Below are positions 1-64,000 of a DNA stretch of 64,000 nucleotides, in pieces. The notes under the pieces are model-generated. The model worked only from the letters and a program-made list of their open reading frames with translations. It was not told where the DNA came from and did no database searches. A program made the position numbers and the translations under genes. Within the stretch, counting starts at the first letter, position 1. The number at the start of each line of letters is the position of its first letter. This DNA is from Armatimonadota bacterium (GTDB taxonomy: Bacteria; Armatimonadota; Fimbriimonadia; Fimbriimonadales; Fimbriimonadaceae): the NCBI GenBank assembly GCA_037138755.1, contig JBAXHT010000002.1, positions 310,001 through 374,000 on the forward strand. Direction: 5' to 3'.

Positions 1-51
1 CGGATTGTTGAAAGCGACGTCCATCTGGACGCTGGCGACGCGAACGGTCAT
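1..51 (-). CDS. Carbon-nitrogen hydrolase (nitrilase family), N-terminal 17 codons only
   Basis: Only the first 17 residues are in the window: MTVRVASVQMDVAFNNP. The pattern 'V-R-V-A-x-V-Q-M-D' is the usual first beta strand of nitrilase/omega-amidase type carbon-nitrogen hydrolases, whose catalytic Glu follows about 30 residues later, beyond the edge. The ATG comes directly after the TAA of the preceding 58-residue gene, so it is the third gene of a minus-strand run behind the aldolase. The substrate cannot be told. The family call rests on a short N-terminus and is therefore moderate. Confidence 0.55.
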   Translation of the reverse strand, partial: MTVRVASVQMDVAFNNP

Positions 52-228
52 TTAGACCGCCGCGACTGCGATGACGTTACTGATGCAAAGGAACAAGGTC
101 TCGGAGTCCTTTTTCACTTTCAAGAACTGAGCGTCTGCAGCCTCCAGCACTCCTCGGTGCTGGGCAACGTTTGCTCCGGTCTCGACGTGAACCACAACCT
201 TTTTGCCAACCAATTCTTGAACGATCAT
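52..228 (-). CDS. Small Lsm/Hfq-like beta-barrel protein (58 aa)
   Basis: A 58-residue ORF starting MIVQELVGKKVVVHVETG. It shows alternating beta strands with glycines at turns (KKVVVHVET, HRGVLEAAD, FLKVKKDS, LFLCISNVIAVAAV). This pattern of five short strands, with a last strand reading 'ISNVIAV', resembles small Sm-fold proteins that bind RNA or act as oligomeric scaffolds. It lies 15 bases after the aldolase stop and its TAA abuts the ATG of the nitrilase-family gene, so all three are probably co-transcribed. That it is a real gene is likely from the tight packing. The Sm-like assignment is inference from strand pattern and size. Confidence 0.6.
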   Translation of the reverse strand: MIVQELVGKKVVVHVETGANVAQHRGVLEAADAQFLKVKKDSETLFLCISNVIAVAAV

Positions 229-243
229 TGCTCTGATTATCCC

Positions 244-1263
244 CTACTTTCCATACAGCGTGACGCCGAGGCTCTTGAGCTCCGTTGCCGCTTGGATGAC
301 CCGAGCTTTCATGCCCGCTTCGGCCTTCTTCATGTACGATCTCGGATCGTAGACCTTTTTGTCACCCATCTCACCGTCGATTCGCAGGAGGCCGTCGTAG
401 TTCTTCATCACATGGTCGACCACTGGACGTGAGTAGTGGTATTGGCAGTCGGTATCAACATTCATCTTGACCACCCCATATTCGAGAGTGGCGTGAATGT
501 CGCTAAGCTCCGAGCCGCTTCCGCCGTGGAAAACGAGGTCAGCAATGGCGTTGTACTTCGCCCGAATCGCGTCGTTTCCGTTCTTGAGAATCATCGGATC
601 GAGCTTGACGTTGCCTGGCTTATAGACGCCATGGACGTTTCCAAACGTCGCCGCCAACGTGAACTTGCCGAGCGCATGGAGGTGCTCATAAACCATCACC
701 ATGTCTTCTGGAGTGGTGTACAGCTTGCTGTGGTCGGCGCTCGAGTTATCGATTCCGTCCTCTTCTCCACCAACCAGTCCAGCCTCAACTTCTAGAACGA
801 TTCCCATCGGACCCATGAGCTTCAGGAGCTCAACCGAAGTCTTCATGTTCTCGACCATCGAAAGTTCCGAACCGTCGAACATGTGTCCGTTGAACAGCGG
901 TACTTGTCCCGCATCGACCCGCCGCTGGCTCTCCGCGATCAGCGGACGAACGAACTTGTCGACCTTATCTGGGACGCAGTGGTCTGTTGTGAGTGCGACG
1001 TAGCAAGGCAGGTCCGCCGCCACCCGGTGGGTGTACTCGGCAAGAGCGATTGCTCCTGTCGACATCGACTTGATCGGACCACTCGCAAACTCCGAACCGC
1101 CAGTGCTGAACTGGATGATGCCGTCCGTCTTTGTCTCGGCAAACGCTGCCAGAGCGGCGTTCAGCGTGGAGCTAGAAGTGACATTGATGGAAGCCAATGC
1201 ATAGTTCCCCTTCTGAGCTTCGTCGAGCATTCGGTGAAATGTTGGCGCGTCTGGTACCGGCAT
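244..1263 (-). CDS. fbaA: Class II fructose-bisphosphate aldolase
   Basis: This is a 339-residue zinc-dependent aldolase that cleaves fructose 1,6-bisphosphate to dihydroxyacetone phosphate and glyceraldehyde 3-phosphate in the cytoplasm (glycolysis/gluconeogenesis). The zinc-ligand regions are visible: TTDHC near residue 94, FGNVHGVYKPG near 208 and LVFHGGSGS near 246. Length fits the FbaA-type (class IIa) branch. The ATG is preceded by TAACAT with a 7-base gap (1271-1276 on the minus strand), so the message probably has no leader. The -10 box overlaps that of the divergent VanZ-like gene. The 58-residue gene and a nitrilase-family gene follow downstream. Confidence 0.93.
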   Translation of the reverse strand: MPVPDAPTFHRMLDEAQKGNYALASINVTSSSTLNAALAAFAETKTDGIIQFSTGGSEFASGPIKSMSTGAIALAEYTHRVAADLPCYVALTTDHCVPDKVDKFVRPLIAESQRRVDAGQVPLFNGHMFDGSELSMVENMKTSVELLKLMGPMGIVLEVEAGLVGGEEDGIDNSSADHSKLYTTPEDMVMVYEHLHALGKFTLAATFGNVHGVYKPGNVKLDPMILKNGNDAIRAKYNAIADLVFHGGSGSELSDIHATLEYGVVKMNVDTDCQYHYSRPVVDHVMKNYDGLLRIDGEMGDKKVYDPRSYMKKAEAGMKARVIQAATELKSLGVTLYGK

Positions 1264-1280
1264 AATATCTATGTTATCCG
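1264..1280. promoter_or_regulatory. Overlapping divergent leaderless promoters
   Basis: Only 17 bases separate the ATG of the aldolase (minus, 1263) from the ATG of the VanZ-like gene (plus, 1281). TATGTT (1270-1275) sits 5 bases before the plus-strand ATG. TAACAT (complement of 1271-1276) sits 7 bases before the minus-strand ATG. The two -10 boxes share five base pairs, so polymerase can occupy only one side at a time. No Shine-Dalgarno sequence fits in either leader. Confidence 0.6.
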
Positions 1281-2087
1281 ATGAAGCGACTTATTCCCTT
1301 GCTCGCCTTATTGCCGCTCGTCGTTTCAATTGATCAGTCACGCTATTTCGTCTATCCGTGTCTCTTGCTTCTGGCGTTACTTTCACTGCGATTGGGCCTA
1401 GCAATGTCTTCCCGTAGAGAGGTCATGTACGTACCGATGCTGCTATTCCTGGTATCGCCTGCCGCACTCATGTGGGCTCTGAGTGAGCGGCGTGAGGGCC
1501 GAGACGTTTGGCCTCCGCTCGTAGCCATCGAGCTTGGACTAAGCGCACTGGGAACACTCTGGCTCCTGAACTCGGGCCGGATCAGCAATCGCCACGTCCC
1601 CTTTATGCTGGCAGCCGTGCTCTTGTGGTGCCTTTCCTTTGTGAGCGGTTCCTCGGGAGGCGCGGACCACATGCTCCCCTACTATTCCGTATTCGGCTTG
1701 AGTGCGGAGCAAACCTTAACTCTGATTCTCTGGAGTCGCAAACTCGTCCATGTCGTCTTCTACTCGACTATGGCAAACCTGTGGTATGCCTACTTTATTC
1801 GAACTAACTACGTCGACTGGACTGCCTCAGACAGGCATGATCAAAAAGATCGCGACCAACAAACGTTGCCCCAAGACGAGCGAAGGCCAGCGGTGCAAGT
1901 AGCGCTCGAACTCACCGCAATCGTAGCAATCTGCGATGAATGGCGACAGAACATGATGCCGAACCGAGAAGGATCGTATCGAGATGTACTGCTCGACCTT
2001 GGTGCAGCCACAATATGGCTCTGGTGGCGTTATCTCAGAACGAATTCAGCCAAGCAAGAAGCTCCAAGTTCTGACTCTCAAACATAA
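1281..2087 (+). CDS. VanZ-like membrane protein
   Basis: The protein has 268 residues and six or seven hydrophobic segments, starting with a signal-anchor (LIPLLALLPLVV). The C-terminal part has the VanZ pattern: KLVHVVFYSTMANLWYAYF, then a late helix ending in CDEWRQNMMPNREGSYRDVLLD, which matches the 'DE.HQ..PGR.GS..DVL.D' signature. VanZ-family proteins are membrane proteins of uncertain biochemical role, some linked to glycopeptide or lipoglycopeptide tolerance. The N-terminal half is not typical, so this is a larger variant. The start has TATGTT five bases upstream. The last 53 bases overlap the convergent gene on the other strand. Confidence 0.6.
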   Translation: MKRLIPLLALLPLVVSIDQSRYFVYPCLLLLALLSLRLGLAMSSRREVMYVPMLLFLVSPAALMWALSERREGRDVWPPLVAIELGLSALGTLWLLNSGRISNRHVPFMLAAVLLWCLSFVSGSSGGADHMLPYYSVFGLSAEQTLTLILWSRKLVHVVFYSTMANLWYAYFIRTNYVDWTASDRHDQKDRDQQTLPQDERRPAVQVALELTAIVAICDEWRQNMMPNREGSYRDVLLDLGAATIWLWWRYLRTNSAKQEAPSSDSQT

Positions 2088-2469
2088 AACCGAGTGGATC
2101 CTCTTCTTGATTGATCCATCTTAGAGCCTGAAACTTATACTTATCGGGCTGGATGTCAACACCTGGTCCTAGACGGAAGGTCGGTATCAGCATCCCCATC
2201 TCTTCGCCCCCCAACGGCTTACCGCAAACGATCACCGCATCTGCTTTGTCCAAAACCAAATCCCTGTCCAGCTTGAACACTTGGTACCTTAGCTCGCGCT
2301 CTTTGAGGAAGAAGCGAAGCACGCGGCACATCACATCACACGCCTCCTCGTTGTCATCCCAACACCGGATTTCTATCGGGCGGTCAGCAAAGAAGTTTGC
2401 CAATGTTGCCGAAATCTTCGGAGCTACCTCAACATCTCCAAATCCCAAAATCGCTAACCGCTGAATCAC
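2035..2469 (-). CDS. Small Rossmann-like hypothetical protein
   Basis: A 144-residue protein with a GTG start. It begins with a nucleotide-binding-like strand (RLAILGFGDVEVAP) and a later IRCWDD element, resembling the first half of a Rossmann fold such as the N-terminus of family 4 glycosidases or small dehydrogenases, but it is far too short to be either. The start is supported by TAGAAT (2477-2482, minus) exactly 7 bases upstream, the leaderless pattern seen across this window. Its 3' end overlaps the VanZ-like gene by 53 bases in convergent orientation. No function is assigned. Confidence 0.6.
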   Translation of the reverse strand: MIQRLAILGFGDVEVAPKISATLANFFADRPIEIRCWDDNEEACDVMCRVLRFFLKERELRYQVFKLDRDLVLDKADAVIVCGKPLGGEEMGMLIPTFRLGPGVDIQPDKYKFQALRWINQEEDPLGFMFESQNLELLAWLNSF

Positions 2470-2498
2470 CGCGAGAATTCTACAGTAAGATTAAGCCC

Positions 2499-5018
2499 GT
2501 GGACGATTTCGATTTCGGGTTCGAGCCGACGGAGCTCTCAACATCCGCGATCAGCTTCAATTTTCTTCCTTCCGGACGAATCAACAGCCTCTGGCTGAAC
2601 GAATCTAATGGACCATTCTCATCCGATGTCCAGTTTGTCACCGGGCCTGTCGTCATGGCCGATGAAACGACGGATGATTACCTTCCTGGCACCGTGCTGC
2701 TGGGGGCCCGAACCAGCCCGGACGAACCTTGGATGGTGAGCCGAAACTCCACTGCAACCGTTAGAAGCGAAGAGAGCAATGTCGAAGTCGACTACGACTT
2801 CCCCCTGCTTCCCGAACTCGCCGTTACCGGCAATTTTTATGAATCCGACGAACAGCCGGGAGTTGTGATTTGGGATCTCGTCATCAAGAATAAGAGTCGG
2901 AAGAGCATCGAAATCGGGGAACTGGGCTTCCCATTCGCCTTCCTCAACACCCTGGACGGCTTTCCGCTGAACGACGAGGGCATGAACTCGCTACTCACCG
3001 AGAGAATGGTGCTCCAGCACCATATCGGCGGAGCTGGTAGCTATCTCGCCGCTCGTCGCATGTGCGGAGATTCGCCAGGCCTGCTGGTTTATCCTGGTAT
3101 CGGAACGTCTTGGGAGTTCCATCATTCCGCTCCGATGTCGCTTCGGGTGAGCCCGGGCTGGTCGGGTGTGCCAATCGTTTATGTCCACAGTCGAGCCACG
3201 GCGGATCGCGAGGGTTGGGCCGATTGGTTCTATGGGCATAGTAGCCTTGTGTTGGAACCCAAAGAGGAGCAGCGTTACCAGATCTGCTTTGCCCCGATCA
3301 TGGGTCGGCACGGATTCGAAATTCCTCTCGCGTTGGCGGAGTACAAGATTCCGACATTCCGACTGAGCCAAGGCGCGATCGCCCCGATTGATACCCAGAA
3401 CTACATCGAGATCGCTGGCACTCGCCCTGCACAATTTGTTCCTGAGGCAGACGATGCAGAAATTGAGTCGGAGAGCGATGAGCACGGAGGAATTTTCGCG
3501 GTGTCTCGCCGACAGTCGGGTCCTCTTCGGGTTCTCGTAGAGGACATGGATGGTCGCGAATCCTGGTGCCATCTCTTCTTTGTCCGGCCGTTGGCCGAGT
3601 TGATTGAGGCACGAGCGCAGTGGATTTTTGATAACCAGTTGATCCGGAACGGTACGTTCGAGCATGGCATTTTGCCCGCGGACAACAAGGAAAATGCCCC
3701 AGAACTTGACTGCTTCCAAACCCCCTGGGGGATCGTTGGCTCACTCGCTGATGCGACCTTCTTGGTCGAGAAGAACATTGTCTACATGGATCCCGAACAA
3801 GTCATCGCGATCGACCGATATGTAGAAGATTTCTTGCTCAAAGTTTTCCATAAACCTTTGCAGAATACGTTTGCCTCGGTTTGCCCGCCAGCCGCGGGAG
3901 CCATTGCCTACGACGCCTCTCGGGCGCAAAATTACGTCCATGCAATCCGGTTGTATGAAGCGGTTTCTCGGCTTGCGCGCCACGCGAAGCTGACCCGAGA
4001 CGAGCAAGGCTACATGGATCTTGCCAACGGCCTGATCGAGGGCTTGCTCAAGTTCGCAGATCGTGAGGGGCTATACTCCACGGCTCTGTTCGGTGCTTCC
4101 GATCTGATTAATGAGCCGGCTTGGAAGGAACTCCGGGATAAGTATTTGGAGCAGTACCGCTTGCCATTCTGGGTTGGTCGACACTTCTCGCTAACGACTT
4201 TAGACGAAGTCGCCGCGATCGCTGATCAGACTCACGCCATTTCCGCGACAGGCTCTGTGGAGCAGCTTTTGCTTACTCACCGATCAACCGCGCCGAACTG
4301 GTGGTCCTACGGAACGGAAGCGCGTCCTTTGGTTGATTATGAGCTGCACCCCGAGCTCAGCGACTATGGCGCGATGTACCCTTCATACACCTCAACATCC
4401 CTCTCTCACACCTTGCTTAGCTGGCTGAACCGTGACTACACGCGCCTGGATGAGCCATCTTTGAGGCTCGCTTTTGGTGGTCTGATGGCACCCTGGGCCA
4501 TGGTTCGGGAGGATGGAGCCGCAAGCATGGGCTTCTGCCCTGATATGGCGTCCTCGCAGCGCGGGCTTTCGACGAGGACGGGCGACATCGGGTTCGCGTT
4601 GGCCGAATTCATTCGACGTGCAACGGTCTGGGTCCTGCCTTCGGCAGAACGAGGTTTTATCACATTCGGGGGGAACGTCGAAGCGTATCCCCGCGAGGGT
4701 AAACCCTGTCTTCGAATCGTTCCTTGGGATGGTGTCGGGCGCCGAGTAGTGATTCGACACATGAACGTTGAAATCACCGTTGAAGGAGCCAAAATAGACT
4801 CCCTCGAACTCAACGCCGACCTGCGATGGATGCTGATTACTCTCGACAATCCGAACGAAGCGGTACGGCGAGAAGCCACGATCCGGATAGAGGGCCTATG
4901 GGGCACAGCGTTTAGTTGCTCAGATGGAGCAGCTTCAATGGAGGGATCCGCCCTTGTGATCAGGCTGGCCGTTGAAGGTGCTCGGCTCCGAGAGATTGAA
5001 GTGAAACCTGTACAGTAA
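2499..5018 (+). CDS. Large glycosidase-like protein (DUF5695-like)
   Basis: An 839-residue protein with a GTG start, chosen because TAAGAT (2486-2491) lies exactly 7 bases upstream. An upstream in-frame ATG at 2397 would run through the divergent neighbour. The N-terminal half is beta-rich (FLPSGRINSLWLNESNGP, VVIWDLVIKNKSRKSIEIG). From about residue 430 there is a helical region with aromatic/acidic motifs such as NWWSYGTEARP and DYGAMYPSY, then a final beta domain. This layout (beta sandwich, alpha/alpha barrel, beta sandwich) recalls DUF5695 and related uncharacterised carbohydrate-active proteins. No signal peptide is apparent. A glycan substrate is inference. Confidence 0.55.
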   Translation: MDDFDFGFEPTELSTSAISFNFLPSGRINSLWLNESNGPFSSDVQFVTGPVVMADETTDDYLPGTVLLGARTSPDEPWMVSRNSTATVRSEESNVEVDYDFPLLPELAVTGNFYESDEQPGVVIWDLVIKNKSRKSIEIGELGFPFAFLNTLDGFPLNDEGMNSLLTERMVLQHHIGGAGSYLAARRMCGDSPGLLVYPGIGTSWEFHHSAPMSLRVSPGWSGVPIVYVHSRATADREGWADWFYGHSSLVLEPKEEQRYQICFAPIMGRHGFEIPLALAEYKIPTFRLSQGAIAPIDTQNYIEIAGTRPAQFVPEADDAEIESESDEHGGIFAVSRRQSGPLRVLVEDMDGRESWCHLFFVRPLAELIEARAQWIFDNQLIRNGTFEHGILPADNKENAPELDCFQTPWGIVGSLADATFLVEKNIVYMDPEQVIAIDRYVEDFLLKVFHKPLQNTFASVCPPAAGAIAYDASRAQNYVHAIRLYEAVSRLARHAKLTRDEQGYMDLANGLIEGLLKFADREGLYSTALFGASDLINEPAWKELRDKYLEQYRLPFWVGRHFSLTTLDEVAAIADQTHAISATGSVEQLLLTHRSTAPNWWSYGTEARPLVDYELHPELSDYGAMYPSYTSTSLSHTLLSWLNRDYTRLDEPSLRLAFGGLMAPWAMVREDGAASMGFCPDMASSQRGLSTRTGDIGFALAEFIRRATVWVLPSAERGFITFGGNVEAYPREGKPCLRIVPWDGVGRRVVIRHMNVEITVEGAKIDSLELNADLRWMLITLDNPNEAVRREATIRIEGLWGTAFSCSDGAASMEGSALVIRLAVEGARLREIEVKPVQ

Positions 5019-5038
5019 CTTGTACAAGTTGTGGTACA
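5009..5038 (+). promoter_or_regulatory. YefM-YoeB type operator: three TGTACA cores in 12-bp phase
   Basis: TGTACA occurs at 5009-5014 and 5021-5026, and a near copy GGTACA at 5033-5038. The centre-to-centre spacing is exactly 12 bp each time. In E. coli the YefM-YoeB repressor binds paired palindromes with TGTACA cores spaced 12 bp apart, so this is a direct match in core and phase. The middle core is the centre of a longer palindrome, ACTTGTACAAGT. The first core overlaps the final codons of the preceding gene, and the array ends 8 bases before the antitoxin ATG. Confidence 0.8.
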
Positions 5039-5046
5039 ACTTGATC

Positions 5047-5298
5047 ATGAAGCCGATGACCTACTCTCAGTTTAGAGAGAACATGAAGAAGTCGATGGAC
5101 ATGGTCTGCGAAAGCCGAGAGCCTCTGACTGTTACCCGTCGCGACGCGGACCCTGTGGTCGTGATGTCGCTAGAAGAGTATTCGTCGATCATGGAGACGT
5201 TCTATTTGATGCGCTCCCCGAAGAACGCAGAACACCTACTTGCGGCGAAAGCAAGACTGGAAGCTGGGGAAGGCTTAGTGGTTGATCTCGATCTATGA
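5047..5298 (+). CDS. yefM: YefM-family antitoxin (Phd/YefM)
   Basis: An 83-residue type II antitoxin. The N-terminal DNA-binding fold is recognisable from MTYSQFRENMKKSMD, REPLTVTRRDADPVVVMSLEEY and a helix with MRSPKNAEHLLAA. The acidic C-terminal tail is the part that wraps the toxin. It represses its own operon together with YoeB by binding the TGTACA cores just upstream. I chose the ATG at 5047 over an in-frame ATG at 5020, which falls inside the operator. Its stop overlaps the toxin start by 4 bases (ATGA), giving translational coupling. Confidence 0.92.
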   Translation: MKPMTYSQFRENMKKSMDMVCESREPLTVTRRDADPVVVMSLEEYSSIMETFYLMRSPKNAEHLLAAKARLEAGEGLVVDLDL

Positions 5299-5552
5299 GG
5301 CAACTCATCTTCGACCCGGTTGCCTGGGAGCACTACCTTGAGTGGCAGCGAGTCGACAAAAAGATGACTAATCAGATCAATATGCTCATTCTTGAATGCA
5401 TGCGATCGCCTTTCGTTGGGAGAGGTCAACCAGAGCAACTCCGCCATGAGTTGAGCGGACTCTGGTCTCGTCGAATAAACATCGAACATCGGCTGGTGTA
5501 CCGTGTGACAGAAAATGCGATTGAGATTGCGAGCTGTCGCTACCACTACTAA
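5295..5552 (+). CDS. yoeB: YoeB-family mRNA interferase toxin
   Basis: An 85-residue RelE-superfamily endoribonuclease that cuts mRNA in the ribosomal A site. The family features are all present: WEHYLEWQ near the N-terminus, QPEQLRHELSG.WSRRI carrying the catalytic Glu and Arg, EHRLVYRV, and the terminal CRYHY holding the catalytic His-Tyr pair. Length equals the E. coli protein within one residue. The pair appears intact, not decayed. A strong hairpin follows directly. Confidence 0.95.
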   Translation: MRQLIFDPVAWEHYLEWQRVDKKMTNQINMLILECMRSPFVGRGQPEQLRHELSGLWSRRINIEHRLVYRVTENAIEIASCRYHY

Positions 5553-5558
5553 CAACAA

Positions 5559-5588
5559 GCCCTGCCCATCCGCCAGGATGAGCAGGGC
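5559..5588. terminator. Bidirectional hairpin between yoeB and rplE
   Basis: GCCCTGC (5559-5565) pairs with GCAGGGC (5582-5588), with an inner stem CATCC/GGATG and a GCCA loop. It sits between the convergent yoeB and ribosomal-protein genes. No long T tract follows on either side, so termination could be weak or Rho-assisted. Confidence 0.55.
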
Positions 5589-5606
5589 CTCGAAGTGAGC
5601 CTGAGC

Positions 5607-6203
5607 TTACTTCTCGCGAATCGGAAGACCCATGGCCTTCAGGAACACATGCGCTTCCTCGTCGGTCTTGGCGGTTGTGCAGAACACAATGTCCATTCCT
5701 CGGATTCGGTCGAACGTGTCGTAAGGGATCTCAGGAAAAACGAGCTGTTCTTTAAGACCAATCGCGTAGTTTCCGCGTCCGTCAAACGACTTGGCAGAGA
5801 GACCCTGGAAGTCTCGAATTCGAGGAAGAACGACAGTGGCGAGTCGGTCGAAGAAGTTATACATCTGGTCGCCGCGCAGGGTGACCTTACAGCCGACCTT
5901 CATGCCTTCTCGGAGCTTAAAGTTCGAGATTGCTTTCTTAGCGTGGGTGGTGATTGGCTTCTGACCAGCAATGAGGGTAAGGTCTCGAATCGAGTTCTCG
6001 ATGTGCTTGCTGTCCTTGTCGGTCGAGCCGGTGCCCATGTTGATGACGATCTTGTCCAACTTAGGGATCTGCATCGAGGACTTGTACTTGAACTGCTCCT
6101 GCAGCTTCGGCATCACTTCGGTCTTATACTTCGCGCGCAGGCGAGGTGTAGGGAGTGCGCCGCTTGGTGCATTCACTTTTGGTTCTTCTTTCTTCTTAGC
6201 CAT
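5607..6203 (-). CDS. rplE: 50S ribosomal protein L5
   Basis: A 198-residue L5, which binds 5S rRNA in the central protuberance. Family motifs are [53 protein letters not shown] and the final [14 protein letters not shown]. It carries about 20 extra N-terminal residues rich in Lys, Glu and Pro compared with the usual ~180-residue form. It is the last gene of the operon here: the S14-S8-L6 genes that normally follow are missing, and a convergent toxin gene lies behind. Confidence 0.97.
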
Positions 6204-6245
6204 TTCGTTTTTCCTGTTTTGCCTAATTTCTGACTAGGCGTCGGA

Positions 6246-6313
6246 AGCTGTCAGCTGTCTGCCTTCAGCTATCAGCGAAAATGCTGATGGCTGAAGACTG
6301 AAGGCTGACGGCT
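6246..6313 (-). repeat. Long imperfect inverted repeat between rplX and rplE
   Basis: Two 31-base arms (6246-6276 and 6283-6313) match at 25 of 31 positions around a 6-base loop. They are built from repeated AGCTGTCAGC/GCTGAAGGCTGA-like words. As RNA this would form a long hairpin in the 112-base gap between L24 and L5, the largest gap in the operon. It could attenuate or process the message, or be a resident repetitive element. Confidence 0.75.
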
Positions 6314-6315
6314 TA

Positions 6316-6711
6316 TCAGTCTGCGTTTTTGATCGTCGTTCCGCTCTTCTTAGCGTAACGAACGAGCTTGTCGCCTTCTTTCCGTCGTCCAACTCGAGTT
6401 GGTTCGCCGGTCTTCGGGTCGAGGAGCATGACGTTCGAGACGTTGAGAGGGGCTGGGAGCTGGATTCGAGCGCTTCGCTCGCCTTGCTGCTTTGCCTTGC
6501 GGTGCTTAATCACTGCGTTCAACGGCAGTGGCTGCTCGGCGTTCTCTGGGTTCTCAGCCAGAACGATGACCTTGTTCTCCTTCGGGGACACGGCGGCGAT
6601 GAAGCCCTTCTTGCCTTTGTCCTTTCCGGCGATGATCATCACCTTGTCTCCGCGTCGAACCTTGAGCTTGACGGGGTTTGCGAGTCTTTTAAGATCAGCT
6701 TTTGTCGGCAT
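6316..6711 (-). CDS. rplX: 50S ribosomal protein L24
   Basis: L24 of 131 residues, an assembly initiator that binds 23S rRNA near the exit tunnel. The KOW motif (RRGDKVMIIAGKDKGKKGFIAAV) is at residues ~19-41 and the later VSNVMLLDPKTGEPTRVGRR is typical. It is about 25 residues longer than the common bacterial form, from extra sequence at both ends. Its start shares one base with the stop of L14. Confidence 0.97.
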   Translation of the reverse strand: MPTKADLKRLANPVKLKVRRGDKVMIIAGKDKGKKGFIAAVSPKENKVIVLAENPENAEQPLPLNAVIKHRKAKQQGERSARIQLPAPLNVSNVMLLDPKTGEPTRVGRRKEGDKLVRYAKKSGTTIKNAD

Positions 6712-7082
6712 TACAGCACCTCCGGAGCGAGCGAGACGATCTTCATGTAGTTGGCGTCGCGAAGTTCGCGAGCAACTGGGCCAAAGATACGGGTGCCCCG
6801 TGGCTCACCGTTGTTCGGGTTGATGACAACGCAGGCGTTCTCATCAAATCGCAGAGTTGAACCATCAGCTCGTCGAACGGGCTTCTTGGTTCGAACGATG
6901 ACGGCTCGGACGACGTCGCCCTTCTTGACCGGCATGTTCGGGGTGGCAGCCTTAACTGCGCAGACGATCACGTCACCGATTCCGCCGTATCGGGGCTGTG
7001 AACCCTTCAGGACGCGAATACACATGACGTCTCGTGCGCCGCTGTTATCGGCAACCTTGAGTCTTGTAAATTGTTGGATCAT
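6711..7082 (-). CDS. rplN: 50S ribosomal protein L14
   Basis: The 123-residue L14 has the standard start [17 protein letters not shown], followed by [14 protein letters not shown] and the C-terminal [23 protein letters not shown]. It contacts 16S rRNA across the subunit interface. It follows S17 after a 90-base gap that can form short hairpins and has no gene of its own. Confidence 0.98.
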
Positions 7083-7172
7083 TTCAGTTTTCCTTTCTCA
7101 GAGGCCGTCCTCGAAACAACATTTCGGGGGTAGGCGTGATCGTTTGTTTGTTGCCCCGCAAGGGAGCAGAAG

Positions 7173-7439
7173 TTATTTGACCTTTTCAAGAATCTGGGTG
7201 ACTCGCCATCGCTTATCTTTCGATATTGGGCGGGTCTCCATGATCTCAACGCGGTCGCCTTCGTCGCAATTGTGCAGGTCGTGTGCCTTGAACTTTTCAG
7301 TTCGGATAACAACCTTTCCGTACAGCGGGTGCTGGACGCGTCGCTCAACCTTAACAACAACCGTCAGTTCCATCTTGTTGGAAACAACGATTCCTTGTCG
7401 GGTTTTACGACGATTGCGTGGTTCTTGAGCGTCTGCCAT
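7173..7439 (-). CDS. rpsQ: 30S ribosomal protein S17
   Basis: The 88-residue S17 shows [33 protein letters not shown] and [20 protein letters not shown], the OB-fold core that binds 16S rRNA. Its first base overlaps the L29 stop, and the order L16-L29-S17 is the usual S10-operon order. Confidence 0.97.
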
Positions 7440-7645
7440 TAAGCGTTACCTCTTTGCTTTTCGCCGATCACGGTGAGGATTCGCGCGATGTTGTGTCGTC
7501 GAACCTTCACGCTTGCTGTATCTGTGAGCTGGCGGAAAACGATGTCGCGTCGTGCCTTATAAAGGGCAGCTTGCTCGTCGTTGACCATCGTTTGCAGATC
7601 AGCAACTGATTTGTCTCTTAACTCTTTTGCTTTCAAGCTTTTCAT
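7439..7645 (-). CDS. rpmC: 50S ribosomal protein L29
   Basis: The 68-residue L29 starts [20 protein letters not shown] and has the [29 protein letters not shown] helical region. It sits by the nascent-chain exit where trigger factor and SRP dock. It overlaps the L16 stop by 4 bases and the S17 start by one, so translation is coupled. Confidence 0.96.
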
Positions 7646-8133
7646 TGTGCAGCAGCCTCCCGCTTTGCGGCGGCTTTCTCTTGGTAACCAGCTTCAAGCG
7701 CAGCTTGCTCGGCTTCCAGTTCGGCCTTGGTGTAGAACTTACAGCGCATTGGCATCTTGTAGATGGCAAGTCGCATAGCTTCTCGGGCCAGTTCGACCGA
7801 AACGCCGTCCATCTCGAACAGCACTCGGCCTGGCTTGACGACTGCTACCCAGCCTTCGACGCCCGCCTTACCCTTACCCATACGGGTTTCAAGTGGCTTC
7901 TTGGTGTACGACTTTTGTGGGAAGATCCGGATCCAGACCTTACCACCTCGTTTGACGTGTCGGGTCATGGCGATACGAGCGGACTCGATCTGCCGGCTGG
8001 TAACCCATGCTGGCTCCAATGCGACGATGGCGTAGTCGCCAAAGTCGATATGGTTACCCTGGGTTGCCTTCCCTTTCATTCGACCACGGAACATTTTCCG
8101 TCGGCCTTCTTTAACTCGTTTTGGCAATAGCAT
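7642..8133 (-). CDS. rplP: 50S ribosomal protein L16
   Basis: A 163-residue L16 with the start [21 protein letters not shown], the [26 protein letters not shown] core and the [23 protein letters not shown] motif. It helps shape the peptidyl-transferase centre. It is longer than the usual ~140 residues because of a charged, Ala/Glu-rich C-terminal tail. Start and S3 stop share one base. Confidence 0.97.
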
Positions 8134-8939
8134 TAGGCTTGTTCTCCTTCTGTTACAGGAGTAGCGACTTCGGCTGCAGGAGCATCCTCAGTCTTGGTTG
8201 CAGCAAAAGCCTTCTTAGGTGCGCGATCTTCTCGCTCCTTTCGTCGGTTCTCTTGCTGAGTTTGCATAATGGCGTCAAGCTCTCGAAGTCGCTTCTCAGG
8301 AAGAACCTCGCCCTTGTAAATCCAGACTTTGCAGCCAACGATTCCGTAGACGGTGTGAGCTTCGGCGAATCCGTAGTCGATGTCGGCTCGCAGGGTGTGG
8401 AGAGGAACCTTACCGGTCTTATCCTTTTCACTTCGAGCGATTTCCGAACCACCAAGTCGTCCAGAAACCTGGATCTTGATGCCTCGTCCGTTCAATCGAA
8501 CAACGCGAGTCATGGCTTGTCGCATGGCCCGTCGGTGGCTGATTCGCTTTTCGAGCTGAGCACAGATGTTCTCGGCGACGATTTGCGCGTCGAGCTCTGG
8601 CTGTCGCACTTCGGTGACGTTGACTTGAACGCCGAGGGTTCCGTCGAACTCGCGGACCATTCGATTAAGAATGTCGGTCAGCTCGTCGATACCCTTTCCG
8701 CCTCGTCCGATGATTGCGCCCGGTCGCGCCGTGAAGATGTTGACCTTCAGGCGGTTTGCGGCTCGCTCGATTTCGACGCGGCTAACGTTTCCAAGTCCAA
8801 CGCGGCCCTTAACGACAAGTCGTATTTCGTGATCCATCTTTACGGCTGCGGCGTAGCCTTGCTTCTTGTAGAACCAGTGGCTATCATGGCCTCGGATGAC
8901 GCCAATTCGAAAGCCTACTGGATGAATTTTCTGTCCCAT
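8133..8939 (-). CDS. rpsC: 30S ribosomal protein S3
   Basis: A 268-residue S3 with [22 protein letters not shown] at the start, a KH domain containing [17 protein letters not shown], and the C-terminal domain with [31 protein letters not shown]. It lines the mRNA entry channel. The last ~45 residues are an Ala/Glu/Thr-rich extension not found in short S3 proteins. Confidence 0.98.
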
Positions 8940-9466
8940 TAGTTTCCTTCTCCTTCCGGCGCGTCAGCGACGGCTACGTTTTCGACTGGTGCCTCGGCCA
9001 TCGTCTCTTCGACGACCTCTTCAGCAACAACTTCTTCGACCTTTTCGGCCTTCTTTGCCTTCGGAGCGGCAGGTGCAGCGAACTTAGGTCGCGGCTTAGC
9101 CTTGGTTCCATGTGGCTTGACAGCGACCTTCGGTTCTGCGTCTTCCACAACCACGGTGATGTGGCTGGTCTTCTTCACGATGCGGTTAGCGCGGCCCATA
9201 GCGCGAGCTTGGATTCGCTTGATGCGAGGTCCTTCGTTCACTTCGATGGTTGCGATTCGCAGGGTCTCAGGCGAGAGCTGATTGTTCTCGACTGCGTTTG
9301 CCATAGCGTTGATCAAAACCTTTCGGAGCAGCTTTGCACTCTTGCTGGTGTGATAGCGGAGCTTGTGAGCTGCCATCGTTGCGTCCATCCCTCGGATTTC
9401 GTCGGCGATGATGCGAACCTTTCGTGGCTGCACGCGGAGATATTTAGCGGTTGCGCGTACTTCCAT
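8939..9466 (-). CDS. rplV: 50S ribosomal protein L22
   Basis: L22 core of ~110 residues ([20 protein letters not shown] through the tunnel hairpin AMGRANRIVKKTSHITVVV), followed by a ~60-residue low-complexity tail rich in Ala, Lys and Glu. The total of 175 residues is well above the usual 110-115. The tail would leave the ribosome surface near the exit. One base is shared with each neighbour. Confidence 0.97.
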   Translation of the reverse strand: MEVRATAKYLRVQPRKVRIIADEIRGMDATMAAHKLRYHTSKSAKLLRKVLINAMANAVENNQLSPETLRIATIEVNEGPRIKRIQARAMGRANRIVKKTSHITVVVEDAEPKVAVKPHGTKAKPRPKFAAPAAPKAKKAEKVEEVVAEEVVEETMAEAPVENVAVADAPEGEGN

Positions 9467-9753
9467 TATCGAATCTTCACTCCTCGCTCAGGGATACCGC
9501 CTTGGTGGCCCTTATACGTTCGGGTAGGAGCAAACTCTCCCAGCTTGTGACCGATCATGTTTTCGGTAACAAAGACTGGAACGTGCTTGCGTCCGTCGTG
9601 AACCGCGAACGTGTGTCCGATCATGTCTGGGATGATCGTCGATCGTCGGCTCCATGTTTTGATAAGTTTCTTCTCATTCGCTTCGTTCATCTTATCGACC
9701 TTCTCGATAAGGTGATCGTCCACGAAATATCCTTTCTTTAAGCTTCTTGCCAT
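9466..9753 (-). CDS. rpsS: 30S ribosomal protein S19
   Basis: The 95-residue S19 has [62 protein letters not shown] and TRTYKGH. It pairs with S13 at the head of the small subunit. A 105-base gap separates it from L2. Confidence 0.98.
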
Positions 9754-9858
9754 TTATAGATTTCCTGTGTTGACCTTCGCCTTGGGTTGCCCCAAAACGG
9801 GCAGTGCACGAGGAGCTTCCCTCTCGGCCAAAACCAAGAGGAGAACTCAAATTGACGA

Positions 9859-10692
9859 TTACTTTCCGTAACGTCGGCGAACAATGAGCTTGTCCGTCTT
9901 CTTGTTACTTCGAGTTCGCTCACCGAGCGACTTGTTACCCCATCGGTCGACTGGACCTTTCTTGCGTCCAACCGGCGACTTCGCTTCACCACCACCGTGT
10001 GGGTGGTCGCGTGGGCTCTTGACGACACCGCGAACGTGAGGCTTGCGGCCAAGGTTTCGGCTCTTTCCAGCCTTACCTAGCGACTCGTTCTCATGCTCTG
10101 CGTTTCCGACTTCACCGACCGTAGCGCGGCAGGTGTTGTGCACCATTCGCATTTCGCCCGAAGGAAGCCTTAGAGTGACGTAATTTCCTTCCTTTGCCAT
10201 GACCTGCGCGGAGGTTCCGGCGGATCGCACCATCTGACCGCCCTTACCAGGGTGGAACTCGATGTTGTGGACAAGGGTACCGAGCGGGATGTTCTTCAAC
10301 GGCAAGCAGTTGCCAGGAAGAATGTCCGCTTCGGTTCCGCTGGAAACCTTTGCTCCCACTACCAGATGGCGAGGAGCAAGGATATATGCCTTGGTTCCGT
10401 CGTTGTAGTGGAGAAGCGCGATTCGGCAGGTGCGGTTTGGATCGTATTCGATCGCCGCGACAGTTGCCTCAACGCCATCCTTGATGCGCTTGAAGTCGAT
10501 GATTCGGTAGCGTCGCTTGTTTCCGCCACCTACGTTAACGCTGGTAACTCGGCCGTAGCTGTTGCGTCCACCGGACTTTCGAAGACCAACGGTCAGCGAC
10601 TTCTCCGGACGAATCTTTGTAATTTCCGCGTAGGTCGAAACCGCCTGATGGCGTCGTCCTGGCGATGTTGGTTTAAGCTTTCGTACTGGCAT
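9859..10692 (-). CDS. rplB: 50S ribosomal protein L2
   Basis: L2 of 277 residues, needed for subunit joining and peptidyl transfer. It shows [47 protein letters not shown], the [15 protein letters not shown] core and the C-terminal [17 protein letters not shown] with the conserved histidine loop. Only two bases separate it from the L23 stop. Confidence 0.98.
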
Positions 10693-10694
10693 GG

Positions 10695-11045
10695 TTAGAC
10701 TCCGTAATCCTCCAGCATCTGACCCTTTGCCAGGGTGATGACTGCCTTCTTGCGATTCGGCTCATAGCCGCTGTGCTGGCCACGTCGTCGCTTTTTACCC
10801 AGAACCTTGATGGTGCGAACGGAAGTAACTTCGATTCCCTCACCCTTCTTCTTTCCGGTGTTGTAAAGCGCTTCGAGAGCAGCCTTGATTTCAATCTTGT
10901 TCGCGTCGCGGGCAACGATGAACGTGTACTTTCGCACAAGCTCAGAATCTTCCTTGATGCGCAGGTCGCCGAAGCTCAGAGCCACCGACTTTTCGGTCAA
11001 GTGGGGAGCAACGATCACTTCGTAGGGACTTCTCACTTGGACCAA
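10695..11045 (-). CDS. rplW: 50S ribosomal protein L23
   Basis: A 116-residue L23 with [52 protein letters not shown] and a C-terminal extension. It docks chaperones at the exit tunnel. It overlaps the end of L4 by 13 bases. Confidence 0.96.
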
Positions 11046-11704
11046 ACCTCCTCAATTCGCGCCAAAGCTTCTTTGGCAATCACCAGCTTGTGAGCAACGA
11101 GTACGTCTCGTGCGCTGAAAGCTTGCGTCTTAGGACCCTCTTCACCCTTCTTCACCGAAGCCGGAGCGGTTCGCACCACAACGTTCTTCAGGTTAGCGAA
11201 GGACTTGAGAACGACTTCGTCGTACTCAGGAAGGATCAACAGAACTCGGCGAGTATCTTGCAACCCGAGAGCCGTCAACAATGCGATTGCATCCTTGGTC
11301 TTCGGAGCCGCGAAAGCGACCGAATCAACCACGCTGACATGACCAGCTTCGAAGTGCATCGCAAGTGCGCTGACGATAGACGCCCGTCGCTCTTGCTTGT
11401 TGATCTTCTTATCGTAGTTGCGAGGCTTGATCGCCAGAGCCATTCCACCGTGCGCATAGTGCGGTCCACGGATAGAACCCTGTCGAGCATTACCAGTCTT
11501 CTTCTGCTTGTACGGCTTTCGTCCACCACCACGAACCTCAGCTCGGGTCTTGGCGCTTTGCGTACCTTGGCGAGAGTTGGACTCTTCGGCAACAACCGTT
11601 CGGTGAATCGACGTGTGGCTAGCAGAGATGGTGGTCAGGAATCCACTAAGATCGTGGCTACCAACCTTCTTGCCGGCTTTATCCTTGATTTCGATAGCAG
11701 CCAT
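11033..11704 (-). CDS. rplD: 50S ribosomal protein L4
   Basis: A 223-residue L4 with AGKKVGSHDLSGF at the start and the tunnel-lining loop region RQGTQSAKTRAEVRGGGRKPYKQKKTGNARQGSIRGPHYAHGG. In E. coli L4 also represses its own operon through the S10 leader. Whether that happens here is unknown, since S10 is absent. Its start shares one base with the L3 stop. Confidence 0.97.
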   Translation of the reverse strand: MAAIEIKDKAGKKVGSHDLSGFLTTISASHTSIHRTVVAEESNSRQGTQSAKTRAEVRGGGRKPYKQKKTGNARQGSIRGPHYAHGGMALAIKPRNYDKKINKQERRASIVSALAMHFEAGHVSVVDSVAFAAPKTKDAIALLTALGLQDTRRVLLILPEYDEVVLKSFANLKNVVVRTAPASVKKGEEGPKTQAFSARDVLVAHKLVIAKEALARIEEVWSK

Positions 11705-12330
11705 TATTTCTTCACCTTGTTAACCGTAACGTTTGCGCCGTTAGGGCCAGGTACGGAACCGTCGATGAGCAACAGATTTCGCTCAGCGTCGATCTTCACG
11801 ATCTTGAGACCAGCCTGAGTCACCGTATCGGTACCCATACGACCCGGACCGCGCTTACCTTTGAAAACCCTCTGGGGGCCGGTAGCACCGTTCGAGAGCG
11901 GGCGTCGGTGAGTCATGAAGCCGTGAGTCATGTGCTGACCCTTGAAGTGGTACCGCTTGACACCACCAGCAAAGCCGCGACCTTTACTGACTCCGGTCAC
12001 CGTCACCGCCTCGCCTTCCGCAAACAAAGAAACGTCGAACTCTTGACCGAGTTCGACGCCATCAGTTTTTGCTACACGGAATTCGCGGAGGGTGCGAAGG
12101 TTCTTCGTGAGGCCCGCCTTTTTGAGGTGGCCAAATTTGGGGAAAGTGAGCTTGCGCTCTGGCGCGTCTCCGAAACCGACCTGGATTGCGGTGTATCCGT
12201 CTTTCTCTTCGTTCTTCAACTGAGTTACGTAGACGGGCCCCGCTTCCACGACGGTAACGGGCACCATTTTGCCCGCATCGTTAAAGATGTGGGTCATGCC
12301 TATTTTTCGTCCTAAAATGCCTGGAAGCAT
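11704..12330 (-). CDS. rplC: 50S ribosomal protein L3
   Basis: The 208-residue L3 starts MLPGILGRKIGMTHIFNDAGKMVPVTVVEAG and has the core GRGFAGGVKRYHFKGQHMTHGFMTHRRPLSNGATG with the loop reaching the peptidyl-transferase centre. It is the first gene of the operon: no S10 gene precedes it, and a promoter and a ~150-base leader lie upstream. Confidence 0.97.
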   Translation of the reverse strand: MLPGILGRKIGMTHIFNDAGKMVPVTVVEAGPVYVTQLKNEEKDGYTAIQVGFGDAPERKLTFPKFGHLKKAGLTKNLRTLREFRVAKTDGVELGQEFDVSLFAEGEAVTVTGVSKGRGFAGGVKRYHFKGQHMTHGFMTHRRPLSNGATGPQRVFKGKRGPGRMGTDTVTQAGLKIVKIDAERNLLLIDGSVPGPNGANVTVNKVKK

Positions 12331-12482
12331 AGATTTTTCCTCGCTTCAATGCATCGTTCGACCTGTCGGATTCGTCATGAATCACTGACGTTGCCCAATC
12401 GTTATTGGCGTTGAAACCAACCGGGGTCGCCCAGTCAAGCGAGCTTGGAAGCTGCGTGACGCCAGACACAGTCCGGCGCAAA
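12331..12482 (-). promoter_or_regulatory. 5' leader of the L3 ribosomal operon, with a hairpin
   Basis: About 150 bases lie between the predicted start of transcription and the L3 ATG. Near the 5' end is a hairpin, CGCCGGAC-TGT-GTCTGGCG (complement of 12460-12478), followed by other possible stems. Leaders of this length in ribosomal operons often carry autoregulatory structures. I cannot match it to the known L4 leader. Confidence 0.4.
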
Positions 12483-12488
12483 GAGAAG

Positions 12489-12518
12489 TTATACCCTAGG
12501 TGTTGGCGGGTTTGCAAG
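12489..12518 (-). promoter_or_regulatory. Promoter of the L3 ribosomal operon
   Basis: On the minus strand TTGCAA (12513-12518) and TATAAC (12489-12494) are separated by 18 bases, a good sigma-70 promoter. It points at L3 and has no other gene to serve. Confidence 0.65.
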
Positions 12519-12584
12519 CGAGGGGCGCAAAGCCAAGTTAAGTCGCTTGCCTTCGAGCGACGATTTGATTCCCCGGGGTCTCTT

Positions 12585-13643
12585 TCACAAGATTTGAATC
12601 GGCTTTAGAAACTGAGCCTGATGCTCTCTGAGCCGGTTAATCAGTTGCGCCGTCCATTCCGGATTTCCATTATCCCAGCCGCACACTTCAGCCCATTTTA
12701 TCTCGAAGTCCATCTCAACAAGCACTGCCAAACACATTGCTGCGTCAAAAGCAGAACCCAAGACTCTAGGGTCACCATCAAAAGCGCCCAGGTACGTCCT
12801 TTTTAGGTTTTCTTGCGATGGTGTCGAACGAACGTATCCCCAAGGACCACCAGACTGATTCTCATCCATTGCCCAGCCCGATGTTAGGAGTTTCTCCATT
12901 GAGAAGAATGGATGTGCGACGCTACCTGTCTCCCAATCATAGATCAAAGCCGATCCATCACTCATAAGAACCGCATTCCCAGAATGAAGGTCTCCGTGGT
13001 GGATCGAATAGTCGACCCCTGCCGCCGAAACTGCTCCGATGAGCGTCGGAAGCAGTGCCTCGACAGAAGCCAGGAGTAAGGGAATCGTCTCAATAGGACC
13101 TTTCAAAGCTCGACTTAGTTTCGAGTCGTCGTCTGCAAACCAGACCCTCTCGAAAGCCTCCAGTATCTTGCTTTGGCATCGCCCGAAGACGAGGTGGAGG
13201 TCGTCTAGCTTAAGGATAGCCAAGTTCGCATGCGCAATCTGAGCCCGGCTGACCCTGAGCTGGATGTGTGATAGCGAGTTCGCAACTGCAACCAGCCCGT
13301 CGAGACCCATCTCAGATGCCGGGGATCCCTCGAACCTCTCCAGTAACAGAAGCGAGGCATCATCATTTTGAGCTGACCCAAGCACGCGCGGCACGTAACC
13401 ACCTCCTGCTGATGCCGCAAGGATGTGAATTGCGGCTGAGTTGGCCAGGAGCGGAGATTTGTTGGCCTTTATGACGACCGACGGATGCTCAATCGAATCA
13501 GTCCGAAGAAGCGCGGTAAGCCGCAGATCAGGCGGGTCTTCATACGAGGCAAAGACGACTTCGGGTTCGTCGGAAAACTGCGCCCCGAGGCTCTGATTCA
13601 CGCAGGCTACAAGCATGGCAACGTCAAGAGCTGGATGATACAT
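12585..13643 (-). CDS. Aminoglycoside phosphotransferase-family kinase (APH/choline-kinase fold)
   Basis: A 352-residue kinase-like protein. The catalytic loop HHGDLHSGNAVL near residue 215 carries the Brenner motif (H-G-D-x-H-x-x-N), and IYDWETG follows as the metal-binding DWE. The N-lobe is marked by PSVVIKANK. Such enzymes phosphorylate sugars, choline, amino sugars or antibiotics in the cytoplasm; the substrate here is unknown. TATGAT lies 7 bases before the ATG, so the message is probably leaderless. It is transcribed away from the ribosomal promoter region on the same strand. Confidence 0.8.
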   Translation of the reverse strand: MYHPALDVAMLVACVNQSLGAQFSDEPEVVFASYEDPPDLRLTALLRTDSIEHPSVVIKANKSPLLANSAAIHILAASAGGGYVPRVLGSAQNDDASLLLLERFEGSPASEMGLDGLVAVANSLSHIQLRVSRAQIAHANLAILKLDDLHLVFGRCQSKILEAFERVWFADDDSKLSRALKGPIETIPLLLASVEALLPTLIGAVSAAGVDYSIHHGDLHSGNAVLMSDGSALIYDWETGSVAHPFFSMEKLLTSGWAMDENQSGGPWGYVRSTPSQENLKRTYLGAFDGDPRVLGSAFDAAMCLAVLVEMDFEIKWAEVCGWDNGNPEWTAQLINRLREHQAQFLKPIQIL

Positions 13644-13898
13644 TGCTCAGATCATATCTGCTTCACCCGCTCGACCAAGGCAGAAATCAAAACGGTTGAC
13701 GACACAAGATCGATGGAGAGTTATGAAGCATTTATTGCAATTTCCCTAGTTGTTGAGCTTACACCCGCCATGGGGCGCGGGTCCCGGAGTGACGGGGGGG
13801 GGCGGGGTGAGCGATAGCGACGCCCCCGGCGACACTTCGGGTGGGGCGTGGCATCGGACCGGCGGGAGGAACACTCACCGCCTCCAACTCAAAGGAAA
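13644..13898. other. Intergenic region with a G9 tract
   Basis: This is the 255-base gap between two minus-strand genes. It has a run of nine G (13794-13802) followed by CGGGG, and a GC-rich stretch with possible hairpins (GGGCGTCGCTATCGCTCACC on the minus strand) downstream of the membrane protein gene. I see no gene. The TATGAT box of the kinase gene lies at 13651-13656. Confidence 0.6.
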
Positions 13899-15641
13899 CT
13901 ACAGCCGAAACGCGTAAATCCGCTCTTGCCCCTCGTGAAAGGGAGCAGACTTCACCACCAGCTCCGCAGTCGACAAGTCCATCCGATTCTCAAAGGGGCG
14001 AGCCGAAGGCGTCCAGTCGGCCTTATCGAAGTCAATCAGATACTTTGCGTGAATCTGGTGGCAATACTTCCACAGCTTCGGCGAGAGCGAATCGGCGCCT
14101 TCAACAACAATCGAATCCCCAACCGTTTTGTAGTAAGGCAAAGAGGCCGTCAGACCGTCCAGGTTCTCCATCTTCGCATCGCTCAGCAGATAGTTAAAGT
14201 AGCCCGAGTTGAAGCAGACGATCAGATCGTCCTTCTTCCAGACCTTCCGAAACTCGGCAACCAACTGATCCTGGTTCTTGTAGCACTGATAGTCCGGGTG
14301 CTCATACCTGGCCGACAAAACTTCCCAGTCATTGACTCTGAATTTTGACGCAACCCCAAACACCGCAAGCAGGGCCAAGAACGCAGGCTTAAACGTCCCC
14401 AACACATTCCGGCTCATTGCCAAGCCGATCAGGGTCGGAACCGCCACGATCATCAGAGCCTGCTCGGGCATCAAATACCAAGTCGTGTAGCTGAGGACAG
14501 GACTCATTGCAAAGATGTTGAACAGCGCGTTCGGCACCACAAACGCGAGCAATAACCCAGCGACTTGCCACAACCGCCGATTGTCACACTTCCCAACAGG
14601 CTTTGCAAACAATCCGAGAAGACCAAATATTCCGACCAAAAACGCCAGAGTACGGACCGACAGAATCGTTGCAACTTGGTTCTTGTAAACATTCACCGCG
14701 GCTCGAGGTTCACTCGGCATCGCGGTGTGGCTACTGACCGAAGCAAGCGCATCCTGTCCAAGAAGCTTAGTCGGAATCGCCATTCCGTGGTCGGCAAACA
14801 AGGTCGCAAGGGTCGCCTTCGCCTCAAGAATCTTCATATGCCCGCTCAGCGGCATCGCTGAATGGAACCGCGAACTTGCAAACCCAAACCATCCGCAAAC
14901 AGGCAACAGGAACGCAAGACAGGTCGCAACCGAAACTCGCCAACTCGGCCGAAACTTGAGCAAGATCGCCGTGATCACAACGACGCAACTGACGGCATAG
15001 TTCGTCCGAGTAATCCCGAGAAGGCCAAGGATCAATGCGCCAAACAACAAGCGGCGACGAACTTCCCAGCTCGACTGAGTGATCACCACCAAGAAGCTGG
15101 CGAGCAAGAAGAGCCCCAGCGTGTTCTCCTTTCCGGAGAGCAGCGAGACCTGCAATGGCAACGCAATCGTGGCCGCAGCAACCACAAACGGACTCACCCA
15201 ACGGCTATTAACGATCCTCGCCGTCACCACGCCAAGCATCGCGGTACCGCCGATAAACAGAAACGCCTGAACGCCGGTAATCAACTTCAGGGCAACCTGG
15301 AGGTTCGTACAAACTTTACAAAGAGCCGCCTGAACCAAGAACCATAACGGCTGAAACCCATAAACTTCGCCCACCCAGCTCGTCGTAATCTGCCCCGTCC
15401 GACCCCAATTCCAAGCTGGCAACAGATAGTAGTAACTGTCATCTTGCCAACGGTAAGTCGTTGCCGCAATCGGCTCCCGAAAAATCAGAAACACCAGCCA
15501 GAAAGCCATCAGCAAGGGAAACCCGAGCGCGGCGATTGTGTCCATCGTGGTAGCCCTGACATTCGACTCTTTGGTGGAACTCAGTTTCAGATTCTTCAAC
15601 GCAATTGCCATTTCAATACAAAGAAGCAAGAACTGCGCCAC
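13899..15641 (-). CDS. Polytopic GT-C-like membrane protein
   Basis: Up to 580 residues with 10-12 hydrophobic segments. The first outer loop has RWQDDSYYYLLPAWNWGRTG followed by GFQPLWFL. This matches a large bacterial family of GT-C fold glycosyltransferase-like proteins (D-D-x-Y-Y-L ... N-G-F-x-P-L-W) that use polyprenyl-phosphate sugars. A final soluble domain of ~130 residues (FNSGYFNYLLSDAKMENLDG) faces outside. The exact start is uncertain: the reading frame opens at a GTG, but the ATG at 15611 or the one before DTIAALGF fits the first membrane segment better. Role in surface glycan assembly is inference. Confidence 0.65.
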   Translation of the reverse strand: MAQFLLLCIEMAIALKNLKLSSTKESNVRATTMDTIAALGFPLLMAFWLVFLIFREPIAATTYRWQDDSYYYLLPAWNWGRTGQITTSWVGEVYGFQPLWFLVQAALCKVCTNLQVALKLITGVQAFLFIGGTAMLGVVTARIVNSRWVSPFVVAAATIALPLQVSLLSGKENTLGLFLLASFLVVITQSSWEVRRRLLFGALILGLLGITRTNYAVSCVVVITAILLKFRPSWRVSVATCLAFLLPVCGWFGFASSRFHSAMPLSGHMKILEAKATLATLFADHGMAIPTKLLGQDALASVSSHTAMPSEPRAAVNVYKNQVATILSVRTLAFLVGIFGLLGLFAKPVGKCDNRRLWQVAGLLLAFVVPNALFNIFAMSPVLSYTTWYLMPEQALMIVAVPTLIGLAMSRNVLGTFKPAFLALLAVFGVASKFRVNDWEVLSARYEHPDYQCYKNQDQLVAEFRKVWKKDDLIVCFNSGYFNYLLSDAKMENLDGLTASLPYYKTVGDSIVVEGADSLSPKLWKYCHQIHAKYLIDFDKADWTPSARPFENRMDLSTAELVVKSAPFHEGQERIYAFRL

Positions 15642-15784
15642 TCGGGCGACCGTTGGCGGAGCCTTAACAAACTCAGTTTTGGTTCGCGCACCGATCCATC
15701 ATGTGTACAGTCAGATCATCACCCGACGCCTCACGCTTGGATTCGTAGAACCGCCGAAGCTCCCGGTTAATCGCTTTGAACCTG

Positions 15785-16003
15785 CCAAACCCACGTTTTG
15801 GTTGCCTCTAAGTGAAGATCAAGATTTATAGACTTGCGCGCGGCACGTCCCGATGCAATCGGGACGACTCGCCCGCCCCCACCGAGTCCGAGCAATGCGA
15901 TGAACGAGGCCCCCAACCTCAAACTCAAATCCTTGTCCCCACTCAAACTGAAAAATGAGCACCCATTTGAACCCAATGTCTCCACAAAGGCGTCGCAGTT
16001 CTC
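15785..16003 (-). repeat. Dispersed repeat, copy A
   Basis: Read on the minus strand this segment starts with GAGAACTGCGACGC and runs through GGTTCAAATGGGTGCTCATTTTTC, TGGGGACAAGG, TCGCATTGCTCG and AAATCTTGATCTTCACTT. The same order of words occurs on the plus strand at 23355-23600. A perfect hairpin, GTCCCGAT-GCA-ATCGGGAC (15847-15865), lies inside. The two copies have diverged, with small gaps. It fills the gap between the GT-C-like gene and the sigma-factor gene. Confidence 0.75.
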
Positions 16004-16094
16004 AGCCCAACTTCGCAACTTCGAAACTGCGAAACTACCGATTCTTTGAACCCTCTACCCACCAACCGTCACCAACCTCTGTATGATGCTTCTT

Positions 16095-16589
16095 GTGAAC
16101 GAGGCCGTGGCTCCAAAAGCGAAGCTGGAGATTGGTCAGTTGGTTGCGAGCCACTATGACCAAGTCTTCCGCTTCTGCTCGGTGCGCGTGGGATTCCACC
16201 ACGCCGGGGATGCGGCTCAAGAGACTTTTATCACTGCCCAGAGGGCCCTTTCTAAGTTCAGGGGCGACAGCAAGCCGCTGACCTGGCTGATGGGAATCGC
16301 GCTCAATGAATGCCGGCGGATCAACCGCTCGCGTCGAGACGGCGAACCGATGGTCGAGTTCGGCGCGCCGACCCCCGAAGGCCAGATCATCGACCGCGAA
16401 GCCCTTCGGGTCGCCCTCGCCAAACTCTCGCCCGAGCACCGCGAAGTCGTGCTTCTCCACGAGGTGGACGGCTTTACCTACGACGAGATCGCGCAGATTG
16501 CCGGAATTCCGGTGGGGACGGTCAAAAGCCGACTCTACCACGCATTTTTGAACCTAAGACAAACCCTGGCGCCTTCGGAGGTGGCCTAA
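16095..16589 (+). CDS. ECF-type RNA polymerase sigma factor
   Basis: A 164-residue sigma-70 family protein lacking region 1. Region 2 is seen in HYDQVFRFCSVRVG and DAAQETFITAQRALSKFRGD..PLTWLMGIA. Region 4 contains LSPEHREVVLLHEVDGFTYDEIAQIAGIPVGTVKSRLYHA. I place the start at GTG 16095, because TATGAT (16082-16087) lies 7 bases upstream and the protein then begins close to region 2. An ATG at 16083 inside that box is the alternative (168 aa). The gene for its likely anti-sigma partner begins 4 bases after its stop. Confidence 0.92.
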   Translation: MNEAVAPKAKLEIGQLVASHYDQVFRFCSVRVGFHHAGDAAQETFITAQRALSKFRGDSKPLTWLMGIALNECRRINRSRRDGEPMVEFGAPTPEGQIIDREALRVALAKLSPEHREVVLLHEVDGFTYDEIAQIAGIPVGTVKSRLYHAFLNLRQTLAPSEVA

Positions 16590-16593
16590 AACA

Positions 16594-17895
16594 ATGGAAA
16601 ACCTAAAGAGCTTTTTGGACGGAGAACTAGACCTGGCCGGTAGCGCCGAGGTCGAGACCCACTTGCGACAGGACGCCGAGCTGGCGAAGATGTCCGCCGA
16701 CTTCTCCGCCCTCTCTGGCGCGCTGAAGGCCATCGACCCCGGTCAGCCTTACGGCCGCGAACAGCTAGAATCCCGCCTCGTCGCCGGAAGCGTCGCCGAG
16801 TCAAAGAAGATTTGGCGGTTCGCCGGCTGGTCTTCGGTTTTGGGGCTGGTGCTGGTTGTGGCGATGATTCCAGGGTTAAAGGCTGGGGGGCCATCTTACA
16901 CGTTGAGGAATCCGCCGAAATCCAAGAATGTGATTGTCGGACGGCAAGAGAATGCTGAGGCTTCGACTCCTTCAATTTCCGGAACAGAATTTACGTCGAA
17001 GACACCAATGGAAAGTGAGGGAAGTGAATCGAAATCTGGGTTGGTGTCGACTCAGGCTAAAGCAGCACCACCATCGAGTAGTTTGTCGGATGAATCGGCC
17101 AACGCGTACGGACTGCGCACTGAAGATGACCGCGGGCGACTACTTCGTGGACTCAGTTCGGCAAATCCGACGATGGATAAGGCGAAGAGTGTGCTGCCGG
17201 CAGACGATGCTGCGAAGCTGGATATGAGCATCGGTAAGAACTCACCCGGCGCACCCTACGGCGTGTACCTGGAGAAGTCCGGCAACGTCACTGTCGAAGT
17301 CGAGGACCTAATGCGCTCGGTCGATGAAGCCACCGGAATGGTGACGAGCCTCAAGGGATTCGTCGTCACCAGCGACATGCAAAACACCGCAGAAGGCGGC
17401 AAGGCCCAGATGACCCTCCGCATCCCTTCGGACAACTTCCCCGCCGCCATGAACAAGCTTCAGGCGATGGGCGCAGTGAAGCAGGTGAACTCAGCGAGCC
17501 AGGACATCACCGGCGAAACTGTCACGTCGGCGGCCAAAACCCGCTCGTGGGCCGACCAAGAAAAGCAGCTCGTCGGTGAGCTTGCCAAGTCGAAGAACCG
17601 AGACGAGAAGTGGCGCATCCGGGGCGAACTCAGCAACGTGAGGGCCAACCTCGAAGCCGAGAAATGGCAGCTGAACAACCTCAAAGAACGAGGCAACTTC
17701 TCCACCATCCAAGCCACCTTCACCCGTGGCACCGGAGGAGGAGGCTGGGCAAAAGGCGCCTTCGGCGATGCCAAGAGCGGCCTCGGCTCAGTGGGCCAAG
17801 TCCTAGGAACCCTAGGCATCTACCTCCTAGTCTTCATCCCCGTCTGGCTCCCGCTGGCGGTGGCAGGTTGGATGGTGAGTCGGCGACGACGATGA
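16594..17895 (+). CDS. Anti-sigma-like/DUF4349 membrane protein
   Basis: A 433-residue protein. Residues 1-48 (LKSFLDGELDLAGSAEVETHLRQD) look like an anti-sigma N-terminus of the zf-HC2 type but without the zinc-binding Cys/His residues. A membrane helix follows at ~75-95 (SVLGLVLVVAMIPGL), then a Ser/Pro/Lys linker. From ~220 there is a DUF4349 domain (VTVEVEDLMRSVDEATGMVTSLKGFVVTSD) with a coiled coil, and a last membrane helix ends in RRRR. It would hold the upstream sigma factor at the membrane and sense an envelope signal through DUF4349; this is inferred from order and domains. A 13-bp hairpin follows. Confidence 0.8.
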   Translation: MENLKSFLDGELDLAGSAEVETHLRQDAELAKMSADFSALSGALKAIDPGQPYGREQLESRLVAGSVAESKKIWRFAGWSSVLGLVLVVAMIPGLKAGGPSYTLRNPPKSKNVIVGRQENAEASTPSISGTEFTSKTPMESEGSESKSGLVSTQAKAAPPSSSLSDESANAYGLRTEDDRGRLLRGLSSANPTMDKAKSVLPADDAAKLDMSIGKNSPGAPYGVYLEKSGNVTVEVEDLMRSVDEATGMVTSLKGFVVTSDMQNTAEGGKAQMTLRIPSDNFPAAMNKLQAMGAVKQVNSASQDITGETVTSAAKTRSWADQEKQLVGELAKSKNRDEKWRIRGELSNVRANLEAEKWQLNNLKERGNFSTIQATFTRGTGGGGWAKGAFGDAKSGLGSVGQVLGTLGIYLLVFIPVWLPLAVAGWMVSRRRR

Positions 17896-17911
17896 CGAGA
17901 GGGACTCTCCA

Positions 17912-17941
17912 AACGGTATTGGTCGCTTGACCAATACCGTT
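17912..17941. terminator. Perfect 13-bp hairpin between convergent genes
   Basis: AACGGTATTGGTC (17912-17924) and GACCAATACCGTT (17929-17941) pair perfectly around GCTT. It lies between the DUF4349 gene and the convergent 66-residue membrane protein gene. There is no T tract on either side. Confidence 0.6.
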
Positions 17942-17945
17942 CCGA

Positions 17946-18146
17946 TTACGGCAGAGTGCGCCTACCGCCGCCGAGAGCTTTTCCCCCGGTACCTCGGTAG
18001 ATCAGGTAGACCACCCCACCAACAATGGCGAGCGGGAGCAACAACTTGGCAATGAACAGGATTGGCGCAACCACGATCTTCCAGACCAGGATAGCGGCGA
18101 TGATCATTCCAACGATCTTGAGCAGATTCTTGTTTGAATCAGACAT
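17946..18146 (-). CDS. Small two-helix membrane protein (66 aa)
   Basis: Starting at MSDSNKNLLKIVGM the protein has two hydrophobic stretches (MIIAAILVWKIVVAPILFI and LLLPLAIVGGVVYLIYR) and a basic, glycine-rich tail. The frame extends 12 codons further upstream, but the ATG at 18146 gives a better N-terminus. I do not recognise the family. It may be a small envelope protein. Confidence 0.6.
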   Translation of the reverse strand: MSDSNKNLLKIVGMIIAAILVWKIVVAPILFIAKLLLPLAIVGGVVYLIYRGTGGKALGGGRRTLP

Positions 18147-18336
18147 ACCATTCAATACGGCAATCCATTGAAAAGGATTCAAGCGGGGCGGAAGTCCCTC
18201 TTCGGCCCGATGTTTAGAGACTGCGACGTACGGGGTAAGGCGTCTTGATATGCTAACCTGTTAACTCCAAATGAAGCTGTTTCAGCCTTGGTTTTGTCGT
18301 GTTTTGAGCTGCTGGCTTTTTGTAGCACGAGGTGAA

Positions 18337-18355
18337 GGTGCGGCTTGCGCCGCAC
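18337..18355 (+). other. Hairpin upstream of tyrA
   Basis: GTGCGGC-TTGC-GCCGCAC forms a 7-bp GC-rich stem about 20 bases before the tyrA start. It could be a terminator remnant or a leader structure; nothing else in the 192-base gap stands out. Confidence 0.35.
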
Positions 18356-18374
18356 ACATTAGTGGTGAATCGGC

Positions 18375-19181
18375 GTGACTATCGGGATCGTCGGGACCGG
18401 GCTCATCGGAGCCTCGATCGGAATGGGGCTGAAGGCTAAAGGACACCGCGTCGTCGGGTTTGATCTCGCAACCGAGAACACGGATATTGCGGTTCGGCGC
18501 TACGCAATCGACGAAGCAGTCTCTCTCGAGGAAGCTTGTCTACCGGACGTCGTCTTCGTAGCAGTTCCGCCGGCCGCGACGGTTGCTGTCTTAGATGCAG
18601 TCTACAAAGCTCGCGGACGAGAAACCTTGGTAACAGATACCGCGAGCATCAAAGCCGACGTTGTCGCCTGGGGAGCAGAGAAAGAGTGGTTCGTCGCTAG
18701 CCATCCCATGGCAGGACACGAGAAAGGGGGACCCAAGTTTGCATCGAACTGGCTGTTTCGTGGAGCGAAGTGGATCATCTGCCCAGGTGCAGCTCCGGCT
18801 TCACAGATGGCTCGGCTCGAATCAGTCGTGAAGGAGTTGGACGCCATACCTGTTCGACTCAGTGCTGCCGAGCATGACCGGACTGCCGCGATCCTCTCAC
18901 ATCTGCCTCACGTCTTGGCTGGACTGCTTCTGGAGACCGGTGCTCAGTTGGAATCCACTGAGGCGAGTGGTGGTTCATGGAAAGACCTGACCCGAGTTGG
19001 CGGAGTTGACCCTGATCTGTGGACCCAAATCTTGCTCGGAAACCGAACAGAAGTTGCTTCAGTATTGGGTGGATACGTTGCGCGACTTGGTGAGCTCCAG
19101 GGCATGATCGAGCAGAGTGACAAGAAAGGCATTGAGAAGTGGCTGAAGGAGATGGCAAAGCTCAAGGGAAAGCAGAAGTGA
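18375..19181 (+). CDS. tyrA: Prephenate/arogenate dehydrogenase
   Basis: A 268-residue NAD(P)-dependent enzyme of tyrosine synthesis. The nucleotide-binding GTGLIGASIG is at residues ~7-16. The catalytic histidine region is ASHPMAGHEKGGP (~110), and AAEHDRTAAILSHLPHVLA (~160) is characteristic of TyrA. It starts with GTG. Its stop overlaps the aroA start (GTGA), so it heads the tyrA-aroA-cmk operon. No chorismate mutase domain is fused. Confidence 0.92.
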   Translation: MTIGIVGTGLIGASIGMGLKAKGHRVVGFDLATENTDIAVRRYAIDEAVSLEEACLPDVVFVAVPPAATVAVLDAVYKARGRETLVTDTASIKADVVAWGAEKEWFVASHPMAGHEKGGPKFASNWLFRGAKWIICPGAAPASQMARLESVVKELDAIPVRLSAAEHDRTAAILSHLPHVLAGLLLETGAQLESTEASGGSWKDLTRVGGVDPDLWTQILLGNRTEVASVLGGYVARLGELQGMIEQSDKKGIEKWLKEMAKLKGKQK

Positions 19182-20467
19182 AGCTCACTATCAACCCCGT
19201 GTGCTCGATCAACGGTTCGATCAGACCGCCAAGCGACAAATCGCTCACGCACCGAGCTTACATGTTCGCGGCGTTCGCTTCATCCGAGTCTGTTGTTCGA
19301 AACCCATTGCGTGGTGAGGACTGTGAAAACACTCTTCGAGCGATGATCCACCTCGGCCTGCGACACGAGATGTTAGGTCCGGAGGAGCTGAGGTTGATCC
19401 CAACTAAGGAATGGATGCAGCCGTACGGACCAATCGATTGCGGCAACAGCGGAACCACGATGCGCCTCCTAGCTGGCCTTGTCGCCTCGCGTCCTCTGAA
19501 CATAACTTTCATTGGCGACGCAAGTCTTTCAAAGCGACCCATGGGTCGGATCAGGACTCCTCTCGAACTGATGGGAGCCGAAATCGAGGGCGAGCGACCT
19601 CCGCTGACAATTCGAGGCGGCTCCCTCAAAGGGATTGACTACATCAGCCCGGTCGCAAGCGCGCAAGTCAAGAGCTGTACCCTTCTTGCCGGACTCAGGG
19701 CCGAGGGCATCACTTCGGTTTCCGAACCTTCACTATCGCGCGACCATACGGAAAGAATGCTGAGAGCGATGGGGTGCCAACTCACGACTGAAGGACTGAA
19801 AGTGAGCATCGAAGGTGGCCAGGAAGGACACGGATTTGAGTTCAATGTCCCTGGCGATATCAGCTCTGCTGCATTCTTCGTAGTGGCAACGGCTCTGCTT
19901 CCAAACAGCCGCTTAGAAGTAATCGAGTTGAGCGTAAACCCAACCAGGACTGGTTTGCTGGATGTTCTCACCCAATGTCAAACTCCCTTTGCCCTGTTCG
20001 ACATTCAAGAACAACTCGGCGAGCCTGTGGGCTCATTAGTTGTCGAGACTGCTAACCACCTTCAACCATTCTCTATTGAAGGCGACCTTGTGCCGAGACT
20101 CATCGATGAAATCCCCGTTTTGGCGGTCCTCGCCACTCAATGTGAAGGCACCTCCATTATTCGGAATGCGAAGGAGCTGAGAGTCAAAGAAAGTGATCGG
20201 ATTGAGCTTGTCGCCAATGGTCTCCGAGGCATGGGAGCGAAAGTAGAAACTTTCGAGGATGGCATGGCAATCACAGGTCCGACGAAGCTACGAGCCACGA
20301 AGATCGACGCCCACGGTGATCACCGGATCGCGATGGCCTTCGCTATCGCCGGGCTTATTGCCGAAGGCACTACGGAGATCGACGGCGCCGACTCCATCGC
20401 AACCAGCTTCCCCGGATTTGAAGTCGAGCTTGCCCGACTCTGTCAACCAGTAAACTCCAACCTATGA
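19178..20467 (+). CDS. aroA: 3-phosphoshikimate 1-carboxyvinyltransferase (EPSP synthase)
   Basis: A 429-residue enzyme joining shikimate 3-phosphate and phosphoenolpyruvate, the sixth shikimate step. It shows PPSDKSLTHRAYMFAA (phosphate binding), DCGNSGTTMRLLAG, SAQVKSCTLLAGL, PGDISSAAFFVVA, KELRVKESDRIE and AHGDHRIAMAFAIAG. The GTG at 19178 overlaps the tyrA stop by 4 bases and gives the expected N-terminus. Upstream in-frame ATG codons lie inside tyrA. Confidence 0.96.
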   Translation: MKLTINPVCSINGSIRPPSDKSLTHRAYMFAAFASSESVVRNPLRGEDCENTLRAMIHLGLRHEMLGPEELRLIPTKEWMQPYGPIDCGNSGTTMRLLAGLVASRPLNITFIGDASLSKRPMGRIRTPLELMGAEIEGERPPLTIRGGSLKGIDYISPVASAQVKSCTLLAGLRAEGITSVSEPSLSRDHTERMLRAMGCQLTTEGLKVSIEGGQEGHGFEFNVPGDISSAAFFVVATALLPNSRLEVIELSVNPTRTGLLDVLTQCQTPFALFDIQEQLGEPVGSLVVETANHLQPFSIEGDLVPRLIDEIPVLAVLATQCEGTSIIRNAKELRVKESDRIELVANGLRGMGAKVETFEDGMAITGPTKLRATKIDAHGDHRIAMAFAIAGLIAEGTTEIDGADSIATSFPGFEVELARLCQPVNSNL

Positions 20468-21129
20468 AACCAGTCATCGCCATCGACGGACCCGCAGGAG
20501 CCGGGAAGAGCACGGTGAGCAAGCTCATCGCTAAGGAGCTTGAGCTTAGCTACCTTGATACGGGCGCGATGTATCGTTGCCTCGCGTTTAAGGCTCTAGA
20601 AGCTGGTCTTACAGTTCAAGACGGCCACAAAGCCGCAGAGATGATGGGTGACATCCACATCACATTCGGCGTCGGCGAGCCGCAACCTGTTTTCATCAAT
20701 GGTGAGGACGTCACCGCCCGTATCCGAACTCCTGAAATTGGTGAGGCCGCAAGCGCCCTGAGCCAGTTCACACCCGTCAGGCAAAAGATGGTTGCGCTTC
20801 AGCAGGAGCTGGTTCGGGGAGGCGGGGTGATTCTTGAGGGTCGAGATGTCACAACCGTTGTCGCTCCGGATGCGACGCTCAAAATCTATCTTACTGCTAG
20901 CTTGGAAGAGCGGGCGAAGAGACGGCAGCGCGAGTTTATTGAGAAGGGGATGGAGGCTGGGTTTCAGGATGTTCGCAACCAGATCGAGTTAAGGGATCAC
21001 CGGGATATCAATCGGGACGATTCGCCTCTGAAGGTCGCTGATGATGCGATTATTGTCGAATCCGCTGACCGGTCTCCGGAAGAGGTTGCGGCGAAAATCA
21101 TCTCTCACCTGAAAGCCAAGTTGCAGTAA
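20464..21129 (+). CDS. cmk: Cytidylate kinase
   Basis: A 221-residue kinase for CMP/dCMP. The P-loop GPAGAGKSTVSKLIAKEL is at residues ~7-24, LDTGAMYRCLAF follows, and GRDVTTVVAPDATLKIYLTAS marks the nucleotide-binding lid region. It overlaps aroA by 4 bases; the aroA-cmk pairing is common in bacteria. Confidence 0.96.
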   Translation: MKPVIAIDGPAGAGKSTVSKLIAKELELSYLDTGAMYRCLAFKALEAGLTVQDGHKAAEMMGDIHITFGVGEPQPVFINGEDVTARIRTPEIGEAASALSQFTPVRQKMVALQQELVRGGGVILEGRDVTTVVAPDATLKIYLTASLEERAKRRQREFIEKGMEAGFQDVRNQIELRDHRDINRDDSPLKVADDAIIVESADRSPEEVAAKIISHLKAKLQ

Positions 21130-21179
21130 ACTCGGCGGGTTCCCGACCAGCGTCGGCACGGGACACCAGTGTAACAAAA

Positions 21180-22067
21180 ATGGCTGCATTTTCGGGACCC
21201 CGCGACTGGGGCAGACTTCTTACGGCGATGGTGACCCCGTTCGACGCGAACGGCGGAGTGAATTTTAAGGAAGCTCGGCGGCTTGCGGCTTACTTGGTGG
21301 ATGTTCAGAAAAACGACGGGCTTGTTGTGAACGGGACCACCGGAGAGTCGCCGACCCTCTCGGAAGACGAGAAGTTCCGGCTTCTGACCGAGGTATTGGA
21401 AGAAGTTGGCGACCGGGCGGCAATTGTTTTTGGGGCTGGTTCTAACGACACAGCCGATTCCGTTTTTTGCACCAAGAAGGCGACCGAGCTAGGGGCGCAC
21501 GGGATTATGATCGTGAATCCGTATTACAACAAGCCGGGGCAACGAGGTTTGGTGGCACATTTTAAGGCTTGCGCCGAGGCGACTTCCCTTCCAGTTCTGG
21601 TCTACAACATCATCCCACGTTCTGCCATCAATCTCGAGACGCCTTACTTGCTTGAGCTGGCTAAGATTCCGAACATTGTCGGAGTTAAGGAGGCCAGTGG
21701 TTCGGTTCCTCAGATCAGCGATGTCTGCGGATCGGCGCCGGAGGGTTTCCGGGTTTATTGCGGTGACGATGCTCTGACGCTCTCGACCTTGGCGCTTGGG
21801 GCGCATGGCGTGGTTAGCGTTGCTGGGCACGTTGTTGGCGCGCAGATTAAGCAGATGATCGAGCTGTTTCCGACCGACCCGGCGGGGGCGGCGAAGATTC
21901 ACCATGAAATCATGCCGGTGATCAAGGCTTGCTTTGTTGCTCCGAATCCGGTTCCGGTGAAGTGGATGCTTTCGCAACGTGGCTTTGATTGCGCTTCAGT
22001 TCGACTTCCGTTGGTTCCGCTTGATGAATCGGAACTGAATTCGATCAAATCTGCGTTCAAAGGGTAA
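21180..22067 (+). CDS. dapA: 4-hydroxy-tetrahydrodipicolinate synthase
   Basis: A 295-residue lyase-fold enzyme condensing pyruvate with aspartate semialdehyde at the first step of the diaminopimelate/lysine branch. It shows LLTAMVTPFDANG, VNGTTGESPTLSEDEKFRL, VNPYYNKPGQRGLVAHF, YNIIPRSAINL and VGVKEASGSV containing the Schiff-base lysine. It begins 50 bases after cmk and may be in the same transcript. The later pathway genes dapD and dapE are 34 kb away at 56-58 kb. Confidence 0.95.
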   Translation: MAAFSGPRDWGRLLTAMVTPFDANGGVNFKEARRLAAYLVDVQKNDGLVVNGTTGESPTLSEDEKFRLLTEVLEEVGDRAAIVFGAGSNDTADSVFCTKKATELGAHGIMIVNPYYNKPGQRGLVAHFKACAEATSLPVLVYNIIPRSAINLETPYLLELAKIPNIVGVKEASGSVPQISDVCGSAPEGFRVYCGDDALTLSTLALGAHGVVSVAGHVVGAQIKQMIELFPTDPAGAAKIHHEIMPVIKACFVAPNPVPVKWMLSQRGFDCASVRLPLVPLDESELNSIKSAFKG

Positions 22068-22073
22068 AACCCG

Positions 22074-22841
22074 ATGATGTTTCGCCGCCTCCTTTCCGCC
22101 ATCTGTTTCTGCCTGGTGGCGGGGGCTTGTCAGGCTTATCCGGCGTTTTATGACGTGCTGATGAAGCAGTATGCCTTCAAGCCGGAGTCGGCGGCGGCGA
22201 AGGCGAAATGCCAAATTTGTCACGATGGCAAGCCGCCGAAGTTGAATCTGTTTGGAAAACAGGTCAAGCCAGTTTTGCCCCCGGATTACACTTTGACTCC
22301 CGCCGCATTGGAGAAAGTATCGGCTGCCGACGCGGATGGCGACGGTCTCTCGAACGGTGACGAACTGAAGGCTGGGCAACTTCCTGCCGTCAAAGAGGCA
22401 CCGACTGGACAACCCGACACTCCTAAAGTCATCGAGACAAGCAGCGGCCAGCTAATCCCCAAACACTCGATGCACCCAGCGGTGGCGCACTTCCCTTTGG
22501 CTCTTTGGGCGGTGGCGGCATTCTTCGAGCTTTTTGGTCGGTACATGAAGCAGAAGCTTTATCACGATGTTGCGGTTGCGAACCTCGGTTTGGGCCTGAT
22601 CGCCTCGATTGCAACGATCGGAACCGGAATCGCCGCAATGCTCCGCCTTGGCTACTGGCCGCTCACCGCGAACCCGATGATCATTCACCTTGCGCTAGCG
22701 AGCGGAAGCACCCTCCTTGCCCTCGGAGCCTGGTCACAGCGCAAGAAAGAAGGTCTCGGATTTCTCGCCCTGCTTTGCCTCAGCGCGGGTTCGGTCCTGC
22801 TCGCTGGGCATTTTGGCGGAGACATGGTTTTTGGTCAATAA
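22074..22841 (+). CDS. Heme-binding, DUF2231 membrane protein
   Basis: A 255-residue exported membrane protein. A signal peptide (LLSAICFCLVAGACQA) is followed by a single c-type heme motif CQICH near residue 43 and an acidic calcium-loop-like motif DADGDGLSNGDE near 83. After a Pro/Thr linker a DUF2231 domain begins with HSMHPAVAHFPLALWAVAAFFELFG and has four membrane helices. DUF2231 proteins often accompany respiratory or cytochrome modules. The start could be either of two adjacent ATGs. It lies 6 bases after dapA, but its function does not suggest a shared pathway. Confidence 0.75.
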   Translation: MMFRRLLSAICFCLVAGACQAYPAFYDVLMKQYAFKPESAAAKAKCQICHDGKPPKLNLFGKQVKPVLPPDYTLTPAALEKVSAADADGDGLSNGDELKAGQLPAVKEAPTGQPDTPKVIETSSGQLIPKHSMHPAVAHFPLALWAVAAFFELFGRYMKQKLYHDVAVANLGLGLIASIATIGTGIAAMLRLGYWPLTANPMIIHLALASGSTLLALGAWSQRKKEGLGFLALLCLSAGSVLLAGHFGGDMVFGQ

Positions 22842-22884
22842 TTTGGAACAGAAACACTCCTTTCTGAGTTAATATTGATATGCA

Positions 22885-23022
22885 GGCTGTGTAGCCAGCG
22901 CCGAGTTCCGCCTTTCAAAAAGCGGGAACGGGGGACCCATCACTTGGGGTGAATTCTTGGGAAACCGAGGAAGGGACGCTCTTGGCCCTAACCCGTCAGC
23001 TAACCCCGTAGGCGAACGAGAG
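22885..23022 (+). ncRNA. Cyclic di-AMP riboswitch (ydaO-yuaA type)
   Basis: Conserved blocks of the family occur in the right order and spacing on the plus strand: GCCGAGTTCCGCC (22900-22912), GGGGGACCCA (22930-22939), TTGGGGTGAA (22944-22953), then ACCCGTCAGCTAACCCCGTAGGCG (22991-23014). The first and last blocks can close the long-range stem. These RNAs bind c-di-AMP and usually switch off genes for potassium uptake, osmolyte transport or cell-wall hydrolases. No such gene follows: the next 900 bases on this strand hold only repeats. Confidence 0.85.
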
Positions 23023-23154
23023 ATGTAGCGCGAGCAATCATCCCCCGGTTCACAGTTTGGGTCGCCATTGTGCGCCCCTTGCACCTCCTGGTCGGGGCTT
23101 CGGACGTTCACGTTCGGGGCCTCGGTTGCTTTTGGGAGCTCCCAGTTTTCGGAA

Positions 23155-23450
23155 AGAACTGCGACGCATTTTGGTGGGTAGTCCGGTTCAACTACGAGCC
23201 GAAATTTCGTTTTTGTTGGGTAGGGTTGGGTAGGCGCGTTGAGGCTTGAGCGAGAGAGAACTGCGACGCATTTTGTGGGGCGCGTAGGTTCGGAGATTGT
23301 TCACTTTCAGAGATTTGTGGGGCGCAAGGGGCGCTGAGGAGTCTTGAGATTGGCAGAGAACTGCGACGCATTTTGGTGGGGACAATAGGTTCAAATGGGT
23401 TCTCATTTTTCGTTTTTAGTGGGGACAAGTGGGGACAAGGTTTTGATTTG
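23155..23450 (+). repeat. Three ~100-bp diverged repeat units
   Basis: CTGCGACGCA occurs at 23159, 23261 and 23361, each preceded by AGAA and followed by TTTTG(G)TGGG. The spacing is 102 and 100 bp. Each unit continues with a GGTTC word and a TTTCGTTTTT- or ATTTGTGGGG-like word, then GTTGAG/CTTGAGA before the next unit. The third unit merges with dispersed repeat copy B. Units are far too diverged to be CRISPR repeats. Confidence 0.65.
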
Positions 23451-23600
23451 GGAGTTGGAGCCTCGGTGGTCGCTTTGCTCGAACTTGGCGTGGCCAGGCG
23501 AGACGCGAGGACCCATCGGGGTCTATCACGAGCAAGTCTCAAAATTTGGATCATCACCTTGTAGGCAACGTAAAGTGGGGTTTGTCAACCTTTTCTTGGT
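23355..23600 (+). repeat. Dispersed repeat, copy B
   Basis: This is the plus-strand counterpart of 15785-16003 (minus). Shared words in order include GAGAACTGCGACGC, GGTTCAAATGGGTTCTCATTTTTC, TGGGGACAAGG, TCGCTTTGCTCG, CAAGTCT, TTGATC/TGGATCATCACTT-like and GAGGCAAC/GTAGGCAAC. It contains a duplicated TGGGGACAAG. Confidence 0.75.
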
Positions 23601-23928
23601 ATTTCGGGCTTCACTAATCGGCTATTGAAGGCTGTAGTTGGGAACAGGTTGGCACTGGGAGCCTGCTAAAGCCCCGATTTCATCGGGGCACTCCCAAAGT
23701 TGCTCTGGCGCCGTCTGCGTTGGCAAAGGTTTTAGCCTGCGGGGTCGCGGACCGCCAGGCATCAGAAGTTGGGTTGGATTGGGAGTCATGTGCCGGGGTT
23801 CTCTTTGACCGGCCGCGACAAGTCGCTGGTATGAAAAGCGGTGCCATGCCACCGCACTCCAAAAGGTGCTTTTGCAGCCGCCTAATCTGGCGGTGGCCTT
23901 AGCGAGCGGCGTCGCGGATCCCGAGGCA

Positions 23929-24522
23929 TCAGAATGGGTTTGTCTCGTTTAGATTGTGCGAAGCACTAAAGGCTCTCGCCCGGTCATCCTTGTGGCCACC
24001 GTTGGTTGCAAAGATTCCCAAGACCGACACCACCAGGTCCCGCTGTGCTTTCGTCTTGACTTTGGCTCTGCCCATGGACTCGATAACCGCGATTCTAAGC
24101 CCGCGATCGTCAGTATTTCGAAAACCGTGACAGACAGTGAGGTAGGAGATAAGATCTCTATCGTTGAGCCGACAGGCTTCAAAAGTGTCCATCAGCTTGT
24201 ACTTATCCAGGTTCGTCCGGGAGTTCTCAACGGTGCGACACCATTCGTCCACATGCGTGCGAAAGTACTTCGCCGATACCTGAATCGCCTGAATCCGGAT
24301 CTCCTGGTCAGGATCATTAATCAACTCAAGTCTCTGTTGATTTGGGAGTCTTATGATGAGTTTTCGCAACTGCTCGCCGGCTCGGCTGGACACTTCGTAG
24401 TCCTCAGAGCAAGATAGCCTTGCGAGCCGAAGCCATTCGCCCCTCTCAACTTGTTTTAGAGTCCCTGCGGCCGGATGAGCCGCGAAAACATTCACACACA
24501 CTGCAGCAAGTAAAGCTCCCAT
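23929..24522 (-). CDS. Secreted HEAT-like hypothetical protein
   Basis: A 197-residue protein with a signal peptide (MGALLAAVCVNVFAAHPAAG). The body is helical with two-helix units reminiscent of HEAT repeats (EVSSRAGEQLRKLIIRLPNQQRLELINDPDQEIRIQAIQVSAKYF and LRIAVIESMGRAKVKTKAQRDLVVSVLGIFA). TATCAA lies 7 bases before the ATG, consistent with a leaderless message. The function is unknown. The reading frame is intact, unlike its neighbours. Confidence 0.6.
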   Translation of the reverse strand: MGALLAAVCVNVFAAHPAAGTLKQVERGEWLRLARLSCSEDYEVSSRAGEQLRKLIIRLPNQQRLELINDPDQEIRIQAIQVSAKYFRTHVDEWCRTVENSRTNLDKYKLMDTFEACRLNDRDLISYLTVCHGFRNTDDRGLRIAVIESMGRAKVKTKAQRDLVVSVLGIFATNGGHKDDRARAFSASHNLNETNPF

Positions 24523-24699
24523 CTACTAGTTGATACCTCCAAGGCATTCCATTAACCTACCAGTAACGTCTCTCCTTTCCGGATGTTTTGCACCTCCACC
24601 TGCCCCCGGGCAGTTTATAAATTCGTGAACAAGAGGATCAGATCGGGCGTGGGGGTGGCACACCTGTAGGGTGCACTTGGAGCATGAACGGCTTTGGAC

Positions 24700-24860
24700 C
24701 GCCCCTTTCGACAAAATCTGGAGGCGCCGAGTAACTTCTGTTCCATCCAAGATGATGTTGGAGACACTTTGGCCCACGTTCTCGACCTTCTTAAGGCCGT
24801 CTCAATCGTAGGTGTAGGTGTTCAACGTCGCATCCTCAGCGAATGTCGCCATCCGGTTCT
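24700..24860 (-). pseudogene. RHS-repeat protein fragment, copy 2 (decayed)
   Basis: On the minus strand the translation reads EDATLNTYTYD, a TGA stop, DGLKKVENVGQSVSNIILDGTEV. This is the standard RHS core stretch (N-x-Y-x-Y-D-x-D-G-L ... I-W-D-G-T-x-Y) with a tryptophan or other codon changed to TGA. No start, no flanking YD repeats and no intact toxin end are present, so it is a remnant. Confidence 0.65.
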
Positions 24861-25042
24861 TCTAATCATCCGACAGAATTGCGTGAGCTTGGAGTTAGCG
24901 AAAGGGTCCGAGGCCGAGCTCGAGTTGGGTTGTTTTCCTACACAGCTCTGCCGACTCCAAGTTGGTTCACTGGTAACCTGGCTCACCGAGAGCGTCAATT
25001 GGTTCTAGACGCGGTTACCAGTGCCACCCCAGTTACTTCTGC

Positions 25043-25400
25043 TTACCCAGCCCACGATAGTGGCTCGCCGGTTTCTCGGTAGCCAAAGGTTCCAACCCAG
25101 CCAAAGCCGCAGCTTGTTCCGGTAGACCAGATATTGCGTCCATACGCTGAATAGCGTGTGTCATACGTTCTGGTCTGAGACTGATCGATCTCAGCCGTGA
25201 TAGAACCTAGGTGATCGGTCAGAAAGTCTTTCTTCACACCCGATGCTTCGTAGCCCATCATCTGGCCATTCACACTATAGAAACGCTTCTTCATTGCCAT
25301 TAGAGCTCACCGAGATAGTCCGTTCCGTCCCAGATCAGAGTTACGACCACGAGTCTCGTTTGGCGCTGACCGGGTGCGATACCTTTTGGAGGAACGACTA
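25043..25400 (-). pseudogene. RHS-repeat core fragment, copy 1 (frameshifted)
   Basis: The minus strand first reads RLVVVTLIWDGTDYLGEL, and after a frameshift near 25300 continues MKKRFYSVNGQMMGYEASGVKKDFLTDHLGSITAEID and YSAYGRNIWSTG...FGWVGTFGYRETG, ending at a stop near 25043. The DHLGSI and YGYRETG-type motifs are the RHS-associated core, so this is the 3' end of an RHS protein gene broken by frameshift and lacking its upstream repeats. Confidence 0.75.
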
Positions 25401-25882
25401 CTCCAGTAGTCAAATTCAGCGATTGCATCAAAGCCCGACATTCCGTAAGTACTTCCATAAGCCCAGAGCTTCAACCGCTTCCCTTTCTGCGAAGGGTGCC
25501 ATAATCTTCCATATTCCAGTACCGAGCAAGGACCGAACCAGGATTGCGTTGAAACAGGATATTTTCCCGAAAGTTTCGCGAATAGATAACGGTTGATTAC
25601 GGCAAGGTCATTATTCCGTATTTTTGATAACGGAATAGCTACGTTGCCCCATGCCTTGCCCAAATGATACGATTTTTGCGCCGAGGAAGCGATGTACGAT
25701 TTGTAGGCGACTCTGATTGCCCTCAGACTCAATGAGTCCAAAGAGCGGACACCACGCTCAAACCGTTTCAATTCAGTTAGCGTTGTACAGCGTTCGTAGT
25801 GCAATCCGCCAAGTGCGTTCGAAAGTGAGAATGGGCCATTAAGTGCGAGAGCGATAGATAGGCAATACATTCTAACACCCAC
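25307..25882 (-). CDS. Hypothetical exported protein running into RHS sequence
   Basis: An open frame of 191 codons with a GTG start. The first ~165 residues have an N-terminal hydrophobic stretch (MYCLSIALALNGPFSLSNALG) and a plausible globular body (KIRNNDLAVINRYLFAKLSGKYPVS, RLWHPSQKGKRLKLWAYGSTYG). The last ~20 residues are an out-of-frame reading of the RHS remnant, so the natural 3' end has probably been lost. I do not recognise the family. It may be the start of a gene broken by the same rearrangement that left the RHS fragments. Confidence 0.4.
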   Translation of the reverse strand: MGVRMYCLSIALALNGPFSLSNALGGLHYERCTTLTELKRFERGVRSLDSLSLRAIRVAYKSYIASSAQKSYHLGKAWGNVAIPLSKIRNNDLAVINRYLFAKLSGKYPVSTQSWFGPCSVLEYGRLWHPSQKGKRLKLWAYGSTYGMSGFDAIAEFDYWSSRSSKRYRTRSAPNETRGRNSDLGRNGLSR

Positions 25883-26216
25883 TGGTACTAAAGGTTACGG
25901 ACTCAGAGCCGGTCTTACCGTCGCACTTTTTGGGACTGACATGATCCCATTTTGAGGTCCACCTTTTCATTGGTCGGATTCTTCCTTCTCGAATGATAAC
26001 TCATGCCATTGCATGTTGTATGTGAGGGTGCCTTATGTTTTCGCCTCCGGGCAAAAAGGGCAAGATTGAGGTGGACGCATGAGCGGAAGACTGTTTACTG
26101 ACAAGCCAGTTTTCGGGTGGTTGGAAGTTCTCGGCGTTTGGTCACTTGACGGTGCCACCCCAGCGACTCCTGCTCACCCCGCCCATGCTAGTGGCTCACC
26201 CTGAATTGCTACTTTT
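25883..26216. other. Gene-free gap with possible IS remnant and RHS 3'-end copy
   Basis: The left part has TGACATGATCCCATTTTGAGGTCCACC (25939 onward), reminiscent of insertion-sequence termini, and from 26079 a short frame MSGRLFTDKPVFGWLEVL that may be a decayed orfA start. The right part (26150-26205) repeats the bases just after the RHS fragment at 25017-25066 (GGTGCCACCCCAG ... TAGTGGCTC). No intact gene is present. Confidence 0.5.
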
Positions 26217-26558
26217 CTAAAAGTCCTCCGGCCCAGAGACTTGAACTTTTCCTGACGGAAGTATCGTCCGAGGCATGTACTCGAACCGTACCCTGGAATC
26301 CGGAGGAGTAAGCCTGTAAACAATGGTTCCATTTTTTACTGAGTAGATCGTTACTAGCCATTTCACCGGCTTTTTCGACAAACCATCAGGGTACACCTCG
26401 CTGATAAGTGCTTTCAGTTGCTGCGGGGTAAGTCGAGCAATGACAGGTTGTTGCCCTGACTTCTGCTGGAAACCTGCAGCCGTCCGAGTGGCACACCAAG
26501 TCATGCATGCCACGAGGAGGAACAGTATCCTGCTGTTCAAATTTGGAGATTTCTTCAT
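26217..26558 (-). CDS. Small secreted hypothetical protein (113 aa)
   Basis: It begins MKKSPNLNSRILFLLVACMTW, a clear signal peptide with cleavage likely after CATRTAAG. The mature part is about 85 residues (RLTPQQLKALISEVYPDG, KWLVTIYSVKNGTIVYRLTPPDSRVRFEYMPRTILPSG), mixed alpha/beta. AAGGA six bases before the ATG is a Shine-Dalgarno sequence. I do not recognise the family. Confidence 0.6.
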   Translation of the reverse strand: MKKSPNLNSRILFLLVACMTWCATRTAAGFQQKSGQQPVIARLTPQQLKALISEVYPDGLSKKPVKWLVTIYSVKNGTIVYRLTPPDSRVRFEYMPRTILPSGKVQVSGPEDF

Positions 26559-26637
26559 ACATTGTCCTTATCTGCAACGGTAACTTTGTCGCATCAAGTT
26601 TTGAACTCCGTTGGTGTTTTGCACGCGAGCGGATAGC

Positions 26638-27003
26638 CTAGTTTAGTCTGTATCCTAATTTGGTTAACCACTTAATAGAGTTCTCGGGTCCTGTTCTTTG
26701 TATGTACTTCGCAAGCCCGTTCCCTTCATTATCCGCAAGTTCAAGCCTTGCGCCTCTACTAAGCAAAAAATCCGCCATTTCCACATTTCCATGGCCGAGT
26801 GCGATGAAGATTGCCGTGTAACCTCTATCGTCCCTGCCGTTTACATCCAGACCTTTGTCCAGAAGCAATTTCATCTGTGCGATGTCATTCCTTGCCGCCG
26901 GAGAATGGAAGGGTGCTTCGGCAAGCTTTGCACCTGTTGGCAGACGAAGCAGAAAGAAGCAGCAGCCACTGCATAGTAGTAGTACAAGCATGAGTCGTTT
27001 CAT
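26638..27003 (-). CDS. Exported ankyrin-repeat protein
   Basis: A 121-residue protein starting at ATG 27003 (MKRLMLVLLLCSGCC), after which the hydrophobic stretch may be a signal peptide or a lipoprotein-like anchor. Two ankyrin repeats follow: PAARNDIAQMKLLLDKGLDVNGRDDRGYTAIFIAL and GHGNVEMADFLLSRGARLELADNEGN. Ankyrin repeats bind proteins; the partner is unknown. The frame runs nine codons further upstream, but 27003 gives the better signal. Confidence 0.7.
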   Translation of the reverse strand: MKRLMLVLLLCSGCCFFLLRLPTGAKLAEAPFHSPAARNDIAQMKLLLDKGLDVNGRDDRGYTAIFIALGHGNVEMADFLLSRGARLELADNEGNGLAKYIQRTGPENSIKWLTKLGYRLN

Positions 27004-27362
27004 AGTGAAATTAGACGCGGAGCAATACACCCGAATGTTTTCTCAATGCAGCTGGGTACCTGAAACTCCAAGGCGTGCAAGGTCTTGGGCAAGTTACGAA
27101 GTCCGAGGTTGGAGGTTATACATTCGGCTTGAACAAGGTTGGTCGTTGTAGCCTGCGGGGTCGCGGACCCGAGGCATCGGGGAAGTTTCAACCCACGTTA
27201 TCGACAGTCATGAAGCCGTCTGAAATAGAGCAGTAGTTGGTCCTCACTGGTTGCTCCTCTTGGAATCTTATTATCTTACGACAGATTTGGTTGGAGTTGG
27301 GGTTCGTGAACTTTAGAGAAATTGGTGGAGGGGTTTTCAAATAGGTTAAAATCGCGGAGTCT
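27004..27362. other. Intergenic region upstream of the S9 peptidase
   Basis: A word shared with the 23.7-23.9 kb repeats (TAGCCTGCGGGGTCGCGGACCCGAGGCATC) lies at about 27149-27178. TAAAAT at 27347-27352 is 10 bases before the peptidase ATG and is its probable -10 box. No gene is seen. Confidence 0.5.
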
Positions 27363-30323
27363 ATGGTGAACTCTGTTCTCATTCTTGCTAGCGTGCTTTG
27401 GACGCAGGCTCCTTCTCACTTGGCCGCGACTGCTCCTTCGGCTTTGCTTTCCAAGCCCGCTGTTGTCCAGACGCAGGGGTTGAAGGCGCTGGATCACTCG
27501 GTTTATGATCAGTGGAAGTCGATTCGGGGAACGACGATTTCGGATGATGGGAACTGGATTGCTTATGCGATTGCTGCCCAGGAAGGGGACATGGTTTTGG
27601 AGGTTCAGAACACTTCGACAGGTGCGAAGTTCACCACGGCTTTGGGGCAGTCATTGACGCTTCCGCAGGGGACGCCGATGAACCCTCGGATCACGATTTC
27701 GGGCGATTCGAAGTTCTTGATTGCGACCGTGAATCCGAGTTGGGAAGCTTACAAGAAGGCGCGAAAGGACAAAGTGAAGCCCGCTGACGTTCCGAAAGCG
27801 GGAATGGTGATTGTTGATTTGACTAAGTCTGCTGGTACAAACATGGAGAAAATCTCCAGTTGGCAGATGGCTCCTGAGGACAAGGGATTCCTTCTTTACA
27901 AACCAGAAGTAGCTCCGGCGGCAACAGCGAGTGGGGCTCCGGCGGCTGGGGCTCCGGCGAAAGAGGAAGCAGGAAAGGACGACGCCAAGAAGGAGACGGT
28001 CAAAAAGAAGGCCGACCACAAGGCGGGCGAGACCTACACGCTTCGAGAATTATCGACCGGAAAGGAGACAAAGTGGGAGAACGTTGCTTCGGCGGCGTTT
28101 AGCAAGAACGGCGAGAAGCTGGCCCTGGCGATTAGCTCGAAAGACGGGGCCGAGGACGGCATTGTCGTGGTTGACTTGAAATCGGGTGCGAAGACCGAGG
28201 TCGTTAAGGGGCTCGGGCGGTATCTGCGAATGGCGTTCGATGAAGAGGCTGGGCAACTCGCTTTTGTGACGGATAAGGATGACTACTTGGCGAAGCAACC
28301 GACGAACAGCCTTTACGTTTCGACGATTGGCAAGCCTGCGAAACTGGTGGCGAAGCTGGGGACCAAGGAGCTACCGAAAGATACGATGCCGGCGGCGGGG
28401 ACGCTGAGCTTTAGCAAGTCGGGCAAGCGACTGCGATTTGGGGTGACGGGCAAGCCGACTCCGGAGCCGGAAGTGAATCCCGACGAAGCGGTTTCGCTGG
28501 ACGTTTGGCACTACGATGACGAGCGGTTACAGACGGTTCAGTTGAACCAGCTTGCCGCGGATCGGGCGCGGAGTTTTGACTTCCTCTATCACATTAGTAG
28601 CGATAAGCTGGTGGAGCTTGAGACGGACGCATTTTCGGGGTCGTCGGTTTCTTCTGAGTTTGACAACGACTTGGGTCTGTCGATCTCGAACAAGGCTTAT
28701 CGGAAGCAGTCTTCTTGGTCGGTTGGGGCTCAGGACATTTACACTATCAACTTGAAGACGGGCGAGCGGAAGGAGCTGGTTAAGGGGACGGATGCTTCGC
28801 TGGTTTTGTCGCCGAAGGGTCGGTTTGGAGTTGGGTACGAGGAGTCGAGCAAGAAGCTGGTTTCTTATGAACTGGCGACGGGTCGCAAAGTCGTTTTGAA
28901 CAATGATTTGCCGCCGATTTGGGATGAGCTGAACGACGTTCCGGCTCCGGCGGGGCAGATCGGGTTTGCCGGATGGACGAAGGACGAGGCGCGGATTCTG
29001 GTTTACGATGCCTTCGACATTTGGGCGGTTGACCCTTCGGGCAAGGCTAAACCGGAGTGCGTGACGGGGGGCTATGGGCGGATGCAGTCGCTTCGGTTCC
29101 GCCGTTTAGGGCTTGATCCGGACGAAGTTTATGTTGACCTTTCGAAGCCGATGCTGCTGAGTGCGGTGGATACGGAATCGATGGATTCTGGGTACTACAA
29201 GCTTGAGGCGGGCAAGGCTCCGGAGAAGATCTTGATGGAGGCCGCCCAGTTCGGTGGGGCGGCTGGGCTTCGCGGAGTTGTTCAGAGTTCGGTTTCGAAG
29301 GCGAAGAATGCGGAGAAGGTGTTCTTTACTCGGCAGACGTTCCAGGAGTTTCCGGACTTGATGGTTGCGGATTCGGCGTGGACGTTTGCGAATCGGAAGC
29401 GGATTACGGATGCGAATCCTCAGCAGAAGCAGTACTCATGGGGAACAGCGGAGCACATCACTTATCGCTCGAACGACGGGGATGAGCTGCGGGGAATTCT
29501 TTATTCGCCAGACAAGGTCGATTATGTGAAGAAGCACCCGATGATCGTTTACTTCTATGAGCGAGACTCGGAGCTTTTGCATACTTATCGTTCCCCGGCG
29601 CCGAGCGCTTCGACGATCAATATTCCGCTGTTCGTGAGTCAGGGGTATGTGGTTTTGGTTCCGGATATTAAGTACAAAACTGGCTATCCGGGTGAGAGTG
29701 CGGTCAGCTGCATTCTTCCGGCGACGCAGGAGGCAATTCGGCGGGGGTTCGTTGATCCGAAACGAGTTGGGATTCAGGGCCAGAGCTGGGGCGGGTATCA
29801 GGTTGCTTATTTGGTGACGGAGACGGATATGTTTGCGGCGGGGTGTGCGGGGGCTCCGGTGAGCAACATGCTCTCGGCATACGGCGGGATTCGTGGGGAA
29901 TCGGGCGTGGTTCGGCAGGGGCAGTATGAGATTGGTCAGAGCCGGATTGGGGAGTCGATCTGGGAATCGCCGTTGCGGTACCTGGAGAATTCGCCTCTGG
30001 TGCATGCTGACAAGGTGAAGACTCCGCTGTTGATGATGTCGAACGACAAGGACGGGGCCGTGCCTTGGCAGCAGGGGATCGAGTATTTCACGGGTTTGCG
30101 GCGGCTGGATAAACGGGTTTGGATGCTGAACTACAACGGCGAGGCCCACAACTTGGTGGAGCGTCGGAACCGAAAGGATTTCAGCGTTCGGTTGTCGCAG
30201 TTCTTTGATTACTACTTGAAGGACGGTCCTTTGCCGACTTGGATGGCGGAGGGGATTCCGGCGGTGAAGAAGGGCCGGACGATGGGGACTGAGCCGGTGG
30301 GTGAGAAGAAGTCGGGCGGCTAG
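27363..30323 (+). CDS. S9-family (prolyl oligopeptidase-like) serine peptidase
   Basis: A 986-residue protein with a signal peptide (MVNSVLILASVLWTQAP). Residues ~50-640 form a beta-propeller-like region with an Ala/Lys-rich insert near 180-220. The C-terminal alpha/beta hydrolase domain holds the triad: Ser in GIQGQSWGGYQ (~815), Asp in SNDKDGAVPWQQG (~895) and His in GEAHNLVERRNR (~930). These enzymes cleave short peptides, often after proline; here it is likely periplasmic. Length is greater than the usual ~700 residues because of the longer N-terminal part. Confidence 0.88.
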   Translation: MVNSVLILASVLWTQAPSHLAATAPSALLSKPAVVQTQGLKALDHSVYDQWKSIRGTTISDDGNWIAYAIAAQEGDMVLEVQNTSTGAKFTTALGQSLTLPQGTPMNPRITISGDSKFLIATVNPSWEAYKKARKDKVKPADVPKAGMVIVDLTKSAGTNMEKISSWQMAPEDKGFLLYKPEVAPAATASGAPAAGAPAKEEAGKDDAKKETVKKKADHKAGETYTLRELSTGKETKWENVASAAFSKNGEKLALAISSKDGAEDGIVVVDLKSGAKTEVVKGLGRYLRMAFDEEAGQLAFVTDKDDYLAKQPTNSLYVSTIGKPAKLVAKLGTKELPKDTMPAAGTLSFSKSGKRLRFGVTGKPTPEPEVNPDEAVSLDVWHYDDERLQTVQLNQLAADRARSFDFLYHISSDKLVELETDAFSGSSVSSEFDNDLGLSISNKAYRKQSSWSVGAQDIYTINLKTGERKELVKGTDASLVLSPKGRFGVGYEESSKKLVSYELATGRKVVLNNDLPPIWDELNDVPAPAGQIGFAGWTKDEARILVYDAFDIWAVDPSGKAKPECVTGGYGRMQSLRFRRLGLDPDEVYVDLSKPMLLSAVDTESMDSGYYKLEAGKAPEKILMEAAQFGGAAGLRGVVQSSVSKAKNAEKVFFTRQTFQEFPDLMVADSAWTFANRKRITDANPQQKQYSWGTAEHITYRSNDGDELRGILYSPDKVDYVKKHPMIVYFYERDSELLHTYRSPAPSASTINIPLFVSQGYVVLVPDIKYKTGYPGESAVSCILPATQEAIRRGFVDPKRVGIQGQSWGGYQVAYLVTETDMFAAGCAGAPVSNMLSAYGGIRGESGVVRQGQYEIGQSRIGESIWESPLRYLENSPLVHADKVKTPLLMMSNDKDGAVPWQQGIEYFTGLRRLDKRVWMLNYNGEAHNLVERRNRKDFSVRLSQFFDYYLKDGPLPTWMAEGIPAVKKGRTMGTEPVGEKKSGG

Positions 30324-30336
30324 GTATCCTACGACT

Positions 30337-30657
30337 ATGCACAAAATCTCCGCCGTTGGCTTCGACGAATTCTCCTGTGAAGAGGGGACCAAGTTGGTTC
30401 TTGCTTTGGAAAATGGCGGAGTTGATGTTTCGCACCGCTGCGGCGGGAACGCTCGGTGCACGACGTGCCGCGTCAAGTTTCTGAGCGAGGAGCCGCCGAT
30501 GGGGGATGCGGAGAAGGATTGCTTGGAAGAAGACGGCGTGCTGGGCGAGTTCCGGCTTTCGTGCCAGATCCGGGTGGACCGGGACATGTCGGTCGAGGTT
30601 CTTCAGCCTGTGAGCACCGCCGCTTGGGACAACCCGGGCGGCGATGTGGAGCCCTGA
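30337..30657 (+). CDS. 2Fe-2S ferredoxin
   Basis: A 106-residue plant-type ferredoxin. The cluster cysteines are in HRCGGNARCTTCRVKF (~residues 34-49) with the fourth in RLSCQI (~80). TATCCT (30325-30330) lies 6 bases before the ATG at 30337; an in-frame start upstream would overlap the S9 gene. The redox partner is unknown; the gene stands between a peptidase and a toxin-antitoxin pair. Confidence 0.85.
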   Translation: MHKISAVGFDEFSCEEGTKLVLALENGGVDVSHRCGGNARCTTCRVKFLSEEPPMGDAEKDCLEEDGVLGEFRLSCQIRVDRDMSVEVLQPVSTAAWDNPGGDVEP

Positions 30658-30700
30658 CGAAAAGGTTCCAAAGGACGTGAATCTGATGTATGATAAAGCC

Positions 30701-30871
30701 ATGAACCCTGAGTCCACCAGTCAACCGATCAAGCTGACGGATGCAGAAAAAGCGTTAGTGCGGGCAGGCCTTCGGAGCTTTGAGCAGGGTGAATGTCGAA
30801 CCGAATCCGAAGTTCTCGCTTCAATTCACAGCAGCGTGGAGTCGTGGAAGCAGAAGAAACTGGCGTCGTAA
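30701..30871 (+). CDS. Putative ParD-like antitoxin (56 aa)
   Basis: A 56-residue acidic, helical protein (IKLTDAEKALVRAGLRSFEQGECRTESEVLASIHSSVESWKQKK). It resembles short antitoxins that accompany ParE toxins, though no ribbon-helix-helix motif is certain. TATGAT (30689-30694) is 6 bases before this ATG. The toxin-like gene overlaps its 3' end by 28 bases, the usual arrangement for such pairs. Confidence 0.6.
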   Translation: MNPESTSQPIKLTDAEKALVRAGLRSFEQGECRTESEVLASIHSSVESWKQKKLAS

Positions 30872-31167
30872 CCTACAGCCCTGAGGCTGAGAACGATTTA
30901 GTACAGAACCATGGACACACTGCGCACCATTGGGGTCTGGATCAGGCATACGTCTACACGGAACTTCTGATGGAATCAGCTAGAAAGGCTGCAAAACGGG
31001 AGCTACCTTGGCGAGAAGTCGAGGATTTCGATGGGCTGTACTCGGTGATCGTGAAATGGAAGAACGCGACTTACAACCACAACATCGTTTTCAAACCTGT
31101 TCAGGGTGGGATTTACGTTGTTCGGGTTTTGCACGGGGCGATGGATATAGCGACTCACCTAGGGTGA
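30844..31167 (+). CDS. ParE/RelE-superfamily toxin
   Basis: About 107 residues from GTG 30844. The pattern VVTYSPEAENDLVQNHGHTAHHWGLDQAYVYTELL followed by ...GGIYVVRVLHGAMDIATHL matches ParE proteins (S-x-x-A-x-x-D-L at the start, R-V-x-H-x-x-M-D near the end). ParE toxins inhibit DNA gyrase. The start is not certain; an ATG at 30793 would enter far into the antitoxin gene. Confidence 0.7.
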   Translation: MEAEETGVVTYSPEAENDLVQNHGHTAHHWGLDQAYVYTELLMESARKAAKRELPWREVEDFDGLYSVIVKWKNATYNHNIVFKPVQGGIYVVRVLHGAMDIATHLG

Positions 31168-31203
31168 GGACTGAAGCTAAGCGGGTATCCTCTTAGGTTC
31201 AAA

Positions 31204-33009
31204 ATGAGCTTTAGATCGCGCACGCATACCTGCGGAGAGCTTCGCGCTACGAACGCGGGCGAGACCGTCACTCTGAATGGCTGGATTCACCGGGTTCGGG
31301 ATTTGGGGGGGCTTTGGTTTGCGGATATGCGGGATCGGAATGGGCTGGTGCAGATTGCGCTCGACCCGGAGAAGTTTGCTAATCGGGCGGAGATTCGGCC
31401 GGAGTGCTGTTTGGAAGTCACTGGAGTTGTGACTCTACGCGACGAAAAGACCAAGAACGCCGAGATGCCGACGGGGGAGATCGAGGTTGTCTTGACTTCG
31501 TACACTTTATTGAGCCCGGCGAAGCCTCTGCCCTTCCCGGTTTCGGATGAAGCTCAGATGGCTTCGGTTTCGGAAGAGCTTCGTTTGAAGCACCGGTACC
31601 TGGACCTTCGACGGTCGTATATGTATCGCTCGCTTGCGATGCGGTCTTCGGCGAATCAGCGGTTGCGAAACTTCCTTTCCGCGCGTGGGTTCTTGGAGGT
31701 CGAGACTCCGATTATCACGAAGTCGACTCCGGAGGGCGCACGGGACTACTTAGTTCCTTATCGACAGGAGGCTGGGCTCTGGTACGCGCTGCCTCAGTCG
31801 CCTCAGCAGTACAAGCAACTATTGATGGTCAGCGGGGTTGAGCGGTATTTCCAGATTGCGCGTTGCTTCCGAGACGAGTCTTCGCGGGCTGATAGACAAC
31901 CCGAATTCACTCAGCTCGACATTGAGATGTCGTTCATTACCGAGGAAGATATTCTCACTTTGAACCAGGAAATGGTTCGGGAGGTCGTTAATGGCCTGAT
32001 CACTGAGTTTGGTTTGGATAAGGAACCGGTTGGAGATTTCCCTCGCATGACCTACGCCGAGGCGATGTCGCTGTACGGATGCGATAAGCCGGATATCCGG
32101 TTTGGGCTGGAGCTGTTTGACGTCACTTCAATTGTTTCAGGGTCGGAGTTTGGGGTTTTCCAGAACACGATCGAGAGTGGCGGCGTCATTCGTGGCGTTC
32201 GATATCCGGGCGGATCGGGGCTCTCGCGAAAGGAAGTCGGAGTCTTGGAGGACTTCTCGCGTGAGTTTGGCGCGAAGGGCATGGCGTCGATTTCGTTCAT
32301 CGCGGAAGGCGAGGGCGTGGCCCTGCCGGGCGGACTGATTGCCAAGTCGTCGATCACCAAGTTCTTCACTCCGGAGCAGTTGCAGGCGATTGCCGATGCT
32401 GGAAAGGCGGAGGCGGGCGACTTGTTCTGCTTCATCGCCGATGGCTACGAGGCCGGGAACAACGTTCTTTATCGTTTGCGATTGGAGATTGGAGATCGCT
32501 GTGGGCTTCGCGATCCCCGAAAGCTGGCGTATATGTGGGTCACCGACTTTCCTCTCTTCGAGTGGGATGCCGACGGCCAGCGATGGTCGGCGATGCACCA
32601 CCCGTTCACGGCTCCGAAGACCGAGGATATTCCTTTGCTTGCCGAGACTCCGGGCAAGGCTCGCGCTCAGGCTTACGACATGGTTTGCAATGGTAGCGAG
32701 TGCGGCGGTGGTTCGATCCGAATCAACCAGAGCGACCTTCAGGCCCAAATGTTCGGCCTCCTCGGCATCGACGCGGCGACGCAAGAAGAGCGCTTCGGAC
32801 ACCTGCTTGAAGCATTTAGTTACGGCGCGCCGCCTCACGGCGGAATCGCATGGGGCATGGACCGCCTCATCATGCTCCTCGCTGACACCGAGAACATCCG
32901 CGAAGTCATCGCGTTCCCCAAGACGGGGCCGGGAATGGATCCGCTAATGAACGCTCCGAGCACGATTGACTCCCAGCAGTGGGCGGAACTTGGCCTTAAG
33001 AGAGGTTAG
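31204..33009 (+). CDS. aspS: Aspartate--tRNA ligase
   Basis: A 601-residue bacterial-type AspRS with N-terminal anticodon-binding OB fold (GWIHRVRDLGGLWFADMRDRNGLVQI), class II core and the inserted GAD domain (~280-420). The core holds YLDLRR, ETPIITKSTPEGARDYLVP, motif 2 FRDESSRADRQPEFTQLD and motif 3 GIAWGMDRLIMLL. Motif 2 normally reads FRDEDLRADRQPEFTQ, so D-L has become S-S here. It charges tRNA-Asp, and tRNA-Asn too if the enzyme is non-discriminating; this cannot be told here. Confidence 0.97.
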   Translation: MSFRSRTHTCGELRATNAGETVTLNGWIHRVRDLGGLWFADMRDRNGLVQIALDPEKFANRAEIRPECCLEVTGVVTLRDEKTKNAEMPTGEIEVVLTSYTLLSPAKPLPFPVSDEAQMASVSEELRLKHRYLDLRRSYMYRSLAMRSSANQRLRNFLSARGFLEVETPIITKSTPEGARDYLVPYRQEAGLWYALPQSPQQYKQLLMVSGVERYFQIARCFRDESSRADRQPEFTQLDIEMSFITEEDILTLNQEMVREVVNGLITEFGLDKEPVGDFPRMTYAEAMSLYGCDKPDIRFGLELFDVTSIVSGSEFGVFQNTIESGGVIRGVRYPGGSGLSRKEVGVLEDFSREFGAKGMASISFIAEGEGVALPGGLIAKSSITKFFTPEQLQAIADAGKAEAGDLFCFIADGYEAGNNVLYRLRLEIGDRCGLRDPRKLAYMWVTDFPLFEWDADGQRWSAMHHPFTAPKTEDIPLLAETPGKARAQAYDMVCNGSECGGGSIRINQSDLQAQMFGLLGIDAATQEERFGHLLEAFSYGAPPHGGIAWGMDRLIMLLADTENIREVIAFPKTGPGMDPLMNAPSTIDSQQWAELGLKRG

Positions 33010-33030
33010 ATAGGTCAAGTCCGTTGCTAA

Positions 33031-34065
33031 TCAAGGCAACTTCCTGAATCTAATTTCTCGTTTGTCAGGACTGGTCTTTGCCATCCCGCCTCCCTTTGCT
33101 GAAGTACCTGCGTTAATAAAATAGTAGGCGGATGTGCTACCGACTTTGAGATTCCGACGCTCAACATCCATGAATCCAGCAATCTGAACGGCATTAAGCA
33201 CGAAATACCTGATAACCCCTTCAGAAGCGCCATAGGATTTCCCATCAAGAGCCGAAGTCGGATCGAGAAGTTTCCAACCATATGGAGCAAGATTGGCATA
33301 CAAAAACGAGTGACTCAATGTGTCGTTCCCAGACTGACTCCAAAATCCGCCGTAAACTTGGAAGCAAGGAATATGTTGCTTTCTTAGTACCGCGCCGTAG
33401 AGAGTTGCAGCCGTTTGGCAACCAAATTCCGTCAACTGACAGATCCCGCTGGCATGTTGCGAGTCACCTCGCCTGCCACCTGGGCCCGCTGGGATTTTGG
33501 AGTATTTGAAGCACTTATCCAAAACTTTGTACGTGCGCTCAATGTATTCAGACCAGCGCTCAGACTCTCCCTTTTGCATCTCCCATTTTTTGTACCACTC
33601 CTGAAACTTCGGATGCTCGTAGTCGTAGCTCACTTCTTCCCCGAGGGAGACAAACTGGGGTGTCATTGTGACCGGTTCAGTGCTAACAGCGTTGGCTTGG
33701 ATATAGCTCCAAATTTCTGCCTTCATTATCACGGTCATTGTTTTCGCCTCGGGCATGACCTCAAGACACCACATCTGTTGTTGCCCACGGTTGAGGGGAC
33801 CTGAAATTTTGCGCAACACACGACCGCCTTCGACAGTTACAGAGTCGGAAATGATTTCCTGAGTGGGCAAATTTGGCGGGCGGCAGACCATGATCTCAAC
33901 CGTCTTACCGGGCTCGCACGACTGAACCCATTCTCGCGCCGTGAGCTCGCCTCGCAACTTTCCATAACGTTGGAAACCAGCCTCCATTGCCAAAGCTGGT
34001 TTTGAACCGGTGTTCTGCATAGGTTCCTTGTTTGCCAACAGCACTAGAGCGGATAAACCAAGCAT
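33031..34065 (-). CDS. Transglutaminase-like protein with signal peptide
   Basis: A 344-residue exported protein. The start at ATG 34065 (MLGLSALVLLANKEP) is supported by TATATT (34072-34077) 6 bases upstream; the frame runs 35 codons further. From ~residue 185 a transglutaminase/cysteine-protease-like core appears: SGICQLTEFGCQTAATLYGAVLRKQHIPCFQVYGGF (Cys), LSHSFLYANLAPYGWKLLDPT (His, Asp). Bacterial members are often peptide- or glycan-processing enzymes; the substrate is unknown. Convergent with aspS. Confidence 0.65.
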   Translation of the reverse strand: MLGLSALVLLANKEPMQNTGSKPALAMEAGFQRYGKLRGELTAREWVQSCEPGKTVEIMVCRPPNLPTQEIISDSVTVEGGRVLRKISGPLNRGQQQMWCLEVMPEAKTMTVIMKAEIWSYIQANAVSTEPVTMTPQFVSLGEEVSYDYEHPKFQEWYKKWEMQKGESERWSEYIERTYKVLDKCFKYSKIPAGPGGRRGDSQHASGICQLTEFGCQTAATLYGAVLRKQHIPCFQVYGGFWSQSGNDTLSHSFLYANLAPYGWKLLDPTSALDGKSYGASEGVIRYFVLNAVQIAGFMDVERRNLKVGSTSAYYFINAGTSAKGGGMAKTSPDKREIRFRKLP

Positions 34066-34239
34066 CCGTAAAATATACACCAATTGTTGGCTGTCAGAAT
34101 TTTTACGTGTGAGGGTCACGATCAGTCCACGGACGAGGGACCTTCTTCTATGCGCCGACGTTCGACACAATTCAATCCTAGTGTCCTCCAGCTATAGAGG
34201 ACATTAGAATTCTTGGTAAGCTTTTGAGGAATCTAGGGC

Positions 34240-35097
34240 TTAGTCAACTACTTCGAGATCAACCGCCGGAACCATGCCGATTCTGGCGCCTTCGGCCAGT
34301 AGCAATCGGATCGCCTTGACGCCTTCTTCGCCCATATCGCGAGTTCGCTCGTTGACGTACATGCCGACGAACTTGTCGGAAGTTCCCTCGTCCATTCCAC
34401 GAGCGTATTGCAGGGCGTGGCCAAGGGCGTTTTGGCGGTTATGGAGACCGGCTTCAATTGACTCTCGCATGCAGCGAGAGACTTCGATGACGGCGTCGTG
34501 GCCGAGGTCTTTGCGAACGACATTCACACCCAATGGTAATGGGAGGCCGGTCTTCTTGCGCCACCACATGCCCATGTTTGCGATCTCATAGAGGCCTTCT
34601 TCGGAGTAAGTCAGTTGGCTCTCGTGAATGATCAGACCAGCGACGTAGTCGCCGCGTTGAACTGCGGGGACGATTTCGTCGAAGGGGACGACCTCGTACT
34701 TCAGGTTCGCGTTGGTGCCAAAAGTGTCTTCGAAGAACAGGTTGAGTTCAAGAAATGCGGATGTGAGCTTGCCAGGAACCGCAATCGTGATCTCTTCTAG
34801 CGAAGAAACCGAAATTGGCGAAGCGGCAACCACCATCGGGCCGTATCCGTCGCCAAACGAGCCACCGTGCCGAAGCAAGGCGTACTTGTCTGCCACGTAG
34901 GCAAAAGCGTGAACCGAAATCGCGGTGGATTCGAGCTTGCCTTCCATCGCCCAGTCGTTGAGGGTCTGGATGTCGCGCAGGATGTGCTCGAACTGAAATT
35001 CGGACTTGACGGTGCCGGATGCGAGGCCCCAGAACATGAAGGCGTCGTCGGAATCGGGCGAGTGGCCGAGGCGAATCGTTTGCGCGGCGGTAGTCAC
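34240..35097 (-). CDS. mqnD: 1,4-dihydroxy-6-naphthoate synthase
   Basis: A 285-residue enzyme of the futalosine pathway to menaquinone, with a periplasmic-binding-protein fold. It opens IRLGHSPDSDDAFMFWGLASG, then ISVHAFAYVADKYALLRHGGSFGDGYGP and GLIIHESQLTYSEEGLYEIANMGMWWRKKTGLPLPLGVN, all MqnD hallmarks. It starts with GTG, with TAGACT (35104-35109) 6 bases upstream. The presence of this gene shows that the organism makes menaquinone by futalosine and not the classical route, as is common in deep-branching bacteria. Confidence 0.92.
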   Translation of the reverse strand: MTTAAQTIRLGHSPDSDDAFMFWGLASGTVKSEFQFEHILRDIQTLNDWAMEGKLESTAISVHAFAYVADKYALLRHGGSFGDGYGPMVVAASPISVSSLEEITIAVPGKLTSAFLELNLFFEDTFGTNANLKYEVVPFDEIVPAVQRGDYVAGLIIHESQLTYSEEGLYEIANMGMWWRKKTGLPLPLGVNVVRKDLGHDAVIEVSRCMRESIEAGLHNRQNALGHALQYARGMDEGTSDKFVGMYVNERTRDMGEEGVKAIRLLLAEGARIGMVPAVDLEVVD

Positions 35098-35135
35098 ATG
35101 TATAGTCTACGTCCCCAACCGCGCTAAAATAGCGT

Positions 35136-35900
35136 GTGGCGCGAAAACCAACCCTGAGTCCAAGCCGGATCACAACGTTTCTCGCGTGCCCAAGCAAGTA
35201 CCTCTGGACCTATATTGACCCGCGCGGGAAGTGGTATTTGCGAGCGAAAAGCTACTACTCATTCGGCACGACTCTGCACAAGGTAATGGAGCGGTTTCAC
35301 GACGAGGGGGACCAGGGCGTCACCACGGTCGGCGATGCGCTACGGATCTACGAAGAGAGTTGGATTGACGCGGGATTTGCTTCGGCTGAGGAGATGCAGG
35401 AGGCTTACGGCGAAGGCAAGGAAATTGTTGCGGCGGTGATTGCCGAGGAAGAAGTCGCTCGTCGCGAGTCAGGAGTTAGGACTTTGGCGGTTGAGAAGCT
35501 TTTGAAACGCGACTTAGGGCCGTTTGAGCTGATAGGGCGCGTGGATCGGCTGGATGAGTATCCGGATGGTCGGATCGATATTGTTGACTACAAATCTGGG
35601 CGCGCATCGGTTACAGAGGCTCAAGTTAAGGACGATTTGGCGATGGCTTGCTACCAGTTGCTTGCTCGGTCTATTTTCCCCGATCGTCCGGTGACGGCGA
35701 CGATTCATGCTCTGCGGGTGCAGGCAAGGGCCACTACTTCTCTTTCGGCACTTGAACTCGAGGAGTTTGAGCGGGACATTGTTCAGATTGGCGAGACGAT
35801 TCTCTCGGCTTCCATTGATGACTATTCTCCGCGGCCGAAGCCGCTTTGCGATGGTTGCGACTTCCTTGCGCTTTGCAAGAAGGATCCGAGGTACGAATGA
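35136..35900 (+). CDS. PD-(D/E)XK nuclease-superfamily protein with Fe-S-type cysteines
   Basis: A 254-residue protein of the RecB/Cas4-like (PDDEXK_1) family. SRITTFLACPSKYLWTY at the start holds the first cysteine. The active site is GRVDRLDE...IDIVDYKSG (D and D-x-K near residues 130-150). The C-terminal LCDGCDFLALCKKDP supplies the other cysteines expected for a 4Fe-4S cluster. TAAAAT (35125-35130) is 5 bases before the GTG start. It overlaps the next gene by 4 bases. No CRISPR genes or addAB are nearby. Confidence 0.82.
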   Translation: MARKPTLSPSRITTFLACPSKYLWTYIDPRGKWYLRAKSYYSFGTTLHKVMERFHDEGDQGVTTVGDALRIYEESWIDAGFASAEEMQEAYGEGKEIVAAVIAEEEVARRESGVRTLAVEKLLKRDLGPFELIGRVDRLDEYPDGRIDIVDYKSGRASVTEAQVKDDLAMACYQLLARSIFPDRPVTATIHALRVQARATTSLSALELEEFERDIVQIGETILSASIDDYSPRPKPLCDGCDFLALCKKDPRYE

Positions 35901-36463
35901 CTCCGTTACCGCGCGAATTTGGAGCCAAGCTCGGTGCTTGGGACCCGGTGAACGGGTGGGCACCAGTTGCCTGGCAAGATACGTATTCTAAGGAAGCGAT
36001 TTCGGGCGTTTCTCGTTTACTCGTGGCCCCTCGTCGCCCTTTAGAGTTTGTCTCGGAAGTGTTGGGAGTTTATGGGGAGAGATTTCGGCTCGTTTATTTG
36101 TTGGTCACTCCGCCGGACGGATACGAGTTTGCTCGTTACGAACTTGCATCGCTTTCGCTTGCTGAAGTTCAAGCCTTTCTGTCTGAGTTTGGTGTGTTCT
36201 TGGGACGAGATGCGCGGCATCACGTTTGGATTCACGCTATGGATAGCGGTGGAACGATTATCTGGGACGAGCATGATTGGGTGTATTGCTACGGCCATCT
36301 GTCATCGGTTTCTGAATTGTTGGTCGAGAAAGGCTTCATTGAAGGCAAGCCCGAAATCCCATTTCCACACCTTCATAACGAAGACCCTGACCTAACTCCT
36401 GAGATGGAGCGAATGCTGACTAGCCTTCCCTGGGTCCAAACGCCAGTTTCCAACCCTCACTAA
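35897..36463 (+). CDS. Unknown protein coupled to the PD-(D/E)XK nuclease (188 aa)
   Basis: A soluble 188-residue protein, start overlapping the nuclease stop (ATGA). Aromatic residues are frequent (WDPVNGWAPVAWQDTYS, RHHVWIHAMDSGGTIIWDEHDWVYCYGHL). I do not recognise the family. The overlap means the two proteins are made together, so a shared function in DNA processing is possible but unproven. Confidence 0.65.
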   Translation: MTPLPREFGAKLGAWDPVNGWAPVAWQDTYSKEAISGVSRLLVAPRRPLEFVSEVLGVYGERFRLVYLLVTPPDGYEFARYELASLSLAEVQAFLSEFGVFLGRDARHHVWIHAMDSGGTIIWDEHDWVYCYGHLSSVSELLVEKGFIEGKPEIPFPHLHNEDPDLTPEMERMLTSLPWVQTPVSNPH

Positions 36464-36474
36464 TCTGCGATTGC

Positions 36475-36507
36475 AACCTAACGCTAGGTTAAGCGTAAGT
36501 GTATAAT
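36475..36507 (+). promoter_or_regulatory. pspA promoter with an inverted repeat over the -35
   Basis: TATAAT stands at 36502-36507, giving a ~25-base leader before the pspA ATG at 36537. AACCTA-ACGC-TAGGTT (36475-36490) is a perfect 6-bp inverted repeat located where the -35 hexamer would be. It is a candidate binding site for a repressor or activator of the stress gene. Confidence 0.45.
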
Positions 36508-36536
36508 TAGCGTCAAACCGCGCGGAATTACACCCA

Positions 36537-37325
36537 ATGAAACGATTTCTCAACTGGCTAAAAGGGCTCTTCAACAAGACGATGGACAAGTTGGAGGATC
36601 CCGAAGTGATGCTGGATCAGGCCAAGAAGGACATGCAAGCGGCTCTTTTGAGTAACCGCGAGAAGGCAGTTCAGGCGATCACCCAGAAGAATATGCTGGA
36701 GAACGAGCTGAAGCAGCAGCAGAATAAGGCCGCTTCGCTTGAGTCCAAAGCGACCATGGCTCTTAAGCAGGGTGACCGTGCGCTGGCGACTCAGTTCATG
36801 CGCGAGAAGATGAACATTGACTCGGTCGTTGCTTCTTTGCAGGCTTCATACGATTCTGCGGTCGCCACCGTTGAGCAGGTTAAAGTTGGCATCAAGCGTC
36901 AGGAAGAAGAGGTTCGCAAGAAGACCGCCGAAGCTCTGGCGCTCAAGGCTCAGTGGAAGTCGGCTCAGATTCAATCGTCGATCAGCAAGGCCCTCGACGG
37001 ACTCTCGTTCGAGAACGAATTCGAAGGTTTTGGCGCGGTTGAGAACCGAATCAAAGAGAAGCAATCCGAAGCGGCTGCTCGGGCCGAAATGGGTAACGAG
37101 TCGCTCTTCGGAAAGATTCAGCAGATGGAGTCCACTTCGCGCGACCTCGAAGCTGAGTCCGAGCTCGATAAGCTGGAAGAGAAGCTTGGTCTGAAGCCGG
37201 TCACGGCTACTGAGTCGGTGACTCCTTCGGTGAGTGTTGTTCAGGGCGGAGCAGCAGCTCCTGGGGCTTCGGCAAGTGAAGCCGAGAAAGCTCTCGAAGA
37301 TCTCGAGAAGCGATTGAATAGCTAG
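36537..37325 (+). CDS. pspA: PspA/IM30 (ESCRT-III-like) membrane-stress protein
   Basis: A 262-residue PspA-family protein. The start MKRFLNWLKGLFNKTMDKLEDPEVMLDQAKKDM has the amphipathic helix and first coiled-coil signature. Long coiled coils follow to residue ~215, then a Val/Ala/Ser-rich linker and a last short helix (ASEAEKALEDLEKRLNS). PspA forms ESCRT-III-like assemblies that protect and remodel the inner membrane. No pspBC or pspF gene is present. Confidence 0.93.
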   Translation: MKRFLNWLKGLFNKTMDKLEDPEVMLDQAKKDMQAALLSNREKAVQAITQKNMLENELKQQQNKAASLESKATMALKQGDRALATQFMREKMNIDSVVASLQASYDSAVATVEQVKVGIKRQEEEVRKKTAEALALKAQWKSAQIQSSISKALDGLSFENEFEGFGAVENRIKEKQSEAAARAEMGNESLFGKIQQMESTSRDLEAESELDKLEEKLGLKPVTATESVTPSVSVVQGGAAAPGASASEAEKALEDLEKRLNS

Positions 37326-37381
37326 TTCCGTTGGAGTAGTGGAGATATAACTTCAACTCCAATTTGTGCGTATGCACTGAT

Positions 37382-37546
37382 ATGCTCAAACCAATTCTGG
37401 GACTTCTGATCGGTGCAGTGCTGGGATTCGGCTACCACAAGCTGATGGTCCGTTGCAACTCGGGCTGCCCTAACATGAAGTACCCGATGCTTCCGGTCGC
37501 AGTTCTTGGTGCGATTGGCGGCTTCATCGGCTCACGAATCAAGTAA
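37382..37546 (+). CDS. DUF6132-like small membrane protein (54 aa)
   Basis: It begins MLKPILGLLIGAVLGFGYHKLM and ends VAVLGAIGGFIGSRIK: two short glycine-rich membrane helices flanking a Cys pair (CNSGCP). This is the layout of DUF6132 peptides, whose role is unknown. The stop TAA is part of the TAACCT box that serves the next gene. Confidence 0.6.
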   Translation: MLKPILGLLIGAVLGFGYHKLMVRCNSGCPNMKYPMLPVAVLGAIGGFIGSRIK

Positions 37547-37556
37547 CCTTAACCTC

Positions 37557-38273
37557 ATGGCATCTGCTGAGTTGATGCGCCTCCATAAGCTCCACGAGAT
37601 TGATCGTGCGATTCTACAAATTCGCAAGCGCGCGGCGGCGATGGAAGAAGGTGTCAAGTTGCAAGCTCTTGCCGAAAGGGCAAAAGCCAACTTCGCTGAG
37701 GCGAACGCGAAGTACCACGAAAAGCACGGCGAGCAGCGGGATCTCGAACTGGCAAACCAGCAAATTGCCGATAAGGTGCTGTCGATCGAGAAGCAACTGT
37801 TCGGAGGGAAGATCACTAACCCGAAGGAGATCGAGGCACTCGAACATCAAAAGGCTCGGCTTATTGCCAACCAATCGGTTAACGACGAGAAAATCCTTGT
37901 TTACTGGGACGAGGTTCCACCGCTGAAGTCGGCCGCCGAGGAAGCGAAAAAGCAAGCCGAGGCGGCGATCAAGAAGTTCGCAGACTGGAGGACCATGGCG
38001 GCGACCCAGAAAGCAGAGCTAGAAATGCGGTTTAAGGAGCTGAGTTCGCAGCGGCCCGCTTTGGCAAAGACAATTGGCCCAGCGCTCATTGGGCGGTACG
38101 ACGCAATTCGGGCCAAACACCATGTCGGAATGGCGGATGTTACTCACGAAAAGACCTGCGAGGAGTGTGGCTCGACGATTCCCGAGATGGTGATGGTGCA
38201 GCTCATCGAGGACAAAGTGGTTGTGTGCGAGGGGTGCAGCCGGATCCTGTATTACACCGGCGGTGTGATTTGA
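37557..38273 (+). CDS. COG1579 coiled-coil zinc-ribbon protein
   Basis: A 238-residue protein with a long coiled-coil (residues ~15-190) and a C-terminal zinc ribbon, CEECGSTIPEMVMVQLIEDKVVVCEGCSRILYY, whose four cysteines bind zinc. This is the COG1579 arrangement of predicted nucleic-acid-binding proteins. TAACCT (37544-37549) is 7 bases before the ATG at 37557. The TTG start of the following lipoprotein overlaps its stop. Confidence 0.85.
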   Translation: MASAELMRLHKLHEIDRAILQIRKRAAAMEEGVKLQALAERAKANFAEANAKYHEKHGEQRDLELANQQIADKVLSIEKQLFGGKITNPKEIEALEHQKARLIANQSVNDEKILVYWDEVPPLKSAAEEAKKQAEAAIKKFADWRTMAATQKAELEMRFKELSSQRPALAKTIGPALIGRYDAIRAKHHVGMADVTHEKTCEECGSTIPEMVMVQLIEDKVVVCEGCSRILYYTGGVI

Positions 38274-38947
38274 GGGCTTGGCCTGGTCTGCTTGCTTTGA
38301 CCCTCTTAGGCTGCGCTAAATCGCCCCTAAACCCTGATGCCGACGCGACGCGTCTCATTTTCCGAATGTCGGTAGACGGCCAAGTCCGCTCCGACTACGT
38401 GTACATCTTTGCGATTCGGACGAGCACCGACCTCAACCCGACCACCGACGGCCCTCTTCCGGTTGTGGCGTTTCCTACCAATAACGGCTTTCTGACAGGC
38501 AATGCCACTTACTTTGTCCGCTGGACACCCGAGACGCGCCAGTACACTTTGTATAAGTTTACGGATTCATCCTTATCGTTTTTCAATGCGGTCGGTATCC
38601 CACTCAACTCGCTCGACGTCTCGACCGGATCAAAGACGCTCGGCTTCGAGCTTTCTTTGAACCAGTTAGCCGATACGGTGGCGGATGCCAAGGCGCTTCA
38701 GTCGATCCAAGTCAATCTGCTGACCATGAACCGGCTTCTCGACCCGTCGAGCGGATCGAGTCGGATCATTGACAGCCTGGGGAACAATCGGAACATCGCG
38801 GAGATCAACTCATTCGTTCGGATTCCGCTAGCCACATCGCAGGTGTACGACAACTCACGCTTTGCTTTCCTTGAGCCAAGCACGCCAGACACAAACGACC
38901 CAGATCTCGACATCCGGGACTGGAGCATTGAGGTTCGCAACCAGTGA
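38270..38947 (+). CDS. Putative lipoprotein (225 aa)
   Basis: The start is TTG 38270, overlapping the zinc-ribbon stop (TTGA). It gives LRAWPGLLALTLLGCAKSP, a signal peptide with the lipobox L-L-G-C. The mature part is beta-rich (TRLIFRMSVDGQVRSDYVYIFAIRTS, YFVRWTPETRQYTLYKF). No other start gives a signal peptide. It resembles secreted beta-sheet proteins of unknown function. The rfbD start overlaps its stop (GTGA). Confidence 0.65.
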   Translation: MRAWPGLLALTLLGCAKSPLNPDADATRLIFRMSVDGQVRSDYVYIFAIRTSTDLNPTTDGPLPVVAFPTNNGFLTGNATYFVRWTPETRQYTLYKFTDSSLSFFNAVGIPLNSLDVSTGSKTLGFELSLNQLADTVADAKALQSIQVNLLTMNRLLDPSSGSSRIIDSLGNNRNIAEINSFVRIPLATSQVYDNSRFAFLEPSTPDTNDPDLDIRDWSIEVRNQ

Positions 38948-39819
38948 AAGTCACGGTTCTTGGCTCGAACGGAATGCTCGGTACCGACGTGGTGAAGGTG
39001 CTTGAGGCATTGGGTCATGAGGTTCGCGCTTTGACCCGCGCCGATATCGATCTCACAAAGCCGGCGACGATTAACGACTGCAAATGGCTTGCGAAGAAGA
39101 ACGCCGACTGGGTGGTGAACTGCATCGGTTACACCGCGGTTGATAAAGCTGAGGAAGAGCCGGAAGTAGCGTTTGACGTCAATGAAGAGGGGATTTTGAA
39201 CTTGTGTGGCAAGCTCAACGGGGGACCTCGATTGTTACACGTCTCTACAGATTTTGTATTTGATGGCTCGGCTTCGGCTCCTTATGTCGAAACCGACGAG
39301 ACGAATCCCTTGGGGATTTACGGACAATCTAAGCTCGCGGGAGAGCACTACGCAGAGGCGATGCTTGATGATCCGGTGATCTTCCGCACAAGCTGGCTTT
39401 TTGGACCCAGCGGAAAGAGCTTTCCTTTGACGATGATAAACGCTCACAATGCTGGGCGCCAACTTCGGGTGATCGGAGACCAGTTCGGGTGTCCGACGTA
39501 CACTGTTGACTTGGCGACCGCAATCGCTTCGGCGATAGAAGGGGGGTTGCCTTCAGGGGTTTACCATGCTTGTGGTAGCGAGTCGATGAGCTGGCACGAG
39601 TTCGCGGAGCGTGTGCTGTCGGTTTATCGAGACGAATCGGTTTCGGTTGAAAAGATAGGCACGGCGGACTATCCCACTCCTGCCCAGCGACCGGCTTACT
39701 CGGTGATGAGTAACGCCAAGCTAGCCGGGGCCGGGATCAATCCTTGGCGGTCGACTGAGTCGGCGGTTGAAGAGTTTGTTGAGCGGTTGCGTCGAGCAGG
39801 TAAGATTTCGAGACTATGA
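38944..39819 (+). CDS. rfbD: dTDP-4-dehydrorhamnose reductase
   Basis: A 291-residue short-chain reductase for the last step of dTDP-L-rhamnose synthesis. It shows the GSNGMLGTDVVKVL nucleotide-binding loop, NCIGYTAVDKAEEEPEVAFDVN, HVSTDFVFDG, the catalytic YGQSK, and RTSWLFGPSGKSF. It starts with GTG and overlaps both neighbours by 4 bases. Other dTDP-rhamnose genes are not nearby. Confidence 0.9.
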   Translation: MKVTVLGSNGMLGTDVVKVLEALGHEVRALTRADIDLTKPATINDCKWLAKKNADWVVNCIGYTAVDKAEEEPEVAFDVNEEGILNLCGKLNGGPRLLHVSTDFVFDGSASAPYVETDETNPLGIYGQSKLAGEHYAEAMLDDPVIFRTSWLFGPSGKSFPLTMINAHNAGRQLRVIGDQFGCPTYTVDLATAIASAIEGGLPSGVYHACGSESMSWHEFAERVLSVYRDESVSVEKIGTADYPTPAQRPAYSVMSNAKLAGAGINPWRSTESAVEEFVERLRRAGKISRL

Positions 39820-40262
39820 GCGGAATCTTCGCGTTTTCGATGTTGTTAGCTGGTCAATCATCAGTGACCGCGACCCTTTCGATCCCAGTTTACGATTTTG
39901 ACTACAAGACAAGCGCGGTCAAGGGAGGGGTACCCACAAAGCTCCCGACTGGATTCAAAGAAGTGAAACCAGGCACGGGGAAAATCGAATCCAAAAGCGG
40001 CTCGATCTCGTTCACGCTAGCCAAGTCGGGTCAGCCGATCCCGACTCCGCAACGAAACCCCGAAGCTAAGAAAGGTGAAGAGTGGACGACTATTCGCCTC
40101 GTGAAGTGGATCGGTTGGCGCAACCTCAAGGGGAATCAGGAATTCTATAAGCTCACTTGGAGCAGCTACCGGGTTAACGCAGTTCTGACCGCGAAAACGA
40201 AGAATGATCTGCCCGAACTACGCAAGGCGCTCGGGGTCATGTGCGATAACTTGACGTTCTGA
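39816..40262 (+). CDS. Secreted hypothetical protein (148 aa), intact copy
   Basis: A protein with a short signal-like start (MSGIFAFSMLLAGQSSVTA). The body contains SVYDFDYKT-like beta strands and ends SSYRVNAVLTAKTKNDLPELRKALGVMCDNLTF. Its 3' end overlaps the convergent acyltransferase gene by 45 bases, and a decayed copy lies 1.4 kb away at 41415-41649. Function unknown. Confidence 0.6.
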   Translation: MSGIFAFSMLLAGQSSVTATLSIPVYDFDYKTSAVKGGVPTKLPTGFKEVKPGTGKIESKSGSISFTLAKSGQPIPTPQRNPEAKKGEEWTTIRLVKWIGWRNLKGNQEFYKLTWSSYRVNAVLTAKTKNDLPELRKALGVMCDNLTF

Positions 40263-41282
40263 GCGAGTCGCAACTAACCGTTTTCCTAGTTTGATACCCG
40301 GCTGTTCAATGAAACGGTAGGTAAGAGCTGAAACCAGGACAGTAGACGCGAATAGTGCAAACGTAAAGTATGCCGTATTGCTCATAACGCCAGTTGGTCG
40401 CAGCCAAATCAGTACCACTCCGTGAACGAGATAGATCGAGTAGCTGATCGTGCCCAAATACACAAACAAAGGAGAAACCTTTGTGTCGTTTGCAGAAAGC
40501 GCGACGATGAATCCGCCTACGGCAACCAGCATGGTCGGGTAGTGGCTCAATGTCGCCAGTGAGTTAGCGTTGATGGAGATTGACGTGAACCACTGGAGCG
40601 ATATTGAAGACACTGCCAGGGCTGTTATCATCACAATCTGGCGCTTCGTGATTTCGGCAGCGCGGTAGGAGTAGTACGCACAGCCGAGGAACATGAAGGC
40701 GAAGCCAATCAGTCGATCTCCACCTAACGACCGACCTGTCACCCATGATGCTAGATTGAGGAGGATTAGTAGTACTGAGATGGTCGGGCTGAGCTTGTAC
40801 AATTTTGAGCTCCTATTAAGAGCAAACAGAGTCCCAAGAAGACAGTAGAACACGAGTTCATAACCTAGCGTCCAGTAGGCACCCCGTAAGCTAGGGAATC
40901 CAAGAAACTCTTGCACCATTGTTAGGTTCAGAACTGCACTCAAAACAAAGGATTTAGGACTTAACCAAGGTGTCGCCCCGATCATAAAGCCAGTTATTGA
41001 AACGGCCAGGCTAACAATAAACAGTGGGTACATCCTAAACACTCGACCGATCGCAAAGTCCTTTACGGTTTTGACTCTCTTGAGGCTAAAGGGAATCACG
41101 AATCCGCTTATCATGAAGAAGAGATAGACTCCCCCCGCGCCGAGATGGATGAATTGGCTGATTGATTTGAATGTGGCTAAAGAGGCAATCTCGATTGCGT
41201 GGGCCACAAGCACTGCAATTGCGGCGAAGCCGCGTGCCGCATCTATGCCCTTGTATCGACTTTGGTCGGTTGCCTGGGCCAT
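40218..41282 (-). CDS. Acyltransferase-3 family membrane protein
   Basis: A 354-residue protein with about ten membrane helices. It starts YKGIDAARGFAAIAVLVAHA, the acyltransferase-3 signature with the catalytic histidine, then FFMISGFVIPFSL and RVFRMYPLF. The family O-acylates sugars of surface polysaccharide or peptidoglycan. TATACT lies 8 bases before the ATG at 41282. The last 13 or so residues (ERQVIAHDPERLA) are the antisense of the 3' end of the convergent 148-residue gene. Confidence 0.9.
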   Translation of the reverse strand: MAQATDQSRYKGIDAARGFAAIAVLVAHAIEIASLATFKSISQFIHLGAGGVYLFFMISGFVIPFSLKRVKTVKDFAIGRVFRMYPLFIVSLAVSITGFMIGATPWLSPKSFVLSAVLNLTMVQEFLGFPSLRGAYWTLGYELVFYCLLGTLFALNRSSKLYKLSPTISVLLILLNLASWVTGRSLGGDRLIGFAFMFLGCAYYSYRAAEITKRQIVMITALAVSSISLQWFTSISINANSLATLSHYPTMLVAVGGFIVALSANDTKVSPLFVYLGTISYSIYLVHGVVLIWLRPTGVMSNTAYFTFALFASTVLVSALTYRFIEQPGIKLGKRLVATRSERQVIAHDPERLA

Positions 41283-41414
41283 TAGTTGCGAGTATATCCC
41301 AGGGAGTTGCGACACTCCTCGAGCGCAGCTATTCTCTTGCTGGGTGATTTGCCTGATTCATCTGCCGGAATATGAATCTTAGTGTAACGTCTGGGTCAGA
41401 GCTTCATGAACTAG

Positions 41415-41649
41415 GGCGGGTTCTCAGGCGGCCATGCGTCAAGAACCCCGAGGCTAAGTAGGGTTAGAAACGGACCGCTGTCCACTTTGAGAATTCGACT
41501 GGATGGCAAAACCTCGAGAGAGACTCAGAATTTCGCAAGGTCACTTGTAGCAGCAACCAGGCAATGCGGTTCTGAGCGCGAAATCCAAGTCGGATCTCTA
41601 TGAACTACGCAAGGCGCTCGAGGTCATGTGCAACAACTTGACGTTCTAA
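41415..41649 (+). pseudogene. Decayed copy of the 148-residue secreted-protein gene
   Basis: This aligns with 40030-40262. With one frameshift it reads EFRKVTCSSNQ ... VLSAKSKSDLYELRKALEVMCNNLTF, against EFYKLTWSSYR ... VLTAKTKNDLPELRKALGVMCDNLTF in the intact gene. The 3' ~50 bases are almost identical, while upstream stops and the frameshift mark it as dead. Its 5' half is missing or unrecognisable. The end overlaps the last codons of the membrane-protein gene on the other strand. Confidence 0.8.
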
Positions 41650-42480
41650 AAACTCGCCGAAAAGCATCGTTCTCTGCCGGGCAGCACCTTCGAACAAGAA
41701 ATAGATCATGGGTGCAACCGTGAGCCCAATTGGTATCAATTCGATGCCTGGCATCTGCGCCAGCTTGGAAAGATACACCATGCCAATCTGCAATAGGCAG
41801 ACAATGGCAAAGGTCGGCCAAAGCCCCCTTGTTGTTAAGCGAGTAGGGCCAACCACCGGCCAATCCTCAATCTTTGGGATACCTGCCAGAACAGTCTGCC
41901 GTCGATTTTCTGACGTGAGCATAGGAGCAAGTGCCTCTCGAATATCCCTCCCTGGTTGCCACAAAAAGAGCTGAATCCCGTCCCTAGACGTTATGCACGC
42001 CACGGGTTGAACTCTGTTTTCGATCATGACCGAGCCAAATTCGATCCCAGTCCCAATGTGCTCTATCAACAAACGGTGCTTTGCATCGATCCGAAAGCAG
42101 TCTGTACCAGACTGCTTTAAACATCCGTAACCAACCCAGCCCTTCTGTTGCCCCAATAGCATGGTGTTCTGCATACCGAAAGAGTAGAAGAGAGGCACAC
42201 CTTCGTCACAGGACTGCACGACATCCCAGGTATGGCGTTCGCCCCGATGTAAAGCGTAGAGCAGAGCGCCAAAAGTACAGATTACAAGGGGGAGTCCTAT
42301 TGCGCCTCTGGAATCGCCCTTTGGAATCTGTTGAATGATGAAACCAGAAATCAACGATAGGATGATAAATGCCACCATCCCATATGCCAGATACCTCAGG
42401 GAACCCGGTGCAGTAAACATAACTAGCGCGGCCCGCTCTTCTCTTGTCTTCCAGCTGACACGAGCACTGCAAAATTTCAT
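41605..42480 (-). CDS. Membrane protein of unknown function (291 aa)
   Basis: Start at ATG 42480, overlapping the SGNH hydrolase stop by 4 bases (ATGA). Two N-terminal helices (YLAYGMVAFIILSLISGFII, LPLVICTFGALLYAL) are followed by a soluble domain and two C-terminal helices (TFAIVCLLQIGMVYL, LIPIGLTVAPMIYFLF). No family is recognised. Its C-terminal tail, ERQVVAHDLERLA, is the same as that of the unrelated acyltransferase 1.4 kb away and is antisense to the pseudogene. Confidence 0.6.
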   Translation of the reverse strand: MKFCSARVSWKTREERAALVMFTAPGSLRYLAYGMVAFIILSLISGFIIQQIPKGDSRGAIGLPLVICTFGALLYALHRGERHTWDVVQSCDEGVPLFYSFGMQNTMLLGQQKGWVGYGCLKQSGTDCFRIDAKHRLLIEHIGTGIEFGSVMIENRVQPVACITSRDGIQLFLWQPGRDIREALAPMLTSENRRQTVLAGIPKIEDWPVVGPTRLTTRGLWPTFAIVCLLQIGMVYLSKLAQMPGIELIPIGLTVAPMIYFLFEGAARQRTMLFGEFLERQVVAHDLERLA

Positions 42481-43106
42481 TTCAAATTCGGCGCAAGAAT
42501 CTTCGTCCAGATTGCATAGCCTTTGGCGTTCATATGGAGCATATCGCCGAGGAATAGGGACTCGTCGGGGCGGCCGTCGGCGTTGAGCATTGCATCCCAA
42601 CAAGAGACGAAACCTGTTCGAGGCTGAGTTGCCAGAAAGTCTTTGATCAGGTGGTTGCCATAGGTGTATTTGGCCCTTAGGTGCCAACGCGCTGGACTAG
42701 GCTTCATTGCGCAGTAGAGGATATCGGTTCCGGGAAGCTCCTTACGAGTAAGGTCAAAGAACTTCTTAAAGTTCTCGAAGACTGCGTACGCCGGAGTGGT
42801 TCCGCCAGCGAGGTCATTTTCGCCGCAGTAAATCACGATTTGTTTGGGTTTGTAGGCGGTGAAGACCTTGTAGTCGCGGATCAAATTTCCGAGTCCAGAG
42901 CCACCGTAGGCGCGATTAAAAACGCCTTTTCCTGGAAAAGCACTTTCCATCGTCTTCCAATTTGTGAACGTCGAAGAACCGATAAAGAGGATCCTGCCGG
43001 AGCCTGGCGGGTTCTTTTGATCGAGGGCAGCCCAACGATCGAGATCTGCTTGATAGACATAGGACTTCTGGCTTAGGAAGGTACAGATAAGCAGCGCGGT
43101 ATTCAT
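42477..43106 (-). CDS. SGNH/GDSL-type hydrolase
   Basis: A 209-residue esterase-like protein. The blocks are RILFIGSSTFTNW (nucleophile Ser), FNRAYGGSGLGNLI (Gly), IYCGENDLAGG (Asn) and FLGDMLHMNAKGYAIW (Asp-His). This matches deacetylases and esterases that act on acylated sugars or lipids. A weak N-terminal hydrophobic stretch may export it. With the acyltransferase-3 gene just upstream it would form an acylation/deacylation pair for surface glycans; this is inferred. Confidence 0.85.
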   Translation of the reverse strand: MNTALLICTFLSQKSYVYQADLDRWAALDQKNPPGSGRILFIGSSTFTNWKTMESAFPGKGVFNRAYGGSGLGNLIRDYKVFTAYKPKQIVIYCGENDLAGGTTPAYAVFENFKKFFDLTRKELPGTDILYCAMKPSPARWHLRAKYTYGNHLIKDFLATQPRTGFVSCWDAMLNADGRPDESLFLGDMLHMNAKGYAIWTKILAPNLK

Positions 43107-43131
43107 CGAACTTCACGTACGAAAACTTGAA

Positions 43132-44175
43132 TCAATCAGCACGAGGCTGGGCAAACTTCTTTCCGAGTTCTAGTCCGGTTTTCTCGATCAGAGTGTAGCC
43201 AAGAAAACCAGCCAAGATCGATAAGCCAACCTGAATCGACACCTTAGCATATGGATTCTCACCACCTGACACGAAGTGAAGAACCAGGCCGTGGAGAAGG
43301 TAAATCGAGTAGCTCCAAACTCCTAGCTTGTTCAGCCACATTGGATACTTGAGCTCCTTGAACTTAGTCAGTAACCAGAACACGACAAATCCAGATAGAG
43401 CGCTGATAATGGCGCAGGCCTTTGTTGGCTGGATATCTTGCGGGGAGAGTCGATGATCACGATAGTTAAGAAGTGCTGAGATTGTGACCACAGCAAAGTT
43501 AGCGACCAACCAGGCGGCTAGCTCCTGTTGAGAGATGTCACCGGCTTTTGCGCGATAGAACAGGAGTCCACCCAGAATCGAAGTGAACACTGCGATGGCT
43601 CCCGCTGGGAATCTAATGTGTAGAAGGACTGGAAAAATGACACCGACGGCTAAAAACAAAGCAAGCAAGACACCGACGATCAGTCGAGTGTTACTGAGAA
43701 ATCCAATTGCAAACGCGATGGATATCCCGATGTAAAGAAGCATTTCAACGCCCAAGGTCCAAGAAACGGCGCTTGTCGACGGAATTCCCACGAAGTCCTG
43801 AAGAAGCGACAAGTTGCCAATGAGATGCTTGAGATTCATAGGATTGTACTGAGTGTGCATGTTAACGCCAAGCAGTATCAAAACACTCACTAGCACCACT
43901 TGAAAGATGTAAAGCGGGCCGAGACGCCAAAACCGACCAACCCAAAATGATTTCAAGCTCTTTCGGCGCTCTAGGCTGTGAGGCACAATGTAGCCGCTCA
44001 CGAAGAAGAAGAGCACAACCCCAAATCGTCCAGGACTCCACAGCGTCGAAAACAAGTCAGGAGCCCACGCAAAGGCTCCCCACACAGAGTGTTGCAAGAC
44101 GACCGCTATTGAAGCTATTCCACGCGCTGCATCCAGAAAAGCCCATCTTTCAGCAGTTGCGGTAGGGGCGGTCAT
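43132..44175 (-). CDS. Acyltransferase-3 family membrane protein
   Basis: A 347-residue polytopic acyltransferase with AFLDAARGIASIAVVLQHSVWG at the start (catalytic His), FFFVSGYIVPHSLERRKS and RFWRLGPLYIF. TAAACT (44184-44189) is 8 bases before the ATG and lies between the rRNA terminator and the gene, so it has its own leaderless promoter. The SGNH hydrolase gene follows 25 bases downstream. Confidence 0.92.
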   Translation of the reverse strand: MTAPTATAERWAFLDAARGIASIAVVLQHSVWGAFAWAPDLFSTLWSPGRFGVVLFFFVSGYIVPHSLERRKSLKSFWVGRFWRLGPLYIFQVVLVSVLILLGVNMHTQYNPMNLKHLIGNLSLLQDFVGIPSTSAVSWTLGVEMLLYIGISIAFAIGFLSNTRLIVGVLLALFLAVGVIFPVLLHIRFPAGAIAVFTSILGGLLFYRAKAGDISQQELAAWLVANFAVVTISALLNYRDHRLSPQDIQPTKACAIISALSGFVVFWLLTKFKELKYPMWLNKLGVWSYSIYLLHGLVLHFVSGGENPYAKVSIQVGLSILAGFLGYTLIEKTGLELGKKFAQPRAD

Positions 44176-44192
44176 TGAAGAAGAGTTTACAC

Positions 44193-44217
44193 AAAAAAAG
44201 ACTCCCTTTCGGGAGCC
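44193..44217 (-). terminator. Rho-independent terminator of the 23S-5S operon
   Basis: On the minus strand GGCTCCC-GAAA-GGGAGTC is followed directly by seven T. It lies just downstream of 5S rRNA and only about 18 bases before the start of the acyltransferase gene. Confidence 0.9.
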
Positions 44218-44230
44218 TTCTTACATATTA

Positions 44231-44348
44231 ACCGGGCGACAAGCCTTTCTCGCGGCACCCTGCGGTGCAACTACCTCAGCCAAGACGTAGCTTAACTGCT
44301 GTGTTCGGAATGGGAACAGGTGTTTCCTACGCTTTATGACCACCCGGA
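44231..44348 (-). rRNA. rrf: 5S ribosomal RNA
   Basis: About 118 bases on the minus strand. It carries the conserved segment CCTGTTCCCATTCCGAACACAGCAGTTAAGC, and its ends pair (CCGGGTGG with TCGCCCGG). It follows 23S after a ~90-base spacer and precedes the terminator. Confidence 0.95.
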
Positions 44349-44388
44349 AAGTGGTAGGGATATTCGATTGTAATAACCGAAGCCCTTT

Positions 44389-44440
44389 GAGAGCCGCACA
44401 TGAAACAAGAAGCACATCGAGTAACTTTATAAGAGCTGCG
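44389..44440 (-). other. 3' arm of the 23S processing stalk
   Basis: Bases 44389-44440 are nearly the reverse complement of 47391-47450 (for example CTCGATGTGCTTCTTGTTTC against CTCGATGCGCTTCTTGTTTC in the right-hand arm). The two arms extend the 23S end helix by more than 50 bp and would be cut by RNase III. Confidence 0.75.
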
Positions 44441-47390
<2,950 letters not shown>

Positions 47391-47450
47391 CGCAGCGCTT
47401 ATAGAGTTGCTCGATGCGCTTCTTGTTTCGCTATGCGGCTTTCAAAGAAC
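47391..47450 (-). promoter_or_regulatory. 5' processing-stalk arm with boxA
   Basis: This segment pairs with 44389-44440 across the 23S gene. GTTCTTTGAA (complement of 47441-47450) matches the boxA antitermination element of rRNA leaders, which recruits the NusB-S10 complex. Confidence 0.65.
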
Positions 47451-47544
47451 TTCTTCTTCGAGTGAGAATTGTGCTAAGATTTCTCTTCAGCGCCCTTCTC
47501 TCTCTGTTTCGCTTTTCGTTTTTTCAACTCAGCGACAAACAGAA

Positions 47545-47573
47545 ATGATACCAGCGGCCACCTCGATTGTCAA
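47545..47573 (-). promoter_or_regulatory. rRNA (23S-5S) promoter
   Basis: TTGACA (47568-47573) and TATCAT (47545-47550) are 17 bases apart on the minus strand, a near-consensus sigma-70 promoter. An AT-rich stretch upstream (TTTTTTCAAAGAAATGTTAATC) could be an UP element. It explains why 23S-5S can be made without a 16S gene in front. Confidence 0.85.
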
Positions 47574-47865
47574 CACCTGATTAACATTTCTTTGAAAAAA
47601 GATGCTTCTTGGCTCGCTGACGCGTCTTGTATCTTTTGGCTGTCAACCATTCTCTCAGTAGGGAGCAGGTTCAAAACACCGTATTTTGCAGTCAGCTTTC
47701 ATTGGTTCTGCGTCTGAAGCGGGATAGAGTGCCGCTCACACCTATATTGAGGTAACGCATGGAGACTCCTTGTGCACACTCGGGCAAGTCCGCTCCGGAT
47801 GCTCTCTTCAACGTCACTTCCATACGGGGATTCAGCCCGAACCACGGCACGGTACACTGCACTCA
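47574..47865. other. Gap between the rRNA promoter and mfd
   Basis: No gene or tRNA is seen. The left end holds the AT-rich region upstream of the rRNA promoter. TACACT (47853-47858), 7 bases before the mfd ATG, is the mfd -10 box. A reading frame open from 47770 upstream of mfd has no leader signal and is not taken as part of the gene. Confidence 0.5.
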
Positions 47866-50800
47866 ATGCGCGTTGCCGATTGGGCTCGACTCATCGCAGC
47901 TTCGGAATCCTTTCAGGAACCGTTCGATCTTCTCTCCGAATCCGTTGTGTGGAACAGCGTGCCGTCGGAAGCTCGAGCGGTGTTTGTTGGCGCATCCTAT
48001 CTCCGAAATCCCCGCAAGATGCTTGTCGTAACGGCATCTTACGACCGTGCCCTCGCCTGGCAAGCCAAACTTGAGCTCAGCGGAGTACCGCATTCTGATA
48101 TCCATCAACTGCCTAGCGGTAACTCGGCACTCTTTGAGGATGCAACTCCAGAGCAAATCGCCCTCTCTGATCGACTCGGAGCGCTAAGATCTCTTGCCGA
48201 AGCCGGACCAAAGATCGTCATCGCCTCTCCACAAGCCGCGCTAGAGCGAACGATTCCCTCGGATCTGCTTCTCGATTCCTTCATCACCATCCGTTCTGGC
48301 GAGACTCTGGACCCGGATGACGTCGTTGACACTCTGAAAAAACTCGGCTACGAACTCCAAGAGCCCGTCCGTCTCCCCGGAGGCTATAGCAAGCGCGGCG
48401 GAATCATTGACGTTTGGCCCAGCGGCTATGAACAGCCAATTCGAATCGAATGGTTCGACACCGAAGTTGAATCCGTCCGCTCGTTCGACGCTGGTTCCCA
48501 ACGCTCGACCGGCATCGTCCCCGCGCTTCAACTCGCACCGTCTCGCGAAGTTCTGTTTTGTGGCGACGAAAACGAGATTCGAGACTCGATTCTCTATCAG
48601 TTAGAGCGAGAAGTGGGTGGCATCGAGGACGAAGAAGCGGCCGCCAGATTAGAAGAGCTTGTTTCGGCCGACGCCGAACATTTCGCCGCAAGACAGTTCT
48701 TTGACCGAATGGAGCTTTATCGCCCTCTTCTCTTCCCAGATTCTGGTTGCGCGATCGACCTTCTCATCGAAGACGGCGACACCCTAATCCTCGACGAGCC
48801 GCTAGAGCTCGAAGCAATCGGAAACCGTGCGGAAGAAGAACTCGGCCAAGCCCTCGCCGCCCGAGCCGCGCGTGGTGAAATCCTCCACGCCACCGCAAAC
48901 GATTTTTTCCTCCCGGTGGAGCACCTGGACTCCTGCGCCTGCAAGTGGGTCTTGACGGCGATGAACGACAAGCCGAACTGGCTTGAAGCAAAGTCCGAGT
49001 ATGACCTAGGCGGAGCCTCGCTCGAACCGTACCGTGGGCGAGCAGACGCACTGGCTCAAACAATGAAAACCTGGCGAGAGCAAAACTTGACCGTCGTTTT
49101 CACCACGGACCAGCCTAATCGGGCGAAATCAGTTCTCAGCCAGATCGACCTGTACCCCCAAGAATCCGCGCCGGAAGCAACGGCAGAAAAGCCGTGGGGT
49201 GAACCCAGCGGTCACCTTGTCAACGGAAACCTCGGCGGAGGATTCATTCTCCCAAACCACAACCTCGTCATCATCTCCGATGCCGAGCTTTTCGGGGTCG
49301 CCCGTCTCAAACTCCCGCAGCGCAGATTCCAAGAAGGCGCTCCGGTGACGACGGTTCTTGACCTAAAACCTGGCGACTACATCGTTCACATCAACTTCGG
49401 AATTGGCGTGTTCCGTGGACTCACTCGTCGCGAAGTCGAAGGGGTCGAAAAGGAGTTCCTTTTCATTGAGTACGCGGCGCCCGACAAACTGTTTGTCCCG
49501 GCGGATCAACTCGACAGAATTCAGAAATACCTCAATCCGGGGGATGACAATCCCAAACTCAACCGGTTAACAGGGGGTGAATGGCAGCGGACCCTGGGAA
49601 AAGCGAAGGAGGAGGCTCGGGCGTTCGCCCGGGACCTCGTGAAACTGTACGCAGTTCGGAAAGACGTCCAACGTACACCCTACGGGGCGGACACTCCATT
49701 CCAGACGGAAATGGAACAGACCTTCCCGTGGGTGGAGACTCCGAGTCAGCTGAGGGCGATTCGGGAAGCGAAGAATGACATGATGCAGCCGTATCCGATG
49801 GATCGGCTGGTATGCGGCGATGTCGGGTTTGGAAAGACCGAGGTTGCAATCCGAATCGCGTTTAAGGCGATTCAGTCCGGGCGTCAGGTTGCGATACTTT
49901 GCCCGACAACGATTCTTTCTGAGCAGCATCACCGCAACTTCGTTGACCGACTAGGTTCCTTCGGCACCCGGATCGGGTTGATCAACCGCTATACCCACAC
50001 TAGCGAGAGGCGCGAGATCATTGAAGGGCTAAAGAACGGCTCGATCGAGATGGTCATCGGCACCCACGCATTGCTGGGCAAAGAGATTCAGTTTAAAAAC
50101 CTAGGGATGGTAGTCATTGACGAAGAGCAGAAGTTTGGCGTCAAGCAGAAAGAGATGCTCAAGGAGCTTCGAACCGAAGTCGATGTTTTGACACTTTCCG
50201 CTACCCCGATTCCCAGAACGCTCAGCATGGCGCTGATGGACATTCGGCAGATGTCCACCATCAACGATCCACCTCCGGGGCGTCTTCCGGTGCGAACCTT
50301 TGTGCGACAGTACTCGAGCGAAGTCGTGCGTGAGGCGATTCTGCGCGAACTTGCTCGCGGTGGTCAGGTGTTCTATGTTTACAACCGAGTCGACTCCATC
50401 GAACACGTGGCCGAGAAGCTCCGGAAGCTCGTCCCCACCGCCCGAATCGGCGTCGGCCACGGCCAGATGAACGAGAAGGAGCTCGAACCGATCATGGTTG
50501 GGTTCATCAAGGGCGAGATTGATATTCTCCTTTCCACCACCATCGTTGAAAGTGGAATCGACATCGCGAACGCAAACACTCTCATCATCGAGAACGCCGA
50601 TCGACTGGGCTTGGCTCAGCTCTATCAGCTTCGCGGTCGAGTCGGTCGCTCCGACCGACAAGCCTATTCCCTCTTCTTGTACAACCGAAACTTGGACGCC
50701 AGCTTTATCGCGGCCAGACAAAAGCAGGAAGAAGCTTCTGGCGAGACTCGGAAGAAGAAAACCATGTCCGAGGGTGCCCTCGCGCGGCTGCAAGCTCTCC

Positions 50801-51486
50801 AAGAGTTCTCGTCGCTGGGCTCAGGCTACTCGCTTGCGTTCCGCGACCTTCAGATTCGTGGCGCGGGTGAGCTGATCGGAGCGAAGCAGAGCGGAACGAT
50901 GCTTCAGATCGGTTACGAGCTTTACACTCAGCTCATCAACGAGGCGGTTGCGTCGCTCAAAACTAGCGTTGACGGTCAGCCGATCACCTCCGATACCGCC
51001 CGTGACCCGCTTGAGGCCCTCACTCCGCTGCCCACATTTGAGATTCCAGTCGTTGCGATGCTGCCGGAGAGCTACATCAACGAGCAAGCTCAACGGCTCT
51101 TCTACTACCAGCAGATGATGTCCTCCAGGGACCAAGCCAGGCTCGGCGAAGTGCAAAGCGAGATTGAAGACCGCTACGGCAAACCGCCGTCTCCGGTTTC
51201 GAACGCATTTGCCGTGATGTCGCTGCGAATCCGTGGGAAGAAGCTGGGCATCGAGAAGGTCGACGCGCGCCAGGGGCGGGTTGCACTAACGTTTAAGAAC
51301 CTCGAAGACGTTCCGCCAAGGTTGTTCGTTTTGTTACCAAAGACCTTGCAAGGCTCGCACAATACACGCGACGCCTTCCTCTTTCCGTTCACCGGTGATC
51401 CGATTTTGGCAGTTGAGGCTCTGTTGAATGCCGTTGAGAAGTGCCTTCAGCAGATCGAGGAGTCGAGGATGGCACTCAACGTATGA
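47866..51486 (+). CDS. mfd: Transcription-repair coupling factor
   Basis: A 1206-residue Mfd, the translocase that removes stalled RNA polymerase and recruits UvrA. The N-terminal UvrB-like domains (KRGGIIDVWPSGYEQPIRIEWFD) are followed by the polymerase-binding CarD-like domain (LKPGDYIVHINFGIGVFRGLTRREVEG, ~500) and the RecG-like helicase. Walker A is CGDVGFGKTE (~650), DEEQKFGV is motif II, and SATPIPRTLSMALMDIRQMS and RGRVGRSDRQAYS follow. TACACT sits 7 bases before the ATG at 47866. The prepilin gene overlaps its stop by 4 bases. Confidence 0.97.
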   Translation: MRVADWARLIAASESFQEPFDLLSESVVWNSVPSEARAVFVGASYLRNPRKMLVVTASYDRALAWQAKLELSGVPHSDIHQLPSGNSALFEDATPEQIALSDRLGALRSLAEAGPKIVIASPQAALERTIPSDLLLDSFITIRSGETLDPDDVVDTLKKLGYELQEPVRLPGGYSKRGGIIDVWPSGYEQPIRIEWFDTEVESVRSFDAGSQRSTGIVPALQLAPSREVLFCGDENEIRDSILYQLEREVGGIEDEEAAARLEELVSADAEHFAARQFFDRMELYRPLLFPDSGCAIDLLIEDGDTLILDEPLELEAIGNRAEEELGQALAARAARGEILHATANDFFLPVEHLDSCACKWVLTAMNDKPNWLEAKSEYDLGGASLEPYRGRADALAQTMKTWREQNLTVVFTTDQPNRAKSVLSQIDLYPQESAPEATAEKPWGEPSGHLVNGNLGGGFILPNHNLVIISDAELFGVARLKLPQRRFQEGAPVTTVLDLKPGDYIVHINFGIGVFRGLTRREVEGVEKEFLFIEYAAPDKLFVPADQLDRIQKYLNPGDDNPKLNRLTGGEWQRTLGKAKEEARAFARDLVKLYAVRKDVQRTPYGADTPFQTEMEQTFPWVETPSQLRAIREAKNDMMQPYPMDRLVCGDVGFGKTEVAIRIAFKAIQSGRQVAILCPTTILSEQHHRNFVDRLGSFGTRIGLINRYTHTSERREIIEGLKNGSIEMVIGTHALLGKEIQFKNLGMVVIDEEQKFGVKQKEMLKELRTEVDVLTLSATPIPRTLSMALMDIRQMSTINDPPPGRLPVRTFVRQYSSEVVREAILRELARGGQVFYVYNRVDSIEHVAEKLRKLVPTARIGVGHGQMNEKELEPIMVGFIKGEIDILLSTTIVESGIDIANANTLIIENADRLGLAQLYQLRGRVGRSDRQAYSLFLYNRNLDASFIAARQKQEEASGETRKKKTMSEGALARLQALQEFSSLGSGYSLAFRDLQIRGAGELIGAKQSGTMLQIGYELYTQLINEAVASLKTSVDGQPITSDTARDPLEALTPLPTFEIPVVAMLPESYINEQAQRLFYYQQMMSSRDQARLGEVQSEIEDRYGKPPSPVSNAFAVMSLRIRGKKLGIEKVDARQGRVALTFKNLEDVPPRLFVLLPKTLQGSHNTRDAFLFPFTGDPILAVEALLNAVEKCLQQIEESRMALNV

Positions 51487-52136
51487 AACGAGCCTTTACG
51501 TTGATCGAACTCCTCGTAGTCATCGCGATCATCGCCATACTTGCCGCAATCCTCTTCCCTGTCTTCAGCCAAGCCAAAGCTGCTGCGAAACGTGCCGCCT
51601 GTCTGAGCAACATGCGACAGATTGGTATCGGTTTCAATCTCTACCTGAACGACGCCGACGATCGATTCCCGGATCGCCGCGACATCAAAGCCATCGGGTA
51701 CCGCCCCTGGTCGTCCTGGCCACCTAGCGACCCGAGGGCCGGATGGGTGATGCCTCTTCTCGATCCCTATCTCAAAAACCGGGACATTTGGACCTGTCCG
51801 ATGCTTCAACAGGAGCAAGCCATCCAAATCCGCCAGCAGGAGTCGACATATTGGATGTGGCGATTCGACCGAACGACCGACCCCGTGGATCTCGATAATT
51901 TCTGGGGCAAGACCCCGGATCAAGCGGCAGAAGACGCTAAGAACGCCAACAACCCGACGATTGGCGCCCCGCAAGGCGTCTCCGAGGTTGAACTGCTGGT
52001 GGACCCCTACTTCCCCAAGACCATTTCCACCGTCGCCATCGCTCTGCGAGGCAAAACGCCCCATGCGGGCGGACGCAATCGCCTTTTCCTCGATCTCCAC
52101 GCCAAGTGGATTCGAGACATCAGAACAAATCCATGA
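51483..52136 (+). CDS. Type II secretion-like prepilin (DUF1559-like)
   Basis: A 217-residue prepilin. The leader MKRA is cut before FTLIELLVVIAIIAILAAILFPVFSQAKAAAKRAACLSNMRQ, the methylated hydrophobic N-terminus shared by the many pseudopilin-like proteins of Armatimonadota and Planctomycetes. The cut would follow Ala, where Gly is more usual. The C-terminal domain (KTPHAGGRNRLFLDLHAKWI) has the 'H-x-G-x-x-N-x-x-F-x-D-G-H' type ending. Start overlaps mfd and stop overlaps thpR by 4 bases each. Confidence 0.9.
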   Translation: MKRAFTLIELLVVIAIIAILAAILFPVFSQAKAAAKRAACLSNMRQIGIGFNLYLNDADDRFPDRRDIKAIGYRPWSSWPPSDPRAGWVMPLLDPYLKNRDIWTCPMLQQEQAIQIRQQESTYWMWRFDRTTDPVDLDNFWGKTPDQAAEDAKNANNPTIGAPQGVSEVELLVDPYFPKTISTVAIALRGKTPHAGGRNRLFLDLHAKWIRDIRTNP

Positions 52137-52678
52137 ATCGACTCTTTCTAGCCCTCGAACCCTCGTCCCTTGTCCGTCGCGCCATTGCCGACTGGCAACC
52201 CAAGCCGCACGAGAAGCTTGACCGACAAGGAATGCGCTGGGCGAAGTCTGATAAGTACCATGTCACCTTGCTCTTCCTCGGCGATCTCCCAGTGGAGCAA
52301 GTCAAAGAAGAAGCCGAAGAGCTGGTCGGTAAAGCAACGGCTCCGCGACTCCACATCGGCCGCCTCACTGGACTCCCCGACAACAAACGCCCCGGCGTCC
52401 TCGCCCTCGAAGTTTCCGATTCAACCGGATCCCTCGCCCCCCTCCAAACCAGCCTGCAAATAGCTCTGCTAGGCACCGAAGACGAGTACACACCCCATCT
52501 CATCCTCAGCCGGATGAAGCCCGCGAGCACAAAGCTCGGCCATAAGCTCCGTGACTACATTCACAGCGGGGAGCACCCGGAGGACTTAGAATGGACCCCC
52601 GAAGCCGCCACCCTGTTCAACTCACTACCGGACGGAAGTTACGAGCTGATCGCTCGATTCGAGTTCAAAAGGGTGTAA
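52133..52678 (+). CDS. thpR: RNA 2',3'-cyclic phosphodiesterase
   Basis: A 181-residue member of the 2H phosphoesterase family (LigT/ThpR), acting on RNA ends with 2',3'-cyclic phosphate. The first HxTx motif is KYHVTLLFLG at residue 43. The second reads YTPHLILSR, so the expected Thr is Ile (codon ATC). Start overlaps the prepilin stop (ATGA). The change in the second motif may reduce or alter activity. Confidence 0.88.
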   Translation: MNRLFLALEPSSLVRRAIADWQPKPHEKLDRQGMRWAKSDKYHVTLLFLGDLPVEQVKEEAEELVGKATAPRLHIGRLTGLPDNKRPGVLALEVSDSTGSLAPLQTSLQIALLGTEDEYTPHLILSRMKPASTKLGHKLRDYIHSGEHPEDLEWTPEAATLFNSLPDGSYELIARFEFKRV

Positions 52679-52688
52679 GATTCGTCAC

Positions 52689-53519
52689 ATGCCGTTCTCT
52701 CGACGAGACCTTCTCGCCAAACTCTCCGCCGCCGGGGCAGGAACCCTGCTCGGGGGACTTTTTGCTTCTCGCTCCAATGCCCAGCATGTTGGCTATGACG
52801 ATACTCCGATGTTGCCTGGCGGGCACTGGCGGGTCCACGATAGCAAGCGACCTCAGCCAAAGGTTGTTACCCCTGGAGCAGCTTACGGTCAGCCTCCTTC
52901 AGACGCCAAAGTGCTTTTCAGCGGCGGGAATATGAATGAGTGGAAGGGCGGTCCTTGGACCGTTACCAACGAGTACTTTGAAGTCAAGCGGGGCACCGGA
53001 TCGGTTCAGACTCTTGGCGAGTTTGGAGATTGTCAACTGCACGTCGAGTTCTGCGAACCAGCAGAACCGAAAGGCGATAGCCAGGGCCGAGGAAACTCGG
53101 GAATCTTCCTCATGGGTCGCTACGAAGTCCAGGTGTTGGATGCCTACAATAACCCAACTTACGCGGACGGGATGACCGGCTGCGTGTATGGTCAAACGGC
53201 TCCCCTCGTTAACGCTTGCCGAAAACCAGGCGAATGGCAGACCTATGACATCATCTTCGTCGCTCCAAGGTTCAAGGACGGCAAATTGGATACCCCGGCA
53301 TACGTCACAGTGTTCCTCAATGGAATCTTGGTTCAGCACTCAACTCCTCTCATCGGCGAAACGCTACACCGACAAGTCGGCTTTTACACTCCGCACGGAC
53401 CGAAGGGGCCGATTACGTTGCAGGATCACGGCGACCCGGTCCGCTACCGAAACATCTGGATTCGCGAAGTAGGACCTCATGACGAGCTACGACACCGGCA
53501 GACCTGGGAAATCGGTTAG
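52689..53519 (+). CDS. DUF1080 (3-keto-disaccharide hydrolase-like) protein with Tat signal
   Basis: A 276-residue exported protein. MPFSRRDLLAKLSAAGAGTLLGGLFASRSNA is a twin-arginine signal peptide. The DUF1080 beta-sandwich follows: VLFSGGNMNEWKGG, YFEVKRGTGSVQTLGEFGDCQLHVEFCEP, GRGNSGIFLMGRYEVQVLDAYNN and GPITLQDHGDPVRYRNIWIREV. The family is linked to glucoside degradation. TAAGAT 52676-52681, which includes the thpR stop, lies 7 bases before the ATG. Its stop overlaps that of trmFO on the other strand. Confidence 0.85.
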   Translation: MPFSRRDLLAKLSAAGAGTLLGGLFASRSNAQHVGYDDTPMLPGGHWRVHDSKRPQPKVVTPGAAYGQPPSDAKVLFSGGNMNEWKGGPWTVTNEYFEVKRGTGSVQTLGEFGDCQLHVEFCEPAEPKGDSQGRGNSGIFLMGRYEVQVLDAYNNPTYADGMTGCVYGQTAPLVNACRKPGEWQTYDIIFVAPRFKDGKLDTPAYVTVFLNGILVQHSTPLIGETLHRQVGFYTPHGPKGPITLQDHGDPVRYRNIWIREVGPHDELRHRQTWEIG

Positions 53520-54895
53520 CCCAGCGCTTCCAGCCAACTCGCGAGGCCGCTCTGGGCGGCCTCAATCTTTTTGGCTCGCTTAATTCCTTTGTCCCTTGTC
53601 GGCTCCTCTGGATCGGGAAGGATTCCCCAGTTGATGTTCATCGGTGCGAATTCTCGCTCCGTGTCATCTTGAAGGTGCGCGAGAAGCGCACCGTAGGCGG
53701 TAACTCGAGGCGGTGCCACGTAATCGAGACCCGACAGACGACGCGCGATGTTGAGTCCAACAAGGATCCCCATTGCAGCCGACTCGACGTACCCTTCAAC
53801 GCCGGTGAGCTGCCCTGCTACATAGACGTTCGGAGCTGATCGAAGCTGGAGTTGCTCATCCAGCGCCGTCGGCGCCTCGAGATAAGTATTTCGGTGGATG
53901 ACTCCGTAGCGTATGAACTCGGCATTCTGAAGACCCGGCACCATCTGGAACACCCGTTTCTGCTCGCCGAACCGTAAACGGTTCTGGCAAGCGACCAGCG
54001 AATAAAGCGTCTTCTCCCGGTTTTCCGGGCGGAGTTGAAGGGCAGCATAGGGGCGGCGATCGGTGCGCGGATCGGTCAGTCCAATCGGTTTGAAATTGCC
54101 AAAGGCAAGAGACCGTTCGCCTTTTTCCGCAATCGCCTCAATCGGGGTGCAGCCTGCGAAGTACTTGATCTTTTCCAAAAACTTCTGCTCTGGGAGGACA
54201 TCGTCACCTTGGCCAGATTCGCCGCGGACCCCGCCCGCTTCAAAAGCATGAAACGGAGCCCTCTCCGCACTCACCAGAGCTTCGACAAAAGCGTAGTACT
54301 CCTCTTTGTTGAAGGGGCAGTTGAGATAGTCGTTTCCTTCACCTTTGTCATAGCGAGACTGGGCAAAAACGACCGACATGTCCAGCGACGATGCCTCGAC
54401 GGTTGGAGAAACCGCGTCGTAAAAGTAAAGGTGCTTCCGCCCCGTTTTGGCGGCGAGCCACTCCGACAGCTCAGGTGAAGTGAGCGGTCCGGTTGCCAGA
54501 ACCAGCGGGCCATCGCAAGCCTCGGCCATCGCAGGAGTGAACTCGTCACGAACGACTTCGATCATCGAGTGTTCCTCCATCGCCAGCGTCACCGCTTTAC
54601 CAAAGTTGTCTCGATCAACGCAAAGCGCCTCGCCGCCCGGAACCGAGTGCTCCTCAGCAAGTCGCAAGACTAGCGACCCAAGCGCATTCATTTCAACCTT
54701 GAGTTGCCCGGCTGGCGATGTAGGAGACTTTGACTTTAGAGAGTTCGAGCAAACCAGCTCGGCAAAGAAGTCAGTCGTGTGCGCCGGAGTGCGCTTCACT
54801 GGTCGCATCTCGTAAAGCCGAACCGAAATTCCGCGAGAAGCCAACGCCCAAGCCGCTTCGACACCGGCGAACCCAGCGCCAACAACGGTAACCAT
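53516..54895 (-). CDS. trmFO: Methylenetetrahydrofolate--tRNA-(uracil(54)-C(5))-methyltransferase
   Basis: A 459-residue FAD/folate-dependent enzyme that makes ribothymidine 54 in tRNA. It opens VTVVGAGFAGVEAAWALASRGISVRLYEMRP (FAD binding), then ELVCSNSLKS, SVPGGEALCVDRDNF and YVAGQLTGVEGYVESAAMGILVGLN. I choose the ATG at 54895, which overlaps the phosphatase stop by one base (TGATG); a TTG three bases earlier is possible. The presence of TrmFO means no folate-independent TrmA is needed for this site. Confidence 0.95.
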   Translation of the reverse strand: MVTVVGAGFAGVEAAWALASRGISVRLYEMRPVKRTPAHTTDFFAELVCSNSLKSKSPTSPAGQLKVEMNALGSLVLRLAEEHSVPGGEALCVDRDNFGKAVTLAMEEHSMIEVVRDEFTPAMAEACDGPLVLATGPLTSPELSEWLAAKTGRKHLYFYDAVSPTVEASSLDMSVVFAQSRYDKGEGNDYLNCPFNKEEYYAFVEALVSAERAPFHAFEAGGVRGESGQGDDVLPEQKFLEKIKYFAGCTPIEAIAEKGERSLAFGNFKPIGLTDPRTDRRPYAALQLRPENREKTLYSLVACQNRLRFGEQKRVFQMVPGLQNAEFIRYGVIHRNTYLEAPTALDEQLQLRSAPNVYVAGQLTGVEGYVESAAMGILVGLNIARRLSGLDYVAPPRVTAYGALLAHLQDDTEREFAPMNINWGILPDPEEPTRDKGIKRAKKIEAAQSGLASWLEALG

Positions 54896-55515
54896 CAACC
54901 CAAAACTCCATGCGCTGACTTCTCGCCGATCTGGCTCAGATGAGAAACATCGTCGTATCGTATCAACCGGAACCGTCCATCCGCCATCCGTTCAAACTCG
55001 GTCACTCCGCCATTTGAGAATTTAAAGGATGCCGCCATTTCGACCGTTCCGCCCAACAACCTGGCACATAGCAACGAGGACGTTCCGCCGTGTGAAACCA
55101 CTGCCGTATCAAAAAGCGTCTCGCTGAGCCTTTGATGAATTGATTCCAGGCGGTTCCAAACATCTCGTTTAGATTCTCCCCTGGGCGGAGTCACGTCGGG
55201 GTGATCGCCAGCCGCGATAAATCTACGCCGAACCTCAAGATAGTCATCTCCCTCCCACTCGCCGAAGCCTTGCTCTCGCAAGAGTGGATCGGTCTTTACC
55301 GAGCCTCCGATTGCCAGGGCGGTCTGGTGAGCGCGTTTAAGGTCCGACGCCAAAACCAGTCCAACCGAAGCATTGGCAAAGAACCGCCCGACGCCATCGG
55401 CCTGGGCTATACCTACTTTATATAAAGGAATATCCGTATGCCCCTGAGCGCGTTTGTCGACGTTCCAAGCAGTCTGTCCGTGACGAACCAGGAAAACGCG
55501 AATTGAAGGTAACAC
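54895..55515 (-). CDS. Histidine phosphatase-family protein
   Basis: A 206-residue phosphoglycerate mutase-like phosphatase. It has FLVRHGQTAWN (catalytic His), ASDLKRAHQTALAI, REQGFGEWEGDDY and VVSHGGTSSLL (second His). I start it at GTG 55515 because TAAACT (55523-55528) is exactly 7 bases upstream and the protein then begins close to the first strand; a TTG at 55542 is an alternative. The substrate could be a sugar phosphate or cobalamin intermediate. Confidence 0.85.
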   Translation of the reverse strand: MLPSIRVFLVRHGQTAWNVDKRAQGHTDIPLYKVGIAQADGVGRFFANASVGLVLASDLKRAHQTALAIGGSVKTDPLLREQGFGEWEGDDYLEVRRRFIAAGDHPDVTPPRGESKRDVWNRLESIHQRLSETLFDTAVVSHGGTSSLLCARLLGGTVEMAASFKFSNGGVTEFERMADGRFRLIRYDDVSHLSQIGEKSAHGVLG

Positions 55516-55590
55516 GGAGACCAGTTTACTTTGCGCTCGCAAACTCCCAGCCCACTGCTGTAGGCTGAGAGCCGAATGCTGACGGGTACC

Positions 55591-56262
55591 TCAGCCCTTC
55601 TTCAGCTTCGAAGCGTACTTCTGTCGGAACTTCGTCACCTTCGGCGAAACCACGTAGGCACAGTAACCAGCGTTCATCTTTGACTTCTCTGCTTCAGAAG
55701 CCTTCTCATATTTGGCGAAATAGTTCTGGTGATACTCTTCGGCACGCTGGTAGTTCGTTAGCGGTTCAATCGTCGTTACGATCTTATTGGAGTAGAGCTT
55801 CTCAGCCGTGATCTCCTTGATCACGTTCTCGGCGAGCTTCTTTTCTTCACTCGAGGAATAGAAAATCACCGAGCGGTACTGGGTGCCTGAGTCCGGGCCT
55901 TGGCGGTTCAGTGTGGTCGGGTCGTGCGAGACGAAGAACATTTTCAGGATGTCCGCCGAGGAGATTTCATCGGAGTGGTAGAAGACCTTGACGACTTCCG
56001 CGGCGCCAGTTCGACCGGTACAGACCTCTTCATAGGTCACTGGGAAAACGTGCCCGCCGGCGTAGCCGCTTTCGACCTTCTCAACGCCCTTCAGGTCTTC
56101 CAGCACTGCTTCAACGCACCAGAAGCAACCACCGCCAATCACTAATTCTTTCAAATCCATTCGTTTCTTTACTCCGTTTTGCCCAAAACTGGCTCCAGCT
56201 ACCGCGAGGGTGAGTGCCAGACCAATTGCCTTCACAATTCGACGACCCATGATACTGTTCAT
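55591..56262 (-). CDS. msrA: Peptide-methionine (S)-S-oxide reductase, exported
   Basis: A 223-residue MsrA that repairs oxidised methionine. A signal peptide (RRIVKAIGLALTLAVAGASFGQ) is followed by the catalytic GGGCFWCVEAVL, ESGYAGGHVFPVTYEEVCTGRTGAAEVV, DPTTLNRQGPDSGTQYRSVIFY and AEEYHQNYF. The export signal shows it works outside the cytoplasm. Two ATGs twelve bases apart (56262, 56250) are possible starts; the second has TATGAA 7 bases upstream. No msrB is fused. Confidence 0.93.
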   Translation of the reverse strand: MNSIMGRRIVKAIGLALTLAVAGASFGQNGVKKRMDLKELVIGGGCFWCVEAVLEDLKGVEKVESGYAGGHVFPVTYEEVCTGRTGAAEVVKVFYHSDEISSADILKMFFVSHDPTTLNRQGPDSGTQYRSVIFYSSSEEKKLAENVIKEITAEKLYSNKIVTTIEPLTNYQRAEEYHQNYFAKYEKASEAEKSKMNAGYCAYVVSPKVTKFRQKYASKLKKG

Positions 56263-56327
56263 ACGATGGGAATAGGCGCGAAAGTTCGATAAAGTTCCCT
56301 CGTTGCAGCGGCTAAACTACAGGCATC

Positions 56328-57146
56328 ATGCAAAACTATCAGCCCGCCATTGACGCAGCCTGGGAGGAGAGAGACTCTATTTCAACTTCTAGTTATCCAG
56401 ACGGGTTGAAGGACGCCATCGGAAGTGTTCTACACCTGCTCGATTCGGGCCGCCTCCGGGTTTGCGAAAGGATCGACGGAAAGTGGACGACCCACCAGTG
56501 GATCAAGAAGGCAGTCTTGCTTTCGTTCAAGCTCTCCAACAACCATGTGTCGGCGGCGGGACCGATGCACTTTTACGACAAGGTGCCGCTGAAGTTTGAG
56601 AACTACACTCCGGCTGAGTTTGCAACTCACGGCTTCCGAGTCGTGCCGCCTGCGACAGTTCGGAAAGGAGCGTTTATTGGCAAAAATGCCGTTCTGATGC
56701 CTTCCTATGTGAACGTTGGTGCTTACATCGATGAAGGGACGATGGTCGACACTTGGGCAACCGTCGGCTCGTGTGCTCAGATCGGTAAGAATGTCCACCT
56801 TAGTGGCGGAGTTGGGATCGGCGGCGTTCTGGAACCGATTCAGGCAAACCCCGTCATCATTGAAGACAACTGCTTCATCGGCGCTAGATCCGAGGTTGTT
56901 GAGGGTGTGATCGTCGAAGAAAACTCCGTTCTCTCGATGGGCGTTTTCCTCGGCATGAGCACAAAGATTCTCAACCGCGCGACCGGCGAGATCACCTACG
57001 GTCGGATTCCCGCAGGTTCGGTTGTCGTGCCAGGTTCGCTACCTGCAAAGGATGGCTCCCACTCGCTGTACTGCGCGGTAATCGTAAAAACCGTTGACGC
57101 CCAAACTCGGGCAAAAACTGCCCTCAACGAACTTCTGCGCGACTAA
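56328..57146 (+). CDS. dapD: Tetrahydrodipicolinate N-succinyltransferase
   Basis: A 272-residue acyltransferase of the left-handed beta-helix kind, acting after DapA/DapB in lysine and diaminopimelate synthesis. [87 protein letters not shown] is unmistakable. TAAACT (56313-56318) lies 9 bases before the ATG. The stop TAATG overlaps the dapE start by one base. Confidence 0.96.
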
Positions 57147-58276
57147 TGGACGTCGTTCAGCTTGCCTGCGATCTGATTCGGTGCCCTTCGGTCACGCCGA
57201 ATCAGGCCGGGTGTTTGGATATCATCGCTTCGCTTCTTCAATCCGCAGGCTTCTCCTGCGAGTTCATCAATGAGGGTGGTACCGAGAACCTGTTCGCAGT
57301 GAATCGAGGTGGCGAAGGACCATCCGTTTTGTTCAACGGACACTGCGATGTTGTGCCTCCGGGGCCTCTGGATGCATGGGTCAGTCCGCCGTTTGAGCCA
57401 ACGATCCGGGATGGTTTTCTCTACGGTCGCGGCGCGGCGGATATGAAGGGTTCGCTTGCGGCCATGGTGTGCGCCGCGATTGCTTTTGTTCATGAAAATT
57501 CTACTTTTCCTGGACAAATCGCGCTCCTGATCACCTCTGATGAAGAGGGGGTAGCGACGTTCGGAACCGGCTTTGCTCTCCGGAAACTCCTCGATCGAGG
57601 GGAACGGTTCGATTATGCCCTCGTCGGCGAGCCGACCAGCGAGGAGGTTTTTGGGGACACAATCAAGATCGGTCGCCGAGGCTCTCTGAGTGGGCGAGTG
57701 AAGGTCTTCGGAAAGCAAGGGCATGTGGCCTATCCGCACCTGGCGTCTAACCCAATCCATAATACGCTTCCCTTCCTACACGACCTGACGAACCATCGCT
57801 GGGATTCGGATACGCCCGAGTTTGACCCGAGTAGCCTGCAAATCGCCAATATCTCCGCTGGCACTGGAGCCAACAACGTCATCCCAGGCGTGCTCGAGTT
57901 CGACTTCAACATTCGCTACCAGCCCGCCCAGTCATCGGAATCAATCATCGCCGTCTTCGACTCGCTTGCCAAAAAGCACTCCCTCAACCACGAAGTCCGC
58001 TGGACCGACGGTGCCCGGCCGTTCATCACCCAAAACGAGTTGCTGATCCGATCACTTTCCGAAGCTGTTAAACGAGTAACGGGGATAAAGCCGAAACTTG
58101 GCACCGGCGGCGGTACCTCTGACGCCCGTTTCCTCGCCGCAGCCGGGATCCCGGTGTGTGAGTTTGGCCCGATCAATAAATCGATTCACGCTGTGAACGA
58201 GTGTATTGAAGTGACTCACCTAAGGTTAGCGGAGAACGTACTACTTCTTATCCTGAGAAGACTGTTACCGGCCTAG
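57146..58276 (+). CDS. dapE: Succinyl-diaminopimelate desuccinylase
   Basis: A 376-residue M20-family zinc peptidase-like enzyme that removes succinate from N-succinyl-L,L-diaminopimelate. It has FNGHCDVVPPGPLDAW (metal His-Asp), YGRGAADMKGSLAAMVCAA, ITSDEEGVATFGT (Glu) and TGGGTSDARFLAAAGIPVCEFGPINKSIHAVNE. It is coupled to dapD by a one-base overlap. With dapA at 21 kb this indicates the succinylase route to diaminopimelate, which fits a peptidoglycan-containing Gram-negative cell. Confidence 0.93.
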   Translation: MDVVQLACDLIRCPSVTPNQAGCLDIIASLLQSAGFSCEFINEGGTENLFAVNRGGEGPSVLFNGHCDVVPPGPLDAWVSPPFEPTIRDGFLYGRGAADMKGSLAAMVCAAIAFVHENSTFPGQIALLITSDEEGVATFGTGFALRKLLDRGERFDYALVGEPTSEEVFGDTIKIGRRGSLSGRVKVFGKQGHVAYPHLASNPIHNTLPFLHDLTNHRWDSDTPEFDPSSLQIANISAGTGANNVIPGVLEFDFNIRYQPAQSSESIIAVFDSLAKKHSLNHEVRWTDGARPFITQNELLIRSLSEAVKRVTGIKPKLGTGGGTSDARFLAAAGIPVCEFGPINKSIHAVNECIEVTHLRLAENVLLLILRRLLPA

Positions 58277-58308
58277 AAACCTTTCTTGCCGACGCCCGTC
58301 GGAAAAAC

Positions 58309-59190
58309 ATGAATCCTCGAATTCCACTATTCTGCGCAGCTCTGACTTACAGTGGTTCCACCAATGCATGCATGACTTTCGAGCCTGGAGCGAATCGGTT
58401 AGCAAGTCAGTTTCGGGGTCAACGAGACTTAATTGTCTGGGATGAGGCAAGACACAAGGAGCACTTCATCAGATATGCGAAGTTTAAGGGAGATGGAGGA
58501 GTGGTCGACTTTGTGGCTCCGACGCCCTCGATCCCAACCATTGCTGAAGTTGACGAGAACACCTTTAACCTTCTCGCGAACATCACAAGGAGTTGGGTCA
58601 ATTCGATAGGAGGCTCCGCTGGAGGTATGGCTGGTGGTGGAGGTGGAGGCGGGGGTGTCATTGTGGAACGGGAGAGTGTAATCGGAGGGTATCGAGCAAC
58701 CACTCTGAGAGCTTCCAGCACCAGTGATCTCCAACAGTGGCTACAGCAGAACTCGTATCAGATCTCGCCAGACCGCAGAGAGTGGCTCGAATTCTACGTC
58801 CGAAAGGGGTGGTTTCTCACAGCTTTTCGATTAGAATCCAAGTCGGCAGAGTTCGCTGCGAGTGCAATTCGGATGACCTTTGCGACTACGCAGCCATTTT
58901 GCCCTTACTATGTACCGAAGAGTAACTGGGGGAGTGGTGCTGCTCTCGAGGTTTTCTTCGTAGGATCACAGCAGTACACCGGAAGGATCGGTGAATTTTC
59001 AAGACGACCTTGGGCTGGTAAAGCAGTGTTCAATGAAGCACTCAGACCAGAGGAAAGTAGGAAGATTGCCAAGGCAATCAAGATAAGCGGGAACGAGATG
59101 CCTCAAGATGCGATCATCTCCAGATTCGTGGATAACTCGTTCGCACGAGGTGCTACGGATGATCTGTTCTTTTCTGAGGTCAGACGTTGA
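58309..59190 (+). CDS. DUF2330-like protein
   Basis: A 293-residue protein. The first half (RDLIVWDEARHKEHFIRYAKFKGDGGVVDFVAPTPSIPTIAEVDENTFNLLANI) matches the DUF2330 pattern of a conserved beta region followed by 'P-x-P-x-x-P' and a helix. An octa-glycine stretch (GGMAGGGGGGGGV) near residue 105 is unusual. The second half has LQQWLQQNSYQISPDRREWLEFYV. DUF2330 proteins are exported and of unknown function. The N-terminus here has only a weak signal-like stretch, so a slightly different start is possible. Confidence 0.65.
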   Translation: MNPRIPLFCAALTYSGSTNACMTFEPGANRLASQFRGQRDLIVWDEARHKEHFIRYAKFKGDGGVVDFVAPTPSIPTIAEVDENTFNLLANITRSWVNSIGGSAGGMAGGGGGGGGVIVERESVIGGYRATTLRASSTSDLQQWLQQNSYQISPDRREWLEFYVRKGWFLTAFRLESKSAEFAASAIRMTFATTQPFCPYYVPKSNWGSGAALEVFFVGSQQYTGRIGEFSRRPWAGKAVFNEALRPEESRKIAKAIKISGNEMPQDAIISRFVDNSFARGATDDLFFSEVRR

Positions 59191-59247
59191 CGATTTCGCC
59201 CCAAATCCCCCGAGTGGTAAGATTCTTGTTAACATTCAGGTTAACGG

Positions 59248-60561
59248 ATGAACGAGCAGGGAATTATTTTGGCAACCGACTATGCGGTCATTGAAGACCG
59301 TCCGTCTCACCTAACCGGCGCCTATCAGGATTACACTACTGCCGACATTAACTGGGTTGTTCATCAGTTCGCCGTTGAAGGCGACCTCCAGATCGCTCCT
59401 TTCCCCGGTCGCGGCAACATCAATCTCCACACGTACGAGGTGGTTGCAGGAGATCGGGAGTACCTGCTTCAGAAGGTGAACTCTGATGTCTTCGCTATGC
59501 CTTATCGCGTGATGAACGGCATGGTCAGCTCGATCACGGCGCAGCGAAGTAGCCTCGAAAGCAAACCAATTGATGGTTGGGAAGCGATCGAACTCGTGCC
59601 CACTCGTAATGGGAAGGCATTTCTTGACCTCACTGATGAGCATGGCTGGTCCGTCTGGAGGCTCATGGTTCGGATCCCCGAATCCCGTTCGTACAAGAGC
59701 CTTTCGGAGGTTGAGAGCCGGGGTGAACAACTCCGACTGGCCAGCGAAATGGGAAGGGGACTGGCGATCTACTCCGATCTTACTTCCAGCATCAATCCCG
59801 TCGGAGTCGAGGGTTCCCTTCCCGGTTACCGAGACACCGGTCTCTACTACCGTCAATTCCACTCGGTCATGAACGGAAATCGGACGATGGGCGACGCGGC
59901 AGCCTTGCTACCGGACGATCCGATTCTGCGAACCTCAACGGGCCCGCACTTCCTCGTCGGTTGCTCAGTCGAAGAAGCGTCCAAGCGGAAGAACGATCCC
60001 GAGCTGGCCCCATTCATTACTCTCGTAAGAGAGCAAGAACCGTTTGCGATGGGACTCTGGACGGCAATCGCCCAGGGTCGCATCCGTCAAACCCTGATCC
60101 ACGGCGACACTAAGATCGAGAACTTCCTGTTCGATACGATGACAAGCAACGTCAAAGCTCTGGTCGATCTCGACACCATCATGTCGTTCACTTGGCTCGC
60201 AGACTGGGGCGACATGCTCCGCTCGCTTGTTAATGTTGCCGGAGAAAAGGAGACTGACCTCAGCAAAATCCAAGTGGATAAAGATGTCTATCGAGCGGTT
60301 GCGGAAGGATTCCTGAAGACCGCTACAGAAGTCACGAGTCAAGAAATCGGGATGATGGTCTCTGCGGTCCAAGTCATCGCTCTCGAGCTTGGGCTCCGAT
60401 TCCTTACTGACTACCTGAAGGGAGACACCTACTTCCAACTGGGTGAAGGCGACCCTTCCAACCTTAACAAGACCAGAGCAATGGTACAGCTCACGCTCTA
60501 CCGACGCCTAGCCGAATTCGGCCCCGAAGCTGAATCAATTATCCGGTCGCTAGCCAAATAA
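59248..60561 (+). CDS. NahK-like sugar kinase (phosphotransferase family)
   Basis: A 437-residue kinase of the aminoglycoside phosphotransferase fold. The catalytic loop and metal site are IHGDTKIENFLFD ... ALVDLDTIM, typical of N-acetylhexosamine 1-kinases. The N-terminal part (GRGNINLHTYEVVAGDREYLLQKVNSDVF) is the nucleotide-binding lobe. It probably phosphorylates an amino sugar at C1. GTTAAC occurs twice in the 30 bases before the ATG (59228-59245). A terminator follows. Confidence 0.82.
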   Translation: MNEQGIILATDYAVIEDRPSHLTGAYQDYTTADINWVVHQFAVEGDLQIAPFPGRGNINLHTYEVVAGDREYLLQKVNSDVFAMPYRVMNGMVSSITAQRSSLESKPIDGWEAIELVPTRNGKAFLDLTDEHGWSVWRLMVRIPESRSYKSLSEVESRGEQLRLASEMGRGLAIYSDLTSSINPVGVEGSLPGYRDTGLYYRQFHSVMNGNRTMGDAAALLPDDPILRTSTGPHFLVGCSVEEASKRKNDPELAPFITLVREQEPFAMGLWTAIAQGRIRQTLIHGDTKIENFLFDTMTSNVKALVDLDTIMSFTWLADWGDMLRSLVNVAGEKETDLSKIQVDKDVYRAVAEGFLKTATEVTSQEIGMMVSAVQVIALELGLRFLTDYLKGDTYFQLGEGDPSNLNKTRAMVQLTLYRRLAEFGPEAESIIRSLAK

Positions 60562-60562
60562 C

Positions 60563-60594
60563 AAAAGCCCTTTGCAGTTCTGCAAAGGGCTTTT
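60563..60594. terminator. Bidirectional Rho-independent terminator
   Basis: AAAAGCCCTTTGCA (60563-60576) pairs perfectly with TGCAAAGGGCTTTT (60581-60594) around GTTC. T-rich ends on both strands let it serve the kinase gene and the convergent protease gene. Confidence 0.92.
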
Positions 60595-60612
60595 CTTTGA
60601 CTAGTCCAACGA

Positions 60613-62313
60613 CTAAGGAGTCGTTGGATTTTTTGTATACCGAACCTTCACCTGGCTGACTCGAAGATTGGAGAGGTTCTGCGACAGGCGGGCCGGGGTG
60701 ACTGCTCTGAACATGAGCTTAACTTGCCCGGCTCCATCAACGTAACCATTCAAGTTGGTACGGATTGAGAAGCTGATCGTGTTATTGACGCCACCGTAGG
60801 TTCCGCGCGATCCTTGAAGGTCCCAAGCCGACGTCAAACTGTTCCATGCATAAACAAATACTGTCGTAGCGGCAAGCGACTCAGAGTTGAATGCAGCCGA
60901 CACGCTGACTGAGCGAAGCTCAGAAGCCGCCGCCGGAATCGTTCCGGTAACGGAAGCCGAAGCAACTGGTCCAACGCCAGCTTGGAGTCGCCCCTTAACG
61001 TTGTAGGAACTGATCAAGCTCGAATCCTTGACTTCCGACAGACCTCCGCCAGTGTAGTCACCGTATACCGGTGCGACTGCGGTGACATCGGCATCTTTTG
61101 CAAGAGTTGCGAGAGCGAGGTTGACACCTCTGTGGACGTTGACCCGACCGTAGCCAAAGATGGTCGACGGTCCAATGTTGTCACAGGTCGAAAACAGGAT
61201 GTCGCTAACTTCGTTTGGAGTTAAATCTGGGTTAACCGACCAGATCGTCGCAAGGGCGCCATTCGCAACTGGGGTCGCCATCGAGGTTCCGCTAAAGAAC
61301 TGATAGCTTCCATCCATCGTGGTGCTCAAGATGTTGCTACCCGGTGCGAACAACGTGCAACCACGTCCGTATGCCGAAAAGTCGGACTTGGTGTCCGATT
61401 CGTTGGTGGATCCAACAACAATCGTATCGGGGTGACGGAATCCGGTCAAGTCCCGGTTGTCGTTACCCGCCGCGAAGAGCATGAGACCGCCGATGGACTT
61501 GATGTAAGTCCCGGTCGTTCCGATCGTTGGTGCGTCCACGCCTGAATATGAGACACTGACGGTTTTCGCGCCATGCTCGATGGCCCATCTCGCGCCGTCC
61601 ATCATGTCAGAAGTGAAGGCACCTCCTCCTGCAGAGTTTGATACTCGGCAGTGCATGATCTTGAAATTCCAGCCTACTCCAGAAACGCCGATACCGTTGT
61701 TTCCTTGGGCAGCGCCGCAGCCCGAGACGTGGGTGCCGTGGCCATTGATGTCTTCAACTTGACCGCCTGCCGTCTCGGCAATCTTGTCAACCGCGTTGTA
61801 TCCGGGAATCCGAAGGTTTTTCAAATCTTCGTGCGCTCGCATGATCCCGGTGTCGCAGAACGCAATCGTTCTCGTTGAGCTACCGGTCCAGAGGTCCCAG
61901 GCGCGAGGTGAGCCGATCACAGGATGATGCCACTGTTGTGCGTATCGCGGGTCGTTTGGCACTCGAGTAGGGAAAACTCGCCAGTTCGGCTGCACATATT
62001 CGTAGTCGCCACTTCCCATTAAGGAGTTTGAATACATGTTCTCAGAAAGTCCAATCGGTACTTTGAGAATGTATTCATCCGTCTGCGGAACATAGCGGAG
62101 AATCATCGACGCTACACGGCTTCGGGATCGCTGCCGACGAAGACGAATTTCGTCAAAGCGGACACCAGAATCCATCATTGAAGCGACTTGCTTGGGTCGA
62201 ACGATGAGTTGGCCCGTGAACTCACGAACGCCAGCTACCTGGGTGAACTGACCGAAGCTAACCGAAGCCAGCCCGAAGACGACAAGCGAGACTGGAAATG
62301 ATCTCTTAAACAT
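60613..62313 (-). CDS. Subtilisin-like serine protease (S8 family)
   Basis: A 566-residue secreted protease with a signal peptide (MFKRSFPVSLVVFGLASVSFG) and an I9-like inhibitor propeptide region (~30-110). The catalytic triad is D in IAFCDTGIM (~152), H in DINGHGTHVSGC (~190) and S in FFSGTSMATPVANGAL (~340), with the oxyanion Asn in FAAGND. The last ~170 residues are a beta domain (RSVSVSAAFNSESL, YVDGAGQVKLMFR). TATAAT (62346-62351) and a GGGAGAGG Shine-Dalgarno lie upstream. It is followed by a terminator. Confidence 0.95.
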   Translation of the reverse strand: MFKRSFPVSLVVFGLASVSFGQFTQVAGVREFTGQLIVRPKQVASMMDSGVRFDEIRLRRQRSRSRVASMILRYVPQTDEYILKVPIGLSENMYSNSLMGSGDYEYVQPNWRVFPTRVPNDPRYAQQWHHPVIGSPRAWDLWTGSSTRTIAFCDTGIMRAHEDLKNLRIPGYNAVDKIAETAGGQVEDINGHGTHVSGCGAAQGNNGIGVSGVGWNFKIMHCRVSNSAGGGAFTSDMMDGARWAIEHGAKTVSVSYSGVDAPTIGTTGTYIKSIGGLMLFAAGNDNRDLTGFRHPDTIVVGSTNESDTKSDFSAYGRGCTLFAPGSNILSTTMDGSYQFFSGTSMATPVANGALATIWSVNPDLTPNEVSDILFSTCDNIGPSTIFGYGRVNVHRGVNLALATLAKDADVTAVAPVYGDYTGGGLSEVKDSSLISSYNVKGRLQAGVGPVASASVTGTIPAAASELRSVSVSAAFNSESLAATTVFVYAWNSLTSAWDLQGSRGTYGGVNNTISFSIRTNLNGYVDGAGQVKLMFRAVTPARLSQNLSNLRVSQVKVRYTKNPTTP

Positions 62314-62345
62314 ACAATAACCTCTCCCGAAGAAGACTAACCCGG

Positions 62346-62351
62346 ATTATA
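62346..62351 (-). promoter_or_regulatory. -10 box of the subtilisin gene
   Basis: TATAAT on the minus strand, 32 bases before the protease start, followed by GGGAGAGG (a strong Shine-Dalgarno) 7 bases before the ATG. Unlike most genes here, this one therefore has a conventional leader. Confidence 0.5.
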
Positions 62352-62379
62352 TCGCAGGTCAGCCTCCAATCGGGTGGAT

Positions 62380-63537
62380 TCAGTCCTTGAATGGGTCTTT
62401 TACATCAGCGCCTGCCATTGCCACACCCAAAGGCTTGAGCGTATGACGGATCCGAATCGTGTTCGAGTGGTGCTCCAGAACCCGGTGCAGTCGCTTGTAG
62501 ACATGCGGAGCTTCGTCCACATCGCCTCCACGCACAACAACTCCACGGTCCTTGACCCACTTCGACATCATCTCTTTGGTGACGCGCCCGGATTCGCCCC
62601 GCTTACCCTTTGCGGCAGTGCGAGACATTACGCGGCCTGCGCCGTGAACAGTTGAGTACAAGGCTTCCTTCGATTCTGGAGAATCGACTCCTTCTAGGAT
62701 GACTGAGTCATCGCCCATCGAGCCGCCCACGAATCCGAGCTGGCCGGGAAACGCCGGAGTTGCTCCCTTCCGGACAACCCAATACTCCTCGCCATCGTGA
62801 GTTTCTTGCCACGCGAAGTTGTGGTGGTTGTGAACCTCTTCGACAATCGTTCCGCCGAGAATCTTGGCGACCCGGGCGCAAACCCAATCACGACCCGCAT
62901 AGGCATACCGCCCCGCAAGCTCCATTGCTTCGACGTACTCGCGACCTGAATCCTTCTCGGTTGAGAGCCAGCTGATGCCATTACTCACTTGTCCCTCGCC
63001 AGCAGCAAGGTCCATGTAGTACTGGGCAATGCCGTGGCCGAGGCCACGCGAGCCAAAGTGCACTCCGATCCAGATACGATCAAGTTCATCGACGAAAACA
63101 TCGACGTAGTGATTTCCGCCGCCGATGGTGCCAAGCTGGTTCTGAGCCTTTTGCCTTCGGCTTTTCAGGGGTGGAAGCCGCCAAGCGTCGTGTTCGAAGA
63201 GTTCATGCTCCACAACTTCGTTGTTGTTCAGTCCCATTCCAAACGAGAGCTTTTTGAAGATCTCGTCCATTAAAGGGTTGATTTTGGCTTTGACTTTCCG
63301 CTCTTCGCAGTCAAGGCGAACAGCTTTGTTTCCGCAGGCAATATCGTAGCCGACGCCACTTGGAGAAATCCGATGACGGTAGGCGACAACTCCACCAATG
63401 GGAACGCCGTAGCCGACATGGTGGTCGGCCATGAGAGCGAGTCTTTCCGCGCCTGTCTCGCGGGCATTGTCGAGCTGTGTTAATGCTTCAGGGAAGACAG
63501 GATCTCCCCAGCATGGGATGTTTTCCAAATACTGCAT
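62380..63537 (-). CDS. rtcB: RtcB RNA ligase
   Basis: A 385-residue RtcB, which joins 2',3'-cyclic-phosphate or 3'-phosphate RNA ends to 5'-OH ends with Mn and GTP. It has SPSGVGYDIACGNKAVR (metal site), QLGTIGGGNHYVDV, GVHFGSRGLGHGIAQ, VHNHHNFAW and STVHGAGRVMSRTAAKG (guanylated-His region). The window also contains ThpR, another enzyme that acts on such RNA ends, 10 kb away. It may repair broken RNA. Confidence 0.94.
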   Translation of the reverse strand: MQYLENIPCWGDPVFPEALTQLDNARETGAERLALMADHHVGYGVPIGGVVAYRHRISPSGVGYDIACGNKAVRLDCEERKVKAKINPLMDEIFKKLSFGMGLNNNEVVEHELFEHDAWRLPPLKSRRQKAQNQLGTIGGGNHYVDVFVDELDRIWIGVHFGSRGLGHGIAQYYMDLAAGEGQVSNGISWLSTEKDSGREYVEAMELAGRYAYAGRDWVCARVAKILGGTIVEEVHNHHNFAWQETHDGEEYWVVRKGATPAFPGQLGFVGGSMGDDSVILEGVDSPESKEALYSTVHGAGRVMSRTAAKGKRGESGRVTKEMMSKWVKDRGVVVRGGDVDEAPHVYKRLHRVLEHHSNTIRIRHTLKPLGVAMAGADVKDPFKD

Positions 63538-63579
63538 GGGGGCACAAGGATAAGTAGACGCCCCCTGGCCCGCGAATGT

Positions 63580-64000
63580 TCACTCCCCTGTCAATCCGAC
63601 TTGCAAAAAATCCACCAGGGCGACTTTCTCTTGCTTCGTCAACTTCAGTTTTGGCAAAGCGCCCTCGTCTCCACCCCGGTCGTAGAATTCGACAACGTCT
63701 TCAAGCGACTCGAGCGTTCCGTTGTGCATGTACGGCGCCGTTCGCCCGATCCCTCGAAGGGATGGAATTCGCCAGAATCCTTTGTCCTTGGGGTTCTTGG
63801 TGAGGTCACCTCGACCATGATCCTCGCCGATAACGTACGACTGGGCGAGTCCAGTTTTGGCAAACGGATCCGCACCAGGAATTGTTGCCCTGGTGAAGTG
63901 TGGTCCCGAGTGGCAAGTCGTGCACTGCCCCTTGCCTTTGAAGATGGCGAGTCCCTGCTGAGCAACCAAAGAAAGCGCCTTTTTGTCCCCCTTGACGAAC
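63580..64000 (-). CDS. Di-heme cytochrome c peroxidase (MauG-like), C-terminal part
   Basis: The gene runs off the right edge; 140 residues are visible. CTTCHSGP is a heme c motif, and KDKGFWRIPSLRGIGRTAPYMHNGTLESLEDVVEFYDRGG is the classical C-terminal segment of bacterial cytochrome c peroxidases, with the methionine that ligates the high-potential heme. The enzyme reduces H2O2 in the periplasm, or modifies partners like MauG. The first heme and signal peptide are beyond the edge. Confidence 0.88.
   Translation of the reverse strand, partial: FVKGDKKALSLVAQQGLAIFKGKGQCTTCHSGPHFTRATIPGADPFAKTGLAQSYVIGEDHGRGDLTKNPKDKGFWRIPSLRGIGRTAPYMHNGTLESLEDVVEFYDRGGDEGALPKLKLTKQEKVALVDFLQVGLTGE

Follow-up and report, generated by a model that had tools for sequence, protein, structure and literature searches.

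A duplicated gene end read in antisense as the shared tail of two unrelated membrane proteins in a Fimbriimonas-like bacterium

Two unrelated membrane proteins encoded near each other in a Fimbriimonas-like bacterium have almost identical final 13 residues, which raises the questions of where this shared C-terminus came from and whether it is kept for its sequence. The locus was analyzed in the window, i.e., the whole 64,000-nucleotide stretch of genome G000, and compared with G001 and G016, its two closest relatives and members of the same genus. On the plus strand, an RmlD-type dTDP-4-dehydrorhamnose reductase gene (38944..39819) is the conserved upstream neighbor of a gene encoding a 148-residue protein of unknown function (39816..40262). 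The latter gene occurs in a few Fimbriimonas-related genomes; its product shows 65-67% identity in G001 and G016 and 39-44% in three further genomes, and the Pfam and NCBIfam families searched gave no match. The minus strand carries acyltransferase A (365 residues, 40218..41315), an orphan predicted membrane protein (291 residues, 41605..42480), a GDSL-like lipase (PF13472, 42477..43106), a second acyltransferase (43132-44175) and the 5S and 23S rRNA genes (44231-47388). Acyltransferase A is a member of the Acyl_transf_3 family (PF01757), matching it over residues 22-334 with 106.7 bits at a curated Pfam cut-off of 31, and its tail lies outside this domain.

The 3′ half of the 148-residue gene is present twice. 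The sequence-only reading had proposed such a repeat at 40140-40262 and 41527-41649; the repeat itself stands, and its extent has to be redrawn, as the significant alignment joins 40056..40260 of the intact gene to 41444..41647 (both plus strand), a duplicated segment of about 207 nt. The alignment score of 191 exceeds the maximum of 39 obtained in 200 shuffles, ruling out chance similarity, and roughly 29% of the aligned sites differ between the copies, ruling out an assembly artefact. The second copy, partial and decayed, is interrupted in its sense frame by two TAG codons and also carries frameshifts. Neither upstream of the aligned part (p 0.23) nor past the stop codon of the 148-residue gene (p 0.57) was significant homology found between the copies, and a genome-wide DNA search returned no copies of the gene end besides these two. 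Acyltransferase A is encoded in the space separating the copies, and the orphan membrane protein in that separating the second copy from the GDSL lipase gene.

Both of these minus-strand genes extend past the sense stop and continue through the 148-residue gene in antisense, in the codon-aligned frame, until each is ended by a TAG opposite the same CTA leucine codon. At 40218..40262 (minus strand), acyltransferase A and the intact gene form a convergent 45-nt overlap of two opposite-strand coding genes at their 3′ ends; at 41605..41649 (minus strand), the membrane protein overlaps the decayed copy over a further 45 nt, so that the sense partner of the second pair is dead. The resulting ends are S-ERQVIAHDPERLA in acyltransferase A and L-ERQVVAHDLERLA in the membrane protein. 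That a homologous TAG terminates two unrelated proteins with near-identical tails had been noticed from the letters alone, with a base-by-base alignment suggested as the check; the alignment, at approximately 71% overall identity, recovers both antisense stops and both tails exactly as they had been described.

The two relatives indicate in which direction this arrangement arose. In G001 and G016 the 148-residue gene is single, the repeat of its end is absent, and it directly faces the GDSL lipase gene, with neither tailed gene at the locus. The sense C-terminus is nonetheless there, reading ELRKALGVMCDNLTF in the window gene, ALRKGLGVLCDNLTF in G001 and ELRKALGVMCDNLTF in G016, and both the gene and this C-terminus therefore predate the overlap. 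The antisense frame can also be read in the relatives (SERQIIAEDAESLS and LERQVVAHDAEGLAELKNV, each closed by a stop codon), although it serves no gene there; the leucine codon of G016 is CTC, and the antisense stop opposite it is hence missing. An ancestral origin of the tails, with the antisense gene as the secondary arrival, is ruled out by the conservation of the sense C-terminus in relatives that lack both tailed genes at this place. Since relatives with the same sense C-terminus carry neither tailed gene there, the comparison of sequences offers good support for the view that the tail first existed as an unread antisense frame, its peptide being a by-product of an older sense gene. The nearest homologues of acyltransferase A (at most 33% identical, none a close orthologue) are in line with this, ending within about 5 to 20 residues of the same GK(R/K) in short, unrelated sequences. 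No orthologue of either tailed protein free of the overlap was found. The proposal that the tails derive from the antisense of a neighboring gene is well supported by the relatives. As a separate observation, an in-frame TAA interrupts the 148-residue gene of G016 close to its N-terminus (L003, 1495-1600); the gene is either decaying there or restarted at an internal ATG.

We read the locus, with a probability of about 0.8, as a pair of ordinary convergent (tail-to-tail) overlaps at two copies of one gene. Its starting point would be the order seen in G001 and G016, namely rmlD followed by a 148-residue gene facing the GDSL lipase gene, which we infer to be ancestral. In a tree of seven sequences the intact and decayed copies are sisters, with G001 and G016 outside (FastTree 0.995; IQ-TREE 98), and the decayed branch accounts for nearly all change, with 34 unique sites to the other's 4; because the copies are sisters, the duplication of the 3′ half most likely arose in the lineage of the window, after its split from the two relatives. 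Incoming genes with no stop of their own before the end of the 148-residue gene, as can be read from the sequence, would then have been translated into its antisense as far as the TAG, the original stop of each having presumably been lost. The second sense copy would have decayed afterward, leaving the part read by the membrane protein nearly unchanged.

The kind of event is already known, stop-codon movement being an accepted and common source of convergent overlaps (PMC4161906, PMC2174442). As in the known convergent pairs produced by stop loss or movement (PMC4161906; PMC2174442), the genes of the window lie tail to tail, and one reads on through the antisense of its partner up to the following in-frame stop; unlike them, the gene end here is overlapped twice, by two proteins unrelated to each other, following a partial duplication, and one of the sense copies is dead. 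Among convergent overlaps of at least 5 nt, the three phases occur at frequencies of 49, 33 and 18%, the codon-aligned phase of the window (123:321) being the one at 33% (PMC2174442). The sum of squares of these published frequencies gives a chance of about 0.38 that two independent overlaps share a phase, and no special mechanism is therefore needed to explain why the frame is the same. A second parallel is provided by the de novo C-termini formed through stop-codon loss in yeast and Drosophila (PMC4494051), which likewise are short new C-terminal peptides drawn from sequence previously unread in that frame, although the sequence recruited in the window is the antisense of a coding gene rather than non-coding DNA, and the setting is bacterial.

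How the gene end came to be doubled admits two accounts, both held tentatively. The slightly stronger, which we still place below even odds, is recombination inside the 148-residue gene, by which a donor 3′ half already overlapped by the acyltransferase gene was integrated. A full (hybrid) copy would have come to lie beside the acyltransferase, with the resident 3′ half displaced to the side of the resident membrane protein; the two overlaps would then have arisen independently in two strains and been brought together later. The anatomy fits, with a full copy proximal, cargo in the middle and a 3′-only copy distal, and the homology would end at the stop codon because the neighbors differ. Two sites within the overlap, at the TAA stop and at the C of an AAC/GAC codon, are common to the decayed copy and G016 and are not shared by the intact copy, and the interval from the 148-residue gene to the rRNA operon varies in gene content among relatives. 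Against this, the sister relationship of the copies excludes both relatives, and no donor sequence was found.

The same sister relationship favors the other account, local duplication of an already overlapped end, in which one tail came first and was then fused in-frame to the other gene; so does the identity of frame and stop codon in both overlaps, although, at a chance of about 0.38, a shared frame is not improbable. This account must further explain why the homology breaks off precisely where the sense stop codon lies and takes in nothing of the body of either protein, a junction that has to coincide with the gene end, and we regard it as possible though somewhat less so than recombination.

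Whether the tail is kept can be approached through the divergence of the dead copy. Differences between the decayed and intact copies number 4/45 in the overlap and 53/162 elsewhere (Fisher p 0.0012). Changes unique to the decayed copy, counted only at positions that are identical in the intact copy, G001 and G016, affect 2 of 34 such positions within the overlap, against 31 of 108 in the remainder (p 0.0049). Because the 45 nt that are read have changed much less than the rest of the dead copy, the tail of the membrane protein is probably translated and maintained as coding sequence. Most of the changes in the overlap are non-synonymous in the tail frame (S/L, I/V and P/L differ), and the conserved stretch is short, with four changes; selection on the tail peptide itself is weakly supported by this pattern, since the changes are few and not mainly synonymous. 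Constraint solely on an open frame that reaches the TAG, or chance, could possibly account for the conservation.

That the 3′ end of the dead copy was conserved for a reason unconnected with the tail, such as a transcription terminator or gene conversion by its intact counterpart, appears unlikely. Convergent genes require termination close to their junction, which speaks for a terminator; neither overlap, however, has a terminator-like site, and the number of such sites in the region is the same as in shuffled sequences. Recent conversion is opposed by the copies still differing where the decayed one matches G016. Under our preferred reading of two ordinary convergent overlaps, the tails most probably persist because they are tolerated and not through selection for a function, given that tails in the acyltransferase family vary freely in length and sequence. 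The strongest functional claim is that the antisense-derived tail has become a functional C-terminal element of both proteins, for example a cytoplasmic contact or a sorting signal that they have in common, and that selection preserved it once the sense gene had died in one copy; we consider this very improbable.

The locus offers a clean natural example of a single DNA segment that became the end of two unrelated proteins, the dead sense copy serving as an internal control. It therefore allows constraint on the new antisense-derived tail to be told apart from constraint on the gene it came from, a distinction that overlapping genes seldom permit.

The most likely start of the orphan membrane protein is the ATG at 42480. 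This codon overlaps the GDSL lipase stop in an ATGA and yields 291 residues rather than 360; the TTG start chosen by the ORF tool (42687) falls within the GDSL gene. Of the six reading frames, that of the membrane protein shows the best codon usage. Searches of 291 genomes of the phylum, viral contigs, a genome collection and plasmids gave no usable homologue (one marginal match, E 0.007, is not trusted), and no Pfam or NCBIfam family scored above cut-off. A single-sequence structure model is poor (mean pLDDT 43.9) and suggests helical ends with a β-rich middle. The ATGA junction couples this orphan gene to the GDSL lipase gene. More broadly, the interval between the rmlD/148-residue pair and the rRNA operon (40262-44231 in the window; L002 and L003 in the relatives) differs in content: G016 has the GDSL lipase gene only, G001 the GDSL gene and a small membrane protein, and the window two acyltransferases, the GDSL gene and the orphan, and this interval beside the rRNA operon may be a hot spot of gene gain.
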